A stretch of DNA of 64,000 bases from Clostridia bacterium (GTDB taxonomy: Bacteria; Bacillota; Clostridia; Christensenellales; Aristaeellaceae), in the NCBI GenBank assembly GCA_017501255.1, contig JAFVXE010000052.1, positions 1 through 64,000 on the forward strand, given 5' to 3'. How positions within the stretch are numbered: position 1 is the first letter of the stretch; every line of letters begins with the position of its first letter. A model generated the notes under the pieces. It was not told the DNA's origin. It searched no databases and saw nothing but the letters and a program-made list of their open reading frames with translations. Below, piece after piece: positions 1 to 64,000 of the stretch. The translations under genes and the position numbers were made by a program.

Positions 1-120
1 GAGGGAAGCGCGTGCCCAGTGGGCACAACGGCGAAGCCGTTAGCGACCCGCAGTCGTCAACCGAAGCGAGGGCTGGGCACGGTTAGTGCCCAGAACGATG
101 ACTGAGGTTGCGGAACGATG
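1..120. other. GC-rich palindromic sequence of unknown role at the window edge
   Basis: This stretch is dense in short inverted repeats: a 15-bp palindrome at 12-26 (GTGCCC/GGGCAC arms), an AACGGC/GCCGTT hairpin at 28-42 and a CTGGGCAC/GTGCCCAG hairpin at 73-93. Two forward frames are open from base 1 (to stops ending at about 84 and 105), so it may be the 3' end of a gene cut by the window edge, or a structured intergenic repeat. I do not recognise a protein or an RNA family in it. Confidence 0.35.
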
Positions 121-154
121 CCCCTGCACCCCGCACTTTTTTGACAACCTGCAG

Positions 155-177
155 CCGCCCATCTGGGCGGTTTTTTT
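155..177 (+). terminator. Rho-independent terminator
   Basis: A six-base-pair GC stem CCGCCC/GGGCGG with a four-base loop is followed directly by a run of seven to eight T. It ends whatever transcript enters from the left edge of the window. Confidence 0.8.
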
Positions 178-225
178 CGTATGTTCTCATTTTCTTCGCC
201 CCCGCCTGGCTCTGCTTCTCACCAA

Positions 226-254
226 TTGCCATCCGCACCAATACGTGCTATAAT
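226..254 (+). promoter_or_regulatory. Sigma-A type promoter for the zinc-ribbon/TPM operon
   Basis: TTGCCA at 226-231 and TATAAT at 249-254 are 17 bp apart, with a TG one base upstream of the -10 (extended -10). It lies 65 bp before the start of the zinc-ribbon gene. Confidence 0.7.
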
Positions 255-318
255 GTTATTATCCATGGAGTTTCATCCGCAATGATATTCCATCAGTTGA
301 ACACAATGAGGTGACAGT

Positions 319-1413
319 ATGGCCGGTACGACCTATAAATGCCAAAGCTGTGGCGCATATCTGAACTTTGACCCGGAGAGCCAGAAGTGGAAATGTCCAT
401 TCTGCGGCTCCATTTTTGCCGAGAATGATGTGATGGGCGACAAGCCTGCACAGGAGAATGCTGAAGGCGAAGCGCAGTCCGCTTATGAAGGAGCCTACGA
501 AAGTACTGCTGAAGAAACCTCCGCCCAGCAAAGCGAAGGCAAGCAGGTCATCTATCGCTGCCAGAGCTGCGGCAGTGAGATCATGACCGATGAAACCACC
601 GTAGCTACCCATTGCTACTACTGCCACAGCCCCGTGGTGCTGCAGGGCAAGCTGACCGATGATATGCGGCCCCACAAGGTGCTTCCCTTCACCATCAGCA
701 AGGAACAGGCCGTGCAGGCCTTCATGCAGTGGGCCAAGTCCAAAAAGTATGTGCCCAGCAACTTCTTCCTTGAATCCGAAGTGCAGAAGATGAACGGCGT
801 GTACTATCCCCACTACGTGACCAGCTGCACCATGGACGGCGCTTTCTCCGGTGAAGGCACCCGCAGTGAAACCATGACCCGTGGCGATTACATCATCACC
901 AACACCCATCACTTCCGGGTGCGCCGGGAAGGCAGCGTTCGTTTCCAAAACGTGATGCGCCCCGCTTTGCAGAAGGCCAACCGCAAGCTGTCCGACGGCA
1001 TCCATCCCTTCCCCCTGAAGGACGCCAAGCCCTTTGCCGACGCCTACCTGTCCGGCTTTCTGGCTGAGCGGAAGGATATTGAGGAAAGCAGCGTTCACCG
1101 GGATGTGGAAAGCGAAGTGGCAGGTTACATCCAGCCCATGCTGACCGCCAACCACGGCTACCAGAGCTGCCGGGGTTCCACCGCCACCCAGCTGAGGGAC
1201 ATCCAGAGTGATTATGTGCTTCTGCCCACCTGGGTGCTCACCTACCCCAACCCCAAGGATGCAGACGACCCTTACTACTTTGCCATGAATGGCTGCACCG
1301 GCGAGATTTGCGGCAAGCTGCCCATTGATAACAAAAAGCTTTTCCGCAAAGCTGCCCTCATTGCTGCGGTTGCCTTTGCGGTATGTGCGCTGGCCAGCTA
1401 TTTCCTGTTCTGA
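319..1413 (+). CDS. Zinc-ribbon protein with C-terminal membrane anchor
   Basis: A 364-residue protein with two zinc-ribbon units: Cys8, Cys11, Cys26, Cys29 at the N-terminus, then Cys81, Cys84, Cys99, Cys102 after an acidic, Ala/Glu-rich linker. A globular region of about 200 residues follows, and one hydrophobic segment (about 344-362) ends the chain, so it is probably a tail-anchored cytoplasmic protein. The start ATG is preceded by GAGGTG. The next gene, a TPM-domain protein, begins 14 bp after its stop, and such zinc-ribbon/TPM pairs are common in Clostridia. Its function is unknown. A role in assembling or maintaining membrane protein complexes, as discussed for TPM proteins, is inference only. 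Confidence 0.75.
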   Translation: MAGTTYKCQSCGAYLNFDPESQKWKCPFCGSIFAENDVMGDKPAQENAEGEAQSAYEGAYESTAEETSAQQSEGKQVIYRCQSCGSEIMTDETTVATHCYYCHSPVVLQGKLTDDMRPHKVLPFTISKEQAVQAFMQWAKSKKYVPSNFFLESEVQKMNGVYYPHYVTSCTMDGAFSGEGTRSETMTRGDYIITNTHHFRVRREGSVRFQNVMRPALQKANRKLSDGIHPFPLKDAKPFADAYLSGFLAERKDIEESSVHRDVESEVAGYIQPMLTANHGYQSCRGSTATQLRDIQSDYVLLPTWVLTYPNPKDADDPYYFAMNGCTGEICGKLPIDNKKLFRKAALIAAVAFAVCALASYFLF

Positions 1414-1427
1414 TAAGGAGTGAAACC

Positions 1428-2438
1428 ATGAAAAATCACGTGACCCGATTGATGGCACTGGTTGCGGCTCTGCTGATGTTTGCTGCGCCTGTGGCAGCAC
1501 AGGCTTCCTCCGTCTGGGCAGATTTTCTGGGAGGCGATGTTCCTTCCATCGGCACCAGCCTGATTGATACCAGCGAGGATGAGGAAGACGTCAAAGAAGA
1601 ACCCGTTGCAGTCGCAACAGCGGCCCCCGCTGCTCCGGCTGTGCCCGTTACCCTGCCGGACGCTTCTGCGGATACCTCCCGCATCCGGGATGACGCTGAC
1701 CTGTTCACCCCTGCCGAGGAAACAGAACTGGCCCAGCGCATTGCCAGCTTCCAGAAAGCCACCGGCATGGATTTTGTGCTGATGACCTCCAAGAAATCCC
1801 ATAACGGGATTTCTGCCCAGCAGCTGGCCGATGATTTCTATGATTACGGCGGCTATGGTCTGGATGAAGAGAACAGCGGCATTGCCTACTATATCGATAT
1901 GTACGAGCGGTACCACTACATTTCCACCACCGGCGCCATGATCGACTACATGACCGACGAGCGCATCAATACAGCCATCAATAATAACACCCGCTACCTG
2001 TCCGGCGGTCAGTATGCCCAGGCAGCCATCAATATGATGGACATGGTGGAAAACTACTATCGCAAGGGCATTCCCGAGGGCCAGTACCAGTATGATATTC
2101 TCACCGGTCAGGTGCTGACAGCCCGCCACAAGGCGCTCACCAGCGGCGAACTCACCGTCAGCGGCGTGATTGCACTGGTGATCGGTTTCATCTTCAACCG
2201 CAGTGTGCACGGCACCTACAAGCTCAAGGGCAACACCTACAAATACAATGTGAATGAAAACAGTCAGCTGCGCATGACGGATACCGAGGATACCTACCTG
2301 CGCACCTCCACCACCCGGGTCCGCAAGCCTGAACCGCCCCGTTCCAGCGGCGGTGGTTTCAGCGGTGGCGGCGGTGGCAGCGGCGTGCATATCGGCTCCA
2401 GCGGTTCCAGCCATGGCGGCGGCGGTGGTCACTTCTGA
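1428..2438 (+). CDS. TPM-domain secreted/membrane protein with Gly-rich tail
   Basis: 336 residues. An N-terminal signal peptide (hydrophobic about residues 6-25, ending near AQA-S) leads to an exported TPM domain (about 85-215) that opens with the typical ADLFTPAEE segment. A membrane segment follows at about 240-258, and the C-terminal tail is rich in Gly and Ser and ends GGGGGHF. Signal-TPM-membrane-Gly-rich tail is the classic YgcG architecture. The start is the ATG with GGAG eight bases upstream; an upstream in-frame ATG lies inside the previous gene without a ribosome site. It overlaps the next gene by one base (TGATG). Molecular function is unestablished; some TPM proteins assist photosystem or respiratory complexes. 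Confidence 0.82.
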   Translation: MKNHVTRLMALVAALLMFAAPVAAQASSVWADFLGGDVPSIGTSLIDTSEDEEDVKEEPVAVATAAPAAPAVPVTLPDASADTSRIRDDADLFTPAEETELAQRIASFQKATGMDFVLMTSKKSHNGISAQQLADDFYDYGGYGLDEENSGIAYYIDMYERYHYISTTGAMIDYMTDERINTAINNNTRYLSGGQYAQAAINMMDMVENYYRKGIPEGQYQYDILTGQVLTARHKALTSGELTVSGVIALVIGFIFNRSVHGTYKLKGNTYKYNVNENSQLRMTDTEDTYLRTSTTRVRKPEPPRSSGGGFSGGGGGSGVHIGSSGSSHGGGGGHF

Positions 2439-3007
2439 TGCGCCCCGCCGATCAGCGACCCCGTTGCTCCTGGGCACGGGGTCCTTTGCTTATCCAATAC
2501 CACGACGAGGAATGGGGCAAGCCCACCCGGGATGAAGGCAAGCTGTATGAGCTGCTCCTGCTGGAAGCTTTTCAGGCCGGACTCAGCTGGCATGTGATCC
2601 TCAGCAAGCGGGAGAATTTCCGCAGGGCCTTCGATGGTTTCAACGCGCATCAAATTGCCGCCTATGGGCAGGATAAGATTGATGCGCTGATGAAGGATGC
2701 GGGCATTGTGCGTTGCAGGCGAAAAATCGAAGGGGCCATCTGCAATGCACAGGTATACCTGAAAATCTGTCAGGAATTCGGCACCTTTGCCGATTATCTT
2801 TATGGCTTTACCCCCGACGGGCAGCCCATCATCAACCATGGGCAGCCTGTGACCACATCGCCCTTGAGCGATGCTATTTCCAAAGACCTTCGCAAGCGCG
2901 GCATGAAGTATATGGGTTCGGTAACAGTATACAGCTATCTGCAGGCCATTGGCCTGGTGAACGACCACGAGCTGTGCTGCTTCTGCCGGACCTTTGCGGA
3001 GGGATAG
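2438..3007 (+). CDS. tag: DNA-3-methyladenine glycosylase I
   Basis: 189 residues, the usual length for Tag, which excises 3-methyladenine from alkylated DNA at the start of base-excision repair. The N-terminal RCSWA followed by the YHDEEWG motif matches family members. Cys10, His22 and the C-terminal NDHELCCFC supply the structural zinc-site ligands expected of the family, and the acidic residue in the LLLLEAFQAGLSW stretch is the usual catalytic position. The ATG overlaps the stop of the TPM gene (TGATG), so translation is probably coupled. The role in the neighbourhood is generic DNA repair, not obviously linked to the zinc-ribbon/TPM pair. Confidence 0.93.
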   Translation: MRPADQRPRCSWARGPLLIQYHDEEWGKPTRDEGKLYELLLLEAFQAGLSWHVILSKRENFRRAFDGFNAHQIAAYGQDKIDALMKDAGIVRCRRKIEGAICNAQVYLKICQEFGTFADYLYGFTPDGQPIINHGQPVTTSPLSDAISKDLRKRGMKYMGSVTVYSYLQAIGLVNDHELCCFCRTFAEG

Positions 3008-3009
3008 CA

Positions 3010-4101
3010 TTGGAATGGACCCAACGGATGAAACATTGGAACCACCGGTACAGTGGCCTGCCCCGGAAGGGGCTGGTGATCACGCTTGTGATTGCGCTGA
3101 CGGCGGTTCTTTTTTATGCGCTGCCCTACATCTGGCCCTTTGCGCTGGCTCTGGGCTGTTCCCGGCTGCTGGAACCCTTCGTGCGGCGTATGGCGAAGCT
3201 TCTCAAGCCCATCCATTTAGGGCGCAGAACCGCCACCCTGCTGGGAATGCTGCTGCTCTTCGGCGTGGCGGGGACGCTGGCCGGGCTGCTGTTAAGCAGG
3301 CTCAGCCAGGAATTCCGGGCCATGGTGCGTACCCTGCCCCAGTTGGTGGTGTGGATCACCGGCACGGCGCTGCCCAACCTGCGGGCACTGTATGACCGCT
3401 ATCTGGCCCTGATGCCCTCCTATGTGCCGGATCTGATCAGCAATGCCATTTCATCACTGGCACAGCAAGCTGTGGGCTGGGCTGCCTCTCTGTCCGGCTG
3501 GCTGACCACCGGCGCATGGAGCACTGCTCTGGGCATTCCCCATGTGTTGCTGGCGCTGGTACTGGTCGCCATGGGCACCTATTATTTCACTGCCGACAGA
3601 GAGCGGATTGTGCGCTTTTGGCGCAGACTGCTGCCCGCTGGTTTATGGCAGCAAGGCGGGCAGGTAAAGCGGGATGTGTTCAGCAGCATTTACGGGCAAA
3701 TCAAGAGCCAGCTGCTTCTCTCGCTGCTGATTACTGTTTTTCTGGTGCTTCTGTTCTGGATTTTCGGTGTACCCTACGGGTTGATCGCAGGTCTCTGCAT
3801 CGGGCTGATGGACGCTTTGCCGGTGCTGGGAGCCGGCATTTTTCTGGTGCCGTGGAGCCTGCTTTCCTTTATTGGCGGCAATAGCGGCACCGGCATTCTG
3901 ATGGCTTCTGCCTATGTGGGCACGGTGGTAATCCGTCAGGTGCTGGAACCCCGCATCGTGGGGCGAAACCTGGGCTTGTATCCTCTGGTGACCATGATGG
4001 CCATGTATGCGGGCTTCCGGCTGTTTGGCGTGCTGGGCCTCATCGGCGGGCCGGTGATGATGGGCGTGCTCCGGGCGGTGTTGAAAGAGGAAAACAACTG
4101 A
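3010..4101 (+). CDS. AI-2E family transporter (PerM/YtvI-like)
   Basis: 363 residues if the TTG at 3010 is the start: it has GGAGGG six bases upstream, overlapping the end of tag, whereas the ATG at 3028 has none. The protein has about seven to eight membrane helices: two near the N-terminus, an extracytoplasmic or amphipathic stretch (about 90-170), then a dense C-terminal helix bundle with the DALPVLGAG and GLIGGPVMMG motifs of this family. Members are proposed to move signalling molecules or ions, and sporulating Firmicutes carry a YtvI paralogue. The substrate here cannot be told from sequence. Confidence 0.85.
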   Translation: MEWTQRMKHWNHRYSGLPRKGLVITLVIALTAVLFYALPYIWPFALALGCSRLLEPFVRRMAKLLKPIHLGRRTATLLGMLLLFGVAGTLAGLLLSRLSQEFRAMVRTLPQLVVWITGTALPNLRALYDRYLALMPSYVPDLISNAISSLAQQAVGWAASLSGWLTTGAWSTALGIPHVLLALVLVAMGTYYFTADRERIVRFWRRLLPAGLWQQGGQVKRDVFSSIYGQIKSQLLLSLLITVFLVLLFWIFGVPYGLIAGLCIGLMDALPVLGAGIFLVPWSLLSFIGGNSGTGILMASAYVGTVVIRQVLEPRIVGRNLGLYPLVTMMAMYAGFRLFGVLGLIGGPVMMGVLRAVLKEENN

Positions 4102-4161
4102 TGCTTGGCGCTGAACAGAGCAGTTTTGAAACATAAGACCGCCTGTTTCAGTCAAAAATGC

Positions 4162-4190
4162 TTCCCAAAGATGCCGGTTTCCTGTATAGT
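4162..4190 (+). promoter_or_regulatory. Weak candidate promoter for the methyltransferase gene
   Basis: TTCCCA at 4162-4167 and TATAGT at 4185-4190 are spaced by 17 bp in the 148-bp gap before the methyltransferase. The match to consensus is only fair. Confidence 0.35.
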
Positions 4191-4249
4191 TAGTATGGAA
4201 ACAGATTCCTGTACCATCATCATACCCAAAGGAAGCACGGAGGACGCTC

Positions 4250-5038
4250 ATGAAAAACGTCAGCAAAACCATGTATATTCCCCTGTATGGCAAAGCCTTC
4301 GTCAGCCGCAAGGGGATCATTCTCAACGACCCCACTGCCGAAGCCATCTGGGCACAGGAGGGCTTCTCTCTTCGGGGCAAAGCCAAATCCAAGTGGCTGG
4401 CCTACTATATGGGGATGCGTTCCAGGGTGTTTGACCGCTGGGTGCAACAAAAAACAAAGGAGCATCCCGGTGCAGTGGTGCTGCACATCGGCTGCGGTCT
4501 GGACAGCCGTGTTCTCCGTGTGGGAAGCACTTCGGGCTGCTGGGTGGATGTGGACTTCCCGGAGGTAATTGAAGAGCGCAGGCGCTACTATACGGAAAGC
4601 GAAACTTACCGTATGCTGGCCGGGGATGCCCGGGAAACCCATTGGATGGACAGCCTTCCCCAAGTGGAAACCGCTATCGTGGCGCTGGAAGGGTTGACCA
4701 TGTACCTGACGGATGCGCAGCTGCACCAGCTGCTGACAGCATTGAAGCAGCATTTCCCCCGGCTGTACATTCTGATGGACTGCTATACCTCCTTTGGCGC
4801 AAAAGCCAGCAAATACAAGAATCCCATCAACACCGTCGGGGTCAACCAAACGTTCGGCGTGGATGACCCGACAGCTTTAGCGCAAGAAACCGGCCTCCGC
4901 TTTGTTAAAGAGCATACGATGACCCCGGAATACCTGATTGCAGAGCTGAAAGGACTGGAACAAAAGCTGTTCCGCAAACTGTTCGCCGGTGGATTCGCCG
5001 GAAAACTATACCGGATGTACGAGCTGGAAAAACGCTGA
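4250..5038 (+). CDS. SAM-dependent methyltransferase, LCM/PPM1-like family
   Basis: 262 residues, preceded by CGGAGG with good spacing. The SAM-binding motif is VVLHIGCGLDSR (about 77-88), followed by the acidic VDVDFPEVIEERR stretch and later a VALEGLTMYL segment. This pattern belongs to the leucine-carboxyl-methyltransferase-like O-methyltransferase family, used in many small-molecule and polyketide methylations. The gene stands alone, ended by a strong bidirectional terminator, so the substrate is unknown. Confidence 0.8.
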   Translation: MKNVSKTMYIPLYGKAFVSRKGIILNDPTAEAIWAQEGFSLRGKAKSKWLAYYMGMRSRVFDRWVQQKTKEHPGAVVLHIGCGLDSRVLRVGSTSGCWVDVDFPEVIEERRRYYTESETYRMLAGDARETHWMDSLPQVETAIVALEGLTMYLTDAQLHQLLTALKQHFPRLYILMDCYTSFGAKASKYKNPINTVGVNQTFGVDDPTALAQETGLRFVKEHTMTPEYLIAELKGLEQKLFRKLFAGGFAGKLYRMYELEKR

Positions 5039-5065
5039 AATCCAATCAATGGATACCATATAAAG

Positions 5066-5104
5066 AAGCCGTTTGTACGCATTTCCCACGTACAAACGGC
5101 TTTT
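5066..5104. terminator. Bidirectional terminator between convergent genes
   Basis: A 14-bp perfect stem (AAGCCGTTTGTACG and its complement) with a short loop is flanked by A-rich sequence on one side and T-rich on the other. It serves the methyltransferase (+) and the DUF4340-like gene (-). Confidence 0.88.
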
Positions 5105-5113
5105 CGTCTATTT

Positions 5114-6616
5114 TCATTGAGGTAACCATTCGCCCAGCGCCGTAGCCAGTGCCTCCGTATAGCAGCAATGCAGGATGACCCCATCCACTGCCACCGCATC
5201 GGAGAAGGCATCCAGACGGTAGCCGGTCAGAATGCGGTCATTGCCTGCAGCATCCGTCAGCTGAACCCGCCAGCGGGGTTCCGCCTCTCCCGGCGACCAA
5301 CCCTTTGGCACATCGCCGGAAAAGCTCATGGCCCCGAGGCGGCTGACCAATGCTTCCGCTTTCTCCGCAGGAATCGCTTCCCCATCCTTGGTGGCGACTG
5401 TATCATACAGCCAGTTGCCATCCTCGTCGATCTCCGGCTGTCCGTTTTCCATCAGGAGCAGCGTCTGGGAAATCTCCATAACAAAGCTGCCCTTCTCTGT
5501 TTCCACGTGAATACGAGCCGGAAGGGTTCCCAAATCAGCGGGGTGCTTGGTCAGCAGTTGTTCGGGCACAGCCGACACCAACGGTTCCACCAAAAAGCGA
5601 CTGACCAGATAGATCTGGCCCTCATAGGCGCAGGTATAAAAGTATTCTCCCTCCGGGCGGCCGAAAACAAACCGCCATTGCTGGGCAGGCATGGTTTCCA
5701 CAACCATTTCGCCAGCCTCGTTGATGCGGGTGAACATTCCCTCTTTCTGATGGATATCCACTGTGCACAGGGGCGCATCAAAGCCGTATTCAGCCGAAAG
5801 GGCAGCCAGATCGCCCATCGGGGTGCCCAAACGGAAGTTTTCCAGAGAGGTCAGCAGTGCTGAGGCGGCATCGGCTGCCATGGGATATTGCAGCGGCGAC
5901 AGCAATTGACCCGTAATGTTGCCGCTGGCATCAATGGACAAACTCACTTCCAAATCGCCATATTCGTTGTTGATCACAAGCCTGTCCACAAGGCTGTTTT
6001 CCAGCTGCGGCTGTTCCACCGGTAAAAGGCGGCGGGCGGTGTAGGCAAAGATCTCTGCCACACCGGCATCGCACATATAGATGCCGTTATCGCCGGACCA
6101 GCGGTAGTAGCTGTAGGTGGTATTGGGCACAGCTGCGCCAATGAACAGGACTTCTTCCCGCCCATCGGTATAGCAAACGGTCACGGTGATCTGTGCCGGG
6201 TCAAGCCCCATATCCGGCAGATACTGCGCCACTTCGCTGCTGTCCTTGGTTACCACATTCTCCACGGCAATGGTGGTGGCTGCCTCCAAAAGATCAGCGC
6301 TGAGGCTGTCGTTGATGTCCAGAAGCTGGCCATCCATTTCCAACAGCAATGTGCCCTCCTGGCAGATGAGGGTGTAGCTTTCCCCGTCCCGATGGGCAAC
6401 CGTGATGGTGCGCAGCTGTTCTGGCTGTGAAACCTGCAACGTTTCATAGTTGAGCACCGGTTCCGGATCGGGGTACAGCTGTCCCACCGGCGCAGGAAAC
6501 AGCACCGGTACCAGTAAGACCACTGCCACTGCCAGCACAGCCACCCCCAGCAGAATCAGCAGAAGCCAGCGGATGGATACAGGCTTTCGTTCCTTCTTTT
6601 TCAGCGGATGCTGCAT
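5114..6616 (-). CDS. DUF4340-like membrane-anchored protein of a Gld-type ABC system
   Basis: 500 residues. A basic N-terminus is followed by one membrane helix (about residues 17-43), and the remainder is a large, presumably extracytoplasmic, beta-rich region. Composition and layout fit DUF4340 proteins, which are repeatedly found last in operons with GldA/GldF/GldG homologues. It is the fourth gene of that operon here, 25 bp after the GldG-like gene. It is probably an accessory subunit of the ABC complex; no biochemical role is established. Confidence 0.75.
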   Translation of the reverse strand: MQHPLKKKERKPVSIRWLLLILLGVAVLAVAVVLLVPVLFPAPVGQLYPDPEPVLNYETLQVSQPEQLRTITVAHRDGESYTLICQEGTLLLEMDGQLLDINDSLSADLLEAATTIAVENVVTKDSSEVAQYLPDMGLDPAQITVTVCYTDGREEVLFIGAAVPNTTYSYYRWSGDNGIYMCDAGVAEIFAYTARRLLPVEQPQLENSLVDRLVINNEYGDLEVSLSIDASGNITGQLLSPLQYPMAADAASALLTSLENFRLGTPMGDLAALSAEYGFDAPLCTVDIHQKEGMFTRINEAGEMVVETMPAQQWRFVFGRPEGEYFYTCAYEGQIYLVSRFLVEPLVSAVPEQLLTKHPADLGTLPARIHVETEKGSFVMEISQTLLLMENGQPEIDEDGNWLYDTVATKDGEAIPAEKAEALVSRLGAMSFSGDVPKGWSPGEAEPRWRVQLTDAAGNDRILTGYRLDAFSDAVAVDGVILHCCYTEALATALGEWLPQ

Positions 6617-6641
6617 AGCTTATCCCCTTTGTTTGATCATA

Positions 6642-8120
6642 TCAGCGGTTGCGCCGGGGCAAGAGCACGAAAAGTGCTGCTGCCAGACACAGTAGCGGCA
6701 TGGCGATAAGCAACCCCACTCCCAGATGCTGGCTGCCCGCCTTCAGCGCCGGGCGGAATGCCGCAGAGGCTGCAATATCCAGCGATATGGTATCCTCGGG
6801 CATCAGTTCGCCCATGACCGCCATCACAAACTGCTCGCCGAACGTGCGCTGGTAGATGTAGGAATCCATCAGCATGGCACTGTTGCCGATGGCAAACATC
6901 CGGCTCACATTGCCATTGGCGTGCATCCGATGGGCGTACAGCGCCAGCGTCAGCTCGCCGGTGCGGTCTCCGGGCTGCTTTTCAATGGTGTTGAGGCCGT
7001 CGGTGGTATCCCGCAAATAGGCATTGGGGCCGGTTTTCAGCACTGCGCCCACACTCAGGGTCAGATCCCCGGTGCCGGGCTGTGCAGGCTCCTCAAAGGC
7101 ACAGGCAGCGGGCATCATCAGCACATCCATGCCGGAAGCCAGCAGCGGCAGGGTCAGGTCAATCTCCTGCATATAGGGCAGCAGATACAGGGTTTCACCA
7201 TAGTAGCTGCCGGTATCCTCCGCTCCGGCCACCGCTACGCCTTCCAGCGGAACGATGCCATAGCTGCGCAACAGGGCAAGATAATTGGGCATCTTGCTGA
7301 CCGGGTCGGTATAATCCCGTACCACGAACAGATTGCCGCCTTCCTGAGCGAATGCCTTGATCTGCTCAATTTCCGTATCATCCAGGTCCTTCACCGGGCA
7401 GGCCAGCAGCAGCACATGGATGCCTTCCAGTGTATCCCCTCCAAGCAGATTTACCTGCCTGGCCTCATACTGATGGAGTGTGAGCACCTCTTCCAAAGCT
7501 GCAAAGTCTTCCAGCGTATACTCGCCATGGCCCTGCAAAAAGCCCACCACCGGCACCGTATCCTGGGTGGTATAAAGAATGGCCTCCGTGAGCTTTTTTT
7601 CATAATTGAGGCCTTCCAGCACAAAATCGCCCAGTTCCATATCATAGCCCTGGGTATAGAAATCGCCGTAGTTCAGCACCCGAAAACGGCTGGTCGCCGG
7701 GCAGTTGACCACCACGGTATCCGCCTCCAGCGGAGCGTCCGGGTCGTTGGAAAAACGGGTGAGAATACCGGGGTTGCGGTTGATATCCGTAGGCAGTACC
7801 TTCACCCGGTCTGACAGAACGCCATAGCGCTGAAGTACCTCCATCAGCTGGGAGTTTTCCTCGCCATTCTGATAAAGCAGGTACAGTTCCACATCGTTTT
7901 CCAGCTGCGCCATGGCTGCCTCGGTGGTCTCGCCGGTGGTGGCGTAGTGGTTGAAGCTCATATCCCGGCTGAAACCGTAGGTATCCTCCGCCGATTGCAC
8001 CGCCACATTGATCAGCACCGCAATGCCGATTACCAGCAGCATCAGCAGCGTGCCCAGAGAACCATGCCGCCACTTGGGCTTGAGCAAGCGCACCTTGATG
8101 GATGAAAAGAACCGTTTCAT
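6642..8120 (-). CDS. GldG-like extracytoplasmic subunit of ABC system
   Basis: 492 residues. The start is the ATG at 8120, which overlaps the stop of the permease gene by four bases (ATGA). The N-terminal membrane helix lies at about 19-40, then a large outer domain (about 45-460) resembling ABC-type GldG proteins, and a second helix near the end followed by RRNR. Two terminal membrane anchors around a large soluble domain are typical of GldG. In Flavobacteria GldAFG supports gliding; in Clostridia the homologues have unknown roles. Confidence 0.78.
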   Translation of the reverse strand: MKRFFSSIKVRLLKPKWRHGSLGTLLMLLVIGIAVLINVAVQSAEDTYGFSRDMSFNHYATTGETTEAAMAQLENDVELYLLYQNGEENSQLMEVLQRYGVLSDRVKVLPTDINRNPGILTRFSNDPDAPLEADTVVVNCPATSRFRVLNYGDFYTQGYDMELGDFVLEGLNYEKKLTEAILYTTQDTVPVVGFLQGHGEYTLEDFAALEEVLTLHQYEARQVNLLGGDTLEGIHVLLLACPVKDLDDTEIEQIKAFAQEGGNLFVVRDYTDPVSKMPNYLALLRSYGIVPLEGVAVAGAEDTGSYYGETLYLLPYMQEIDLTLPLLASGMDVLMMPAACAFEEPAQPGTGDLTLSVGAVLKTGPNAYLRDTTDGLNTIEKQPGDRTGELTLALYAHRMHANGNVSRMFAIGNSAMLMDSYIYQRTFGEQFVMAVMGELMPEDTISLDIAASAAFRPALKAGSQHLGVGLLIAMPLLCLAAALFVLLPRRNR

Positions 8121-8833
8121 CGTCCGCCTCCTTCCGAGAAGCGGCGGGCATCCAGTACCCGGACAGCGCCCACCAGACAAACGCAGATGAAACTGAGAAA
8201 GAAGGTGACGCAAGCCGGACTCAGCTGCCCCAGCAAAAAGGGCTCGTAGCGGTCGTAAAGGCTGACAAAGCTGAGCACTTTACTGAGCCACGCAGGCACA
8301 TGGGCTGCCAGCAAATCCACCATCCAGAGAAAGAAATTGGCGGCAAAACCGGCAATGGCACCGGTCATCTGGTTTTTGGCAAAGCAGCTCACCAGCACAT
8401 CCACCGCCAGAAAGCTGAGGCTTTGCAGCGTAAAGCCCAGATAGCCCACCAGCCATTCCCCGAAATACACCCTGCCGTAGAGGGCAATGATCAGCGTATA
8501 CACATTGCTGAGCAGGATGGTGATCAGCACCACGCAGGCAGCTGCCAGATATTTGCCAATCACCACGCCGCCAAGGGATACCGGGGCGGTCAACGGCAGC
8601 TGTTCCGTGCCCTTCTGCCGCTCCTCGCTGATCAGGCGCATACTCAGCAGCGGGCACAGCAGCATACTCATCAGCGTCATCTGGGACAGGAAGCCCAACA
8701 GATCGCCGGACAGGTTTTGCAGATTGTACAGATAGAAAATCAGTCCCGCCAGCGTCAGAAAAGCACCGGCAAACACATAGCCCACGGGCGTGCGGTAATA
8801 GGCGAGAAAATCCCGCCGGAAAATGGTACCCAT
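8117..8833 (-). CDS. ABC-2 type permease (GldF-like)
   Basis: 238 residues with six predicted membrane helices and the short cytoplasmic RLISEERQKGTEQLPLTAP stretch, which is characteristic of the GldF/NosY-type ABC-2 permeases and is thought to contact the ATPase. It begins 24 bp after the ATPase gene, and its stop overlaps the GldG-like start, so the subunits are translated together. Confidence 0.85.
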   Translation of the reverse strand: MGTIFRRDFLAYYRTPVGYVFAGAFLTLAGLIFYLYNLQNLSGDLLGFLSQMTLMSMLLCPLLSMRLISEERQKGTEQLPLTAPVSLGGVVIGKYLAAACVVLITILLSNVYTLIIALYGRVYFGEWLVGYLGFTLQSLSFLAVDVLVSCFAKNQMTGAIAGFAANFFLWMVDLLAAHVPAWLSKVLSFVSLYDRYEPFLLGQLSPACVTFFLSFICVCLVGAVRVLDARRFSEGGGR

Positions 8834-8857
8834 GTGATTCCTCCTACAAAGTGGGGA

Positions 8858-9787
8858 TCAGTCGCCGGAAATGGCGCTGAGGAAAATCTGTTCCAGACTG
8901 TCGCCCTGCCGGGAAAGATGCAGGATGGGCGTGCCCAGATGGCTCATCAGGGCAAAGAGACGGCGCTCCGGCTCCTCCACCTGATGGAAGGTGATCAGCG
9001 CTTCCGTGATGTTCTCCTGTGCCACCGGCTGGGGCAAAACCGCTGTAACGCCGTCCAGCTGGCGCAGTTTCGAAATCAGCGACGATGACGAACCTTGAGC
9101 CCGCAGCCGCAGGGTCACTTCCTGCCCCTGCCCCAGCTGGGCCATGGGGCTGTCCAGCTTCACAAGACCATGGTGCAGGATGACCACATGGTCGCAAAGC
9201 TGCTGTACCTCGGTAAGGATATGGGAAGAAAAAACGATGGTGCGTCCCTGGGACAGGGAACGGATCAGCTGACGGATCTCGGTGATCTGCTTGGGATCAA
9301 GGCCTACGGTGGGCTCGTCCAGCACCAACACCTCCGGATCGCTGCACAAGGCCTGTGCAAAACCAGCCCGTTGGCGGTAGCCCTTGCTCAGATGCCCCAG
9401 CAGACGATGACGCATATCGGCAAGACCTGTCAATTCCATCACTTCATCCACATGGGCGGGCAGTCCTTTGCGGGCCACTCCCCGCAGCTCTGCGGCAAAC
9501 ATCAGATATTCCCGCACCGTCATCTCATCATACAGAGGGGGATGCTCCGGCAGATATCCCAGCCGCCGCTTGGCTTCCAATGGATTAAGCAGGCAATCGC
9601 AGCCGTCGATCAACGCACTGCCGGAGGTGGGCGCCAGATACCCGGTGAGGATATTGAGCAGCGTGGTTTTGCCAGCGCCATTCTGCCCCAAAAGGCCCAG
9701 CACCTCACCTCGGTTCACCTTCAGGCTGACGCCGCCCAAGGCCTGTACGCTGCCGTAGCGCTTGGTCACATCCAACAGCTGAATCAT
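8858..9787 (-). CDS. ABC transporter ATP-binding protein (GldA-like)
   Basis: 309 residues. The start chosen is the ATG at 9787, with AGGAGGG nine bases upstream; two upstream in-frame starts lack a usable ribosome site. Walker A GQNGAGKTT, the signature region LSKGYRQR, Walker B VLVLDEPTVGLD and the switch-region SSHILTEV are all present, and an extra C-terminal domain of about 90 residues follows. It is first in the operon with the GldF-, GldG- and DUF4340-like genes and should energise that complex. Confidence 0.9.
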   Translation of the reverse strand: MIQLLDVTKRYGSVQALGGVSLKVNRGEVLGLLGQNGAGKTTLLNILTGYLAPTSGSALIDGCDCLLNPLEAKRRLGYLPEHPPLYDEMTVREYLMFAAELRGVARKGLPAHVDEVMELTGLADMRHRLLGHLSKGYRQRAGFAQALCSDPEVLVLDEPTVGLDPKQITEIRQLIRSLSQGRTIVFSSHILTEVQQLCDHVVILHHGLVKLDSPMAQLGQGQEVTLRLRAQGSSSSLISKLRQLDGVTAVLPQPVAQENITEALITFHQVEEPERRLFALMSHLGTPILHLSRQGDSLEQIFLSAISGD

Positions 9788-9827
9788 CCGGCTCATCCCT
9801 CCTGAAAAACATAGTGGTACCGGCCTA

Positions 9828-9833
9828 TTATAG
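9828..9833 (-). promoter_or_regulatory. Extended -10 element for the Gld-type operon
   Basis: On the minus strand the sequence reads TGCTATAAT, an extended -10, about 40 bp before the ATPase start. No convincing -35 is visible, which is usual for extended -10 promoters. Confidence 0.55.
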
Positions 9834-9879
9834 CACACTTGTGTTTCGGAGTGATGAATACTTTGTAAAAAGTACCGCT

Positions 9880-9908
9880 TTGCAAATCCGGGATGGGCGT
9901 GCTATGAT
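9880..9908 (+). promoter_or_regulatory. Promoter for the ECF sigma operon
   Basis: TTGCAA at 9880-9885 and TATGAT at 9903-9908 are 17 bp apart, and TG precedes the -10. The transcript would carry a leader of about 185 nt. That leader contains a 5-bp TCGCC/GGCGA hairpin followed by CTTTTT at 9929-9947 (attenuator-like) and a CGCTGCA/TGCAGCG hairpin at 10052-10076 just before the ribosome site. Apart from these the 312-bp gap holds no gene. Confidence 0.6.
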
Positions 9909-10099
9909 ACTTTTGGCACAGCTTGAACTCGCCTTTGGCGACTTTTTGGACGACTTATGCACCACAGTCTGTACAAAAACTTTTTTGCTGTTTTCAGATT
10001 TTGATGCAAGAAAAACGGGATGTATTTCGTTAAATGAGCGAGTAAGATCCACGCTGCACCAAAACACCTTGCAGCGCAGGCATTTACGGAGGTTCGGGA

Positions 10100-10588
10100 A
10101 TGACGAACTTTGAGGAACTCTACGAGAAGTACGCTACGGATGTGCTCAGGGTAAGCTACTTTTATCTGGGCGACCGCCAGCGGGCTGAGGATGTGTGTCA
10201 GGATGTATTCGTCCGGCTGATGACTCACACACCGCAGCTGGAAGAAGGCCGGGAAAAAGCCTGGCTATTGAAAGTAGCGCTGAACCGCTGCCGGGATTTG
10301 TGGCGGGGCGCATGGATTAAGCGGGTGGTGCTGGGCAGTCCGGCCTTTGAAATGATTCCCGCACCGGACGAACATGAAAAGCGGGATGAGGAGGAGGCCA
10401 TGATGGTGGCCATCCATCAGCTGCCCGCCGCTTTCAGGGAAGCCATTCTGCTTTACTACTATCAAGGATACGGCATCAACGAAATTGCTCAGATGCTGGA
10501 TTTGCCGGAAGGCACCATATCCAGCCGCCTCTCCCGCGCCCGCAAAAAGCTGGAGGAGATACTGACCGAAGGAGGACTTGCATCATGA
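10100..10588 (+). CDS. ECF-type RNA polymerase sigma factor
   Basis: 162 residues. Region 2 spans about 5-75, with the core-binding stretch GDRQRAEDVCQDVFVRLM. Region 4 spans about 105-158, with LPAAFREAILLYYYQGY and the helix-turn-helix IAQMLDLPEGTISSRLSRAR. The size and absence of region 3 mark an ECF (group 4) sigma factor. GGAGG lies nine bases before the ATG. Its stop overlaps the start of the next gene (ATGA), the normal arrangement for a sigma factor and its membrane-bound regulator. Confidence 0.92.
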   Translation: MTNFEELYEKYATDVLRVSYFYLGDRQRAEDVCQDVFVRLMTHTPQLEEGREKAWLLKVALNRCRDLWRGAWIKRVVLGSPAFEMIPAPDEHEKRDEEEAMMVAIHQLPAAFREAILLYYYQGYGINEIAQMLDLPEGTISSRLSRARKKLEEILTEGGLAS

Positions 10589-11526
10589 AAGCGCTTAATC
10601 AACTGCCCGAGATTGCCGACCGGCAGCTGGGCGGCCTGGAAGCCGATACCCGGCTGCTTGCCCGCATCAAGATCAATGCAGCCGAAGGAAGCCGCCAGTC
10701 ATACCGAACCGGCCCGCGCTTTCAGGTGGTGCTGGCCGCCTGCTGTGCGCTGGTGCTCTGCATCGGCGGTGTGCTGTGGGCCATGGCTCCCGGCGAAACC
10801 GTGATTTTACCAAACAACAGCACCAACCTGATCGATACCCACGCTGCCGGCGGCGATGTGGTGGTTACCGCCCCGCCTGCTGTCAGCGACCTGCCCCAGG
10901 GCAGCATTACCATGAGCAGCGCAGGCAACCGCAGCGGCAGCAGCCTGTTTGCCACCGGTCAGAACAACAGCTTCCCCCTGATTACCGTCAAGGGCGCCAC
11001 CTACCGTATGCTCACCTACCCGGACGGTATTTCCTCCGCTTTGCTGGGCAGCGAGTTGGGACTGGTGAATGAGTTCAATCTGGAACCTGCGCTGGGCAGC
11101 GGCGATATCGTTTCCAACGCCGCTGAACCGGGTGCGCCGGTGTATGCCGTCAAGGGCATGAAGGGCGCCATGGTGGCTGCCAATATTGGCGGCAGCCTGC
11201 GGGTATTCCAGCGGGTCAGCTATTCCGGCACAGCCACCATCGGCAGCGAAAGCCTGAGCGATACCCTCTGCAGCGCCGACCGTGTGGATTGGCTCCGCTA
11301 CAACGGCATCACCGTCAGCGGCGCAGAGGCGCAGGCATTGATGCAGATTTTGCTGGATGATGCGGATTTCCAATCCACCAGCATGACCGGCAAGGACTCC
11401 CTGCAAATCGGCCTGACCAATGGACTGATTCTGCAGCTGCTGGTGGGCGATGATACCGTCAGCGCCTGCGGCACCTGGAGCTGCCCCGGCTTCTTCGAGG
11501 CTTTGGCGGAGATGATGGCGCAGTAA
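10585..11526 (+). CDS. Probable membrane anti-sigma partner of the ECF factor
   Basis: 313 residues. A cytoplasmic N-terminus of about 48 residues precedes one membrane helix (about 49-68), and the rest is an extracytoplasmic, Ser/Gly/Ala-rich domain of about 240 residues. The translational overlap with the sigma gene and the topology are those of an anti-sigma factor. The N-terminus shows no HxxxCxxC zinc anti-sigma motif, so if it binds the sigma factor it uses a different type of domain. I do not recognise the outer domain. Confidence 0.6.
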   Translation: MKALNQLPEIADRQLGGLEADTRLLARIKINAAEGSRQSYRTGPRFQVVLAACCALVLCIGGVLWAMAPGETVILPNNSTNLIDTHAAGGDVVVTAPPAVSDLPQGSITMSSAGNRSGSSLFATGQNNSFPLITVKGATYRMLTYPDGISSALLGSELGLVNEFNLEPALGSGDIVSNAAEPGAPVYAVKGMKGAMVAANIGGSLRVFQRVSYSGTATIGSESLSDTLCSADRVDWLRYNGITVSGAEAQALMQILLDDADFQSTSMTGKDSLQIGLTNGLILQLLVGDDTVSACGTWSCPGFFEALAEMMAQ

Positions 11527-11564
11527 GAGCGTTGGTTTACAACTGAAATATTACAATTATGTTA

Positions 11565-11616
11565 CAATCATCCTTGCCCCAATTCAAGAACGAAATGGGT
11601 CGAGGGTGATTGTTTT
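11565..11616 (+). terminator. Possible terminator of the ECF sigma operon
   Basis: CAATCATCCT at 11565-11574 pairs with AGGGTGATTG at 11603-11612 (one G-U pair), followed by TTTTGTTG. The loop is large, so confidence is moderate. Confidence 0.5.
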
Positions 11617-11709
11617 GTTGTATGCTCACAATTCCACACCAGTTGGCAACATGACATTTTTACAGATATAACAATGTTTTCTGAGCCCTGTTTGTTTACA
11701 AGTCACATC

Positions 11710-11739
11710 TTGACCCACCCGGTACAAGCCCTCTATAAT
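11710..11739 (+). promoter_or_regulatory. Promoter for the SH3-domain protein gene
   Basis: TTGACC at 11710-11715 and TATAAT at 11734-11739 with an 18-bp spacer, 55 bp upstream of the start. Confidence 0.75.
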
Positions 11740-11794
11740 GAGAATGTAATTATTACAAAATGATTACAAATTCCTTTTCAGGAGGTTTTCCCCA

Positions 11795-13123
11795 ATGAAG
11801 CAGCTTATGCAAAAAATGCTCTGCCTGATGCTTGCGCTGATGCTGAGCTTCAGCCTTTTTTCCATAGCCAGTGCCAGCGAAGCGCTGATTGGTCAAAAGA
11901 CCAAAGACGGGCATACCATTCTCAGCGTACAGTACGTTGATAGCGAAACCGGTTCCGCATACCTGTACGGCGAGGACGGTCAGACCATCGTTGCCATTCT
12001 GACCAATGGTACCAAATTAGCGGTGACAGACGGCCAAAAGGGCGATCTGGTTTTCGTTCAGGAGGGCGCTACCTCCGGCTGGATCAACGAAGCGGATCTG
12101 CAGGAAGAATTGCCCCAAAATGTAACGGGTGCCCTTTCCGGCAGCAGTGCGCCGGCGCAGGCGTTCACGCCTGTGGAGACCGTACCGCCCGCTACAGCCG
12201 ATGCACCCGAAGAAACAGCTGATGCTGATACAGCCGATGAAACGCTTTCCGACGAAAGCGATGAAGAAGAAACCACCGAGGATACCACCGCTGATTTCGA
12301 AACCATCGGCGACCCGGAAAAGGATCATCCTGCCATTGCCGCCTTGTATGACGATGGCGAAGCGGGCAGCGAAACAGTTGCTGTGGATGTGGTGCAGCTG
12401 GGCGTTGTCACTTCCATCATTGTGCTGGAGGACCAGCGGCAGGAAGTGGATACCAGCCTGCTGACCTTCGGTGAAGAAATCCCCGCAGAACAAAAGCTGG
12501 GCTATGTACACGCCCCCCGCACCGGTCAGGCAGGCTTGCGGGAGACCCCTGCCAAGGATGGCAAGGTGATCACCCAGCTGAAAGCGGGTCAACTGGCAGT
12601 GGTGCTTTCTATGGAAGAAAACTACGCCCACGTGAATGTACAGGGCGTGGAAGGCTGGCTGCGGCTGGACTGCCTCAAGTATCTGGCTGCAACCGATGAG
12701 GGGATTGTCTCCAGTGCGGATCTGTCTGCGCTGGGCATGGGCAAAAAGCCTGCCGGGCAGAAGGAAGCCGCCAGCGAAACCGGCACAGATAATCCAGATA
12801 CTACAACCACTAACGCAGATGAGGATGCTGCCGATAAGGCTGCCGCTGAAAAAGCGGATGTTATCATCACCGACAACAATGGCCAGATCGTGGATACAGC
12901 GATCACATTCCCGTCAACCGCCATTCTCAGCTGTAAGGGAGAAACCGATGGAACCACCAGCGTCAATCTGCGCAACTTACCCACCAAGGACAGCGCAAAA
13001 GCCGCTGTATTGCGCACCGGCGTGGAAGTGACCGTGCTTTCCGAACTGGAGGGATGGTATCTGGTGGAAGCGGACGGCGTATGCGGGTTTGTGATGGAAG
13101 CGTTTTTGAGTATGGAAGGGTAA
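11795..13123 (+). CDS. Secreted protein with two bacterial SH3-like domains
   Basis: 442 residues with a clear signal peptide (hydrophobic 8-26, cleavage near ASA-S). A first small domain (about 30-105) is followed by a Thr/Glu/Asp/Ala-rich linker (about 115-195). An SH3b-like unit lies at about 225-295 (GLRETP... GWLRLDCLKYL), then a second Ala/Asp-rich linker, and a C-terminal SH3b-like unit at about 370-440 (VNLRNLPTKDS... GFVMEAFL). SH3b domains usually bind peptidoglycan or other wall polymers, so a wall-associated role is likely. No catalytic domain is visible. AGGAGG precedes the ATG. Confidence 0.75.
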   Translation: MKQLMQKMLCLMLALMLSFSLFSIASASEALIGQKTKDGHTILSVQYVDSETGSAYLYGEDGQTIVAILTNGTKLAVTDGQKGDLVFVQEGATSGWINEADLQEELPQNVTGALSGSSAPAQAFTPVETVPPATADAPEETADADTADETLSDESDEEETTEDTTADFETIGDPEKDHPAIAALYDDGEAGSETVAVDVVQLGVVTSIIVLEDQRQEVDTSLLTFGEEIPAEQKLGYVHAPRTGQAGLRETPAKDGKVITQLKAGQLAVVLSMEENYAHVNVQGVEGWLRLDCLKYLAATDEGIVSSADLSALGMGKKPAGQKEAASETGTDNPDTTTTNADEDAADKAAAEKADVIITDNNGQIVDTAITFPSTAILSCKGETDGTTSVNLRNLPTKDSAKAAVLRTGVEVTVLSELEGWYLVEADGVCGFVMEAFLSMEG

Positions 13124-13137
13124 AGTTGTATCATACA

Positions 13138-13172
13138 AGAAGGTTGCCAACGATCGGCAACCTTCTATGTTT
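13138..13172. terminator. Bidirectional terminator
   Basis: An 11-bp perfect stem, AGAAGGTTGCC with its complement, sits between the SH3-domain gene (+) and the YitT gene (-). The T-rich tails are short on both sides. Confidence 0.7.
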
Positions 13173-13183
13173 GTATTCTCCAA

Positions 13184-14044
13184 TTATTCCTCCGCAAGCC
13201 GCCGGAACCCCTCACCCAGCACCTCATGGGCATCGCTGATGAATACAAAAGCCTTATCATCCAGCCGCCGGACAATCAGTTTCAGCCGGGCTACTTCCTG
13301 TGCGCTGACCACGCACAGCAGAACGGGACGTTCCTCGCCGCTGAAGCCACCCTTTGCGCTGAGCAGCGTGACACCTCGATCCAGCTCCGCCATCAGCTGG
13401 GTTTTGACTGCTTCGTGGGCAGAGGTGATCACATAGCAGGCTTTTTCCGTGGTCAGACCGTCCACCACCACATTGATCAGCTTGCTGGACACGTAGATGC
13501 TGATGAATGCATACAGAGCGTGCTCAATGTGGATATAGATGCCCGCCAGCACCACCACGATGCCGTCGATGATGAAGAGAATCATGCCCACCGTCAGGTA
13601 GGGGATGTGCTTGTGCACCATCCGGGCAGCCATATCCGTGCCGCCGGTGGTAGCGCCTGCCCGCAGGATCAAACCAATGCCAATCCCCAGCAGCACGCCG
13701 CCGAACACCGATGCCAGAATGGGATCCTGCGTCAAACTGCCAAGAGGCAGCAGGTCGATAAACAGGGAGAACAGCAGCGTTGCCACCAGGGAACGGATGG
13801 CAAAACCGCCGCCCATGGACTTGAAGCCCAGCAGGAACAACGGAATATTCATCAAAAGGCTGGTGATACCCACCGGGCAGCCCAGCAGATAGTTCAAAAC
13901 CGTCGCCAGACCCGTCAGCCCGCCGGGAGCAATATGGTTGGGTACCAGAAACCAGGGGTAGGCCAGCGCACCGATCAGGCAACCGAGCACAATCTGCGCC
14001 CACGCAATCAGTTGCTCCTGATGGAGCCATTTCTTCAGCTTCAT
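13184..14044 (-). CDS. YitT family membrane protein
   Basis: 286 residues. The N-terminal two thirds carry about five to six membrane helices with the family motifs APGGLTGLA and GATTGGTDM; the C-terminal about 80 residues form the soluble DUF2179-type domain. YitT proteins are widespread in Firmicutes and their function is not settled. It lies 26 bp downstream of the MazF-type toxin gene on the same strand and probably shares its transcript. Confidence 0.88.
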   Translation of the reverse strand: MKLKKWLHQEQLIAWAQIVLGCLIGALAYPWFLVPNHIAPGGLTGLATVLNYLLGCPVGITSLLMNIPLFLLGFKSMGGGFAIRSLVATLLFSLFIDLLPLGSLTQDPILASVFGGVLLGIGIGLILRAGATTGGTDMAARMVHKHIPYLTVGMILFIIDGIVVVLAGIYIHIEHALYAFISIYVSSKLINVVVDGLTTEKACYVITSAHEAVKTQLMAELDRGVTLLSAKGGFSGEERPVLLCVVSAQEVARLKLIVRRLDDKAFVFISDAHEVLGEGFRRLAEE

Positions 14045-14070
14045 TGTACATTCTCTCCTGTTCGTATGGT

Positions 14071-14430
14071 TCAGGTGGAAGAAAGCTGCGTACTGTCCAT
14101 GTCCAGCGACACCGACAGCGCCTTCTCCACCTCCTTCAGTTTGTCCGCATCAAGGCAGCCCATATACCGGCTCAGCCTTGTTTTTTCAAGGGTACGCACC
14201 TGCTCGCACAGCACCACAGAGGGCTTTCTAAGCCCGCCTGTGCCGTTGAGCAGGGATACGTGGGTAGGCAATCCGGGCTTGCGCTCCGAACTGGTCAGGG
14301 GAACCACGATCACCGTTGGCGAATAACGGTTTCCGCGGTCATTCTGCACGATCAGCACCGGCCTTCGCCCGCCTTGCTCACTGCCAACTACGGGATCCAG
14401 CTGGGCCATATAGATTTCGCCTCGTTTCAT
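14071..14430 (-). CDS. mazF: MazF/PemK-type endoribonuclease toxin
   Basis: 119 residues, close to the 116-residue NdoA/MazF of Bacillus. MKRGEIYMAQLDPVVGSEQGGRRPVL at the N-terminus has the GEIY, DPVxGSEQ and GxRPVL motifs; VVPLTS and the downstream Arg/Thr positions complete the CcdB/PemK fold signature. These toxins cleave mRNA at short sequence motifs. No antitoxin gene is seen directly upstream: that space is a leader of about 170 nt with only very short open frames. It may be controlled by a distant antitoxin or act as a housekeeping ribonuclease. Confidence 0.88.
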   Translation of the reverse strand: MKRGEIYMAQLDPVVGSEQGGRRPVLIVQNDRGNRYSPTVIVVPLTSSERKPGLPTHVSLLNGTGGLRKPSVVLCEQVRTLEKTRLSRYMGCLDADKLKEVEKALSVSLDMDSTQLSST

Positions 14431-14606
14431 TGCGTTTCACACTCCGGGCGTATCAGCTGACGGCGCATGGCAGCAGCCAGAGATATGCACACACAAGCGC
14501 CGCCCCTTCATCCTATGCGCACAGGAGCGGGCGGTGCAATGGCTTGATGGATCGCGCATTCACTTTTATCATACGGCGGCCGGAAAGGCCTCCTCTTTTC
14601 GCACTG
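14431..14606 (-). other. Long leader upstream of mazF with short open frames and no recognisable antitoxin
   Basis: Between the predicted transcription start (about 14600) and mazF the minus strand has AGGAGG near 14590 followed, 16 bases on, by an 18-codon frame, and another 40-codon Cys/His/Arg-rich frame ending six bases before the mazF ATG. Neither resembles a ribbon-helix-helix or AbrB-type antitoxin. It may be an antitoxin remnant, or a leader with no coding role. Confidence 0.35.
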
Positions 14607-14634
14607 ATTATAGCACAAGCAGCCTGATTTGCAA
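14607..14634 (-). promoter_or_regulatory. Promoter for mazF-yitT
   Basis: On the minus strand TTGCAA (14629-14634) and TATAAT (14607-14612) are separated by 16 bp, with a TG-type extended -10. Confidence 0.65.
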
Positions 14635-14638
14635 AGGG

Positions 14639-15118
14639 TTACAGCGGCAAAGCGGCGATGACTTCGTTATCGTCCCAATCGCCGGTTTCGGTAAAACCAA
14701 AGGAAGCGTACAGCCTCTTAGCTACGTCGTTTTCCGGCTCGTAGCTGAGCCAGCAATACGTCGCCGGGCCGCAGGGCAATGTACGGATGAACCGCAGCGC
14801 CTCCGCAAGGGCGGCTCTGCCGTACCCCTGCCCCTGATAGCGCTCATCGATCATAAACCGCCACAGGCTGTAGTTATCATGAGCGATGGCAGGCGCATCC
14901 GGCCAGTCCCCGCAACCATAGCCAATCATCAGGAACCCCACCGGCGCATCCCCTGCATAGATGCCAAAGGGCAGGGCCATGCCGCCATTGGTGATCGCCA
15001 CATAGGCTTCCAACAGACTGCGGGTATTATCCGCCACAAAATGGCGCTGGCTCTCCCCCACCTTCAGGGCAACGATCTCCCACAGGTTTTCCCCGGTGAT
15101 TTTTCGAAGCGTGACCAT
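14639..15118 (-). CDS. GNAT family N-acetyltransferase (spermidine acetyltransferase-like)
   Basis: 159 residues from the ATG at 15118, which has AAAGGA at a suitable distance; an in-frame ATG nine bases earlier is too close to that site. The acetyl-CoA-binding loop is YQGQGYGRAALAEAL (about 97-111), preceded by the LWRFMIDERYQ beta-strand, and YxxFGF closes the fold. The overall pattern (FMID, YQGQGYG, ASFGF) resembles diamine/spermidine acetyltransferases such as BltD or PaiA, but the substrate cannot be assigned. Confidence 0.82.
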   Translation of the reverse strand: MVTLRKITGENLWEIVALKVGESQRHFVADNTRSLLEAYVAITNGGMALPFGIYAGDAPVGFLMIGYGCGDWPDAPAIAHDNYSLWRFMIDERYQGQGYGRAALAEALRFIRTLPCGPATYCWLSYEPENDVAKRLYASFGFTETGDWDDNEVIAALPL

Positions 15119-15150
15119 AGCAGCCATTTCCTTTCAATCTCTTTTGTGAC

Positions 15151-15179
15151 AGGATATCATAAAGCCGTTCTGTTTTCAA
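15151..15179 (-). promoter_or_regulatory. Promoter for the GNAT gene
   Basis: On the minus strand TTGAAA (15174-15179) and TATCCT (15151-15156) are spaced by 17 bp, 33 bp before the gene start. Confidence 0.55.
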
Positions 15180-15232
15180 TGTTTCAGAGCATCTTGTGGT
15201 GTCTGCGGTCTATCCTCCCCAATATCTGGCGG

Positions 15233-15261
15233 TTGAAAAATCGAACATTTGTTCTTATAAT
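15233..15261 (+). promoter_or_regulatory. dinB promoter
   Basis: TTGAAA at 15233-15238 and TATAAT at 15256-15261 are exactly 17 bp apart. The spacer is occupied by a LexA box, and a second box lies just downstream of the -10, so LexA binding would block polymerase. Confidence 0.88.
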
Positions 15262-15278
15262 AAGAGAACAGATGTTCG
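15242..15278. promoter_or_regulatory. Two LexA (SOS) operators flanking the dinB -10
   Basis: CGAACATTTGTTCT at 15242-15255 and AGAACAGATGTTCG at 15265-15278 each match the Gram-positive SOS box CGAAC-N4-GTTCG with one mismatch at an outer base. They form a larger inverted repeat symmetric about the -10. This predicts tight damage-inducible control of dinB. Confidence 0.85.
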
Positions 15279-15302
15279 ATTTTTGGAAAGGGGATGGGTA
15301 CC

Positions 15303-16556
15303 ATGGCCCGGGTGATTCTCCACGCCGACCTGAACAACTTCTTTGCCTCTGTATCCTGCCGGGGGCAGCCTGCGCTGATGGAGGTACCCGTAGCCGTCTG
15401 CGGCGACCCGGACAAGCGGCACGGCATCGTGCTGGCCAAAAACAACCCTGCCAAGAAGCTGGGCATCAAAACAGGCCAGGCCATCTGGCAGGCCCGGGAG
15501 CTGTGCCCCCATCTGATCACCGTGGGGGTGGACAGCCGGGAGGTACAGCGCATGAGCTATACCGTCCGGGGCATTTTCTCCCGCTATACCAGCCATGTGC
15601 AGCCCTTTGGTTCCGATGAAGCATGGCTGGATATTTCCGGCCCCACCACTACCATCCGGGAAGGAGTGCGCATTGCCAACCACCTGCGCCATACCATCCG
15701 GGAGGAAACCGGCCTGACGGCCAGCATCGGCGTCAGCGACAACCGGGTTTTTGCCAAGCTGGGCAGCGACCTGAAAAAGCCCGATGCCGTCAGCGTCATC
15801 TGCAACGAAAACCGGGCACGGGTACTGGACCCCCTGCCCGTGGGCGATCTTTTGTTCATTGGCAGAGCCACCACCCGCAAGCTCAACAGCATCGGCATTT
15901 ATACCATCGGGCAGCTCACCGCCGCCCCGCCGGAAACCCTGCGCAGCCTGCTGGGCAAAACCGGCCTAATGCTCAGCGGCTTTGCCCACGGCAACGACGC
16001 CTCCGGCGTGATCGCCGCCGATGCTGCCACCGTGGTCAAAAGCGTAGGCAATTCCATCACCGCCGCCCATGACCTGCTCTGCGACGACGACATCCGCATC
16101 ACCCTTTACGGGCTGTGCGAAAGCGTGGGGATGCGCCTGCGCAAGCAGGGTTTGCAGGCACAGGTACTGGAAGTATCCCTGCGGGATACCAATCTGGTGA
16201 CCACCTCCCGCCAGTGCACGCTGCCTTTGCCCACCAACCTGTGTCAGGAACTGTTTCAGGCTGCCTATCATTTGATGGGGGACGGGCTGGTAGGCTTTGA
16301 ACCGCTGCGCAGCATGGGCGTAGGTGTCTCCCGCCTCAGCCGCTGTGATGGCAACCTGCAGCTCTCCTTTTTGCCGGAGGATGCCATCCGCCAGCGGCAA
16401 CACCTGCTGGAGCGTGCGCTGGACGAAATCCGTGACCGGTACGGGTATTTCTCCATTCGCAGAGCCGTCATGCTTACCGATGAAGCGCTGGGCAGCATCA
16501 ATCCCCGGGAGGAGCACGTACTGGTGCCGGAGCCGTATTTCAAGGCGACGAAGTAG
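15303..16556 (+). CDS. dinB: DNA polymerase IV (Y-family translesion polymerase)
   Basis: 417 residues from the ATG at 15303, nine bases after GAAAGGGG; an ATG at 15294 abuts that site and is less likely. The palm metal site starts with HADLNNFFASV and includes the SDEAWLDISG motif, followed by the ASIGVSDNRVFAKLGSDLKKP segment of Y-family enzymes. A helix-hairpin-helix region (about 175-215) and the little-finger domain complete the normal length. Pol IV copies damaged templates with low fidelity. The double LexA box in its promoter indicates SOS induction. Confidence 0.93.
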   Translation: MARVILHADLNNFFASVSCRGQPALMEVPVAVCGDPDKRHGIVLAKNNPAKKLGIKTGQAIWQARELCPHLITVGVDSREVQRMSYTVRGIFSRYTSHVQPFGSDEAWLDISGPTTTIREGVRIANHLRHTIREETGLTASIGVSDNRVFAKLGSDLKKPDAVSVICNENRARVLDPLPVGDLLFIGRATTRKLNSIGIYTIGQLTAAPPETLRSLLGKTGLMLSGFAHGNDASGVIAADAATVVKSVGNSITAAHDLLCDDDIRITLYGLCESVGMRLRKQGLQAQVLEVSLRDTNLVTTSRQCTLPLPTNLCQELFQAAYHLMGDGLVGFEPLRSMGVGVSRLSRCDGNLQLSFLPEDAIRQRQHLLERALDEIRDRYGYFSIRRAVMLTDEALGSINPREEHVLVPEPYFKATK

Positions 16557-16634
16557 CGTCGGGGCGCTGCCCCGACACCCCGGCAGGAGGCAGTGCCTCC
16601 TGCACCTCCACATTGCACCGTTTCACGGTGCAAA
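16557..16634. repeat. Triple-hairpin intergenic repeat, copy 1
   Basis: Three perfect hairpins follow each other between dinB and murA: GTCGGGGC/GCCCCGAC with loop GCT (16558-16576), GCAGGAGGC/GCCTCCTGC (16583-16603) and TTGCACCG/CGGTGCAA with loop TTTCA (16613-16633). The first shares the 13-base core GGGGCGCTGCCCC and the downstream ACCCCG motif with a second copy at 38156-38236. It lies between convergent genes and could also act as a terminator. Confidence 0.75.
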
Positions 16635-16646
16635 ACTTTACGAATT

Positions 16647-17906
16647 CTACACCCCCACCAAATCCTCCACTTTTTCGATATCTGCGCCCAAGGCACGCAG
16701 TTTTTCCGGCAGATCCTGGTAGCCCCGCTCAATGTGCCCTGCCGGGTCGTTCAATACGGTTTCGCCCCGTGCCAGCAAGCCTGCCAGCATCAAAGCTGCC
16801 CCTGCCCGCAGGTCGGTGGAGCGCACCACACCGCCCCGAAGCGGTGTACCGCCTTCCACAATGGCCATGCCGCCCTCCACCCGAATCTGGGCACCCAGCC
16901 GGTTCAGTTCTGTCACGTGCATAAAGCGGTTCTCAAACACTGTTTCGTGCAGCATACTGCTGCCATGGCAGCTGAGGGCCACCACTGTCATGGGCGCCTG
17001 CATATCCGTTGGAAAGCCCGGATAGGCTAAGGTTCGTACCTCAAAAGGTGAGATGGCCCGGCCATTTACCCGGATACCAGCCGGAGTTTCCCGGAGACCC
17101 ACGCCAGTTTCCGCCAGTTTGAACAGCAGCGAGCGCAGATGTTCCACACAGGCGCCCCGCACCAGTACGCTCCCTTCCGTAATGGCAGCGGCGCACAGCA
17201 GCGTTCCCGCCTCCACCCGGTCGGGGATGGGCTTATAGATGGTGCCATGCAGCCTGTCCACCCCCATGATGGTCACTGTGCCCGTGCCTGCACCATTGAT
17301 GCACGCCCCCATCCGATTGAGGCAGTTGGCCAGATCCACGATCTCCGGCTCCTTGGCGGCGTTTTCCAGCGTGGTCAGGCCGTCTGCCAACACAGCTGCC
17401 ATCATCAGGTTTTCCGTTGCGCCCACGCTGGGCAGATCCAGATAGATGCGGGTGCCGGTCAGCCGCCCGCTGAGATGCCGCCTGCCGCCGATGGGATGCA
17501 CCTGTGCGCCCATGGCCTGCAAGCCTTTCAGGTGCAGATCAATAGGCCGCTGCCCAATGGCGCATCCCCCCGGCAGCCCCACGCAGGCGCTGCCGCTGCG
17601 GGTAAGAATGGGGCCCAATACCAGAATGCTGGCCCGCAGCTTGCGCATATGCTCATCGTGGCTGGGGCTCTGGGGCTGCAATGCGCAGACCGACACATCG
17701 CTGCCATTGCGCTTGACTTCTGCGCCGCAATCCCGCAGAATCCCCAGCAGGGTTTCTACATCCGTGATGTGGGGCACTTCCTTGATCACCAGCGGATCCT
17801 CCGTCAGAAGCCCGGCAGCCAGCAGCGGCAACACTGCATTTTTCGCCGTGCTGACCTCCACCTCACCGCTGAGCTTGGGCGTGTGCCGGATCAGATATGT
17901 TGCCAT
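16647..17906 (-). CDS. murA: UDP-N-acetylglucosamine 1-carboxyvinyltransferase
   Basis: 419 residues, normal for MurA, which transfers enolpyruvate to UDP-GlcNAc in the first committed step of peptidoglycan synthesis. Cys115 in LPGGCAIGQRPIDLHLKG is the catalytic, fosfomycin-target cysteine. LSVGATENLMMAA-type and YPGFPTDMQAP motifs are also present. The ATG at 17906 was chosen because the family N-terminus starts here. Its ribosome site is modest (GGGGTG), and a 24-codon frame with a strong site overlaps its start, so the gene may be translated by coupling. Confidence 0.92.
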   Translation of the reverse strand: MATYLIRHTPKLSGEVEVSTAKNAVLPLLAAGLLTEDPLVIKEVPHITDVETLLGILRDCGAEVKRNGSDVSVCALQPQSPSHDEHMRKLRASILVLGPILTRSGSACVGLPGGCAIGQRPIDLHLKGLQAMGAQVHPIGGRRHLSGRLTGTRIYLDLPSVGATENLMMAAVLADGLTTLENAAKEPEIVDLANCLNRMGACINGAGTGTVTIMGVDRLHGTIYKPIPDRVEAGTLLCAAAITEGSVLVRGACVEHLRSLLFKLAETGVGLRETPAGIRVNGRAISPFEVRTLAYPGFPTDMQAPMTVVALSCHGSSMLHETVFENRFMHVTELNRLGAQIRVEGGMAIVEGGTPLRGGVVRSTDLRAGAALMLAGLLARGETVLNDPAGHIERGYQDLPEKLRALGADIEKVEDLVGV

Positions 17907-17965
17907 GGCTCCATCACCCCAAATGCGCCAATCCTTGCTGTTCCTGTCTTTCCTTGAACTTTCAT
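17891..17965 (-). CDS. 24-codon ORF overlapping the murA start (possible leader peptide)
   Basis: On the minus strand AGGAGGG is followed seven bases later by an ATG that opens a frame of 24 codons (MKVQGKTGTARIGAFG, then VMEPWQHI). It stops at a TGA 16 bases inside murA, in another frame. The ribosome site is far better than that of murA itself. This suggests a leader peptide or translational coupling; whether the peptide matters is unknown. Confidence 0.4.
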   Translation of the reverse strand: MKVQGKTGTARIGAFGVMEPWQHI

Positions 17966-18215
17966 GCGTCATCCCTCCTGCCAACTCATTGTGGCCTCCG
18001 AAACGGCAGCTCATGCCCGGTGGAAACCATTCGCAGCCTTGGCAGAAGGCCGATTGACAGCGCATCGGAGAAAAGATTGGGTGCATAGAGCATACGAATG
18101 AGCAGGAATCCGGCTTTCAGGGCACAATCATTGCCATGTCATCATATGGCGAAATGAGAGGAACGCTGTATTCCCTGCCAGCAATCGGACACTATGCGCA
18201 ATAAGAAAGCCGTGC

Positions 18216-18221
18216 TATAAT
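18216..18221 (+). promoter_or_regulatory. Extended -10 for uvrB
   Basis: TGCTATAAT, an extended -10, lies 31 bp before the uvrB start. No clear -35 and no LexA box are visible. The 345-bp gap between murA and uvrB otherwise holds only the short ORF described above. Confidence 0.5.
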
Positions 18222-18251
18222 AGAAGCGATACACAGGAAAGGAACCATCCC

Positions 18252-20255
18252 ATGAATCAATTTGTTTTGAAAGCGCCCTATCCCGCCGCCGGCGATCAGC
18301 CCGCCGCTATTGAAGCGCTGGCAAACGGCGTCAAGCAGGGTCTCAAGGATCAGGTGCTGCTGGGCGTTACCGGCAGCGGCAAAACCTTTACCATGGCTTC
18401 CATCATCGAGAAAATTCAGAAGCCCACGCTGGTGCTGGCTCACAACAAAACGCTGGCTGCCCAGCTTTGCAGCGAATTGAGGGCTTTTTTCCCGGACAGC
18501 GCCGTGGAGTATTTTGTCAGTTACTACGACTACTATCAGCCCGAGGCCTACATCGCCTCCAGCGATACCTACATTGAAAAGGACGCCTCCATCAACGAAG
18601 AAATTGATCGCTTGCGCCACAGCGCCACCGCTGCCGTCCGGGAGCGCAAGGATGTGATTATCGTTGCCAGCGTCAGCTGCATTTACTCCATGGGCGACCC
18701 CAGCGAGTACGAAGGCATGATGGTCAGTATGCGTCCGGGGATGCAAATCAGCCGTGACAAGCTGATCGAGCGTCTGGTGGAAATCCAGTACACCCGCAAC
18801 GATATCGACTTCAACCGTGGTTCCTTCCGGGTGCACGGGGATGTGCTGGAAATCATTCCTGCCAATGAACGGGAACACGGTCTGCGCATCGAATTTTTCG
18901 GCGATGAGATCGACCGCATCCGAGAGTTTGAAGTGGTCAGCGGCAATGCCCTGAGCACGCTGGAGCACGCCATGGTGTTCCCCGCCACCCACTACGCCAT
19001 GGATCGGGAAAAGATGAACCAGAACATTGACCAGATCGAGATTGATCTGGAAAAGCGGGTCAAGGAGCTGGAGGACGAAGGCCAGCCGCTGTATGCCCTC
19101 AGGCTTCGTCAGCGCACCCGGTACGATCTGGAAATGATGCGTCAGATCGGCTTCTGCACCGGCATCGAAAACTATTCCCGCTACTTTGACGGCCGCAAAC
19201 CCGGCGATGCGCCCTATTCCCTGCTGGACTACTTCCCCAAGGATTTCCTGCTCTTCATCGACGAAAGCCATGTAACCCTGCCGCAGGTGCGGGCGATGTA
19301 CAACGGCGACCATGCCCGCAAGAAAAGCCTTGTGGATTACGGTTTCCGTCTGCCCTCTGCCTATGATAACCGCCCTCTGGTGTACGACGAATTCCGCCAG
19401 CGGGTGAATCAGGTCATCTATGTCAGCGCCACACCGGGCGAATACGAGCTGCAAATGAGCCAGAACACGGTAGAGCAGATCATCCGCCCCACCGGCCTGC
19501 TGGATCCCAAGCTGATCCTGCGCCCTGCCACCGGTCAGGTGGACGATCTGGTGGGCGAGATCAACAAAACCGTGGCTAAAAACGAGCGTGTGCTGGTGAC
19601 TACGCTTACCAAGCGCATGGCGGAAAGCCTGACGGACTACCTGAAGAATCTGGGGATCCGGGTTCGATATCTGCACAGCGATATTCAGACCATGGAGCGC
19701 ACCCAGCTGATCCGTGATCTGCGCCTTGGCGAATACGATGTGCTGGTGGGCATCAACCTGCTGCGCGAAGGTCTGGATATGCCGGAAGTGAGCCTTGTGG
19801 CCATTCTGGATGCCGACAAGGAAGGTTTCCTCCGCAGCGAGACCACGCTGATTCAGACCATCGGCCGTGCCGCCCGAAACGTAGAAGGTCGGGTGATTCT
19901 CTATGGCGACCAGCTGACCGAAAGCATGGAAAAGGCCATGAACGAGACCAACCGTCGCCGGGCGTTGCAGCAGGCGTACAATGAATTGCACGGCATTACG
20001 CCCCAGAGCGTCAAGAGCACCGTGCAGGCCCTCATCCGCATTACCGACAGCATGGCTGCCGGTGCGCCGGAATCCATGAGCGAAGAAGAACTGACCGCCC
20101 TGATGAAGAGCGTGGAGGATCAGATGCTGTCCGCTGCCAAGGAGCTGGATTTCGAAAAAGCTGCCAAACTGCGCGACCAGCTGTTCCAGCTCAAGGGCGA
20201 GCGTGCGGATATCCAGAAGCCTCAGCAGCGCCGCCACCGCAAGAAAAAGTTCTGA
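18252..20255 (+). CDS. uvrB: Excinuclease ABC subunit B
   Basis: 667 residues, full length for UvrB, the damage-verifying helicase-like subunit of nucleotide-excision repair. Walker A is [11 protein letters not shown] (about 38-48). The beta-hairpin region is [11 protein letters not shown], motif II is DESH, the helicase motif is IGRAARN, and the C-terminal UVR motif (about 615-650) has [19 protein letters not shown] lies eight bases before the ATG. uvrA and uvrC are not in the window. Confidence 0.97.
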
Positions 20256-20323
20256 TTTTTCAATGGTATGCCGCATCTTCCGCCATGCTCTGAAAAAAAG
20301 TTCAACTTTTTTGCAAAAACCGC

Positions 20324-20352
20324 TTGACAGAGAACCCACTTTGTCCTATAAT
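20324..20352 (+). promoter_or_regulatory. Strong promoter for the tRNA pair
   Basis: TTGACA at 20324-20329 and TATAAT at 20347-20352 with a 17-bp spacer, perfect consensus, 30 bp before the first tRNA. Confidence 0.92.
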
Positions 20353-20382
20353 AGCTTTCGCACCGATGAGGTGCAAGGCTGT

Positions 20383-20456
20383 TGGGGAATTGTGTAATGG
20401 CAGCACCTACGACTCTGACTCGTATTGTCTAGGTTCGAATCCTAGTTCCCCAGCCA
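20383..20456 (+). tRNA. tRNA-Gln(CTG)
   Basis: The acceptor stem TGGGGAA pairs with TTCCCCA, the TTCGAAT T-loop is present, and the anticodon stem TACGA/TCGTA holds the loop CTCTGAC with anticodon CTG (reads CAG). CCA is encoded. It is seven bases before tRNA-Glu and shares its promoter. Confidence 0.95.
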
Positions 20457-20463
20457 TTTTTTT

Positions 20464-20538
20464 GGCTCCATGGTCAAGCGGTTAAGACGTCGCCCTCTCA
20501 AGGCGAAATCAGGGGTTCGATTCCCCTTGGAGCTGCCA
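20464..20538 (+). tRNA. tRNA-Glu(CTC)
   Basis: The acceptor stem GGCTCCA pairs with TGGAGCT (one G-U), the T-arm is GGGGTTCGATTCCCC, and the anticodon stem TCGCC/GGCGA holds the loop CTCTCAA with anticodon CTC (reads GAG). CCA is encoded. Confidence 0.95.
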
Positions 20539-20542
20539 GAAT

Positions 20543-20572
20543 ATCCCGCAAGTTCACTTGCGGGATGTTTTC
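20543..20572 (+). terminator. Terminator of the tRNA transcript
   Basis: ATCCCGCAAG and CTTGCGGGAT form a perfect 10-bp stem with loop TTCA, followed by GTTTTCGTTTT. The next gene starts only 34 bp later. Confidence 0.85.
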
Positions 20573-20605
20573 GTTTTACTGGATTTTTACAAAGGAGGAA
20601 TCATC

Positions 20606-21163
20606 GTGGCTGCCTATCCCCGCTATTACTTCCAAAACAAAACCATCCTTCTGCGCCTGTGGGATCCGCAGGATGCTGCCTCCGCCTATCTGGATGGGCA
20701 GGACAGCGCCGCCATGGCTGCCATGTATCAGGAGATGACCCTGCCGCCGCAAAAGAAGCATCCCGATCCCAGCGGTGTCTCCGCTGAACACAGTCCGGCT
20801 GTGCCCGCCTTTACCATTACCGCACTGGACGGCAGCTATCTGGGACAGATCCACTTCAGCCATGTCAACGAGCGGCACGGAACTTTTTCGCTGAAGCTGT
20901 TCATCACCAACGAACAGCGGAGAAAGGGCTATGGCAAAGCTGCCATGGAGCTGTTGCTGAAATACGCCTTTGCGGAGCGCCGTCTGCACAAATTCGAGGG
21001 CTGTTGCCTTGCGGACAATACAGAAGCCGCTGCTCTGCTGTGCTCGCTGGGCTGCCAGCTGGAAGGCACCAGCCGGGAATGTGCCTTTCTGAACGGACAG
21101 TATCACGACCGGCTGCTGTTTGGGCTGACTGCCGATGAGTTCTTCGCAATTTCAAAACAGTGA
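20606..21163 (+). CDS. GNAT family N-acetyltransferase
   Basis: 185 residues from a GTG start seven bases after AAAGGAGG; there is no better ATG. The domain resembles the ribosomal-protein/polyamine type: GQIHFSHVNERHGTFSLKLFI core strands, NEQRRKGYGKAAMELLL acetyl-CoA loop (about 98-114) and the KFEGCCLADNTEAAALL segment. The substrate is unknown. No promoter fits between the tRNA terminator and the start, so it may depend on read-through from the tRNA promoter. Confidence 0.82.
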   Translation: MAAYPRYYFQNKTILLRLWDPQDAASAYLDGQDSAAMAAMYQEMTLPPQKKHPDPSGVSAEHSPAVPAFTITALDGSYLGQIHFSHVNERHGTFSLKLFITNEQRRKGYGKAAMELLLKYAFAERRLHKFEGCCLADNTEAAALLCSLGCQLEGTSRECAFLNGQYHDRLLFGLTADEFFAISKQ

Positions 21164-21208
21164 ATCTTTTGAACAATCCTGTACAGAAAGCATAAGGAGG
21201 CCTCTGCC

Positions 21209-21712
21209 ATGCTCCCCTCCCCCACTCCTGACCGCCTGCGCCACATGACCGCCATCTACCTTTGCCAGGGAGATAGCATCCTGCTTTTGTACCGTCAAGG
21301 CGGCCGAGTGGTCAACAATGTATGGGTAGGCTCAGCGGGCGGTCATTTTGAGCCGGAGGAGCTGAACGACCCCAAGGCCTGCGTGCTGCGGGAATTGCAG
21401 GAAGAGCTGGGCCTGACTAAAGAACAGCTGGACAGCCTGAGCCTCCGGTATATCGTTCTGCGCAATGCCAATGGCGAAGTGCGGCAGAATTATTTCTTCT
21501 TTGCCCAGCTGAAAGAGGGAGCGGAAAACGGACTTCTTTCCGACGAAGGACAGCTGCGATGGTTTGCCTTGGACGAGTTGACAGACCTGCCCATGCCGCC
21601 CTCTGCCCGGCAGGCCATCGACCACTGGTTGGCAGAAGGCAGGCACACCAACCTGCTGTACGGCGGCATCAGTCGGGCGGATACCGCAACCTTTCTCCCT
21701 ATGGATGAATGA
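21209..21712 (+). CDS. Nudix hydrolase
   Basis: 167 residues with AAGGAGG before the ATG. The Nudix signature lies at about 45-70: GGHFEPEELNDPKACVL followed by RELQEELGL. The catalytic REL-EE-G residues are intact, but the loop between the first Glu and the RE pair is two residues longer than the usual seven. Members hydrolyse nucleoside diphosphates linked to another group, often for nucleotide sanitation; the substrate is not predictable. It follows the GNAT gene by 45 bp. Confidence 0.88.
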   Translation: MLPSPTPDRLRHMTAIYLCQGDSILLLYRQGGRVVNNVWVGSAGGHFEPEELNDPKACVLRELQEELGLTKEQLDSLSLRYIVLRNANGEVRQNYFFFAQLKEGAENGLLSDEGQLRWFALDELTDLPMPPSARQAIDHWLAEGRHTNLLYGGISRADTATFLPMDE

Positions 21713-21723
21713 AAGGCAACAGC

Positions 21724-21761
21724 AAAAAACCAGAGCGTTTTCGAAACGCCCTGGTTTTTTT
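21724..21761. terminator. Bidirectional terminator
   Basis: AAAAAACCAGAGCGTTT pairs with AAACGCCCTGGTTTTTTT (one A-C mismatch) around loop TCG. It separates the Nudix gene (+) from the XRE gene (-). Confidence 0.85.
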
Positions 21762-21814
21762 GCAATTGAACTGCCCGGGAGGTCAGCAGAGCACTCCCCA
21801 GCAACGATACAAAA

Positions 21815-22258
21815 TCAGCCCAGCAGGCCGCCCAACACATCGCCCAAAGAACCAGCCAGAGAATCATCCTGATCCTTGAGCACCTTCATGGCCCGCTTCT
21901 TGTTATCGCTGGTAGCCTCGCGATAGGCTTCCACCAGCTTGCGCTCAGTGGCGGTCACCTGCATGGAGGTTTTCTTGGCAGTGCTGGTCTTCTTGGTGGT
22001 GGTCTTCTTTTCGGTCTTCTTGCCGGAGGTGGTCTTCTTGGAGGAAGTTCCCTTGGCGGCATTGATGAGGGAAGCCTGGGTTACGCCGCAAGCCTTAGCG
22101 ATCTTCTTCAGGTTAGCCTGGGACAGCTCCAACTCGCCACGCTCCGCCTTGCTGATGTCACTGGCAGACACACCGGCCAGTTTCCGGGCCAGTTCTTCCT
22201 GAGTAAAGCCTGCGCCTGTACGGGCTTCCTTAATCAAAGTACCGACTTTCTTAGCCAT
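21815..22258 (-). CDS. XRE-type helix-turn-helix protein with Lys/Thr-rich tail
   Basis: 147 residues from the ATG at 22258, nine bases after AAGGAG. Residues about 1-62 form a lambda-repressor-type helix-turn-helix (GTLIKEARTGAGFTQEELARKL, then SASDISKAERGE). Residues about 69-98 are nearly all Lys, Thr and Ser, with a pattern like histone H1 tails. The C-terminal about 45 residues are predicted helical and end in Gly/Leu. It has its own strong promoter and stands alone. DNA binding is very likely; whether it is a regulator or an abundant nucleoid-associated protein is open. Confidence 0.8.
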   Translation of the reverse strand: MAKKVGTLIKEARTGAGFTQEELARKLAGVSASDISKAERGELELSQANLKKIAKACGVTQASLINAAKGTSSKKTTSGKKTEKKTTTKKTSTAKKTSMQVTATERKLVEAYREATSDNKKRAMKVLKDQDDSLAGSLGDVLGGLLG

Positions 22259-22302
22259 ATGCATGATCTCCTTTGTGTTGAAAATTGATAGAGCTTATGG
22301 TC

Positions 22303-22331
22303 AGTATACATTCTTTTCCTTATTGCGTCAA
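22303..22331 (-). promoter_or_regulatory. Promoter for the XRE/Lys-rich protein gene
   Basis: On the minus strand TTGACG (22326-22331) and TATACT (22303-22308) are 17 bp apart, 45 bp before the start. Confidence 0.8.
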
Positions 22332-22359
22332 CACATGAGGCCACTCATCAATGCAAGCA

Positions 22360-22884
22360 TTATAATTCAATCCAAAACCGCTTGACCATACGGCCATCCA
22401 CCGGCACATCCTTTTCATACACACCGCCGTTTTTCAGAATGGTCTTTTCGCTGGCGATATTGCCATCATCGCAGGTGATCATCACCCGCTGAATGCCCAG
22501 CTTGCGGGCATTTTCCAGATCCATCCGGAGCATACGGGTGGCATAGCCCTTGCGGCGTTCCTCCGGGTGCACCGAATAGCCGATATGCCCGCCCCAGGTG
22601 CCCAGAACAGGATGGTCAATGTGGTGGCGCAGATCGATCATGCCCACCAGCTTGTTATCGCTGGTCCGGATCGCCAGATAGCAATCCGAAGGCACACGGC
22701 CCTCCGGGCAGGTTTCGGGGTGTTTTTCTGCCCGGACAAAAGCCAGCCATTCTTCCACCGTCTGGCAATCCAGCAGTTCGCCGCAGCCGCCGTCATCCTC
22801 CTTGCTTTCCAGAAAACGGGCACGGTATGCCCAGATCTGATCAGCATACGCCTCCGCAGGCTCAATCAAACGAATCTCATCCAT
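22360..22884 (-). CDS. GNAT family N-acetyltransferase
   Basis: 174 residues from the ATG at 22884; a TTG six bases earlier abuts the upstream stop codon. The acetyltransferase core shows LVGMIDLRHHIDHPVLG, the GGHIGYSVHPEERRKGYATRML acetyl-CoA strand and loop, and the ITCDDGNIASEKTILKNGG segment. This arrangement is the one often annotated as a predicted acetyltransferase of unknown substrate in Firmicutes. It is the last gene of the ThrE operon, six bases after the O-antigen-ligase-like gene. Confidence 0.85.
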   Translation of the reverse strand: MDEIRLIEPAEAYADQIWAYRARFLESKEDDGGCGELLDCQTVEEWLAFVRAEKHPETCPEGRVPSDCYLAIRTSDNKLVGMIDLRHHIDHPVLGTWGGHIGYSVHPEERRKGYATRMLRMDLENARKLGIQRVMITCDDGNIASEKTILKNGGVYEKDVPVDGRMVKRFWIEL

Positions 22885-22890
22885 GGTCAA

Positions 22891-24231
22891 TCACTCTTCT
22901 CTTTCTTCATTCATTGCCGGTGTAAACGCAGCGGTGGAAACAACCGGCGTTTCTCCGGCTGGCTTTCCCTCCAAAACCAGCAAAGTACCCAACGCCGCTA
23001 CAACCATTACATCCCGGCTGTAGCAGACCGTGCCCAGCGTGGCAGTGACCAGAACACTCAGCCACATCACACAGAGCCGTGCCTTGTCGGGATGATTCCA
23101 AAAATGGTGCCAGGCGCCTTTTCCCATCAATGCAATCATGACAGCAATCCCTGCGCTGCCCAGAATACCCATACCGGACAGCACATCCAAAACGTCGCTG
23201 TGGCGGCTGAGCAGTTCCTCGCTGCCCGGCAGGCTGCCCAGCAGCGGAGATTGCCGGATGCCCTGCCACGCCGTCTGATAGTGCACCAGTCGGGAATTCT
23301 CATCCGTTGCGCCGCCCTGCAAAGCGATCATCAGCTGTTCCAGGGAAAAAGCGAAACTGTCCAGCCCGGCCTGCGCAAACAGTGTGGTTGCCAACTTGAG
23401 TAACGGCATCCGCAGAAACCATACCAGCAACAGCGGAAGCACACCGCAAACCAGGGAAAGCCCCATCTTCACCTTGCCCCGGGACAGCCAGCGGATGATC
23501 GCCGCCAGAATCTCCACCGCCAGAATCACAGCGGCGTACAGCATAGCGTAGGTATACTGGGAGAGCACGATCATCATCGTCTGCAACGCCAGCAGAACCG
23601 TATAGGCCGCCCGTTTGCCGCCACGGCTGTGCTGCATTCCCAGAATGGTCAGGGGCAGCGCCGCCACCATGGCGTACACAAAATCATAGCCGCCGATGTT
23701 TTTCAGCATCAGTTCCTTCAGATATGCCTCATAGCCCGGCTCTGCGCAGCCCAGGGAACGGGAATAGGCATATACCGTATCCCCGCGGAAGAACATACCC
23801 TCCACCAGCCAGAAGATGGTGGTGAGCACGGTCGCCGTAACCGCAAACAGCAGCGTTCCTTTCAGCCAGCGCCACAAACGGCTGTCGCCTCTCTGGCGGG
23901 CATAGCCGCAAAAAACCAGCGGAAACCAGAACATACCGTTCTGCACATAGAAGGACGGCAGGTTATCACCGCCACGCCCTGCAAAGAAAAACAGAAGCAG
24001 CGGCATAACTGCAATGCAGAAGGCACGCAGAAGCAGCCCCAGCCAATCCCTTTTCCATGAAGCCCCATCCAGCAGAACGCCGATAGCAAACAAACCGACC
24101 GTCACAACGCCGGTGATGGCCCGCCCGGTGGTTTGCACAGCGGGCAGCAAAAGCCACAGCACATACAGCAAAATCGAAGCATTGCAAAGATTTGCCGACC
24201 ATTGTTCCGTCTTTCGGATTCTTTCTGTCAC
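22891..24231 (-). CDS. Polytopic membrane protein, O-antigen ligase/polymerase-like
   Basis: 446 residues from a GTG that overlaps the ThrE C-terminal gene stop (GTGA). About ten to eleven membrane helices are visible, with a large hydrophilic loop at about 290-350 containing NSRLVHYQTAWQGIRQSPLLG. This pattern (R-x3-W-x-G-I/R-x-SPLLG, with a later R/H) resembles Wzy/WaaL-type O-antigen ligase proteins. It would act at the outer face of the membrane on lipid-linked glycans. The assignment is by topology and short motifs only. Confidence 0.6.
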   Translation of the reverse strand: MTERIRKTEQWSANLCNASILLYVLWLLLPAVQTTGRAITGVVTVGLFAIGVLLDGASWKRDWLGLLLRAFCIAVMPLLLFFFAGRGGDNLPSFYVQNGMFWFPLVFCGYARQRGDSRLWRWLKGTLLFAVTATVLTTIFWLVEGMFFRGDTVYAYSRSLGCAEPGYEAYLKELMLKNIGGYDFVYAMVAALPLTILGMQHSRGGKRAAYTVLLALQTMMIVLSQYTYAMLYAAVILAVEILAAIIRWLSRGKVKMGLSLVCGVLPLLLVWFLRMPLLKLATTLFAQAGLDSFAFSLEQLMIALQGGATDENSRLVHYQTAWQGIRQSPLLGSLPGSEELLSRHSDVLDVLSGMGILGSAGIAVMIALMGKGAWHHFWNHPDKARLCVMWLSVLVTATLGTVCYSRDVMVVAALGTLLVLEGKPAGETPVVSTAAFTPAMNEEREE

Positions 24232-24680
24232 AGTTCTTCCTCCTTCGTATCCACTGGTTTACGCATAGAAAACAGCGCAGAACCGATACCTGTACCCATA
24301 ACAATCATCAAAATCAGGCTCATGGCCTGCACAGCCGTTTTGGCACCCAGGGTCATATCTCCCTGACCCATGGCGCTCATGGCCCGATACAGGCCGATTC
24401 CCGGCACCAGCGGCAGGATGGCGATGGTGACAAACACCGTGGAGATCATGTGCAGCTTTCTGGCAGCGACCTGCCCCAGAGCAGCCGCCAGCAGCGCCGC
24501 CACAAACATGGCCGGCAATTCAGCGCCGGTCAGCTGAAAAATGAGCCAGTATGCCGTATAGCCCAGCGAACCGATGGCTGCATCCCACAGGATGCCCTTT
24601 TTGGGGGCGTTGAGCAAAGCGCCGAAACCGGCTGCTCCCAGATACCCGGACACAATGGCCCGAAGCAAGCCTTCCAGCAT
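24228..24680 (-). CDS. Threonine/serine exporter, C-terminal-type subunit (ThrE_2)
   Basis: 150 residues, five membrane helices. The start is the ATG at 24680 with AGGAGG nine bases upstream; its A is the last base of the previous stop (TGATG). The LPLVPGIGLYRAM motif is typical of the small half of split ThrE exporters (DUF3815). It overlaps the downstream gene by four bases. Confidence 0.85.
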   Translation of the reverse strand: MLEGLLRAIVSGYLGAAGFGALLNAPKKGILWDAAIGSLGYTAYWLIFQLTGAELPAMFVAALLAAALGQVAARKLHMISTVFVTIAILPLVPGIGLYRAMSAMGQGDMTLGAKTAVQAMSLILMIVMGTGIGSALFSMRKPVDTKEEEL

Positions 24681-25444
24681 CACAGAACGCCTCCTATCCA
24701 TCCAAAGACCGCCGTGCCAATCAACGCACCGCCAGCCACAAGCGCTGCCGTCAGCAATGCCCGGGCACCATGAGCCGTACCGGACACCATATCTCCCCGG
24801 ACTACATCCAGCACCGCATTGGTCATACTCAACCCCGGCACCAGCGGCATCAGCGCACCGGCAACCATGGCATCCACAAGCCCCAGCCCGGTGATATGAT
24901 GAAACACCAGCGGCAGCAATGCTGAAATGGCGCTGCCCAGCACCAGCTTGATCATATTGTCATGCTGCCAGGACCAGACCCAGGGGATCATCTGGGTCAG
25001 TGCAGCCGCAATGGCGCTGATGACCATCTCCCACAGGGAACCTTCAAACATCAGCGCAAAACCAAGGGCTGTCAACGCAGCTGTCAGCGGTGCGTGCCAA
25101 CGGGAATGCGCCGCTGGTTTGGATAATTCCGTCAGTTTCACCAATAGTTCATCACCGGTGATGTCGCCCGCGCTTAACTGGCGGCTCAGCTGATTGACCG
25201 CATCCACCCGGCTCAAATCCGTATCCCTGCCATGCATACGGCACACGGAGGTTTGCCGCTCCCCCTGAGCATCCGTAAAGGAGATAAACAGACCGCTGGG
25301 CACGCCAAAAGCATCCGGTTCCTTCAGCCCCATGGCTTTTGCCATGCGGAAGATGGTATCCTCTGCCCGGTAGGTCTCGCCTCCGTTTTCCAGAATGATG
25401 CGCCCAGCCAATGTGAGCACTTTGATCTGCCCTGCGGTGGTCAT
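24680..25444 (-). CDS. Threonine/serine exporter, N-terminal-type subunit (ThrE)
   Basis: 254 residues from the ATG at 25444 with AGGAGG seven bases upstream. The cytoplasmic N-terminal half has the GGETYRAEDT and FGVPSGLFISF motifs of the ThrE/DUF1212 family. The C-terminal half has about five helices with LMPLVPGLSMTNAVLD. It pairs with the adjacent ThrE_2 subunit to export amino acids such as threonine or serine; the actual substrate in this organism is not known. It is first gene of a four-gene operon. Confidence 0.88.
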   Translation of the reverse strand: MTTAGQIKVLTLAGRIILENGGETYRAEDTIFRMAKAMGLKEPDAFGVPSGLFISFTDAQGERQTSVCRMHGRDTDLSRVDAVNQLSRQLSAGDITGDELLVKLTELSKPAAHSRWHAPLTAALTALGFALMFEGSLWEMVISAIAAALTQMIPWVWSWQHDNMIKLVLGSAISALLPLVFHHITGLGLVDAMVAGALMPLVPGLSMTNAVLDVVRGDMVSGTAHGARALLTAALVAGGALIGTAVFGWIGGVL

Positions 25445-25484
25445 ACGACGCCTCCTGTGTGAAATACAGACTGTTTCAGCATCC

Positions 25485-25513
25485 AGTATAGCAAAGCCTG
25501 CGATGGAAAGCAA
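25485..25513 (-). promoter_or_regulatory. Promoter for the ThrE operon
   Basis: On the minus strand TTGCTT (25508-25513) and TATACT (25485-25490) are 17 bp apart, with TGC before the -10. The left target duplication of the insertion sequence begins only five bases upstream of the -35. Confidence 0.6.
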
Positions 25514-25517
25514 GGGA

Positions 25518-25542
25518 AGGGAATGATATGCAAAAGGAGCGG
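25518..25542 (+). repeat. Left copy of 25-bp direct repeat (target duplication)
   Basis: The 25 bases starting AGGGAATGATATGC and ending GGAGCGG recur exactly at 26696-26720, immediately outside the other end of the insertion sequence. One further A (25517 and 26695) also matches, so the repeat is 25-26 bp depending on where the element ends. Confidence 0.85.
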
Positions 25543-25644
25543 TGTAGCGTTACAATAGATGTGAGACTGAGGGGTAGAAAAAAGGCGAGAGAGTCTGTTA
25601 GAATAGAGCTACCACACACCAAACTAACAAAGGACTCAAACGCC

Positions 25645-26616
25645 ATGAATAGTATAGCACAAACCAAACGGTATTTACCACATGAAATGAGCACTAAGAT
25701 CAATTCAGTGAAGTTGTATCGCCAAACCAGGGATATTGGCTTTGTGGTAAGGAGATACCATATCTCCAAGGCTTCGCTAATGCGCTGGAACAAGCAGTAC
25801 GACGGGACAAGAGAATCGCTGTTACCCAAATCGCATAGGCCGCACAGCCAACATCCGAATGCCCATACGGAAGAAGAGCTAAAGTGTATACGCAATTACC
25901 ACAGGCGAAATCCCAATATCAGCGTATGTGAACTCTATGGAAAACTCTTGCAAGATAAGGCATATAGTCGCCACCCAGGTTCCCTTTACCGAGTATTCAT
26001 ACGTCTTGGCTATCGAAAAAAGGTGGAATCGACAAAGAAAAAATCAAAGCATAATGGGCATTACGACACCCCTACAGAACTTGGTGTGAAGTGGCAGCTG
26101 GATGTGAAATACGTTCCTCAAGCGTGCTACGCAGGCAAAGATGATGAAAGATTCTTCCAGTATACGATGCTGGAGGAAGCCAGTCGAGAACGCTTCATCT
26201 ACGCATACAAAGAGCAAAGCGGCTTCTCAACTGTAGATTTTGTCAAACGTGCAATTGTCTACTTTGGCTATGCACCTCATACGATCCAGACAGATAATGG
26301 ATCGGAGTTTTGCAACAGTCAAAAGACAGATCGCATCCATATATTTGATTTCTTTTGTATGGAGAATGGGATCATTCACAAGCAGCTTCGCCCCAAAACG
26401 CCCTGGCACAACGGCAAAGTTGAACGGAGTCACCGCAACGACCAGGAACGGTTCTATAATTACCTGCGCTTTTACTCCTATGATGATCTTCAGCATCAAA
26501 TGAAGAATTACCTTCGTCGCTCAAATCGTATCCCCATGGCGGTACTCGGTTGGAAATCACCCATTCAGCGAAGAAAAGAGCTATTACCGGCACTTCTGGA
26601 AACGCTATTTGGGTGA
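25645..26616 (+). CDS. DDE transposase (IS481/IS1202-like, rve catalytic domain)
   Basis: 323 residues from the ATG at 25645 with AAAGGAC upstream. An N-terminal helix-turn-helix (about 10-50, VRRYHISKASLMRWNKQY) is followed by a second helical domain. The integrase core comes next: Asp in KWQLDVKYVP, Asp in IQTDNGSEF and Glu in NGKVERSHRNDQERFY make the DDE triad, so it is probably active. The stop codon lies inside a perfect 42-bp palindrome. Codon use is more AT-rich than the neighbouring genes. Confidence 0.9.
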   Translation: MNSIAQTKRYLPHEMSTKINSVKLYRQTRDIGFVVRRYHISKASLMRWNKQYDGTRESLLPKSHRPHSQHPNAHTEEELKCIRNYHRRNPNISVCELYGKLLQDKAYSRHPGSLYRVFIRLGYRKKVESTKKKSKHNGHYDTPTELGVKWQLDVKYVPQACYAGKDDERFFQYTMLEEASRERFIYAYKEQSGFSTVDFVKRAIVYFGYAPHTIQTDNGSEFCNSQKTDRIHIFDFFCMENGIIHKQLRPKTPWHNGKVERSHRNDQERFYNYLRFYSYDDLQHQMKNYLRRSNRIPMAVLGWKSPIQRRKELLPALLETLFG

Positions 26617-26649
26617 GGGGAAGGGGTTAACCCCTTCCCCTCACCCAAA
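26608..26649. repeat. Perfect 42-bp palindrome across the transposase stop
   Basis: TTTGGGTGAGGGGAAGGGG is followed by TTAA and then the exact complement, with no mismatch. It contains the transposase TGA and lies 46 bp inside the right end. It can form a very stable hairpin in RNA but has no T-run, so it is not a standard terminator. It may stop incoming transcription or protect the mRNA end. Confidence 0.85.
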
Positions 26650-26695
26650 CTCAGACTCCCTCGTTTCTTGGTCTCACATCATTGACAAATGTACA

Positions 26696-26720
26696 AGGGA
26701 ATGATATGCAAAAGGAGCGG
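26696..26720 (+). repeat. Right copy of 25-bp direct repeat (target duplication)
   Basis: Exact copy of 25518-25542. It contains one arm of the terminator hairpin of the gene ending at 26744, so the original site was that terminator. Confidence 0.85.
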
Positions 26721-26737
26721 CCATCGAACCGCTCCTT
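26707..26737 (-). terminator. Terminator of the polytopic membrane protein gene
   Basis: AAGGAGCGG and CCGCTCCTT form a 9-bp stem, followed on the minus strand by TTTTGC. The insertion sequence duplicated half of it, but the complete hairpin remains on the gene side. Confidence 0.7.
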
Positions 26738-26743
26738 CACGCA

Positions 26744-27988
26744 TCAGAACGCATTTCCCGTACTGAGCATAAACACGAAATATTCCACTGTGGACGCCAG
26801 ATGCCAAAGCAGAATCCCCACAGCCACAACCACCAGCACCTTGCGCCAGAGCGCCGCTTCTTTCCACTGCTGCCTGAGCATTCCTGCGAATTTGCCCAGC
26901 ATCACCGCCCAGAAGAAGTAAGAGGAGCTCATGGTGGCCCAGCCAAAGTTGCCATGACCCGCACGCATACCGGTTTCCCGGAAGAAGGCCACCTCCAGCA
27001 TACTGATGAATACCATCAGCACTGCCAGCAACACATGGCGGTCTTTGAACATTCCTTTGTGCCAGCAGCAAGCCAGAGCCGCCAGTGGGAAGGCATTCAT
27101 CATCAGCATGGTGCGGAAGGCTTCCCACAGGGTCTGCGCCGTAGCGCCAAATTCCACGCCGCTGGTATAGGGCACCACCACGCCGGTATAGTACAGATAT
27201 TGCACCAAAAAGCAAACCACGGCAGGAATGAAGGCCAGCACGATCTGGCCGAAATAGCGCCAGTTGCGGGGTCTGCGGCAAAGCTCCACCAGATACATCA
27301 GAAAGGCCGCGGGCAAAAAGGCCTGCATCACCGTAGGCTTGCACATCAGATTCAGAATCAGCAGCGCCGCCAGACCAAATACCTGCCACCAGGGCAGCAT
27401 GGTATCGTCGCCGCCTTCGGGCAGTTTTTTCTCAAAGGAATCCCAGCACCATACCAGATAGGGCACCACGATCATCATCGTGGAAATGACTGCCTGCTGA
27501 GTGGGATTGTGCCATACATTGGGGGAACCATTCACAAACCGGTATACGCTGAGCCCCGTGTCGTTGGGCAGATTGACGCCGGTGACCACAAACATGAAAA
27601 GCGCACACAAGGCCAGCCAGAAGGTCTTGATTTTGCCACCGCTCATCCGGTCCAGAAGCCGGTAGGTCATCACAAAGGTGAGGGCTCTGAACAGCGTGCA
27701 GATGATCGACCCTGCCCAGTCGATGGGCGTACCCAGTTGGTAGAGAATCGCCACCAGCACGTGCCACAGCGGGTAAGCGATGCGGCTGGTGATGGAATGC
27801 AGATCGGTAAAATCAAAGTCCACCGAATAGCTGGCGTGAATCTGCAAATCAATCTCCGTGGGCAGGCGGCTTTCCCAAAGGAACATGGACAGCGCAAACA
27901 GAACAGCTGCCACTGCCGCCAGCACAAACCAGCCGCTGCACCAGATGTTCCGCCGCTGATTCTCTCGATTTGCCGTAATCTCTTGCAT
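26744..27988 (-). CDS. Polytopic membrane protein of unknown function
   Basis: 414 residues from the ATG at 27988, seven bases after GGAGGG. One N-terminal helix (about 20-40) is followed by an outer loop with hydrophilic residues (about 45-75), then about nine to ten more helices. The long outer loop after the first helix, with a YPLWHVLVA segment, recalls membrane glycosyltransferases of the GT-C type and DUF6056-like proteins, but I see no diagnostic DxD or similar motif and do not assign a function. It stands alone between two terminated units. Confidence 0.6.
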   Translation of the reverse strand: MQEITANRENQRRNIWCSGWFVLAAVAAVLFALSMFLWESRLPTEIDLQIHASYSVDFDFTDLHSITSRIAYPLWHVLVAILYQLGTPIDWAGSIICTLFRALTFVMTYRLLDRMSGGKIKTFWLALCALFMFVVTGVNLPNDTGLSVYRFVNGSPNVWHNPTQQAVISTMMIVVPYLVWCWDSFEKKLPEGGDDTMLPWWQVFGLAALLILNLMCKPTVMQAFLPAAFLMYLVELCRRPRNWRYFGQIVLAFIPAVVCFLVQYLYYTGVVVPYTSGVEFGATAQTLWEAFRTMLMMNAFPLAALACCWHKGMFKDRHVLLAVLMVFISMLEVAFFRETGMRAGHGNFGWATMSSSYFFWAVMLGKFAGMLRQQWKEAALWRKVLVVVAVGILLWHLASTVEYFVFMLSTGNAF

Positions 27989-28091
27989 TTGAACTCCCTC
28001 CATACAGGTGAAGTGTCTCCGTTTTTCATCCTTGGCAGTTGGATGCCAAGGGGGAATGATAGCGGATTGCATTGCATCCGTCAAGAGCCTG

Positions 28092-28442
28092 TCAGCCCTC
28101 CGCCACCCACTGTTTCCAGACATCCTCATTGGCGCCCACGGTCACTTTGCTGCCGTTGCGCACAATAGGACTGACCAAAGCGGCAGGATCGTTGAGAAGC
28201 TCCGCCACAATCAGGCTGTCCGTGGACATATGCGCCACGGGACGCTCCAACGCCTTCTTGCCTTCCCGGTCCACCAGCGCACGGGCGCTGCCCGCTGCCC
28301 GGATGAACAGCTCCAGTTCCTTCCTGCCCAGCTTGTGTTTTTTCAAATCCATCATCTGGTAGGGAATGCGACGCTCCTTGAAGAAACGCTCCGCCTTGAG
28401 CACATCGGGATTCTTCTTGTTCACATAGATCTGAATATTCAT
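28092..28442 (-). CDS. ArsC/Spx-family protein lacking the catalytic cysteine
   Basis: 116 residues, the normal size of ArsC/YffB-like proteins. The fold is recognisable: KAERFFKERRIPYQMMDLKK near the N-terminus, SPIVRNGSKVTVGANEDVWKQW at the C-terminus. Where thioredoxin-fold relatives have a cysteine (typically KKCxDT), this protein reads KKNPDV, and it contains no cysteine at all. It therefore cannot work as a thiol reductase. Its ATG overlaps the stop of the DnaI-like helicase loader gene (ATGA), so the two are translated together. A protein-binding role is possible, as Spx binds RNA polymerase, but this is inference. Confidence 0.8.
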   Translation of the reverse strand: MNIQIYVNKKNPDVLKAERFFKERRIPYQMMDLKKHKLGRKELELFIRAAGSARALVDREGKKALERPVAHMSTDSLIVAELLNDPAALVSPIVRNGSKVTVGANEDVWKQWVAEG

Positions 28443-29437
28443 GCCTGTCCCCTCTTGAGCTTTTTGCGCACATCGCTGCCGGTCAGCACCAGCCTGCGCC
28501 AGCTGCTTTCATCCATCAGGCGGGAAGCGATGCGCTCGGTGTAGCGTTCCTTGAATTCTGCCATGGTCAGGTTGGTGGAGATCACCGTATGGCGGCGGCT
28601 CAGCTGCCGCTCGTTGAGCAGGTTGAACAGCTGCTCAATGGTGATGTTCTGCATCATGGGCTCGGTACCCAGATCGTCAATCAGCAGGATGGGCGCATTC
28701 ATCATCTCCGCCAGCTTGTCGCCGCTGTTTTCAAAATAGGCTTTACGGGCCACCTCCAGCAGGTGATAGGCGCTGGTATAGACCGGCATGATATCACGCT
28801 GAACCAGCCGGTGAGCAATAGCGTGCAAAAGGAAGGTTTTGCCCAGGCCGCTCTTGCCGGACAGCAGCAGGTTAGGTGTGGCGGTATCGGGGAAGGAATC
28901 CGCATATTCCAGGCAGATCTTTTTAGCCAGCAAGGCGTGTTTCCGCTGGCTGAAGCCATCCCGCTCGTCGATTTCCTCATCGTCAAACAGGGTTTCATCG
29001 AAACGCTCAAAGGTATTGCCGCTGGCGCCCAATCCCAGTTCCCCCAGCATCCGATGGTTCAATTCCTGCTTCATGCATCTGCACATCTGCCGGGAAGGTG
29101 CGTATACATAACCTTCGTCCTTGCATTCAGCGCAGGTATACACCGGATCCAGCGCATCTGCTGGCAGCCCGGCTTCCCGGAGCATCTCTGCGATGCGCTG
29201 ATTCATCAACGCCATGGCGTTGGGCAGCTGGGCGTTTTCTCCTTCCTTGCGGAAGCGATTCAGCAGGCTGGTGCGAACCCCTTGCAGCACCGCAGCGTGG
29301 CGGGCATCCAGCACTTCCCTGAGGCCCGGACACTTCTCGCAGGCCTGAGTGCGGCGTTCCTCATAGATACGCATATTCTCTTCCCGCCGGGCGGCATATT
29401 CCTGCTGAAGGGCCAAAATCAGTTGTTCCCGCGTCAC
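28439..29437 (-). CDS. dnaI: DnaI/DnaC-type replicative helicase loader (AAA+ ATPase)
   Basis: 332 residues from a GTG overlapping the upstream stop (GTGA). An N-terminal helical helicase-binding region comes first. A Cys cluster (Cys102, Cys105, Cys119, Cys121) follows, like the zinc-binding region of DnaI. The AAA+ domain has Walker A SGKSGLGKTFLL (about 193-204), Walker B ILLIDDLGTEP (about 250-260), the sensor STNL and an Arg-rich C-terminus (ERIASRLM). DnaI loads the DnaB/DnaC-family helicase at oriC or stalled forks. The partner gene upstream is DnaD-like, as in other Firmicutes. Confidence 0.9.
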   Translation of the reverse strand: MTREQLILALQQEYAARREENMRIYEERRTQACEKCPGLREVLDARHAAVLQGVRTSLLNRFRKEGENAQLPNAMALMNQRIAEMLREAGLPADALDPVYTCAECKDEGYVYAPSRQMCRCMKQELNHRMLGELGLGASGNTFERFDETLFDDEEIDERDGFSQRKHALLAKKICLEYADSFPDTATPNLLLSGKSGLGKTFLLHAIAHRLVQRDIMPVYTSAYHLLEVARKAYFENSGDKLAEMMNAPILLIDDLGTEPMMQNITIEQLFNLLNERQLSRRHTVISTNLTMAEFKERYTERIASRLMDESSWRRLVLTGSDVRKKLKRGQA

Positions 29438-30960
29438 AGCTTGCTCATCTCCTCAATATCCTCTGCACTCATGCCATTCACATCATCCGGGTTGTATTCC
29501 CGCTGCTCATACTGCTGGGCCAGCACCCGTTTACCGGAAGGCTTTGCAGCAGCTGCTTTTTCTGTTTTCTTGCCAGCAGCCGCTGCCTGGGTGAATTTCT
29601 CGTGCTCTTCCTGGGCCTCCGCAACGGTGGTGATATCCTTCTCCCGCCAATTTTGCAGCAGCTTATCCACATACGCCATGGGATGCTCCACATTCTGGGC
29701 ATAGGCAGCCGCCAGAGAAATCACCGGTTCGCTGACCCGCCAATCCTCCTGCCATTTACGCAAAAGTTCCCGGTTGGCCTGGGAGCATATCAGGGTCTTT
29801 TCCTTGCCCATCAAAGCGAACAGATTGCGCAGGGTCTTATCCTGCCGGGCGACGCTCTTGAGGTAGGCTTCCACATCCGCTTCCGTTTGCAGTCCCCGGT
29901 TGTTCCACGCCTCCACCAGTTCGCCCACCTGATCCAGCGAATGTGCGCCCCGGCGTTTCCCCACCTGACGGGCCGCCAGAACAACGATTTCATGGCTGGC
30001 AAGGTCGCACAGGGAACGGTACACAAGCCGCATTCCCTCATCCACCACAGCGGACTTATGACCGAAAGCCGCCAGCATTTCCCGCACACGGGCGGTTTCA
30101 TCCTGCTCGCCTTTGAGGAATTTTTCCACCATTTCCGCTGTGGTGGCCTTGCCGCCGCTGCGCTGGTGAATGCCCTCCAAAATTTTGTCCAGATACGCAA
30201 AGCTGGGGTCGCCCTTGGTGGTTTCCACGCAGGCGGCTTCCACCGCTTTGGGAGCAAAGCCCCACTGCACCGTCCATTTCAGGTACAGGTCAATTTCATC
30301 CTCGCTGGGATTGCGGCGTTTGCCAAGGCGGCTCAGTAGCTTTCTGGCACCCTTCCAGGCGCTTTCCGAGCGGCTGAACATCATCTCCGCCGCTTCCAGC
30401 GTGGTGATCTTCTCGCTGCTCATCTCACCGGCGATTTTCTGGGCTTCCTTGAAGCTGAAATTCAAACCACGGGTTGAGATCATATGCCGGATCAGCATCA
30501 GCACCACCTCCGGGCTGAGTCCCAGCTGCTCCACCCATTCATAGGCCAGCACCGTTTCGCCGCCGTGGAGCTTGCGCTTTTCCCCAAAGAGGGAATACAA
30601 CGCCTGGGCAAAGGATTCGTACTGTTCGTCCGGCTGGGTCTGCTGATGCATCAGGGTGGCCTGCTGCACGTTCAGATAGCGGTACTGGGGAGGATTGTCC
30701 CGCACCCGTTCCATCAGGCGGCAGCGTTCCCAGTAACGGAGGGCTTTTTCCACCTCCGCCACCTCCATGCCAAGGGCAATGGCCAGATCCTCCACCATTC
30801 GGATGGTATCGCCAAGGCCTTCCTTGACTGCCATCAGTCCATACAGGTACACCTTCACATAGCCCTCCGGCGCAGCGGGCATATATTCACAGAAAAATGC
30901 GTTGGGCACAGCCGTTGCCCCCCACAGAAAACTGCCCGGATCATTCACAAAAGCTGCCAT
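29434..30960 (-). CDS. DnaD-domain replication initiation/primosome protein (DnaB/DnaD-like)
   Basis: 508 residues from the ATG at 30960 with GGGGAGGTG upstream. The N-terminal about 120 residues resemble a DnaD-type winged helix region (VYLYGLMAVKEGL, EVEKALRYWERCRLM). Two DnaD_2-type units follow: about 290-345 (LKWTVQWGFAPKAVEAAC, FAYLDKILEGIH) and about 410-475 (WQEDWRVSEPVISLAAAYA, PMAYVDKLLQNW). DnaD and DnaB proteins remodel DNA and recruit the helicase loader, encoded next with a four-base overlap. The gene is the first of a three-gene operon. Confidence 0.87.
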   Translation of the reverse strand: MAAFVNDPGSFLWGATAVPNAFFCEYMPAAPEGYVKVYLYGLMAVKEGLGDTIRMVEDLAIALGMEVAEVEKALRYWERCRLMERVRDNPPQYRYLNVQQATLMHQQTQPDEQYESFAQALYSLFGEKRKLHGGETVLAYEWVEQLGLSPEVVLMLIRHMISTRGLNFSFKEAQKIAGEMSSEKITTLEAAEMMFSRSESAWKGARKLLSRLGKRRNPSEDEIDLYLKWTVQWGFAPKAVEAACVETTKGDPSFAYLDKILEGIHQRSGGKATTAEMVEKFLKGEQDETARVREMLAAFGHKSAVVDEGMRLVYRSLCDLASHEIVVLAARQVGKRRGAHSLDQVGELVEAWNNRGLQTEADVEAYLKSVARQDKTLRNLFALMGKEKTLICSQANRELLRKWQEDWRVSEPVISLAAAYAQNVEHPMAYVDKLLQNWREKDITTVAEAQEEHEKFTQAAAAGKKTEKAAAAKPSGKRVLAQQYEQREYNPDDVNGMSAEDIEEMSKL

Positions 30961-31054
30961 GAAAGCGCACCTCCCCATCTTATTGGAATAATGAATATAG
31001 TATATCACATTTTGACGAAGAAAGAAAAGCCTTTCCCAAAGGCCGTGGTTGTGG

Positions 31055-31060
31055 TATAAT
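31055..31060 (+). promoter_or_regulatory. Extended -10 before the degenerate serine-hydrolase gene
   Basis: TGGTATAAT, 55 bp upstream of the start; the -35 is poor. A small GGGGC/GCCCC hairpin (31086-31098) sits just before the ribosome site. Confidence 0.45.
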
Positions 31061-31114
31061 GGTAGTGGTGACCTTATGCTTTTTTGGGGCTTTGCCCCGG
31101 TAAGGAGGACGCCT

Positions 31115-32176
31115 ATGTGGAATGCTGTGGACAAGCTCTTGTCCAACGCAATGGAGAACGGCTGCTTTCCCGGCTGCGGCTTTGCTGCCGGTCAACGGGG
31201 AGACGTGCTGTACCAGAAGGTTTTCGGACAGCTGACACCCAACGGCAAAAAGCCCGTCACGCTGGAAACCCGCTATGATGCAGGTTTTCTGACACAGGTG
31301 CTGGCAACCATGCCCCTGAGCCTGAAAGCCATGGAACACGGTCTGATTTCCCCGGATGATCCCATCAGCCGGTTTCTGGATGGCGTGCCGCAGGATAAAA
31401 AGGGAATCACCCTGGAACAGCTGCTGACCCATACCAGCGGTTTGCCGGCTTCCTTTTCGCTGGAGCATGAAGCCCACCGGGCACAGGATGCGCTGAAAGC
31501 CCTGCTGGCCCATCCGCTGGAAAGCCAACCCGGCGAAAAAGTGAAACAGTCCGCCATGGGCTATATCCTGCTGGGATTCCTGATGGAAAAGGTATTTGAT
31601 ATGCCTCTGGATGATGCGGTGAAGCGTCATGTGACTGCGCCGCTGACCATGACGGGCACCGGCTACCTGCCCTCCGGCGAGAATATTGCCCCCACCCAGA
31701 TCACCTACGAAAACGCTCAGCCCTCTGCCGGCTGGCCTCTGGATGGCAATGCCCGCTTCCTGCATGGCATTGCCGGGCACGCAGGCCTCTTTACCACCCT
31801 GAGCGACCTGACCCGCTTTGTGAGTATGCTGGCCTCGGACGGCCTTTGCCAAAAGGATGTTTTTCTGGCGAAGCGCTCGGTGCATCTGGCGGCTACCGAC
31901 CGCACCCGGGGTATGAACGCCGCATGGAGCTACAGCCTGCGCATCACCAAGCGTTCCCAGCCCTATCTGGGACACCTGTGGCCCAGCGACGGCTACGGCC
32001 TGCAGGATCCTGCCAGCGGTTCCCTGGTGGCAGTGAACCCCTCGGACGGTTTCTTCGTGGCGCTTTTGTGCAACGGTCACGAGTCCCCCGCCACCCGGGA
32101 AGAAAACGACCGCCTGCGCAAGGTGCTGCTCAACGCCGCTTATGCTGCTTTCCAGCATCAGTCGGTATCAATCTGA
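31115..32176 (+). CDS. Beta-lactamase-fold (class C type) protein, catalytic residues lost
   Basis: 353 residues from the ATG at 31115, six bases after AAGGAGG. The fold is clear: LLTHTSGLPASF, GYILLGFLMEKV and GHAGLFTTLSDLTRFVSML are standard in serine-hydrolase/class C beta-lactamase proteins. The catalytic SxxK is replaced by FLTQ (residues 58-61), the YxN motif by QSA (145-147), and the third His/Lys-Thr-Gly motif is absent from the C-terminal LVAVNPSDGFFVALLCN region. It is therefore predicted to be inactive as an acyl-enzyme hydrolase. No signal peptide is visible. It is transcribed away from the DnaD operon. Confidence 0.8.
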   Translation: MWNAVDKLLSNAMENGCFPGCGFAAGQRGDVLYQKVFGQLTPNGKKPVTLETRYDAGFLTQVLATMPLSLKAMEHGLISPDDPISRFLDGVPQDKKGITLEQLLTHTSGLPASFSLEHEAHRAQDALKALLAHPLESQPGEKVKQSAMGYILLGFLMEKVFDMPLDDAVKRHVTAPLTMTGTGYLPSGENIAPTQITYENAQPSAGWPLDGNARFLHGIAGHAGLFTTLSDLTRFVSMLASDGLCQKDVFLAKRSVHLAATDRTRGMNAAWSYSLRITKRSQPYLGHLWPSDGYGLQDPASGSLVAVNPSDGFFVALLCNGHESPATREENDRLRKVLLNAAYAAFQHQSVSI

Positions 32177-32238
32177 CCAACCATCCGTCAACGGATGTTC
32201 CTCATTCATCACTACACAACAGAAGGAGCGTAACCGAT

Positions 32239-33546
32239 ATGTCTACTCTCAAGCAAAGAATTCTGGATCGTACTGTAACGCTGGGCGTTGTGGGCCTTGG
32301 CTATGTGGGCCTGCCGCTGGCTGTGGAAAAGGCTAAGGCCGGTTTCAAAGTGATCGGTTTTGACGTGCAGGATCAGAAGGTACAGATGGTCAACGAAGGC
32401 CATAACTATATTGGCGATGTGGTGGACAGCGATCTGGAAGAGATCGTGCGCAGCGGTATGCTCCGTGCCACCACCGACTTTGCTTCCGTGGCCTCCTGCG
32501 ACTGCGTGTGCATCGCCGTGCCCACTCCCCTGGATGCTCACCAGCAGCCCGACATCAGCTATGTGAAGTCCTCCACCGAAAGCATCCTGCCCCATATGCA
32601 CAAGGATATGCTGGTGGTTCTGGAGTCCACCACCTATCCCGGCACCACCGAGGAGCTGCTCAAGCCCATTCTGGAATCCTCCGGCCTCAAGTGCGGCGTG
32701 GACTTCTATCTGGCGTTCTCTCCCGAGCGGGTGGATCCCGGCAACCTGATCTACAAGACCAAGAACACCCCCAAGGTGGTGGGCGGCATCACCCCCGAGT
32801 GCACCGATATCGCCGCCACTCTGTACGAGGCCGTTCTGGAAGCGCCTGTGCACCGGGTATCCAGCCCCGCTGTTGCAGAGATGGAAAAGATTCTCGAAAA
32901 CACCTACCGCAACGTGAATATCGGTCTCATTAACGAGCTGGCCATCCTGTGCGACAAGATGGGCATCAACGTGTGGGAAGTGGTGGATGCTGCCAAGTCC
33001 AAGCCCTACGGCTTCCAGGCCTTCTATCCCGGCCCCGGTCTGGGCGGTCACTGCATCCCGCTGGATCCCTACTACCTGAGCTGGAAAGCCCGTGAGTACG
33101 GCTTCCACACCAGCATGATCGAGAGCAGCATGATGGTCAACGACCGGATGCCCGAGTACTGCGTGGATCGTGCCATGGCTGCCCTGAATGGCCACAAGAA
33201 AGCCCTGAACGGCGCCAAGGTGCTGGTGCTGGGCGTTGCCTACAAGCAGGATATCGACGACTACCGTGAGTCCCCCGCCATCCGCGTGATCGAGCACCTC
33301 AAGGAGCGGGGCGCGGAAGTGACCTTCTACGATCCCTTCGTTGCGGAATACCGGGAGCACGGCGTTACCGAAAAGGGTCTGACGGAGCTGACCCCCGAAA
33401 TCGTGAAGGCTGCTGACCTGGTCATGGTCACCACCGCCCATACCACCGTGGATTATCAGATGGTCGCCGATAACGCCCAGCTGATCTTTGATACCAAAAA
33501 CGCCATGAAGGCCATCCAGAACCGGGACAACCTGCTGGTGCTGTAA
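32239..33546 (+). CDS. wbpA: UDP-N-acetylglucosamine 6-dehydrogenase (WbpA-like)
   Basis: 435 residues with AAGGAG before the ATG. The NAD-binding motif is VVGLGYVGLPLA (about 17-28); the catalytic Cys is in GPGLGGHCIPLDPYYL (about 270). The C-terminal domain has VLVLGVAYKQDIDDYRESP. Length and motifs fit nucleotide-sugar dehydrogenases of the WbpA/TviB group. With the next three genes it matches the WbpABDE pathway: oxidation of UDP-GlcNAc to UDP-GlcNAcA here. An ATG-based start at 32239 is chosen over longer frames that overlap the previous gene. Confidence 0.88.
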   Translation: MSTLKQRILDRTVTLGVVGLGYVGLPLAVEKAKAGFKVIGFDVQDQKVQMVNEGHNYIGDVVDSDLEEIVRSGMLRATTDFASVASCDCVCIAVPTPLDAHQQPDISYVKSSTESILPHMHKDMLVVLESTTYPGTTEELLKPILESSGLKCGVDFYLAFSPERVDPGNLIYKTKNTPKVVGGITPECTDIAATLYEAVLEAPVHRVSSPAVAEMEKILENTYRNVNIGLINELAILCDKMGINVWEVVDAAKSKPYGFQAFYPGPGLGGHCIPLDPYYLSWKAREYGFHTSMIESSMMVNDRMPEYCVDRAMAALNGHKKALNGAKVLVLGVAYKQDIDDYRESPAIRVIEHLKERGAEVTFYDPFVAEYREHGVTEKGLTELTPEIVKAADLVMVTTAHTTVDYQMVADNAQLIFDTKNAMKAIQNRDNLLVL

Positions 33547-33568
33547 GCCTGAAAGGAGCTATTGTCCG

Positions 33569-34669
33569 ATGAATACTCCCCTTCGCTATGCCCTGATCGG
33601 CTGCGGACGCATTGCCCCCAACCATATTGCTGCATACATGAACAACTGCGCAGAGCTGACCCTCTGCGCAGTTTGTGACCCTGTGCCTGAACGGATGGAA
33701 GCCGTGCTGGCTCCTCTGCCCGAGGAGGAAAAGGCCAAGGTGCGCCGCTATACCGATTACAAAGAAATGCTGGCTAATGAAAAGCCTGAGCTGTGTGCCA
33801 TTGCCACCGAAAGCGGCAAGCACGCCGCTATCGGTATGGATGTGATCGCCGCCGGCAGCAATCTGATTATCGAAAAGCCCATTTCCCTCAGCATCAAGGA
33901 CGCCAAAGCGCTGATTGCTGCCGCCGGGGAAAAAGGCGTGAAGCTGTGCGCCTGCCATCAGAACCGCTTCAACAAGTCCATCCAGAAGATCCGTTCCGCA
34001 GTGGAGGAAAACCGCTTCGGCAAGATGCTCCACGGCGCTGCCCATATCCGCTGGAACCGCAGCCTGCCCTACTATCAGCAGGCGCCCTGGCGGGGCACCT
34101 GGGCGCAGGACGGCGGTGCGCTGATGAACCAGTGCATCCACAACATTGACCTGCTGCGCTGGATGATGGGCGACGAGGCCACCGAAGTGATGGCTTACAC
34201 CGATAATCTCTGCCACGACTTCATCGAAGCCGAGGACTTGGGCATGGCGCTGGTGCGCTTTGCGGGCGGCTCCTACGGTCTCATCGAAGGCACCACCAAT
34301 ATCTATCCCCGCAATCTGGAAGAAACCCTCTACCTGTTTGGCACCGAAGGTACCGTCAAGGCTGGCGGCAAGAGTGTCAATATCATTGAGGAGTGGGACT
34401 TCAAGCAGGATTGCGGCGACCCGGCGGTTATCAAGCAGCAGTACGGCGAAAACCCGCCCAATGTATATGGTTTCGGTCATACGCCCCTGTATGCGGACGT
34501 GATCGCCGCTATTCGTGAGGATCGCGCCCCCTATGTGGACGGCGAAGCGGGTCTGCGTGCGCTGGAAACCGTGCTGGCGATTTACAAGTCCGCTGCGGAG
34601 CACCGCCCGGTGCAATTACCGCTGGAAGATTGCTCCACCATGGATTTCGTGGGGAGGTTCGACCGATGA
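33569..34669 (+). CDS. wbpB: Gfo/Idh/MocA oxidoreductase, UDP-GlcNAcA 3-dehydrogenase (WbpB-like)
   Basis: 366 residues with AAAGGAG before the ATG. The Rossmann motif is LIGCGRIAPNHIAAY. The EKP signature of the family appears as IIEKPISLS, followed by CHQNRFNKS and the WRGTWAQDGGALMNQCIHNIDLL motif. In the Wbp pathway it oxidises C3 of UDP-GlcNAcA for transamination. Its stop overlaps the start of the acetyltransferase (ATGA). Enzyme identity rests on gene context. Confidence 0.85.
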   Translation: MNTPLRYALIGCGRIAPNHIAAYMNNCAELTLCAVCDPVPERMEAVLAPLPEEEKAKVRRYTDYKEMLANEKPELCAIATESGKHAAIGMDVIAAGSNLIIEKPISLSIKDAKALIAAAGEKGVKLCACHQNRFNKSIQKIRSAVEENRFGKMLHGAAHIRWNRSLPYYQQAPWRGTWAQDGGALMNQCIHNIDLLRWMMGDEATEVMAYTDNLCHDFIEAEDLGMALVRFAGGSYGLIEGTTNIYPRNLEETLYLFGTEGTVKAGGKSVNIIEEWDFKQDCGDPAVIKQQYGENPPNVYGFGHTPLYADVIAAIREDRAPYVDGEAGLRALETVLAIYKSAAEHRPVQLPLEDCSTMDFVGRFDR

Positions 34670-35229
34670 GCGCATACGTGCACCCTTCCGCCATCGTGGA
34701 TGAGGGCGCAGAGCTGGGCGAGGGCACCAAAGTGTGGCATTTCTGCCATGTAGAAGGGTCCAGCCGCATCGGCGAGAAGTGCTCCATCGGGCAGAACTGC
34801 TACGTGGGTCAGCGGGTCACCATCGGCAATGGCTGCAAGCTGCAAAACAATGTCAGCATTTACGAGGGCGTAACCCTTGGCAACGGCGTTTTTTGCGGCC
34901 CCAGCTGCGTTTTCACCAACGATTTGACCCCCCGTGCCCTCTACCCCAAGGGGCATGAAAACTTCGTCCACACCCCGGTGGAGGATGGCGCTTCCATCGG
35001 TGCCAATGCCACCGTGGTCTGCGGCCACCGCATCGGCCGCTGCGCTATGATCGGCGCAGGCGCTGTGGTCACCACCGATGTTCCGCCCCATGCCCTGATG
35101 CTGGGGGTACCCGCCCGCCAGCATGGTTATGTGTGCACCTGCGGCCAGCGGCTCAAGGGCGATTCTCTGGAATGCCCTGTCTGCGGGCGGCGTTTTGAAC
35201 AGGACGGAGCCGGATTAAAGGAGCTTTGA
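34666..35229 (+). CDS. wbpD: Left-handed beta-helix N-acetyltransferase (WbpD-like)
   Basis: 187 residues. Hexapeptide repeats run from about residue 12 to 150 (IGEKCSIGQNCYVGQ, TIGNGCKLQNNVSIY). The VFTNDLTPRA loop and IGAGAVVTTDVPPHALMLGVPAR segment are characteristic of WbpD-type 3-N-acetyltransferases. A C-terminal pair of CxC/CxxC motifs (CTCGQRL and CPVCGRRF) makes a small zinc ribbon, also common in this family. It should acetylate the C3 amino group made by the aminotransferase. It overlaps wbpB by four bases. Confidence 0.87.
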   Translation: MSAYVHPSAIVDEGAELGEGTKVWHFCHVEGSSRIGEKCSIGQNCYVGQRVTIGNGCKLQNNVSIYEGVTLGNGVFCGPSCVFTNDLTPRALYPKGHENFVHTPVEDGASIGANATVVCGHRIGRCAMIGAGAVVTTDVPPHALMLGVPARQHGYVCTCGQRLKGDSLECPVCGRRFEQDGAGLKEL

Positions 35230-35230
35230 T

Positions 35231-36373
35231 ATGAATTTTCATGATTTGCACGCCCAGTATGAGGCGCTGAAAACCGAAATCGATGCTGGCATCGCTTCCG
35301 TGCTGGAAAGCGGACAGTTTATCCTTGGCAAGCAGGTGGCGGAGCTGGAAGAAAAGCTGGCAGCCGATGTGGGCCGCAAGCATTGCGTATGCTGCGGCAA
35401 CGGCACCGATGCCCTGATCCTCGCCCTGAAGATGTGGGGCGTGAAGGCTGGGGATGCTGTTTTCGTGCCGGATTTCACCTACTTTGCCTCCGCCGGCTGC
35501 GCCGATGCGGTGGGCGCTTGCGCCATTCCTGTGGATATCCGGCTGGATACCTTCAATCTCTGCACCGAAGCGCTGGAAGCCATGATTGAAAAAGTCAAGG
35601 CCGAAGGCAAGCTGACGCCCCGTGTCATCGTGGTGGTGGACCTGTTCGGTCAGCCTGCGGAGCACGACAAGGTGCGTGCCATCGCCGACAAGCATGGCCT
35701 TTTGGTGCTGGAGGATGCAGCCCAGGGCTACGGCGGCAGCTTCAACGGCCGTGCCGCCTGCTCCTTTGGCGATGCTGCCATTACCAGTTTCTTTCCTGCC
35801 AAGCCGTTGGGCTGCTACGGCGACGGCGGCGCTGTGTTCGTGGATTCCGACGAGGACGACGCCCTGCTGCGTTCCCTGCGGGCCAATGGCCGCAGCCCTG
35901 TGGACAAGTATGACAACGTACGCTTTGGCCTCAATTCCCGTCTGGATACTTTGCAGGCTGCCATTCTGCTGCCCAAGCTGAAAGCCTTGCGGGACTACGA
36001 ACTGGATGCGCTGGACAAGGCTGCTGACCGCTATACGGAGCTTCTTTCCGATATCGTGGTCACCCCCACTGTGCTGCCAGGCTACCGCAGCAGTTGGGCC
36101 CAGTATACGGTGCTGTTGAAGGATCGTTCCATGCGGGATACAGCTCAGGCTGCCCTGAAAGCTCAGGGGATTCCCACCATGGTGTACTATCCCAAAGGAA
36201 TGCACAGCCAGACTGCTTTTGCTGGCTGCCAGTTCCCGGACAGCGACTATCCGGGTTCCATGGCTGCCTGCGACCGGGTGCTTTCCCTGCCCATGCATCC
36301 CTACCTGAAGGATGAGGAAATCGAAACCGTTGCCACCGCCCTGCGCAGCTTCGTGGAGGGCTGGTCGTGCTGA
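35231..36373 (+). CDS. wbpE: DegT/DnrJ/EryC1 aminotransferase (WbpE-like)
   Basis: 380 residues. The PLP site includes GTDALILAL (phosphate side), VLEDAAQGYGGS and SFFPAKPLGCYGDGGAV with the Schiff-base lysine; LNSRLDTLQAAIL and the C-terminal GIPTMVYYPKGMH motif are typical. It would transaminate the 3-keto sugar from WbpB with glutamate. It starts one base after the acetyltransferase stop with AAGGAG upstream, completing a four-gene cassette for UDP-2,3-diacetamido-2,3-dideoxy-D-glucuronic acid. No 2-epimerase or glycosyltransferase is nearby. Confidence 0.88.
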   Translation: MNFHDLHAQYEALKTEIDAGIASVLESGQFILGKQVAELEEKLAADVGRKHCVCCGNGTDALILALKMWGVKAGDAVFVPDFTYFASAGCADAVGACAIPVDIRLDTFNLCTEALEAMIEKVKAEGKLTPRVIVVVDLFGQPAEHDKVRAIADKHGLLVLEDAAQGYGGSFNGRAACSFGDAAITSFFPAKPLGCYGDGGAVFVDSDEDDALLRSLRANGRSPVDKYDNVRFGLNSRLDTLQAAILLPKLKALRDYELDALDKAADRYTELLSDIVVTPTVLPGYRSSWAQYTVLLKDRSMRDTAQAALKAQGIPTMVYYPKGMHSQTAFAGCQFPDSDYPGSMAACDRVLSLPMHPYLKDEEIETVATALRSFVEGWSC

Positions 36374-36882
36374 CCATCCGTCCCATGACCCCGGCAGACG
36401 ATTTTGCCGCCGTTGCACAGGTCTACGCTGACAGCTGGAAGCACGCCTATCAGGGATTGGTGCCCCAGCGGTATTTGGACAAACTGCGCCCGGAAAGCTG
36501 GATCGGTCTTCTGAAAGCTGATCCGGAAGCCAACTGGATCGCTTTGCTGGATGACCGGGTCATTGGCGCAGCCTATGTGTCCTACGCACGGGATGAAGCC
36601 CGGCAAGGCTTTGGCGAGATCGTCAGCCTGTACCTGCTGCCGGAGATGATCGGTAAAGGATATGGCCGTCTGCTTTGGCAGGCCGCTGTTGAGCATTGCC
36701 ATCAGCAGGGCCTCAGCGGGGTTTGCCTGTGGGTACTCATGGGCAATGACCCCGCCTGCCGCTTCTACCAGCGCATGGGGATGCAGCCTTCCGGACGCAC
36801 CAAAACCGAAGCCATCGGCGGCGAGATGCTGCCCCTGAAGGAATACATTCTGTTGCTGGAAGACTCCGGCGCATCCAACTGA
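36367..36882 (+). CDS. GNAT family N-acetyltransferase
   Basis: 171 residues from a GTG that overlaps the end of the aminotransferase gene by seven bases. The acetyl-CoA-binding segment is EIVSLYLLPEMIGKGYGRLLWQAAV (about 84-108), and LWVLMGNDPACRFYQRMGMQPSG completes a standard GNAT fold. Coupling to the nucleotide-sugar cassette may be incidental or may mean the enzyme acetylates a sugar or wall precursor. The pathway already has its own acetyltransferase. Confidence 0.83.
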   Translation: MLTIRPMTPADDFAAVAQVYADSWKHAYQGLVPQRYLDKLRPESWIGLLKADPEANWIALLDDRVIGAAYVSYARDEARQGFGEIVSLYLLPEMIGKGYGRLLWQAAVEHCHQQGLSGVCLWVLMGNDPACRFYQRMGMQPSGRTKTEAIGGEMLPLKEYILLLEDSGASN

Positions 36883-36896
36883 TCTGTAAGGAGTGA

Positions 36897-38141
36897 ATGC
36901 CTGTGACCACCCACCGTATGTTTCAGCGCCTGATTGCGTTGGTTCTGCTGTGCTGCCTGTTGCTTTCTGCCATTCCCGCTGCCAGCGCCGCCAGCAAAAA
37001 GAGCACGAATCTCACCGTCTCCTTTACTGCCCAGACCTACCAAAACCGTGCCCGTGACGCTCTGAAGCAGATCAACAAAATCCGTGCGGAGGAAGGGCTG
37101 CCGGAGCTGATCATGACCGGTGATCTGGAAAAAGCCGCTATCCAGCGGGCAGGCGAACTGTTTGTTTTCTTCGATCATTCCCGCCCCGATATGACCGACT
37201 ACGATACCATCATTGATGAGTACGGATCCCTGGCCCCCTGCGAGGTATCCACCGAATGCATCGCTGCCGGTTTCTCCAAGGCCGAGGAAACTTATCTGGA
37301 ATGGTACTCTTCCTCCTACGATGCCATCACCGACCCGGATTTCACCCATGCGGGCGTGGGCTGCGTCTATATGAAAGGCAGCGACAATGAATACTACTGG
37401 GTGCTGTTACTGACCGGTTTCCCCGAGGACTACGAGGGCAAGGCAGCGGGCAAGGCCACCAAAGCCGGTGCCACCAAAAGCATGAAGGTGGAGATCAGCA
37501 AGGATATGTACACCCACGCAGACAACAGCCACAAACGGTTCGAGCTGCGCTGCGCTGATGTGAACCTGAAATCCAAGTCCTCCGCCACCCTTACCGTCAA
37601 TCTGTATGACCGCTACGATGTAAAGATCGGCAAATGCGAAAACGCAGATCTGAAATTCAAAAGCAGCAATACTTCCCTCTTCACCGTCAGCGCAGAGGGT
37701 GAAGTGAAGCGCAAGAAGAGCGGCAGCGGCACTTTGACCATTACCGCCCCCGGGCTGGAAGACTTGAAAGTATCTGTCACTTGCGGCAGTGGTTCCTCCA
37801 GCGGTTCTTCCTCTTCTGGCAGCACTGCCAGCAATGCCGTGGCGGTAACCGCCACCACCATCAAGGAACGGGAGCCGGAGCTGACCGCCACCGAATACAG
37901 CAGCTATACCAAGCTGTCCGTATACGTCAAAGGTGCCAGCGGCTATGTGCTCTACCGTTCCACCAGCAAAACCGGCACTTACTCCAAGGTGGATGAACAG
38001 GCTACCACCAAGCGCTGGGATGTGAAGATTCAGGATGACGACATCTCCCGCACTTACTACTACAAGATACGTGCTTACAAAAACAGCAACGGCAAGCGGG
38101 TCTACAGCGAATATTCCGACCCGGTGAAGGTTGCGCCGTAA
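36897..38141 (+). CDS. Secreted CAP-domain protein with Ig-like and FN3-like repeats
   Basis: 414 residues with a signal peptide (hydrophobic about 9-30, cleavage near ASA-A). A CAP (SCP/PR1-type) domain follows (about 50-180: ALKQINKIRAEEGLPEL, FFDHSRPDMTDYDTII, HAGVGCVYM). A Big2-like Ig domain spans about 200-300. After a Ser/Gly linker, an FN3-like unit ends the chain (SGYVLYRSTSKTGTYSKV, YYYKIRAYK). It is a surface or secreted protein of unknown ligand. The ATG at 36897 is three bases from AAGGAG; a GTG at 36903 with better spacing is an alternative start. Confidence 0.8.
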   Translation: MPVTTHRMFQRLIALVLLCCLLLSAIPAASAASKKSTNLTVSFTAQTYQNRARDALKQINKIRAEEGLPELIMTGDLEKAAIQRAGELFVFFDHSRPDMTDYDTIIDEYGSLAPCEVSTECIAAGFSKAEETYLEWYSSSYDAITDPDFTHAGVGCVYMKGSDNEYYWVLLLTGFPEDYEGKAAGKATKAGATKSMKVEISKDMYTHADNSHKRFELRCADVNLKSKSSATLTVNLYDRYDVKIGKCENADLKFKSSNTSLFTVSAEGEVKRKKSGSGTLTITAPGLEDLKVSVTCGSGSSSGSSSSGSTASNAVAVTATTIKEREPELTATEYSSYTKLSVYVKGASGYVLYRSTSKTGTYSKVDEQATTKRWDVKIQDDDISRTYYYKIRAYKNSNGKRVYSEYSDPVKVAP

Positions 38142-38240
38142 TGCGGGACGAAAGGCAAGGGGCGCTGCCCCTTGACCCCGCCAAAGGGATTTCATCCCTT
38201 TGGAATCCCGGATCTGTGCCCATGGAATGGGCACAGGGAG
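38142..38240. repeat. Triple-hairpin intergenic repeat, copy 2
   Basis: Three perfect hairpins: CAAGGGGC/GCCCCTTG with loop GCT (38156-38174), CCAAAGGGA/TCCCTTTGG with loop TTTCA (38181-38203) and CTGTGCCCA/TGGGCACAG (38214-38236). The first keeps the GGGGCGCTGCCCC core and following ACCCCG motif of the copy at 16558-16633, and the TTTCA loop is also shared. Confidence 0.75.
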
Positions 38241-38276
38241 GGTAGTTCAACATATTGGCAAAATGTAATAATTCTT

Positions 38277-38322
38277 GATATGAAAAGAGCAGAGGATTTG
38301 ATGCCTCTGCTCTTTTCATATC
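38277..38322. terminator. Bidirectional terminator
   Basis: A 19-bp perfect stem starting GATATGAAAAGAGCAGAGG, eight-base loop, with T-runs from the stem base in both directions. It separates the CAP-domain gene (+) from the esterase gene (-). Confidence 0.85.
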
Positions 38323-38331
38323 GTGATTTTC

Positions 38332-39930
38332 TTACCTTGTAAACTGCTTCATAAACTGCCATGCGTGCTCACAGGTGTGCTCACGGCATTCGTGGCCTTG
38401 TTCGCTGATGGAAGCAAATGCGGTGCGGGTTACGCCATCCTGGCTTTCGAAGTAATGAATGGTCAGCACGCTGCCACGGCTGGGATCATCGTATTTCTTC
38501 ACCATATCGCCGCTGATGCCCCAGATGGGATCAGGCCAGTTGTCCTTCTCTTCCCAGGTGACGCTGTAGGGCGTTTTCAGCTGGTTGACCTCAAACACAT
38601 ACCGCATCCGATCCCAGCATTTTTCAGCCTGGAAGGGCAGCTCTGGCAGAGGCGTAATCTCGCCGCCGGCATAGAACAGCGGCACAGGCGTGCTGCGGTT
38701 GATTTCTACGGGCGCAGGCTGACCGTATACGTTGAGACCCACCTCGAAGGTGGCATCCATGGGTGCCAGTGCAGCAAACACCTGCGGATATTCCTGATAC
38801 AGATCCCAACTCTTGCAGCCGCCCATGGAGAAACCGCTGGCATAGATACGGTGCTCGTCGATGGGATAGCGCTGCTTGAGAATCTCCAGCAGTTCCATCA
38901 TCTCCGTAGCGGTGGAATTCAGATGGTTCTCGACCGCCACCAGCAGGAAGTTATTGCGATTCGCCACCCGATACCAACCGGCTACATGGCTCAGGTAGAA
39001 GGTGGAGTCTCCACCGCCATGGAAAGCCAGCAGCAGCGGCACCGGGCCGTTATCCAGCAGGCCTTTGTTGTAATGGGCTACATAGCCGATGCGATGGGTT
39101 TCCGTACCCGCATCATCGCCCTGATTATCGGCAGAGGTGTAAACAGTGGCCGTGCCATACTCCTGCACCATGCCGATTTCGTCCATCACATCCTCGGTCT
39201 CCAGCTTGCCGCACCAACGCTTGAAACGATACACGAATTTCTTGAAATCTGCGGGTACATCTGCGGTATCCTTCACCAGCAGATGGTCGCAGGAAGAACG
39301 CAGTGCGTTGTTGATGGCATCGGTATTGCCCACGGAAACCACCGGGATATCCCGGCGCTCAGGGGCAGGAACCACGGACAGGCGTTCCAGAATGGCAACC
39401 GCCGGGGTGATCTCACCGGGGCCCCACAGGTACAGCCCATTGATGGTCTTCAGCAGGTTTTTGGCAACATAATCCGCAGAAGCGCCATAGCCATACAAGA
39501 AGGTGCGGAAAATGGCTCCCCGGATATACTTATCGCCCCATTCCTTGGTAAAGCGATCCCGGCTGAGCACCATGCCATCCTTGTAATACTGATGGATGCG
39601 GCTTTCGGCGATCAGGTCAATGAACAGGTTTTCATCCGCCTCCGCCCAGCCGCCGGGTGCCGTGGGATAGACAAACACCACGCTGGTGGAGTACTGGGCG
39701 GCAATCCTGTCAAAGCCGTGCTGCTGAGCGAAGAATACTGCCTCATCAATGGCCATTTCCTTCTCTTCCAGCACCAGCAGATAGGGAGCAAGAAAGCCGA
39801 AATTGATCAGATCGGAGAGTTCGTGACCCTTTGGAACATACACCTTCACCCGGAAACGGTCGAAGGAGCACGTCCACAAAACTTCCTCCCCTGCCAACTG
39901 ATAAAGGCTGATATTGGATTTGATGCCCAT
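38332..39930 (-). CDS. Alpha/beta-hydrolase, probable carbohydrate esterase (CE1/PHB-depolymerase-like)
   Basis: 532 residues without a signal peptide. The C-terminal half has the LLLAFHGGG oxyanion segment (about 299-307), the nucleophile elbow GFSMGG with Ser368, and a late His (QGHECREH) expected for the triad, as in CE1 feruloyl/acetylxylan esterases and LpqC-type depolymerases. The N-terminal half (about 40-215) repeats the pattern in weaker form, with GYGASA in place of GxSxG and a YLWGPGEITP segment, so the protein may be a fused duplicate. It is third in an operon with GH43 and GH51, so removal of ester substituents from arabinoxylan is likely. Confidence 0.75.
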   Translation of the reverse strand: MGIKSNISLYQLAGEEVLWTCSFDRFRVKVYVPKGHELSDLINFGFLAPYLLVLEEKEMAIDEAVFFAQQHGFDRIAAQYSTSVVFVYPTAPGGWAEADENLFIDLIAESRIHQYYKDGMVLSRDRFTKEWGDKYIRGAIFRTFLYGYGASADYVAKNLLKTINGLYLWGPGEITPAVAILERLSVVPAPERRDIPVVSVGNTDAINNALRSSCDHLLVKDTADVPADFKKFVYRFKRWCGKLETEDVMDEIGMVQEYGTATVYTSADNQGDDAGTETHRIGYVAHYNKGLLDNGPVPLLLAFHGGGDSTFYLSHVAGWYRVANRNNFLLVAVENHLNSTATEMMELLEILKQRYPIDEHRIYASGFSMGGCKSWDLYQEYPQVFAALAPMDATFEVGLNVYGQPAPVEINRSTPVPLFYAGGEITPLPELPFQAEKCWDRMRYVFEVNQLKTPYSVTWEEKDNWPDPIWGISGDMVKKYDDPSRGSVLTIHYFESQDGVTRTAFASISEQGHECREHTCEHAWQFMKQFTR

Positions 39931-39948
39931 GATAAGCAGCTCCTTTCC

Positions 39949-41556
39949 TTACATTTCTTTCACAAACCGGAACATATTCCAGGACAGGGGTTTCAGCATC
40001 GCCTGCACCTGACCCTCCGCACAGGTGGTATCCGGCACGGAAACCGGCAGAATGGTATCGGGATGCTCATAGTTGTTGTAGGCTTCCGTATCCTCGGAGA
40101 ACATGGTACTATGCTCCTTGAACTGCCAGCCTTCAAAAGCGCTCACATCCAGCGTGAACTGCTGCTCATCCTGCCAGTCTGCATTGGCAACGAACACCGT
40201 CAGCTCGCCTGCTTCCTCGTTGAAGGCGGCAGCTGCCTGCACATAGGGCACGCCGGTGAAATCGCCGTACTGGTTCATATCGTCGATGGCATAGCCTTCC
40301 ACGTTGAAGGTTTCGCATTCCACCACCGGCTGCAGGGATACACCCTTGGCATAGCGGATCAGCTGAGTCATGGGATAATAAGCAGCGCTCTTCCACACGT
40401 GTTCCCGGTCGTTGGCGCACAGCAGGTTGATACCGCTGGTGGCGCAGCCGATCTTGATGCGATCCGCATGGCGCAGCATGGTCAGCATCACCATCACATT
40501 GGAAAGGGTGCGGGGCATCTCGCCATTGAGGGGGAAGCTGCGGCGGGTGGACCAGTCATCCGGGTCGTGACGTACATACTTGCGCTCCGGATCCAGCCCC
40601 AGGAAGCCCATGGCAGGCTGACGGCCGCCCATACCCAGCTTGGCGCCCTGAGCAGGACGGTAGGAACAAGCGTATTCATCCAGCGACAACAGCATGGTTT
40701 TTTCGGAGCGCAGGTGGGTTTTCAGGAAGTCGCACAGGGCGATTTCGGTCTGGATATACTTCTCGAACGCCTGCGAACCAGCCATCAGAGCCGGGATGTT
40801 TCCGGGAGGTGCGGAGTGATAGTGATGCAGGGAGATGTAATCCACCACTTCATAGCATTCCCGGAGCACCTGCAGATCCCAGTCCGGATAATGGTTCAGG
40901 AAGGGCGAGGAAGAAGCGCAGGCAACGGTTTCGATGGTGGGATCGATCCACTTGAGGGCTTTGGAAACCTCATGAGCCAGTACGCCGTAGCCCTTGGGAT
41001 CCTTCTGATAGGAGCCGATCTGCCAGGGGCCGTCCATTTCATTGCCCAGATACCAGGTTTTTACGCCATAGGGTTTCTCGTGACCATTCTGGCGGCGCTG
41101 CTCAGACCAATCGCTGCCGCCTTCAAAATTGGTGTATTCCACAATATCCATGGCATCCTGCAGGGTGCCGGTACCCAGATTGATGGTATACATAGCCTCT
41201 GCGCCGCACTTTTCCGCCCATTGCAGATACTCATCGTGGCCCACATCGTTGGGGATATATTGGAACCAGGCCGGATCCAAACGGGTTTTGCGTTTTTCCT
41301 TCGGGCCGAGGGAATCCTTCCAGTTCCAACCGGAAACAAAATTGCCGCCGGGCAGACGGACGCAGGGCAATCCCGCTTCCTTCAGGCCCTGATAAAAATC
41401 CTGACGGAAGCCCTGCTCATCCGCAGTGGGATGCTTGGGGTTGTACATACTGCCGTTGACCATGGAACCAATGGGCTCCAGAAATGCGCCGAACAGCCGG
41501 GGAGAAATGGTTCCGATACGATAAGACGGATGAAGCGTCATTTTTGCTTTCTTCAT
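39949..41556 (-). CDS. GH51 alpha-L-arabinofuranosidase
   Basis: 535 residues from the ATG at 41556 with AAAGGA upstream. No signal peptide, so it acts inside the cell. The catalytic acid/base is Glu173 in YLGNEMDGPW and the nucleophile Glu294 in SLDEYACSY, with VRLPGGNFVSGWNWKDSLGP typical of GH51 barrels and a beta-sandwich C-terminal domain. It removes alpha-L-arabinofuranosyl side groups from arabino-oligosaccharides. It lies 85 bp after GH43 and 18 bp before the esterase. Confidence 0.92.
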   Translation of the reverse strand: MKKAKMTLHPSYRIGTISPRLFGAFLEPIGSMVNGSMYNPKHPTADEQGFRQDFYQGLKEAGLPCVRLPGGNFVSGWNWKDSLGPKEKRKTRLDPAWFQYIPNDVGHDEYLQWAEKCGAEAMYTINLGTGTLQDAMDIVEYTNFEGGSDWSEQRRQNGHEKPYGVKTWYLGNEMDGPWQIGSYQKDPKGYGVLAHEVSKALKWIDPTIETVACASSSPFLNHYPDWDLQVLRECYEVVDYISLHHYHSAPPGNIPALMAGSQAFEKYIQTEIALCDFLKTHLRSEKTMLLSLDEYACSYRPAQGAKLGMGGRQPAMGFLGLDPERKYVRHDPDDWSTRRSFPLNGEMPRTLSNVMVMLTMLRHADRIKIGCATSGINLLCANDREHVWKSAAYYPMTQLIRYAKGVSLQPVVECETFNVEGYAIDDMNQYGDFTGVPYVQAAAAFNEEAGELTVFVANADWQDEQQFTLDVSAFEGWQFKEHSTMFSEDTEAYNNYEHPDTILPVSVPDTTCAEGQVQAMLKPLSWNMFRFVKEM

Positions 41557-41641
41557 GGTTATGCTTTCCTTTCCTGTCCATAAGAATGCTCTCTGCCCCA
41601 AGCCCCGAAGCCGGCAGTGTGAGACAGAGAGCAAGCGTTCC

Positions 41642-43036
41642 TTATTCAAAGATCACGGAGTACAGCATTACAGCGCCGCCACCCTCGTAAGTGATATACA
41701 GGGAGCTCTTGCCCTTGGGCAGGGTAATGGGTGCCGAATAGGCCGTCCATACGTTGGTGTTTTCCAGCTTCATGGAAGCCAGAGCGGGGCCGAACTTGCT
41801 GGTCTTTACGTGCAGGGTGCCGCCCCAGCCATAGCCGCGAACCATCAGGGTGACCTTCTGTACATCGTCAAAATCGAAGTACTTGAAGCCGATGACGGTG
41901 CCATCGTGGATATTGGCGATATGGCCCTGAATCTCGTCGCCGTCCTTGCCGTCCTGGGTCACATAGGCAGAGTTGGGCGCACCGGTGATGAGGGCACGTT
42001 CTTTATCGAACAGGTGGCAGGCGATATAGGCGGGATACTCGCCCTTGCCGGGCAGCGGGCCGCCGTTGGGGCCGCAGGAGGTCATCTCCACCTGCGGAAT
42101 GCTGCCATCGGGCAGAATCTGGATGGGTTCCAGACAGCCCTGACGGCTGTACCAGCTGCGGTTGGTCTGGCGGTGATAGAAGATATACCACTGACCATTG
42201 ATCTCAATGATGCTGCCGTGGTTATTGCCGCCGTAAGCCTTGGGCTTGTCGGGCTCGTCGCCGATATGCAAATCCACATTGCTGACGATGACGCCGCCAT
42301 AGGTGAAGCCCTGACGGGGATCCTTGCTGGTGGCATAGCACAATTCGTGCATGGGGGTGGAAGAATACACGAAATAGTAGGTATCGCCGTGCTTACGGAT
42401 GGAGGGAGCTTCAAAGAAAGCATGACCTTCGTAGCCGGTGCCTTCCTGATACTCCACGCCGGGCGCCACAATGCGCATATCGCCCTGAATGGTCAGCATA
42501 TCCGGGCCCAGTTCCACCAGCATGGCGCCGTGGCGGCTCTTATCGCCTCTGGCGCAGAAGCCGGTGTACAGGTAGGTGGTATCCCCCTCGGTAAGCACGC
42601 CGGGGTCAAACTGAGGCTCATCGCCTTCCTTGCGGCCATAGAGCGTGCCATCCGCATAGTGCACATTGCCGTAGAACTCATACTTGCCGGCAGGGGTATC
42701 GCATACGGCTACAGACACGATATCCAGATGATCCAGCACATAGTACAGGTAGTAGCGGCCATCGGGGCCCACGGTCACGTCGGGGGCGTAGAGGCACATG
42801 GAGCCGTCCTTGTTCATGGGGTCCTCGTTGCGGGGGTAGATGACGCCTTCATAGCGCCAGTCCGCCAGATTATCCACCGGGGCAGACCAGCACACATAGT
42901 CGCCCATGCAGAATACCCAGCCGTTGAAGAAATCATGGGAGCCATAAACATACACACGGTCGCCGAAAACATAGGGTTCGCCATCGGGGATGTATTCCCA
43001 GGAGGGCAGATAGGGATTGAAACCGAGCTTCTTCAT
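41642..43036 (-). CDS. GH43 beta-xylosidase/arabinofuranosidase with C-terminal CBM6-like domain
   Basis: 464 residues with AAAGGAA before the ATG. The five-bladed propeller triad is visible: Asp18 in SWEYIPDGEPYVF (general base), Asp86 in LYAPDVTVG (pKa modulator) and Glu209 in AFFEAPSIRK (acid). About residues 330-464 resemble a CBM6-type beta-sandwich. No signal peptide, so it is intracellular, acting on imported arabino-xylo-oligosaccharides. First gene of the GH43-GH51-esterase operon; a good promoter lies about 97 bp upstream. Confidence 0.9.
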   Translation of the reverse strand: MKKLGFNPYLPSWEYIPDGEPYVFGDRVYVYGSHDFFNGWVFCMGDYVCWSAPVDNLADWRYEGVIYPRNEDPMNKDGSMCLYAPDVTVGPDGRYYLYYVLDHLDIVSVAVCDTPAGKYEFYGNVHYADGTLYGRKEGDEPQFDPGVLTEGDTTYLYTGFCARGDKSRHGAMLVELGPDMLTIQGDMRIVAPGVEYQEGTGYEGHAFFEAPSIRKHGDTYYFVYSSTPMHELCYATSKDPRQGFTYGGVIVSNVDLHIGDEPDKPKAYGGNNHGSIIEINGQWYIFYHRQTNRSWYSRQGCLEPIQILPDGSIPQVEMTSCGPNGGPLPGKGEYPAYIACHLFDKERALITGAPNSAYVTQDGKDGDEIQGHIANIHDGTVIGFKYFDFDDVQKVTLMVRGYGWGGTLHVKTSKFGPALASMKLENTNVWTAYSAPITLPKGKSSLYITYEGGGAVMLYSVIFE

Positions 43037-43132
43037 ACGTTTCTGTTCCTTTCTTTGCGAGAAAGCGCCTGTTTTTCCCGATGGGAGCGAAACGGCATTC
43101 TTCTGCGCATATGGACAATCTTCGATGGTTCT

Positions 43133-43161
43133 ATTGTACGGAAAATCCGACTTGTATGCAA
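43133..43161 (-). promoter_or_regulatory. Promoter for the arabinoxylan operon
   Basis: On the minus strand TTGCAT (43156-43161) and TACAAT (43133-43138) are 17 bp apart. The rest of the 295-bp gap holds the terminator of the GNAT operon and no gene. Confidence 0.7.
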
Positions 43162-43267
43162 GAGGGAAGGCCTGTGGAAAGGCTGCAAAGATTGCAGCAA
43201 ATATAGGGCAAAACTATCCTTCTTTCCGGGCAGCCTTCACCATCATCAGAACGCTAATATCATATGT

Positions 43268-43309
43268 CAAAAAGGAAGTCGGACCGCAGATGAGGCAGTC
43301 CGGCTTCCT
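43268..43309 (-). terminator. Terminator of the triple GNAT operon
   Basis: On the minus strand AGGAAGCCGGAC pairs with GTCCGACTTCCT (one G-U) and is followed by TTTTTG. Confidence 0.8.
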
Positions 43310-43331
43310 ATATCCCACTGTATTTTCGCAG

Positions 43332-43838
43332 TTAAACCAACGATCCTTTATCTGCCACGGCAATAAACAAAGGATCCCCATTCTCTGCATCGGCATAATG
43401 GCTCATACCGCCCTTTTGCATCATTCTTGCTGATGCGATATTCTGCTGATCACAGCCGCCATGAACCCTCTTCAATCCAAGCTCACGAAACGCATATGAA
43501 AGTAATGCTTTTACACATTGTGTACCCCAGCCCATGTTGCGGACGCTATCGTGCAAAAGAACATATATCTCCGGTCTTTCGGAATTTTCCTTTCCATCCA
43601 AGCCACACCATCCGCATATGGTTTGCAAATCTTCCTTTTGGCAAACAGCCAAACAAAGATGATAGAATGAACCTGTTGTATTGCGGGCATGATTTGTCGC
43701 CATGTACGCAAGCGCATCATAAGCCTCTGACTCAGACACACCGCCTTGAAAAAAGTTCCACATACGTGCAATTTCGGCAATATCCTTTTCCGATACTGTT
43801 CTCAACACCAGTTCCCCGGTATACAGCTTCACGGCCAT
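43332..43838 (-). CDS. GNAT family N-acetyltransferase
   Basis: 168 residues. The fold is of the RimJ/ribosomal-type group: ELVLRTVSEKDIAEIARMW at the start, the MGWGTQCVKALLSYAF acetyl-CoA loop (about 102-117) and LKRVHGGCDQQNIASARMMQKGGM. The loop reads GWGTQ where most members have G-x-G-x-G/A, as in other members of this subgroup. It follows the AAC(6')-like gene by 22 bp and is last in a three-GNAT operon; it has lower GC than its neighbours. Confidence 0.82.
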   Translation of the reverse strand: MAVKLYTGELVLRTVSEKDIAEIARMWNFFQGGVSESEAYDALAYMATNHARNTTGSFYHLCLAVCQKEDLQTICGWCGLDGKENSERPEIYVLLHDSVRNMGWGTQCVKALLSYAFRELGLKRVHGGCDQQNIASARMMQKGGMSHYADAENGDPLFIAVADKGSLV

Positions 43839-43860
43839 CCCTCATTCCATCTGTTAAATC

Positions 43861-44301
43861 TCACAATTTTTTGGTAAAGCAAATCACCCGATTGGCTTCC
43901 TCAAACCCCATCTGCAAGTGAAACGCCAGACTGCCGGTATTCTCCAGTTCACAATCGCTGGCAAATTCGGTGCAGCCCTTGCTTTTGGCCCAGTCCTCGC
44001 AGGCGCACAGCAGCATTTTGGCATAGCCCCTGCCCCGGCAGTCATCGTCCACATAAATGCCCTCCAGATAACCCACGGGGCTGGTTTCCGTGCCTTCCAC
44101 ATAATCGTGGCGAAGCTGGCATTGGGCGAAGGCCACGGGTTGTTCATTTGCATACAGCAGGAAAATAGCAGCTTCTTCGCTGGCAAGCAGCTCTGCAAAT
44201 TCAGCGGTCAAGCCTTCAAGGGTGTTGTCATTCCACATACGAAGGGCGAGGGTTGCGACGGTGGCTGCTTCCTGCGGAGCGGCTTGTATGATTTTGATCA
44301 T
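43861..44301 (-). CDS. Aminoglycoside 6'-N-acetyltransferase-like GNAT
   Basis: 146 residues from the ATG at 44301 with GGAGG seven bases upstream. The sequence VGYLEGIYVDDDCRGRGYAKMLLCACEDWAKSKGCTE, SDCELENTGSLAFHLQMGF and the terminal RVICFTKKL match AAC(6')-I enzymes motif by motif (LEGIYV, RGRGYA, SD-ELEN, GF-E--RVICF). These enzymes acetylate the 6' amine of aminoglycosides; chromosomal members may not confer resistance at native expression. Its start overlaps the stop of the next upstream GNAT. Confidence 0.83.
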   Translation of the reverse strand: MIKIIQAAPQEAATVATLALRMWNDNTLEGLTAEFAELLASEEAAIFLLYANEQPVAFAQCQLRHDYVEGTETSPVGYLEGIYVDDDCRGRGYAKMLLCACEDWAKSKGCTEFASDCELENTGSLAFHLQMGFEEANRVICFTKKL

Positions 44302-44861
44302 GGATTTTCCTCCGTGAATGTAAATGATTCGCATGAATGGAGATAATCTTCTTTCATTATCATCATGTGAAGGAACCCGTTCTCCACGCCCATTTCCCTG
44401 AAGCCCGCTTTCCGGTGTGCTTCCCACGCAGCTACTTCATTCCGGGCAAGCTCAAAATCATTGTGGATTCTGGAAATACCACAAACACAAAATGCCCGGT
44501 CCAGCATTTGTCTCAGCGCAGGCACGGCATACCCTTTCCCGCGATGAAGCGCATAGATCACGATGCCCATATCCCACCAATCCCGTTCCGGGTTGTAATG
44601 AAAATTCACGTCCCCAATCCAAACGCCATCGGAGCTGCGCTTGATATAGGCATAGAAACGCTCTGGTTCGTTGCCAATCCAGTCTGTAAACCAAACCGCC
44701 AAGTCTTCATCTGAATAATCGATACAGCCAGTGTCTCGATGGTAGCCAGCATAGTCAACATCCCACCCTGCATTGTACGCCATGGTGGCTGGGTCAGCCA
44801 TCATCTTCTGATAGAACCACAAATCTTCCAGCTTTGGAATATATAATTCCAGTTTTTCCAT
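44298..44861 (-). CDS. GNAT family N-acetyltransferase
   Basis: 187 residues from the ATG at 44861 with GGAGAA upstream. The N-terminal MEKLELYIPKLEDLWFYQKMMADPATMAYN and the WIGDVNFHYNPERDWWDMGIVI beta-strands, then HRGKGYAVPALRQML acetyl-CoA loop, fit the acetyltransferase_3 type. The substrate is unknown. It is the first of three consecutive GNAT genes and begins 64 bp after phosphoglucomutase. Confidence 0.83.
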   Translation of the reverse strand: MEKLELYIPKLEDLWFYQKMMADPATMAYNAGWDVDYAGYHRDTGCIDYSDEDLAVWFTDWIGNEPERFYAYIKRSSDGVWIGDVNFHYNPERDWWDMGIVIYALHRGKGYAVPALRQMLDRAFCVCGISRIHNDFELARNEVAAWEAHRKAGFREMGVENGFLHMMIMKEDYLHSCESFTFTEENP

Positions 44862-44925
44862 GTATTTTTCTCCTGCATAGCATAAAGGCGGCACAAGCCA
44901 AACAGCCCATGCCGCGCAAATTTTC

Positions 44926-46602
44926 TTATCCCTGAATCAGCCCGGTCATCTGCACCGTCATCTGCTGGAGCAGCGTATCGGCAGCTTCCCGGTTTTCTGC
45001 CTTGGCAGACAGGTACACCTTCACCTTGGGCTCCGTACCGGAGGGGCGCACAATGGCCTTGCAGCCATCATCGGTGGCATAGCTGAGCACATTGCTCACC
45101 GGCAGCCCTTCGATGCCGCCCAGATAGTCCTTCACGGTGACAACGGGCTTGCCTGCCAGTTCTGTGGGCGGGGTCTTGCGCATATTCACCATGACCCGCT
45201 CCATCTCCTGCATGGGCAGCGCACCGGCGATATCGAAGTTCAGCAGCGCAGTGCCCATGTAGCCATAGGTTTCGTAGAGCTTGCAAAGGCTGTCCCACAC
45301 GGTGAGGCCCTGCTGCTTGCAGGCCTGCGCCATTTCGCATACCAGCATACAGGCCATTACGCCGTCCTTATCCCGCACATGGGTGCCGGCCAGATAGCCG
45401 CAGCTTTCCTCAAAGCCGAATACATAGCGATCCTCGCCCTTTTTCTTTTCCAGACCGCCGATCACTTCGCCGATGTACTTGAAGCCTGTGAGTACTTCCT
45501 TCACTTCCACACCGTAGGCTTTGGCAATGGGGAAAGCCAGATCGGAGGTGACGATGGTTTTCACAAGCACAGGTTTCTTGGGCATGGTACCATTGAGCTT
45601 ACGGGTGCGCAGGATATATTCGCAAAGCAACAGACCCACTTCATTACCACTGAGGCGGTGATACCCGCCCTGCGCATCCCGGACGGCTACGCCCACACGG
45701 TCGCAGTCCGGATCGGTGGCCAGTAGCATATCCGCACCGGTTTCCTTGGCCAACGAAATACCCATGGCCAGCGTTTCATCCAGTTCAGGGTTAGGCTTGG
45801 GGCAGGTGGGGAATGCGCCGTCCGGCTCGCACTGAGCTTCCACCTCGGTCACGTGCACACCCTGCATATGGGAAAGCACTTCCCGCACCGGCAAAAGGCC
45901 CGTACCATGCAAAGGCGTGTATACCACATTGATCGGCGTGCTGATGGCCGGGTCAGGACGGCAGAACAGGCAAGCCTGCGCAAAGCTGCGGCGCACTTCG
46001 TCGCCCACCGGCAGCCAGAGTCCCTCGGCCATGGCACGGCTTTTGGGCAGATAGGCCGCTTCCGTGTAGCTGACTTTCTCAATCTCGGCAGTGATCAAAT
46101 CAGCGGCATGATCAGTGATCTGGCAGCCATCTGCGCCATAGACCTTGTAGCCGTTATAGATAGCAGGATTGTGGCTGGCGGTGATCATCACGCCTGCCGA
46201 GCAGTGCAGCACACGCACCGCATAGGACAGCATGGGCGTAGGGGCCAGCGTATCGAATACGTGCACCTTGACGCCCTCTGCACAGAGCACTTCTGCCGCT
46301 GCCTGAGTGAATTCCTCGCTGCCATGGCGGCTGTCGTGAGCGATGGCGACAGAAGGGGCCTTGTACTGTCCTTTGAGATAGCGGGCCAGCCCCAGCGTCG
46401 CACGGGCCACAGTATAGCGGTTCATGCGGGCGGTGCCGGTGCCCAGAATGCCCCGCAATCCGCCGGTACCAAAATGCAGCTCCGTGCCGAAAGTGGCCAG
46501 CAGCTGTTCCTCATCCATCAAAATTTCACGGGCTTCCTGCTGGGTGGTGGTATCAAAAGCCGAATCCATCGTCCACAGGGTCGCCATTGCACGTGCTTCC
46601 AT
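44926..46602 (-). CDS. Phosphoglucomutase / phospho-sugar mutase
   Basis: 558 residues from the ATG at 46602 with AAGGAGG eight bases upstream. The four-domain alpha-D-phosphohexomutase layout is clear: GTGGLRGILGTG, the phosphoserine loop TASHNPAIYNGYK, the Mg-binding DPDCDRVGVAV, the sugar-binding FGFEESCGYL and the phosphate-binding RPSGTEPKVKVY. It interconverts glucose-1-P and glucose-6-P (or related sugars). It is divergent from the alpha-galactosidase gene, so it may handle galactose-derived glucose-1-P. Confidence 0.93.
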   Translation of the reverse strand: MEARAMATLWTMDSAFDTTTQQEAREILMDEEQLLATFGTELHFGTGGLRGILGTGTARMNRYTVARATLGLARYLKGQYKAPSVAIAHDSRHGSEEFTQAAAEVLCAEGVKVHVFDTLAPTPMLSYAVRVLHCSAGVMITASHNPAIYNGYKVYGADGCQITDHAADLITAEIEKVSYTEAAYLPKSRAMAEGLWLPVGDEVRRSFAQACLFCRPDPAISTPINVVYTPLHGTGLLPVREVLSHMQGVHVTEVEAQCEPDGAFPTCPKPNPELDETLAMGISLAKETGADMLLATDPDCDRVGVAVRDAQGGYHRLSGNEVGLLLCEYILRTRKLNGTMPKKPVLVKTIVTSDLAFPIAKAYGVEVKEVLTGFKYIGEVIGGLEKKKGEDRYVFGFEESCGYLAGTHVRDKDGVMACMLVCEMAQACKQQGLTVWDSLCKLYETYGYMGTALLNFDIAGALPMQEMERVMVNMRKTPPTELAGKPVVTVKDYLGGIEGLPVSNVLSYATDDGCKAIVRPSGTEPKVKVYLSAKAENREAADTLLQQMTVQMTGLIQG

Positions 46603-46660
46603 CTGTGCATCCTCCTTCATCAGCGGACAGCATTTTCCGCTCTGAATCAACAGTGGATTC

Positions 46661-46689
46661 ATCATACTGCTAAAGCCCTGTTTTGTAAA
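46661..46689 (-). promoter_or_regulatory. Promoter for phosphoglucomutase
   Basis: On the minus strand TTTACA (46684-46689) and TATGAT (46661-46666) are separated by 17 bp. Confidence 0.65.
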
Positions 46690-46732
46690 GAGAACGCAGA
46701 CAAAAAAGTAATAATAAAGTTACAGTAAACCA

Positions 46733-46761
46733 TTGACACTGACAATCGAAACCGATAAGAT
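46733..46761 (+). promoter_or_regulatory. Promoter for the alpha-galactosidase operon
   Basis: TTGACA at 46733-46738 and TAAGAT at 46756-46761 with a 17-bp spacer. It is divergent from the phosphoglucomutase promoter, 44 bp away. Confidence 0.7.
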
Positions 46762-46832
46762 ACATCTATCCCTTTCTTATGCTTCCCTATCAATAAGAAA
46801 GCACATGATCTGTATTCAAAGGAGGACGTTCC

Positions 46833-49001
46833 ATGTCCCAGCTCTTTATCGGCCAGAACCTGATCCATCTGCGCAACGACCATGTCAGCTATCTGATCCA
46901 CATCCTGCCCGGCGGCGTACCCATGCACCTGTACTGGGGCAAGCGTCTGGAAACCCTTGAACCAGCTCAGCTGATCAAGCACTACGGCCTGCCTGCGAAC
47001 GGCAGCTTTACCACCAACAACTGTGCCATGGACCGTGTGCCTGGGGAATACCCCTCCTTTGGCCTTGGCGATATGCGTCAGGGGGCTCTGACGGTGCGCC
47101 GGGAAGATGGCACCACCAGCTGCGACCTGCGCTTTGTTTCTGCGGAAATCGACACCGAAAAGCAGCCCCTGCCCGGTCTGCCCTCCGCCTATGGCAACGG
47201 CGAACAGACGCTGCGCCTCATCCTGAAAGATGAACTGCTGGGTCTGAAAGCCGTACTGCGCTATACCCTGTTTGACGACTGCGATGCACTGGCCCGCAGT
47301 GTGGAGCTGATCAACGAAGGCAGCGAGACCCTGTCGGTGGAAAAGGCCATGAGCCTGTGCCTCCAGCTGCCCACCCGTCCCTATGACATCCTCACCCTGA
47401 GCGGTTCCTGGGCCCGGGAGCGGGAGATGCATCGCCGCCCCATGCTGCCTGGCGAATGCTCCGTAGGCTCCATCAAGGGCGCCAGCAGTTTGCAGACCTC
47501 CCCCTTCCTTGCCATGATGACCCCGGAAACCACCGAGCGTCAGGGCGAAGTATACGCTTTCTCTCTGGTATACAGCGGCAATTTCTATGCCGGTGCACTG
47601 GTGGATCAGCAATTCAGCCCCCGCATCCTGCTGGGCATCAACCCGGATGGTTTCGGCTGGACGCTGGAACCCGGCCAATCCTTCCAGACCCCCGAAGCCA
47701 TTGCTGTCTATTCCGATGCCGGTCTTGGCGGCATGAGCGCCCAGTTCCACACCCTGTGTGCAAAGCACATTGTCCGGGGCAAGTTTGCTGACCAGCCCCG
47801 TCCCATCCTGCTCAACAACTGGGAAGCCACCTATTTCAACTTCGACCACGATAAGCTGGTCAAGCTGGCAAAAACCGCTGCCCGTGTGGGTGTAGAGCTT
47901 TTCGTGCTGGATGACGGCTGGTTCGGTCATCGGGACAGCGATAATTCCTCTCTGGGCGACTGGGTGGTGGATCGGCGCAAGCTGCCCGGCGGCCTGACGC
48001 CCTTGGCGGAAGAAATCCACCAGATGGGCCTGAAATTCGGCCTGTGGTTCGAGCCGGAAATGATCTCCCCCGACAGCGATCTCTACCGGGCACATCCCGA
48101 CTGGGCCCTGCACATCGACGGGCGCACCCCCATAGAGGGCCGCAATCAGCTGACGCTGGATTTGAGCCGTCAGGATGTCTGCGACTATATCTATGAATCC
48201 GTTTCTGCCATTCTGACAGAAAACCCCATCGACTATGTAAAGTGGGATATGAACCGCAACTTCTCCAATGTAGGTTCCTCCCTGCTGCCCGCCAATCGTC
48301 AGCGTGAACTGCCCCACCGCTATATGCTGGGCCTGTACAGCATTCTGGAAAAGCTGATCCACCGTTTCCCGGATGTGTTGTTTGAAAGCTGCTCCAGCGG
48401 CGGCGGCCGCTTTGATATGGGTATGCTGCACTATATGCCGCAGACCTGGTGCTCCGATAACACGGACGCCTATTCCCGCTGCCGCATCCAGTACAGCACC
48501 TCTCTGGTGTTCCCGCCCTTTGCCATGGGCAGTCATGTCAGCGCTGTGCCCAACCACCAGACCGGGCGCATCACCCCTCTGAGCACCCGTGGCAACGTAG
48601 CCCGCAGCGGCTGCTTTGGCTATGAGCTGGATCTCAACAGCCTGACCGAGGAAGAACTCACCGAGATCTCCCAGCAGATCAAGGCTGTAAAGGCCGTGCG
48701 CAATACTCTGCTCTACGGTGATTTCTACCGTCTGCTCTCCCCCTATGATGGCAACGACACCGCATGGATCACCGTTGCCAAGGACGGCAGCGAAGCTGTG
48801 TTCACCTTTGAGCGCGCCCTGTTCCTCAGCGCCACCTATCCGCCGGTGGTGCGCCTTGCCGGTCTGGATCCGGCAGCCCGCTATCGCATTGAGGAAACCG
48901 GCGAAGAATACGGCGGCGATGAATTGATGTACAGCGGCCTGTATATCCCCATCAGCAACGGCGATCACGCCTCCGTGGGCTATATTCTCCGCCGCATCTG
49001 A
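46833..49001 (+). CDS. GH36 alpha-galactosidase
   Basis: 722 residues with AAAGGAGG before the ATG. It has the three-domain GH36 layout: beta-sandwich (1-320), (beta/alpha)8 barrel, C-terminal sandwich. The nucleophile is Asp472 in YVKWDMNRN, the acid/base Asp542 in CSDNTDA, and VLDDGWFGHRDSD and LWFEPEMISPDS are classic barrel motifs. No signal peptide, so raffinose-type or galactomannan-derived oligosaccharides must be imported first. It is followed 33 bp later by an SGNH esterase on the same transcript. Confidence 0.93.
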   Translation: MSQLFIGQNLIHLRNDHVSYLIHILPGGVPMHLYWGKRLETLEPAQLIKHYGLPANGSFTTNNCAMDRVPGEYPSFGLGDMRQGALTVRREDGTTSCDLRFVSAEIDTEKQPLPGLPSAYGNGEQTLRLILKDELLGLKAVLRYTLFDDCDALARSVELINEGSETLSVEKAMSLCLQLPTRPYDILTLSGSWAREREMHRRPMLPGECSVGSIKGASSLQTSPFLAMMTPETTERQGEVYAFSLVYSGNFYAGALVDQQFSPRILLGINPDGFGWTLEPGQSFQTPEAIAVYSDAGLGGMSAQFHTLCAKHIVRGKFADQPRPILLNNWEATYFNFDHDKLVKLAKTAARVGVELFVLDDGWFGHRDSDNSSLGDWVVDRRKLPGGLTPLAEEIHQMGLKFGLWFEPEMISPDSDLYRAHPDWALHIDGRTPIEGRNQLTLDLSRQDVCDYIYESVSAILTENPIDYVKWDMNRNFSNVGSSLLPANRQRELPHRYMLGLYSILEKLIHRFPDVLFESCSSGGGRFDMGMLHYMPQTWCSDNTDAYSRCRIQYSTSLVFPPFAMGSHVSAVPNHQTGRITPLSTRGNVARSGCFGYELDLNSLTEEELTEISQQIKAVKAVRNTLLYGDFYRLLSPYDGNDTAWITVAKDGSEAVFTFERALFLSATYPPVVRLAGLDPAARYRIEETGEEYGGDELMYSGLYIPISNGDHASVGYILRRI

Positions 49002-49034
49002 ATTTCCCCATCACTCACGAGAGGATGACGAACC

Positions 49035-50522
49035 TTGTTTGTCCCTGCACCAGTTTTCTCCGACCATATGATCCTCAGCCGCCGCAAGGAAATCCGCATC
49101 TTTGGTACGGCAGATGAAGGCAGCCTCATCACTGGCACGCTGAATGGCCTCTCCACCACTGCCAAAGCGGAAGATGGGCGCTTTCTGCTCCTATTCCCGC
49201 CCATGGAAGCCGGGGTGGATCACATCCTGTCCCTGACGGATGGAGTGACCAGCTATACCTTTACCGATGTAGCTATCGGCGACGTATTTCTGGCTGGCGG
49301 CCAAAGCAATATGGAGCTGGAACTGCAAAATGCGGATGAAGGCCCGCAGTTGATTGTGACCCACAACGATCCCTTGCTTCGTTCCTTCTATGTGCCCAAG
49401 GTTCCCACTTTGACCGATGATTTTCTGGTAAGCGAACGCCAGCATTCCTGCTGGAAACTGTGCCAGCCCGGACAGATCAAGGAAATCAGCGCTGTTGCCT
49501 ATTTCTTTGCCCTGAAGGTGCGCAAGGAGCAGGATGTACCAGTAGGCATCATCGGCTGCAATTGGGGCGGCACCTCCGCCTCCTGCTGGGTGGAAGAAGA
49601 AGTTCTCCGGCAAAATGCTTCCGGTCAGGTTTATATGGATTTGTACAAAGAAAAAGTGGGCAGTAAAACCGAAGCGCAGTACGATGCGGAGCAGGCAGAA
49701 TATGACCAAAGGATTGCTGCCTGGTGCAAGCGTGCAGACGAACTGAAAGCCGCCAATCCGGCCATTTCCCAGAACGAACTCAATAAAGCGGCCGGGGATT
49801 ATCCCTGGCCCCCGCCCATGGGCTGCAAATCCCCCTACCGCCCCGCTGGACTGGTGGAAACCATGCTCAAGCGGGTAGCGCCCTACAGTCTGACAGCGCT
49901 CCTGTTCTATCAGGGCGAGGAGGATACCGCCAGACCTGAATGGTATGAAATGCTGCTGACCACCATGGTGCTCAACTGGCGCAAACTGTTCGCAGACACG
50001 GAGCTGCCCTTCCTGAATGTGCAACTGCCCGTATTCAAAAATGAAGGCGAGGACGACTATTCCAACTGGGCTGACCTGCGTTATCAGCAATGGAAAGTCT
50101 ACCGTCATCTGCGCCATTCCGGCCTTGCTGTTACCATCGACTGCGGCGAGCTGGGCAACATCCATCCCACCGACAAGCGCACCATCGGCGAGCGGCTGTA
50201 TCAGGTTGCTTTGCCTGTGGTCTACGGAAAGCCGGGGAAAACCTCTGTGTACGCCACCGGAAAATACCCTGTGGATGGCGGGCTGATGGTCACCCTGTCC
50301 GATACCATTCATGAAAAAGGCGAGGCAACGGCAACCTTTGAGATTGCAGGCGCAAATGGCCGGTATCAAAAAGCATCGGCACAGCTGCTGGACGACCGCA
50401 TTCTGCTCTCTTGTGATGCTGTCCCCTATCCCACCAAGGCTCGCTATGCTCATCTGAACTATGTAACCGTCAATCTCTTTGGCGAAAACGGGCTGCCTCT
50501 TGCGCCCTTTGTATTGGAGTAA
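49035..50522 (+). CDS. SGNH-type sialate O-acetylesterase/acetylesterase family protein
   Basis: 495 residues from a TTG start ten bases after GAGG; there is no ATG before the conserved N-terminal FVPAPVFSDHMILSR. The catalytic Ser is in LAGGQSNMELEL (about 87-98), LLFYQGEEDT is the block III-like motif and the late DHP-type triad appears as GNIHPTDKRTIGERL. The family deacetylates sialic acids or xylan. With alpha-galactosidase next to it, removal of acetyl groups from plant galactoglucomannan-type oligosaccharides is a reasonable guess. No signal peptide. Confidence 0.88.
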   Translation: MFVPAPVFSDHMILSRRKEIRIFGTADEGSLITGTLNGLSTTAKAEDGRFLLLFPPMEAGVDHILSLTDGVTSYTFTDVAIGDVFLAGGQSNMELELQNADEGPQLIVTHNDPLLRSFYVPKVPTLTDDFLVSERQHSCWKLCQPGQIKEISAVAYFFALKVRKEQDVPVGIIGCNWGGTSASCWVEEEVLRQNASGQVYMDLYKEKVGSKTEAQYDAEQAEYDQRIAAWCKRADELKAANPAISQNELNKAAGDYPWPPPMGCKSPYRPAGLVETMLKRVAPYSLTALLFYQGEEDTARPEWYEMLLTTMVLNWRKLFADTELPFLNVQLPVFKNEGEDDYSNWADLRYQQWKVYRHLRHSGLAVTIDCGELGNIHPTDKRTIGERLYQVALPVVYGKPGKTSVYATGKYPVDGGLMVTLSDTIHEKGEATATFEIAGANGRYQKASAQLLDDRILLSCDAVPYPTKARYAHLNYVTVNLFGENGLPLAPFVLE

Positions 50523-50527
50523 AACGC

Positions 50528-51637
50528 ATGACACGAACTTTTCTTGCTACGGCTGCCTTCGGATTGGAAGGCGTGGTAGCCAACGAACTGAAACGCATGG
50601 GCATTCCCGCTAAGGCCGAGCAGGGCTGCGCCCGCTTTGAAGGTAGCTGGACGGATGCTTACCATGCCAATTTGAACCTGCGCACCGCCGACCGTGTGCT
50701 CTGCTGCCTGAAAGAAGCGGAAGTGACAACCTTCGATGGTCTGTTCCGGCTGGTGGAGAGCATCCCGTGGGAAAACCTGCTCAGTCGGGATGCCGCTATC
50801 CATGTCAGCGGCAAATGCGTCCGTTCCCAGCTGATGAGCGTGCGGGACTGCCAATCCATCACCAAAAAGGCCATTGTCAACCGGCTGCAGCAAAAGCTAC
50901 GGGTGAACCGTCTGCCGGAGAACGGCGCTGAATACCCCATTGAAGTAGCCATTGTGAAGAACATGGCCCGCATTACGCTGGACATGAGCGGCGAAGCCTT
51001 GAACCGCCGTGGCTACCGCACCTGGAACGGAGAAGCGCCTTTGCGGGAGACCCTTGCCGCTGCTTTGGTGGATTTGAGCCCGTGGCGACCCGGTATGCGT
51101 CTGTACGACCCCTGCTGCGGCACCGGTACCCTGCTGATTGAAGCTGCCATCAAAGCCACTCAGCGTCCCGCCGGTATGAACCGTACCTTTGCCTGCGAGC
51201 AATTCTCCTTCATGCCCAAGGATGCCATGGCGGATATGAAAGCCGAAGCCCGCCTGAAAGCAGCGCAGGAAGGCGATTTCCAGATTGCCGGCAGCGATAT
51301 CGACCCGGAAGCCCTGACCCTGTGCAACCGGCACATCAAGCAGGCAGGGTTTGAGGGACGCATTCAGGTAACGCAGCAGGATCTGCGAACCCTGCAGCTG
51401 GATGGCGAACCCGGTCTCTTTCTGTGCAATCCCCCCTACGGAGAACGACTGGGCGACCAGCAGCAAGCACGTGCCCTGTATAAGGAGATGGGACTGCTGC
51501 TGAAACGCCACCCCGGCTGGAAGATGGCAGTCATCACCTCTGACAGCGCCTTTGAGCGCAACTTCGGCCGTCGTGCCGACAAAAAGCGCCGTTTGTACAA
51601 CGGTCGTTTGGAATGCGAATTTTGCATTTTCGGATAA
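50528..51637 (+). CDS. THUMP-domain RNA N-methyltransferase (RlmL-N/YpsC-like)
   Basis: 369 residues starting five bases after the esterase stop. The N-terminal ferredoxin-like/THUMP region (1-155, including GLEGVVANELKRMGI and VHVSGKCVRSQLMSVRD) is followed by a Rossmann methyltransferase with DPCCGTGTLLIEAA (about 196-209) and the catalytic NPPYGERL (about 301-308). This is the YpsC/RlmL-type enzyme thought to methylate guanosine in 23S rRNA. Its position after carbohydrate genes probably reflects read-through. Confidence 0.9.
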   Translation: MTRTFLATAAFGLEGVVANELKRMGIPAKAEQGCARFEGSWTDAYHANLNLRTADRVLCCLKEAEVTTFDGLFRLVESIPWENLLSRDAAIHVSGKCVRSQLMSVRDCQSITKKAIVNRLQQKLRVNRLPENGAEYPIEVAIVKNMARITLDMSGEALNRRGYRTWNGEAPLRETLAAALVDLSPWRPGMRLYDPCCGTGTLLIEAAIKATQRPAGMNRTFACEQFSFMPKDAMADMKAEARLKAAQEGDFQIAGSDIDPEALTLCNRHIKQAGFEGRIQVTQQDLRTLQLDGEPGLFLCNPPYGERLGDQQQARALYKEMGLLLKRHPGWKMAVITSDSAFERNFGRRADKKRRLYNGRLECEFCIFG

Positions 51638-51716
51638 TGAAAAGCGGGCTTTTTCCCGGAGGGGAGAAGCTCGCTTTGCTACATACCCGAATCAATGGAA
51701 GAAGGAGTGAGTAGCA

Positions 51717-52493
51717 ATGAATCCACGTATGCTGTTATTTGATTTGGACGGCACCCTTTTGCGCAGTGATAAGACCCTCTCGCCCCGCACCTTGGAGGCG
51801 CTCCAACGCTGCCGTCAGCAAGGGCTGCTCATCGGTGTGGCCACCTCCCGGGGCGAGCAGAATGCCATGGGCTTTCTCAGGCAGCTCACACCGGACGCCG
51901 TCATCTCCAGCGCAGGCGCACTGGTGCGCTGCAAGGGTACCATCACCCATCAGAACGGCTTTTCAGCTGACGAAACCGCTCATGTACTGCAAACGCTTCG
52001 CACTGTCTGCGGCGCAGATGTGCCGATGACCGTGGATACCGTGAATGATTACTACCGCAATTACCAAGTGCCCGCCACCGATGCCGATCAAACCTGGGCC
52101 ATGGGCCATATGACTGATTACGAAGGTTTTGCCCTGCCAAGCCTGAAAATTTGCTTTGAATGCCATGATCCCGATTTACCCAAAGTCGTTGCCGATGCGC
52201 TCCCCCACTGCGATTTGATTCATTTTTCAGATGGCCCGTGGTACAAACTGACACCCAAAGACGCCACCAAAGAAGCTGCCATTTTACAGATGTGCGATGC
52301 CTTGGAGCTGCAACCTGCGAAAATCATTGCTTTTGGGGATGATTATGCGGACATCGGAATGCTGAAGATGTGCGGACTTGGCATAGCCATGGGGAACGCC
52401 ATTGAGGAGGTCAAAGAAGTGGCCGATGTGGTCATCGGCAGCAATGATGAAGATGGGATAGCAGACTGGCTGGAAGTGACTTTTCTCCGGTAA
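51717..52493 (+). CDS. HAD superfamily Cof-type sugar phosphatase
   Basis: 258 residues with AAGGAG before the ATG. Motif I is LLFDLDGTLLRSD, the C2-type cap fills about 85-180, and the final motif is IIAFGDDYADIGMLKMCG followed by GIAMGNAIEEVKEVADVV. Cof-type HADs dephosphorylate phospho-sugars, FMN or nucleotides; specificity is not predictable. Adjacent hydrolases suggest a sugar phosphate. Confidence 0.88.
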   Translation: MNPRMLLFDLDGTLLRSDKTLSPRTLEALQRCRQQGLLIGVATSRGEQNAMGFLRQLTPDAVISSAGALVRCKGTITHQNGFSADETAHVLQTLRTVCGADVPMTVDTVNDYYRNYQVPATDADQTWAMGHMTDYEGFALPSLKICFECHDPDLPKVVADALPHCDLIHFSDGPWYKLTPKDATKEAAILQMCDALELQPAKIIAFGDDYADIGMLKMCGLGIAMGNAIEEVKEVADVVIGSNDEDGIADWLEVTFLR

Positions 52494-52506
52494 ACCCAAA
52501 ACGAAC

Positions 52507-52554
52507 AAAGCGCACATATCGGGAATTCTTCCCATCCCGGCATGTGCGCTTTTT
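52507..52554. terminator. Bidirectional terminator
   Basis: AAAGCGCACAT pairs with ATGTGCGCTTT around an inner CGGGA/TCCCG region, with a T-run to the right. It lies between the HAD gene (+) and the polyferredoxin gene (-). Confidence 0.85.
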
Positions 52555-52555
52555 C

Positions 52556-53389
52556 TTACAATTTCACCGCTCCTTTGGGGCATGAATCCACGCAGCTCAT
52601 ACAAAGAATACATTCGGTGCCATTTTCTCTTTTGCGTGATGGATTCAGCATATCCACATTCATAGGACAAACCTGCTTGCATTTTCCACAGGAAACGCAT
52701 TTGTCCTTGTCCACCGTAATACGCATCAGAGAAAAATAACTGGCAGGTTTCAGGAATACCGTCACCGGGCAAAGGTATTTGCAGAAGGCCCGGTTATCCT
52801 TGAAAGCAAAGGCCAAGCCAATGCCAGCAGCATAATACAGCACATTCCCAATCAAAAAGCTCCAGAACATGATCTGCTCCAGATGCTTTACCTGCAACAG
52901 GAACAGGGCGCTCACAAAGCCAAGGGACAGCCCGAACATGATATAGCGCAGGAAACCAAGCTTTTTTCTGGGTTCATTGGGCTGCTTGAAGGGCAAAAAA
53001 TCCAGCACCATGGCCGTCCAGCAGGCATAACCGCACCAGCCCCTGCCAAAGAGCAGTGGGCCAAATATCTTTGCCACCACATAATGGATGGTGGCTGCTT
53101 CAAACACACCAAGGAACAAATAGTACCAGAAGCCTTCGATCTGCATGTTTTCGTTGCAGATCAGGCCCAGATACACCAGCATATACAGGCCAACGCCCAG
53201 CTGCACCACCTGCCGTGCGTACTTGTATTTCCGCGCATACAGCGCAAGGCCCAGTGCGAGAAACCCACCAATATAGGTAAAATTGAACAGATAGAACAGA
53301 TTGTCCTTGCTGAGCCACAGAGCAATGGCAACCGCCTCAAAGATACCAAAAATGATCAGACTGGGCAGGTATTTCCGACACGTTTTCAT
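52556..53389 (-). CDS. Membrane polyferredoxin (NapH-like 4Fe-4S protein)
   Basis: 277 residues from the ATG at 53389, which has a modest GAGTGG upstream; an ATG at 53410 has no ribosome site. About five to six membrane helices are followed by two C-terminal [4Fe-4S] motifs, CVSCGKCKQVCP and CILCMSCVDSCP, preceded by FCKYLCPVTVF. The membrane core contains CGYACWTAMVLDFLP as in NapH and CcoG-type proteins, which move electrons across or along the membrane. It has no obvious redox partner nearby. Confidence 0.85.
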   Translation of the reverse strand: MKTCRKYLPSLIIFGIFEAVAIALWLSKDNLFYLFNFTYIGGFLALGLALYARKYKYARQVVQLGVGLYMLVYLGLICNENMQIEGFWYYLFLGVFEAATIHYVVAKIFGPLLFGRGWCGYACWTAMVLDFLPFKQPNEPRKKLGFLRYIMFGLSLGFVSALFLLQVKHLEQIMFWSFLIGNVLYYAAGIGLAFAFKDNRAFCKYLCPVTVFLKPASYFSLMRITVDKDKCVSCGKCKQVCPMNVDMLNPSRKRENGTECILCMSCVDSCPKGAVKL

Positions 53390-53415
53390 TGTATCCCACT
53401 CTTTCTCCATACAGC

Positions 53416-53449
53416 AAAGGACTGCTGCAAAAATCGCAGCAGTCCTTTT
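53416..53449 (-). terminator. Terminator after rpoC
   Basis: A 13-bp perfect stem, AAAGGACTGCTGC and complement, lies 14 bp after the rpoC stop. The T-run on the minus strand is only three bases. Confidence 0.65.
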
Positions 53450-53462
53450 GATTGGTTTGAAC

Positions 53463-56400
53463 TTAGAAATTCTCCACCAGATTGATATCGGAATAGCGCT
53501 TCATGCCGGTACCGGCGGGAATCAGCTTACCGATGATCACGTTCTCCTTCAGGCCCAGCAGCGGGTCAACCTTGCCCTTGATGGCGGCATCGGTGAGCAC
53601 ACGGGTGGTCTCCTGGAAGGAGGCGGCGGACAGGAAGCTCTCGGTGGCCAGAGAGGCCTTGGTGATACCCAGCAGCACACGCTTGGCGATAGCGGGGTTG
53701 CCACCAGCCATAATGGTTTCCTTGTTGGCTTCCTCGAAGCGGTAGATATCCACCAGAGAGCCGGGCAGCAGGCTGGTATCGCCGCTGTCTTCCACACGAA
53801 CCTTGCGCAGCATCTGCTTGACGATCACTTCGATATGCTTATCGCTGATGTTAACGCCCTGCTGACGGTACACGCTGAGAACTTCACGCAGCAGATAGTC
53901 CTGCACGGCCTTCACGCCCAGAATGCGCAGCAGGTCGTGGGGATTGATGGAGCCTTCGATCAGTTCCTGACCGGCTTCCACCATCTGGCCTTCGTTGACC
54001 TTCAGGCGGCTGCCGTAGTTGATCTGGTAAGTCTTCTGCTCGTGCGCATCATCCACAGAGGTAACCACGATCTCGCGCTTCTTTTTGTTCTCGCCCAGAG
54101 AAACCTTACCGGAAATCTCGCTGAGGATGGCATCACGCTTGGGCTTACGGGCTTCGAAGAGTTCTTCGACGCGGGGAAGACCCTGCGTAATATCGTCGCC
54201 GCTGGCGATACCGCCGGTATGGAAGGTACGCATGGTCAGCTGGGTACCGGGTTCACCGATAGCCTGCGCAGCGATGATACCGACCGCTTCACCCACATCC
54301 ACAGCGCCGCCGGTGGCAAGGTTCATGCCGTAGCAGCGGGCGCACACGCCGGTTTCGTTGCGGCAGGTCAGCACGGAACGCACCTGCGCCTTGGTGATGC
54401 CGGCCTTGACTACCAGCTTGGCCTTATCGTGGGTAATGGTCTCGTTGAGGGAGACCAGAATCTCGCCGGTTTCGGGATGGATGATATCCTCGGCAGCCAC
54501 ACGGCCGATCAGGCGATCCTCCAGGCTTTCGATAACCTGGTTGTTGATGCTGATCTCCTGAATGGTGATGCCACGGACCTTTTCGCCACGGGTGGCGAAG
54601 CAGTCATCCTCACGGACGATAACTTCCTGAGAAACGTCCACCAGACGGCGGGTCAGGTAACCAGAGTCAGCCGTACGCAGAGCGGTATCAGCCAGAGACT
54701 TACGGCTACCGTGAGAGGACAGGAAGAACTCCAGCACGCCCAGACCTTCACGGAAGTTTGCACGAATGGGCAATTCCAGCGTGCGACCGCTGGGAGAGGC
54801 CATCAGACCGCGCATACCGGCCAGCTGGGAGACCTGAGCGGCGCTACCACGAGCACCGGAGTCGGTCATCATGCGGATGGGGTTGAACTTGCTCAGGCCG
54901 GGGAGAATCATGCCACGCAGCTTGGCGGTGGTGTTATTCCAGATTTCCACGACCATGTTGTAGCGCTCGTCCTCGGATACCATACCCATGCGGTACATAT
55001 CGTTGATTTCGGCTACGTTCTTGTCGGCTTCCTCCATGATGGCGGGCTTATCCACAGGCACCTTGATGTCGCTGACGGCGACGGTGACAGCGCCACGGGT
55101 GGAATACTTGAAGCCCAGCGCCTTGATGTTGTCCAGCACCTGAGCCGTGCGGTGGATGCCGTGCTTCAGGTACACTTCATCAACTACCTTGCCCAGTTCC
55201 TTCTTGCCCACCAGGGTATCAACTTCCAGGGGGAACATTTCGTCCAGGCAGGTGCGGGGCTTACGGCCGATATCCTGGGGAATCACATCGTTGAAGATGA
55301 GCTGGCCCAGGGTGCAGTTAATGGATTTGATGGCCTTCACGCCGTCAAACTCACGCTCCACACGCACCTTGATGGGTGCCTGCAGGCTCAGCTGAGCGGT
55401 CTGATAGGCCAGCATGGCTTCCTCGGGGCTGCCGTAGCTGTGACGGGCGGGTTCGCCGGTCTTTTCATCGATAATATACTCGCCGTTTTCATCCTTCTGG
55501 AAGCCGCCCAGTGCATCGGGGTTCTCCAGCGTCAGGTAGTAGCAACCGATAACCATGTCCTGAGAGGGGGACATAACGGGCTTACCATCCTGAGGCTTCA
55601 GGATGTTGTTATGGGCCAGCATCAGGAAACGGGCTTCCGCCTGCGCTTCCAGGCTCAGGGGAACGTGAATGGCCATCTGGTCGCCGTCAAAGTCGGCGTT
55701 GTAAGCGGTACATACCAGGGGATGCAGCTTGAGGGCCTTGCCTTCCACCAGCACGGGCTCGAAAGCCTGAATACCCAGACGGTGCAGCGTGGGAGCACGG
55801 TTGAGCAGCACTGGATGCTCCTTGATGACTTCTTCAAGGATATCCCACACTTCGGGGCGGCCCTTTTCCACCATACGCTTGGCGTTCTTGCCATGGTGAG
55901 CCTTGTTCTGGGCTACCAGACGTTCGATGACGAAGGGCTTGAACAGCTCCAGCGCCATTTCCTTGGGCACGCCGCACTGATACAGTTTCAGTTCGGGGCC
56001 GACAACGATAACAGAACGGCCGGAGTAGTCAACACGCTTACCCAGCAGGTTCTGACGGAAACGACCCTGCTTACCGCGCAGGAAGTCGGACAGGGACTTG
56101 AGGGCACGGTTGCCGGGGCCCGTAACGGGGCGGCCACGGCGGCCGTTGTCGATCAGAGCGTCAACCGCTTCCTGCAGCATACGCTTTTCGTTGCGCACAA
56201 TGATGTCAGGCGCACGCAGCTCGATGAGGCGCTTGAGGCGGTTGTTACGGTTGATGACACGACGGTACAGGTCATTCAGGTCGGAGGTGGCAAAACGGCC
56301 GCCATCCAGCTGCACCATGGGGCGCAGATCCGGGGGCATAACGGGGATCACGTCCAGAATCATCCACTCGGGCTTGTTGTTGGACAGGCGGAAAGCCTCC

Positions 56401-57083
56401 ACCACCTCCAAACGCTTCACCGCACGGGCACGCTTCTGGCCTTCGGTATCACGATCCCGCTCTTTTTCCACCAGCTCGGCGATTTCCTTCTTGAGCTGTT
56501 CGCTGAGCTGATCCAGATCCAGAGACTGGAGCAGTTCCTTGACCGCTTCGGCGCCCATACCGGCACGGAAGCTGCCCTTACCGCACTTGGCTTCCACCTC
56601 GCGGTACTTGGCATCGTTGATCAGCTCATGCTTCTTCAGGCCGGTCTGGCTGGGATCGCCGGGATCCAGCACGATGAAGTTGGCAAAATACAGTACCTTC
56701 TCCAGCGTGCGGGGGCTGATGTCCAGCAGCATACCCATACGGCTGGGGATACCCTTGAAATACCAGATATGGCTTACAGGGGCAGCCAGCTCGATATGGC
56801 CCATGCGTTCACGGCGCACCTTGGCACGGGTTACCTGCACGCCGCACTTGTCACAGATTTTGTTCTTATCCTTGAACTTGATGCGCTTGTACTTGCCGCA
56901 GTTGCACTCCCAGTCCTTGGTGGGTCCGAAGATGCGCTCGCAGTACAAACCGTCCTTTTCAGGCTTCAAGGTGCGGTAATTGATGGTTTCAGGCTTGGTA
57001 ACCTCGCCGCAGCTCCATTCGCGGATCTGCTCCGGAGAAGCCATGCCGATCTGGATGGAATCAAGATTGTTCAGGTCAAACAA
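53463..57083 (-). CDS. rpoC: DNA-directed RNA polymerase subunit beta'
   Basis: 1206 residues. The start is TTG at 57083 with AAAGGAAG upstream; the N-terminus [23 protein letters not shown] aligns with Bacillus RpoC, so the non-ATG start is well supported. The zinc site near the N-terminus reads [10 protein letters not shown] and CDKCGVQV; the catalytic Mg site is [13 protein letters not shown]; the trigger-loop region follows. It starts 39 bp after rpoB. Length fits Firmicutes RpoC. Confidence 0.98.
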
Positions 57084-57122
57084 AATACGGCACTTCCTTT
57101 CAGTGTATCGGCTTGACGGGTG

Positions 57123-60100
57123 TTACTCCTCATCCATGGGGTCGCTGAAATCCACAGAACCCAGATCATCGCCCAGATCCATGTCGAAATCATCCAACAC
57201 ATCCATGCTGAAATCAACATCCATATCCACATCGGCGGCAGCTTCCTGCTCGGCGATGGCGTTCTCTTCGGTTTCTTCCTCGACCTTTTCTTCGCTGCGG
57301 CCGGAGGAGATGTCCATATCGAAGTCGTCGTCATCCAGTTCACGGATCACAATCTCTTCCTTATTGGCATCCAGCACACGGATATCCAGCGCCAGGGACT
57401 GGAGTTCCTTGATGAGAACCTTGAAGCTCTCCGGCACGCCGGGAGCAGGGATGTTGGTGCCCTTGACGATGGCTTCGTAAGCCTTCACACGGCCTACCAC
57501 GTCGTCGGACTTGACAGTGAGGATCTCCTGCAGGGTATTGGCGGCGCCGTAGGCCTCCAAAGCCCAGACTTCCATCTCGCCAAAGCGCTGGCCGCCGAAC
57601 TGGGCCTTACCGCCCAGAGGCTGCTGGGTAACGAGAGAGTACGGACCCACAGAGCGGGCGTGCATCTTGTCGTCTACCAGATGGTGGAGTTTGAGGAAGT
57701 ACATATAGCCGACGGTAACGGGGTTTTCAAAGGGTTCGCCCGTACGGCCGTCGTAAAGGATGGTCTTGCCGCTGGGATCCTTGCCGGCCATTTCCAGACA
57801 CTTGGCAATGTCGTCCATGGTGGCGCCGTCGAACACGGGGGTGGCAACGTGCCAGCCAAGGGTCTTGGCGGCCATGCCAAGGTGCACTTCCAGCACCTGA
57901 CCGATATTCATACGGGAGGGAACGCCCAGGGGGTTCAGAACGATCTGCAGGGGGGTGCCATCGGGCATGAAGGGCATATCCTCTTCACGCAGAATGCGGG
58001 AAACAACACCCTTGTTACCGTGGCGGCCGGCCATCTTGTCGCCCACGCTGATCTTACGCTTCTGGGCGATGTAAACACGAACCATCATGTTCACGCCGGG
58101 AGAGAGCTCGTCCTTGTTTTCGCGGGTGAATACCTTCACGTCCACAACGATACCACCCTCGCCATGGGGCACACGCAGGGAGGTGTCACGCACCTCACGG
58201 GCCTTTTCGCCGAAGATGGCACGCAGCAGACGCTCTTCAGCGGTCAGGTCGGTCTCGCCCTTGGGGGTGACCTTACCAACCAGAATGTCGCCTGCACGAA
58301 CCTCGGCACCGATGCGGATGATACCGTCTTCGTCCAGATCCTTCACAGCATCGTCGCCGATGTTGGGAATATCACGGGTGATCTCTTCCGGTCCCAGCTT
58401 GGTTTCGCGGGCTTCGGACTCGAACTCCTCGATGTGGATGGAGGTATAGATGTCTTCCTTGACCAGCTTTTCGCTGATGAGGACGGCGTCTTCGTAGTTG
58501 TAGCCTTCCCAGGTCATGAAACCGATGAGCACGTTGCGGCCCAGACCGATTTCGCCCTTTTCAGTGGAAGGACCATCCGCCAGCAGATCGCCCTTTTCCA
58601 CACGCTGGCCCGCCTTGACACGGGGATGCTGGTTGATGCAGGTGCCCTGGTTGGAACGGGCAAACTTGCTCAGCTTGTAGGTGTGGGCTTCCCGGTTGTC
58701 ATCACGGATGACGATGGAATCACCGGCAACCTTTTCCACCACGCCGCTTTCCTTGCTCAGCAGCACAACGCCGCTGTCATGGGCAGCCTTGAACTCCATA
58801 CCGGTACCCACGATGGGGGCTTCCGGCACCAGCAGCGGCACAGCCTGACGCTGCATATTGGAACCCATCAGTGCACGGGTAGCGTCATCATTCTCCAGGA
58901 AGGGAATCATGGCGGTGGCCACGGAAACGATCTGACGGGGGCTGACGTCGATCAGGTCAACGTTCTCACGGTGCACCTGCACGAACTCGGCCTTGTCACG
59001 GACGGTGATATATTCGTTGGTAAAGGTACCATCGGCCTCCAGAGGCTCCTTGGCCTGCGCCACCACAAAGAAGTCTTCTTCGTCGGCAGTCAGGTACACG
59101 ATCTCATCGGTGACCTTGTGGGTCTTGGGATCGATCTTGCGATAGGGAGCTTCGATGAAGCCGTACTCGTTGATACGGGCATAGGTCGCCAGAGAGCCGA
59201 TCAGACCGATGTTGGGACCTTCAGGGGTCTCAATGGGGCAGATACGGGCATAGTGGCTGTAGTGAACGTCGCGAACCTCGAAAGAGGCACGGTCACGGTT
59301 CAGACCGCCGGGGCCCAGAGCGGACAGACGGCGCTTATGAGTCAGCTCGGCCAGCGGGTTGGGCTGGTCCATGAACTGAGACAGCTGGGAGGAGCCAAAG
59401 AACTCCTTGATGGCTGCGCTGACGGGGCGGATGTTGATCAGTTCGCCGGGCTTCACATCGTCGGCATCCTGAATGGCCATACGCTCACGCACCACGCGCT
59501 CCAGACGGCTCAGACCAATGCGGATCTGGTTCTGGAGCAGTTCGCCCACAGAGCGCAGACGGCGGTTGCCCAAATGGTCGATATCATCGGTGAAACCGAT
59601 GCCATAGGGCAGGCCCAGCAGATAGCTGATGGAGGCCACGATATCCTCGGTGATGATGTGCTTGGGCATCAAATCGTGGAGGTGCGCCTTCACTTCCTCA
59701 CGCAGCTTCTTCTCGTCGCCTTCGCAGGCACCCACGATTTCCATCAGCATGGGATAGAGCACCTGCTCCTGTACGCCCACTTCCTTGGGATCGAAGGGCA
59801 GGTAGCAGGCAGCATCCACAAAGTGGTTGCCCACAACCTTATGAGCCTTGCCTTCCACATCCACATACGCCTCATTGATACCGGCGTTCTGAATGGCGCG
59901 GGCAACGTCCTTCTCGATCACTTCGCCAGCCTTGACCATCACTTCCTTGGTGGTGGGGTTGACGATATCCTCAGCGGCGACCCGATCCTGAATACGGGTG
60001 GCCAGAGAGAGCTTCTTGTTGAACTTATAGCGGCCAACACGCATCAGATCATAGCGCTTGGCATCGAAGAACAGGGAGTTGAACAGGTTGGTGGCGCTCT

Positions 60101-60845
60101 CCTTCGTGGGGGGCTCGCCGGGCTTCTGCTTCTTGTAGATCTCGATGAGACCTTCATCCTTGCTCTTGGCGCCGTCGCCCTTCTGGATGGTGGCCATCAG
60201 GCGCTCATCCTCACCCAGCAGGTCGATGATCTGCGCATCGGTGCCGTAGCCCAAAGCACGCAGGATCAGCGTGATGGGCAGCTTGCGGGCACGGTCAATA
60301 CGCACCCACAGTACGTTGTTGGAGTCGGTTTCATACTCCAGCCAGGCACCGCGGTTGGGGATCACCGTGGTGGAGAACAGATGCTTGCCGGTCTTGTCAA
60401 TCTGATCGCCGTAGTAAACGCCGGGCGAACGGACCAACTGGCTGACGATAACACGCTCCGCACCGTTGATGATAAAGGTGCCATGCTCGGTCATGAGGGG
60501 GAAATCGCCCATGAAAACGTCGGATTCCTTGATCTCGCCCGTTTCGCGGTTCTTCAGGCGGACAAAGACCTTCAGCGGCGCGGCATAGGTCATGTCGCGC
60601 TCCTTGCAGCGTTCAACGCTGTTCTTGGGCTCTTCCAGAGAATAGTCCACAAACTCCAGCGAGAGATTTTCCGTATAGTCTACGATTGGCGACACGTCGT
60701 CCAACACTTCGCGGAGATCGGTCTCCAAAAAGCGCTGGTATGAGTTCTTCTGCACCTCGATGAGATCGGGCATATCCAGAATCTCGTCAATGTGAGAAAA
60801 GCTCTGGCGCGTTCTGTGCTTACCCATTTGAACTTCATGCACCAT
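57123..60845 (-). CDS. rpoB: DNA-directed RNA polymerase subunit beta
   Basis: 1240 residues from the ATG at 60845. In-frame GTG at 60857 and ATG at 60854 are nearer to the AAGGGG site, but the start at 60845 ([14 protein letters not shown]) best matches the Bacillus N-terminus. The rifampicin region has [44 protein letters not shown] and the C-terminal [24 protein letters not shown] are all present. The C-terminal about 50 residues are an acidic, Asp/Met-rich tail. The rifampicin cluster shows the usual sensitive residues (Gln, Asp, His, Ser). No ribosomal genes precede it in the window. Confidence 0.97.
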
Positions 60846-61008
60846 AAATGCCATCACCCCTTATGTTCCTCGCACCTGACCAAAACAGAGAATTCGTACC
60901 GATTGTGCAGCGCAGAATTTTCCTGTTGCATTTTTGCTCAAAGGTATGTACAATACCATCAAGCGCACCGGCATAGAACGTGCAGTTTAGATACTGATGC
61001 AATTCTAT

Positions 61009-61037
61009 ATTATAGCGCCCGTATACGCATCTGTCAA
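61009..61037 (-). promoter_or_regulatory. rpoBC promoter
   Basis: On the minus strand TTGACA (61032-61037) and TATAAT (61009-61014) with a 17-bp spacer, a perfect consensus. The transcript would have a leader of about 150 nt before rpoB, in which I see no gene. It is the strongest promoter of the 280-bp gap and shows that rpoBC can be transcribed separately from rplJL. Confidence 0.9.
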
Positions 61038-61126
61038 TACTTTCAGCAGAAGGAATCCATCTTTTCGCAAGTTTTTTCCTGATTGTTCTGAAATTGTACT
61101 GGCAGTTTTCTCATGAGGTGAAAAAC

Positions 61127-61567
61127 ATGATCAAATTCGGTCAGGTGACCGCTTACAACAATGCCACCAAAATGGCGACCATCTCCTACATCCGTCCGGA
61201 TGCCTGCGAAAAATGCGGCGGCTGCAACGCCATGAGCCAGACCGGCTCCATCACCCTGAAAGCCGACTGCAAGGAAGGCGACTGGGTGCGGGTGGAGCTG
61301 CCGGACAACCGCTTCCTCAGCGCCACCTTCATGGCCTATGTGATTCCACTGATTTTCTTTGTTGTCGGTTTATTGCTGGGCAACAGCCTGTCCAGCGGCA
61401 ACGAGCTGTGGGCCATGGGCGGCAGTTTGATTGGTCTGGGGCTGGGCGTTGCCGGCATGAAGGTTTGCGACAAGGTAATCTCCGGAAAGCCGGAGTGGAC
61501 GCCTCATGTGGCCCAGGTGTATGAACAGAAGCCGGATATCGGGGTGCTGGGGTGCGGGCAGGAGTGA
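61127..61567 (+). CDS. RseC-like SoxR-reducing system family protein
   Basis: 146 residues from the ATG at 61127 with TGAGGTG upstream. The N-terminal domain has CEKCGGCNAM (Cys-rich, as in RseC/Fix-type proteins), followed by a small beta-domain ending in EGDWVRVELPDNRF and two membrane helices (about 68-87 and 92-110), then a cytoplasmic tail. In enterobacteria RseC works with Rsx/Rnf to reduce SoxR; in Clostridia such genes often accompany Rnf, but no rnf genes are seen here. It is divergent from rpoB. Confidence 0.85.
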   Translation: MIKFGQVTAYNNATKMATISYIRPDACEKCGGCNAMSQTGSITLKADCKEGDWVRVELPDNRFLSATFMAYVIPLIFFVVGLLLGNSLSSGNELWAMGGSLIGLGLGVAGMKVCDKVISGKPEWTPHVAQVYEQKPDIGVLGCGQE

Positions 61568-61597
61568 CAGACTGCCAAAACTGCAAACGACAATATC

Positions 61598-61639
61598 AAC
61601 AGCCGTTTCTCTGCATCAGTACAACAGCGGCTGTTTTTT
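61598..61639 (+). terminator. Terminator of the RseC-like gene
   Basis: AACAGCCG pairs with CGGCTGTT across a 22-base loop, followed by a T-run. Confidence 0.7.
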
Positions 61640-61689
61640 GTAACTGCAAACAAGTTGTTGGCTTATTTTACTTTTTCACCATTCCGTGG

Positions 61690-61695
61690 TATGAT
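61690..61695 (+). promoter_or_regulatory. Extended -10 for the membrane protein/GT2 operon
   Basis: TGGTATGAT, 46 bp before the start; the -35 is weak. Confidence 0.45.
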
Positions 61696-61740
61696 AAATA
61701 TGATTTTTTCCAAATCGATTCAAGGAAAAGGAAGATCCAT

Positions 61741-63228
61741 ATGGCACAGAAGCGTACAATTTCTATCAGGGCTCTATCTGTGATTGCGTTTATTGTATTG
61801 GTACTGCTGCTTACCCCCATTTTGATTTCATCCATATACAACCGTCCTATCAACGATGATCTTGAACAGCCCTATCCAGCCAAAGTTGCGTACCAGGAAA
61901 CAGGTTCTGTTTTTCAAGTTCTGTTGACATCCATTCGCGAAGTGATCCGCATCTGGCATGAGTATAGCGGCATTTTTTCCTCAATGTTTCTTTCCGTTTT
62001 TGCCCCTTATGCATTCGGTGATACATTGGGCTTCATCCACCCTATTCTCTTGTGCGCACTTTTGATTTTTGCCTGTTTCAAACTTGTGCAGTGTCTTTAT
62101 CTGCTTAACAAGAATATTCCTTCAGCCTATATATATCTGCTGACGCCGCTGTTGAGTATCGCATTGCTTACAACAATGCCCGACATTGTTGAAGGCCTGT
62201 TCTGGTATAGCAGCGCCGCCAACTATCTTTTCTTCTTCTGTATTTCCCTTCTTCTTTTTTCAAGTGTGCTGAAAACCACTTTGAATGATGGTATTTGCAA
62301 AGGAAGATATGTTTTTCTGCTATTGACCTATTGCGTAGGTTTCTTCTTCTTGGGCGGATGTAATTGGATCACTTCCACTTCTTCCGTTGTTGTCTATGCC
62401 TTTTTGGTGCTGTTCATCCTTATTCAGAAAAAGCGCCGCACGTTGATCATTCCTTTTCTCTTTTTGCTGGCCGGTTATGGACTGGCGATTATTGCCCCCG
62501 GTAATTTCAACAGGCAGTTGATGGTCGGTGATAAGCCTTCCATCATTGAAGCATTTGTGCTGGCCTTTTTCAAAGCGCTGTCGTTCTGCTTTTCCAAAGG
62601 AACTTTTTATCTTTTCCCTTTGCTGATGCTTCCCTTCATAGCTCGTATCAGTCACTATATGCCTGTTCTCCCCAAGCATATCTGGCTGCTTCCCGTCGCC
62701 TCTGTCTGTGTTATCGCCTCCTGTTTCTTTCCGATGGTGTATACCGCTTATTACATCACCTATCGACATGAAAACATTATTTACTTTATCTTTACGATCC
62801 TTCTCCTGATCAACGAACTGGTTTTTGTCAGTTGGCTTGCACAGCGTCGCTGTGCCAACTATCAAAAGGGCGAACATTTTGTGCTGTCCCGGGTGATTGC
62901 CGTTGTTCTCGCCTTTTCTGTAACGCTTCTTGCAGCCTTTCAGACTACATTCACCCTTTCTCCCATCAGTCTTTCCAGCAACTATACGCCTCTGCAGGCA
63001 TCCGTCCATCTGCTGATGGGATATACGAAAAATTATGCTACCAGTTATGACGATCTTGTCTATACCCTGCAAACAACCGAGGAAGAAGAGATCATCGTTG
63101 AATCCAACTTCAGAAGCCCCATTGTTGGCGGAACCGAATTTCAATGGTATCCGGATTATTGGGTTAATACCGCATTTGTTGAATTCTATACAGGAGAAAA
63201 CACGATTCTTTTACGAACAAGGTGGTGA
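61741..63228 (+). CDS. Polytopic membrane protein, DUF6056-like
   Basis: 495 residues from the ATG at 61741 with AAGGAAG upstream. A first helix (about 12-32) is followed by an outer loop with IYNRPINDDLEQPYPAK and WHEYSGIFSSMFLSVF, then about ten to eleven helices and a final soluble outer segment. The ND-D and W-x-YSG pattern after the first helix is what I associate with DUF6056 membrane proteins, found with glycosyltransferases. Function is unknown. GC content is visibly lower than in the rest of the window. Six bp separate it from the GT2 gene. Confidence 0.65.
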   Translation: MAQKRTISIRALSVIAFIVLVLLLTPILISSIYNRPINDDLEQPYPAKVAYQETGSVFQVLLTSIREVIRIWHEYSGIFSSMFLSVFAPYAFGDTLGFIHPILLCALLIFACFKLVQCLYLLNKNIPSAYIYLLTPLLSIALLTTMPDIVEGLFWYSSAANYLFFFCISLLLFSSVLKTTLNDGICKGRYVFLLLTYCVGFFFLGGCNWITSTSSVVVYAFLVLFILIQKKRRTLIIPFLFLLAGYGLAIIAPGNFNRQLMVGDKPSIIEAFVLAFFKALSFCFSKGTFYLFPLLMLPFIARISHYMPVLPKHIWLLPVASVCVIASCFFPMVYTAYYITYRHENIIYFIFTILLLINELVFVSWLAQRRCANYQKGEHFVLSRVIAVVLAFSVTLLAAFQTTFTLSPISLSSNYTPLQASVHLLMGYTKNYATSYDDLVYTLQTTEEEEIIVESNFRSPIVGGTEFQWYPDYWVNTAFVEFYTGENTILLRTRW

Positions 63229-63234
63229 GCAACC

Positions 63235-64000
63235 ATGGTACTTTCTCTCGTAGTCCCCTGCTACAACGAACAAGCCAACATTTCCCTTTTCTATGATGCT
63301 GTCAAGCAAGCTTTTGCCAGTGCCCCATATGAACTGGAGCTGGTGTTCATCAATGATGGTTCCAGCGACCAGACCCTTGAACAGCTCAAAGGGCTGTTGG
63401 AAAAGGAAACCTGCATCAAGGTGATTGATTTTTCCCGGAATTTTGGCAAGGAAGCGGCCATGTTGGCCGGCTTGCAGCATACCACCGGTGATTATGTAGG
63501 GATCATTGATGCTGATTTGCAGCAATCCCCCGATACGCTGCTGGATATGCTGAAAGTTCTTCAAAACAATCCTCAGTATGATTGCGTGGCTGCTTATCAG
63601 AAGGAACGCAAGGAAGGAAAAGTCCTTGGGTTCTTCAAGCGCGCTTTCTATCAGATCATCAACCGTCTGGCCGATGTACCGTTTACCAACGGCGCCAGCG
63701 ATTTTCGTGTTTTCACCCGAAAGATGGCCAACGCCATGATCAGCCTGCCGGAATATTTCCGTTTTTCCAAGGGACTGTTCTCCTATGTGGGTTTCGAAAC
63801 CTATTTCTATCCCTATGAGGCACAGCCCCGCGCCCACGGTGAATCCAAATGGTCCTTCCGCAAGCTGTTTGGCTATGCCATTGAAGGAATTGTTTCCTTC
63901 AGCACTGCGCCTCTTCGCTTTGCTACGATTCTGGGACTGTTGTTCTCCGCCGCTTCCTTTGTCTATCTGATCGCCGTCATCATTGAGAAACTGACTTTTG
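63235..64000 (+). CDS. GT2 family glycosyltransferase (GtrB/DPM1-like), 3' end outside window
   Basis: 255 codons are present and the frame is open at the window end. LSLVVPCYNEQANI, VFINDGSSDQTLEQL, FSRNFGKEAAMLAGL and the DADLQQSPD metal-binding motif are typical of bactoprenol-linked or dolichol-phosphate-type GT2 enzymes (GtrB, YkoT, ArnC). Residues about 140-200 include RFSKGLFSYVGF and HGESKWSFRKL, then a first membrane helix begins near 225, so the C-terminal part should hold two helices. It probably makes an undecaprenyl-phosphate sugar, with the upstream membrane protein as partner. Confidence 0.88.
   Translation, partial: MVLSLVVPCYNEQANISLFYDAVKQAFASAPYELELVFINDGSSDQTLEQLKGLLEKETCIKVIDFSRNFGKEAAMLAGLQHTTGDYVGIIDADLQQSPDTLLDMLKVLQNNPQYDCVAAYQKERKEGKVLGFFKRAFYQIINRLADVPFTNGASDFRVFTRKMANAMISLPEYFRFSKGLFSYVGFETYFYPYEAQPRAHGESKWSFRKLFGYAIEGIVSFSTAPLRFATILGLLFSAASFVYLIAVIIEKLTF

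Follow-up and report, generated by a model that had tools for sequence, protein, structure and literature searches.

The insertion sequence (IS) of a Clostridia bacterium described here, found in a stretch of 64,000 nucleotides (hereafter, the window), belongs to an IS481-like clade that generates target duplications of 25-27 bp and that, with high confidence, inserts upstream of sigma-A promoters with its orientation and position fixed, with RNA polymerase as the presumed landmark. In other words, the element probably uses the transcription machinery to choose its landing site. The comparison of sequences among relatives showed the length of the duplication, the fixed offset, the orientation of the left end toward the promoter, and the presence of a predicted promoter before the insertion took place.

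The features of the window locus are listed in Table 1. Both 25-bp flanks of the element read AGGGAATGATATGCAAAAGGAGCGG, and a 26th base, an A, is also matched (25517 and 26695), the second of these A residues closing the right end (TGT...ACA). The transposase gene is the only gene of the element, its reading frame is complete (25645-26613 plus the stop codon), its product matched Pfam rve with an E value of 1e-13, and the residues D153, D217, and E260 were invariant in an alignment of 19 transposase sequences. The IS is present in a single copy in the host genome. A previous reading of this DNA from its letters alone (the sequence-only reading) had proposed an intact IS with identical 25-bp flanks, inverted ends sharing a motif at positions 16-25, and a complete DDE transposase, and each of these proposals was borne out, with GATGTGAGAC found at these positions in the left and right ends alike. 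Since the relatives carry at the same place their own unrelated repeats of 25-27 bp, the repeat adjoining both ends of the window IS is not due to chance.

Table 1. Coordinates of the insertion sequence and of the surrounding features in the window.
Feature	Position	Strand	Basis or remark
Insertion sequence, 1153 bp	25543..26695	+	Ends, flanking duplication, transposase
Left copy of the 25-bp target duplication	25518..25542	.	Exact repeat of 26696-26720
Right copy of the 25-bp target duplication	26696..26720	.	Exact repeat of 25518-25542
Left terminal inverted repeat (LE)	25543..25567	+	TGTAGCGTTACAATAGATGTGAGAC; kept in relatives
Right terminal inverted repeat (RE), outward TTGACA	26671..26695	-	TGTACATTTGTCAATGATGTGAGAC read inward
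Transposase (tnp) gene, 323 aa, DDE/rve	25645..26616	+	Pfam rve and rve_3; D153, D217, E260
Perfect gapless palindrome, 2 x 21 bp, across the tnp stop codon	26608..26649	.	Sequence
-35 hexamer TTGCTT of the predicted ThrE promoter, 4 bp from the duplication	25508..25513	-	Sequence; promoter scan
-10 hexamer TATACT of the predicted ThrE promoter, 17-bp spacer	25485..25490	-	Sequence; promoter scan; G009/G006 comparison
ThrE-type gene downstream of the targeted promoter (name from the sequence-only reading)	24680..25444	-	ORF table, sequence
Intrinsic terminator of the neighbouring gene (26744-28129)	26710..26735	-	Hairpin GGAGCGG-ttcgatgg-CCGCTCC-TTTT, dG -14.3

The AF2 model of the transposase (pLDDT 83) presented helical N-terminal domains of the DNA-binding type and an RNase H fold nearest to those of IstA of IS21, retroviral integrases, and TnsB, and it was uninformative on polymerase contacts. 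The palindrome across the stop codon has GTTAAC as its centre and lies 46 bp inside the right end. The copies found in Gemella, Kallipyga, Murdochiella, and Levyella harbor equally perfect palindromes of other sequence, located 56-62 bp inside the right end. As these palindromes are perfect though their sequences differ, palindromicity, and not sequence, is what is maintained, and a possible role would be that of a two-way terminator or insulator.

Relatives were gathered from species genomes, from the family, order, and phylum of the host, and from genomes known to carry copies, and their transposases presented 35-80% amino acid identity to that of the window. The ends were picked first, by inverted-repeat similarity, and the duplications were measured afterwards. 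Duplications of 25-27 bp were observed in 30 of 31 distinct insertions (25 bp in 13, 26 bp in 14, and 27 bp in three), and a further relative (L012) presented a duplication of 24 bp. Relatives whose transposases are only 35-45% identical to that of the window displayed the same behaviour, and the unusual length pointed out by the sequence-only reading is, therefore, common to the relatives. A check of related copies for short duplications revealed a single case, of 14 bp, among long ones. About one-third of the copies with good ends were devoid of a recognisable duplication. The 14-bp duplication (CAAAACAATCACTT; L137, G467:C85) is about one helical turn shorter than those of 25-27 bp.

Other occurrences of related genes were also recorded. 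Only four relatives came from the viral collection; relatives of the window IS were found on human faecal contigs filed as phage (L280 in MT836237 and L281 in MT838633), with a -35 hexamer 29-30 bp from the left end. A middle clade (L030, L033, L031, L036, L044, L046, L048, L050, L167, L170, and L178) presented about 50-57% amino acid identity to the window transposase, and a right-end-like sequence, TTGACAATTCnnCA, recurred downstream of its transposase gene. A left end and a duplication were sought in this clade and neither was recognised; its members may be domesticated or provided with different ends. In L170-L172 (G1006, G963, and G760), the middle-clade gene was found in surroundings about 94% identical. 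In G1168, five repeats of about 3 kb (L269 and L272-L275) gave matches to the IS481 model and contained a frame of 430 aa, L269 being 94% identical to each of the other four.

The empty sites were rebuilt for the 31 insertions with duplication, and promoters were predicted by a generic E. coli-type matrix. To the left of most rebuilt sites, on the strand leaving the IS, there was a TTGACA-like hexamer followed by 17 bases and a TATAAT-like hexamer. In 23 of the 31 sites, the best sigma-A promoter had its -35 exactly 4 bp from the duplication (0.36 expected, P ~1e-38), and the other eight lacked a best promoter at this offset. The promoters at offset 4 point away from the left end, and the alignment of the flanks revealed both hexamers, the extended -10 TG, and little else. 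A score of at least 10 at offset 4 was reached in 21/31 sites versus 0.07% of positions drawn at random from these loci, and, as further controls, by none of 1550 shuffles and by 2/31 sites at the mirror position on the right. Of 62 left-end junctions that lacked a usable duplication and lay outside the discovery set, 46 showed their best -35 hexamer 28-31 bp away from that end. Considering all left-end junctions, most of them from MAGs and some from close, partly non-independent hosts, each counted with its own flank, a -35 was located at 28-31 bp in 70/90 (7.7 expected, P ~1e-56), leaving 20 without it; the corresponding figure for right-end junctions was 8/50 (4.3 expected). At least one insertion was found in the opposite orientation (L271, G1103:C35), in which the right end, and not the left one, faces a promoter, at 30 bp.

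Elements resembling IS1202 (NCBIfam ISNCY_2, 420-500 aa) were found in other Bacillota by family search, and 36 of their insertions, whose duplications measured 16-21 or 26-28 bp, were examined. The -35 hexamer of the best promoter directly abutted the duplication (offset 0) in 34 of them (0.45 expected, P ~1e-62), in a set that covered G544, with its GC-rich sites, and four genomes with multiple copies (G406, G560, G588, and G654), among which G588, with duplications of 26-28 bp, stands in for the streptococcal IS1202/ISSeq2. An almost invariant CAA was found beside the cut in these sites. In the protein tree, whose midpoint root and long branches call for caution, the IS1202-like transposases lie far from the window clade, on a deep separate branch, and the two groups also differ in their offsets, 0 and 4. 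Harmer et al. (2023, PMC10132070) reported that ISAjo2-type members lie 5 bp from XerC sites and generate 5-bp duplications, which means that the duplication abuts the XerC site, whereas the target of the long-duplication IS1202 subgroup was reported as not found. Thus, the duplications of these dif-site hunters adjoin XerC sites as the IS1202-like ones adjoin the -35. It was also observed that the right end of the window IS bears an outward-facing TTGACA, and that the tip itself of the right end of IS1202-like elements is TTGACA, followed by the duplication, which is often 17 bp long, the ideal promoter spacer. Such right ends could thus create outward promoters.

These positions could be explained by insertion anywhere followed by the survival of only those copies that, being upstream of promoters, are harmless, and the position inferred from the sites indeed spares both promoter and gene. 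However, survival cannot yield an offset defined to a single base, as seen at exactly 4 in the window clade and at exactly 0 in the IS1202-like group, leaves the fixed orientation unexplained, and does not account for the sites farther upstream or downstream of genes, which are not equally used, and we regard it as highly improbable. A second alternative is that the transposase itself reads a -35-like sequence (TTG/CAA), or the bend or shape of the promoter, without the participation of RNA polymerase. Within the motif, the TTG varied least (69, 67, and 63 of 71 aligned sites), which would agree with this possibility, as would the CAA beside the cut in the IS1202-like sites and the N-terminal domains of the AF2 model. 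Nevertheless, a hexamer reader would not select a correctly spaced -10, and, in targets with a -35-like hexamer (score of at least 3), a -10 was found at 16-18 bp in 82%, against 3.5% of the background at equal -35 score; with the strictest -35 threshold, the values were 83% and 13%. Spacers of 16 to 18 bp were, moreover, tolerated. Because the -10 accompanies the -35 in this proportion, it is the whole promoter, and not the hexamer, that is marked, and for the same reason RNA polymerase is preferred as the landmark over a direct reading of the hexamer, which we consider unlikely.

In the window, the sequence TTGCTT-N17-TATACT (25513-25485, minus strand), found 4 bp from the duplication, is likely the promoter of the ThrE-type gene, whose ATG (25444-25442) is preceded by AGGAGG. 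The sequence-only reading had mentioned in an aside that the left copy starts five bases from the ThrE -35; the adjacency was right and the spacing is actually of four bases, and this aside was the real clue. The emphasis of that reading was on the duplicated target, which includes one arm and the T-tail of a terminator, and on the possibility that hairpins or terminators are what these elements seek. It also suggested a check for Xer-like sites; the signal that recurs in the flanks is that of a sigma-A promoter. The terminator at 26710-26735 is real, and four other sites overlap a terminator-like hairpin. Nonetheless, such overlap was not enriched, being found in 5/31 targets versus 4/52 promoter sites taken as controls (Fisher P 0.28), and in 1/36 IS1202-like sites, and no hairpin was common to the remaining sites, which refutes terminator targeting as a general rule and leaves this explanation with almost no credibility. 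The overlap happens to be a coincidence of a compact intergenic region, in which the terminator of the upstream gene coincides with positions -40 to -64 of the ThrE promoter. The right copy of the duplication restores the whole terminator, and the left copy retains the upstream DNA of the promoter.

The comparison with unoccupied relatives indicates, from predicted promoters, that the promoter is older than the insertion. As synteny at the window locus was broken in the nearest congener (G009), the insertion of G114 was taken instead, for which intact counterparts without the IS were found in two congeners, G113 and G115. This empty locus contains the promoter TTGCCA-N17-TATAAT and a single copy of the 25-bp segment, so that neither relative holds both copies of the segment duplicated in this other insertion of the clade. 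Upstream of the ThrE-type gene, TTGCTT and the bases that follow it are conserved in G009, which is unoccupied, and TTGCGT-N17-TATACT is found in G006.

The preferred reading, in which RNA polymerase serves as the landmark, may be described as follows. The transpososome would dock on the holoenzyme of RNA polymerase, whose sigma region 4 would occupy the -35; we infer the holoenzyme because the -10, some 25-30 bp distant, is conserved jointly with this hexamer. Of the two strand-transfer points, one would lie at about -39/-40, upstream of the -35 hexamer and 4 bp from it, and the other 25-27 bp farther upstream (about -65). With the standard DDE 3'-OH chemistry, strand transfer at the promoter-proximal point would involve the right end, and that at the distal point, on the other strand, the left end. 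The proximal point is fixed in relation to the -35 and the distal one varies by one or two bases, as expected if something at the -35 positions the complex. The repair of the 25-nt gaps would copy the upstream region (about -40 to -64), giving rise to the duplication, and the promoter would thereby keep its native upstream DNA, making the insertion near neutral. A broader proposal is held with moderate confidence, namely that the long-duplication IS481-like and IS1202-like lineages, although deeply split, both dock on promoter-bound RNA polymerase, through sigma-A region 4 or alpha, the polymerase serving as their ruler, with the proximal transfer 0 or 4 bp from the -35 and the other 16-21 or 25-28 bp upstream. 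The family would then parallel, in bacteria, the Ty3/TFIIIB targeting system of yeast.

Regarding the classification of the window IS, the NCBIfam matches of its transposase were IS481/IS21/IS3, the best profile being IS481 (NF033577) with 181 bits, under the cut-off of 224. The ISNCY_2/IS1202 model did not match it at E 1e-3, and NF033594 gave no match in G000 at the search cut-offs. In the protein tree (midpoint root, long branches), it joined four transposases of plasmids annotated as IS481, apart from the IS1202-like ones. Therefore, of the IS1202-type resemblance proposed by the sequence-only reading, the duplication length remains as a superficial likeness, and the transposase falls on the IS481 side. 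The window IS shares with the IS481 family a similar size and a single transposase gene, and differs from it in the duplication, that of the family being mostly of 6 bp and sometimes of about 15 bp (PMC10045372); the control for canonical 6-bp IS481 consisted of only four plasmid copies, in which neither a duplication nor a promoter at a constant offset was seen. With the IS1202 family (PMC10132070), it shares the TGT...ACA ends, the left end toward the target feature, and the long duplications known from one subgroup (27-28 and 16-17 bp), and it has the combination of a 24-29 bp duplication with TGT...ACA ends that marks a subgroup, whereas the transposases of that family have 394-507 aa. The Q at the seventh position after the catalytic E, an IS1202 trait, is present in the window (E260..Q267, ERSHRNDQ), but it is not diagnostic of the family, since part of the relatives have N. 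IstA of IS21 (PDB 8q4d, 8b4h) is the closest solved fold and sequence match, although it works with an ATPase partner, IstB, and the window IS encodes one protein. IS481EU, an IS481-related group of parabasalids and thus eukaryotic, has discrete duplication lengths near 4, 15, and 25 bp, and promoter targeting goes unmentioned in the available part of the source (PMC10045372). In the same paper, Kojima described the duplications of IS481, IS1202, and IS481EU as falling near 5, 15, and 25 bp, with about one helical turn between successive ranges, and the lengths measured here fit this series.

The TnGBS ICEs, the ISLre2 family, and the ISKra4 group are already established as inserting in an oriented manner upstream of sigma-A promoters, and a contact with RNA polymerase was proposed for them (PMC3942029). 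These elements are like the window clade in keeping a fixed and oriented distance from the sigma-A -35. However, their transposases belong to the unrelated Mutator superfamily, whereas that of the window is of the rve type with a fold near IstA and retroviral integrases; it is their right inverted repeat that faces the promoter, at 13-17 bp, instead of the left end at 28-31 bp; and the duplication of 25-27 bp further distinguishes the window clade. A literature search, thin on subscription papers, found no promoter targeting by IS481- or IS1202-type elements, and promoter-upstream insertion, known for Mutator-superfamily elements, is apparently unreported for them.

These findings add integrase-type (rve) transposases, which are unrelated to that of TnGBS, to those that target promoters, and they answer, for the long-duplication IS1202-like elements examined, the question of the insertion place left open in the 2023 paper that proposed the family. 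The odd duplications of 17 and 25 bp have a simple reading, since what is copied is the stretch immediately preceding the -35, and the promoter remains in working order. Each such IS pinpoints a predicted promoter to the base, which would aid the annotation of uncultured Bacillota, and whether RNA polymerase recruits these transposases becomes directly testable.
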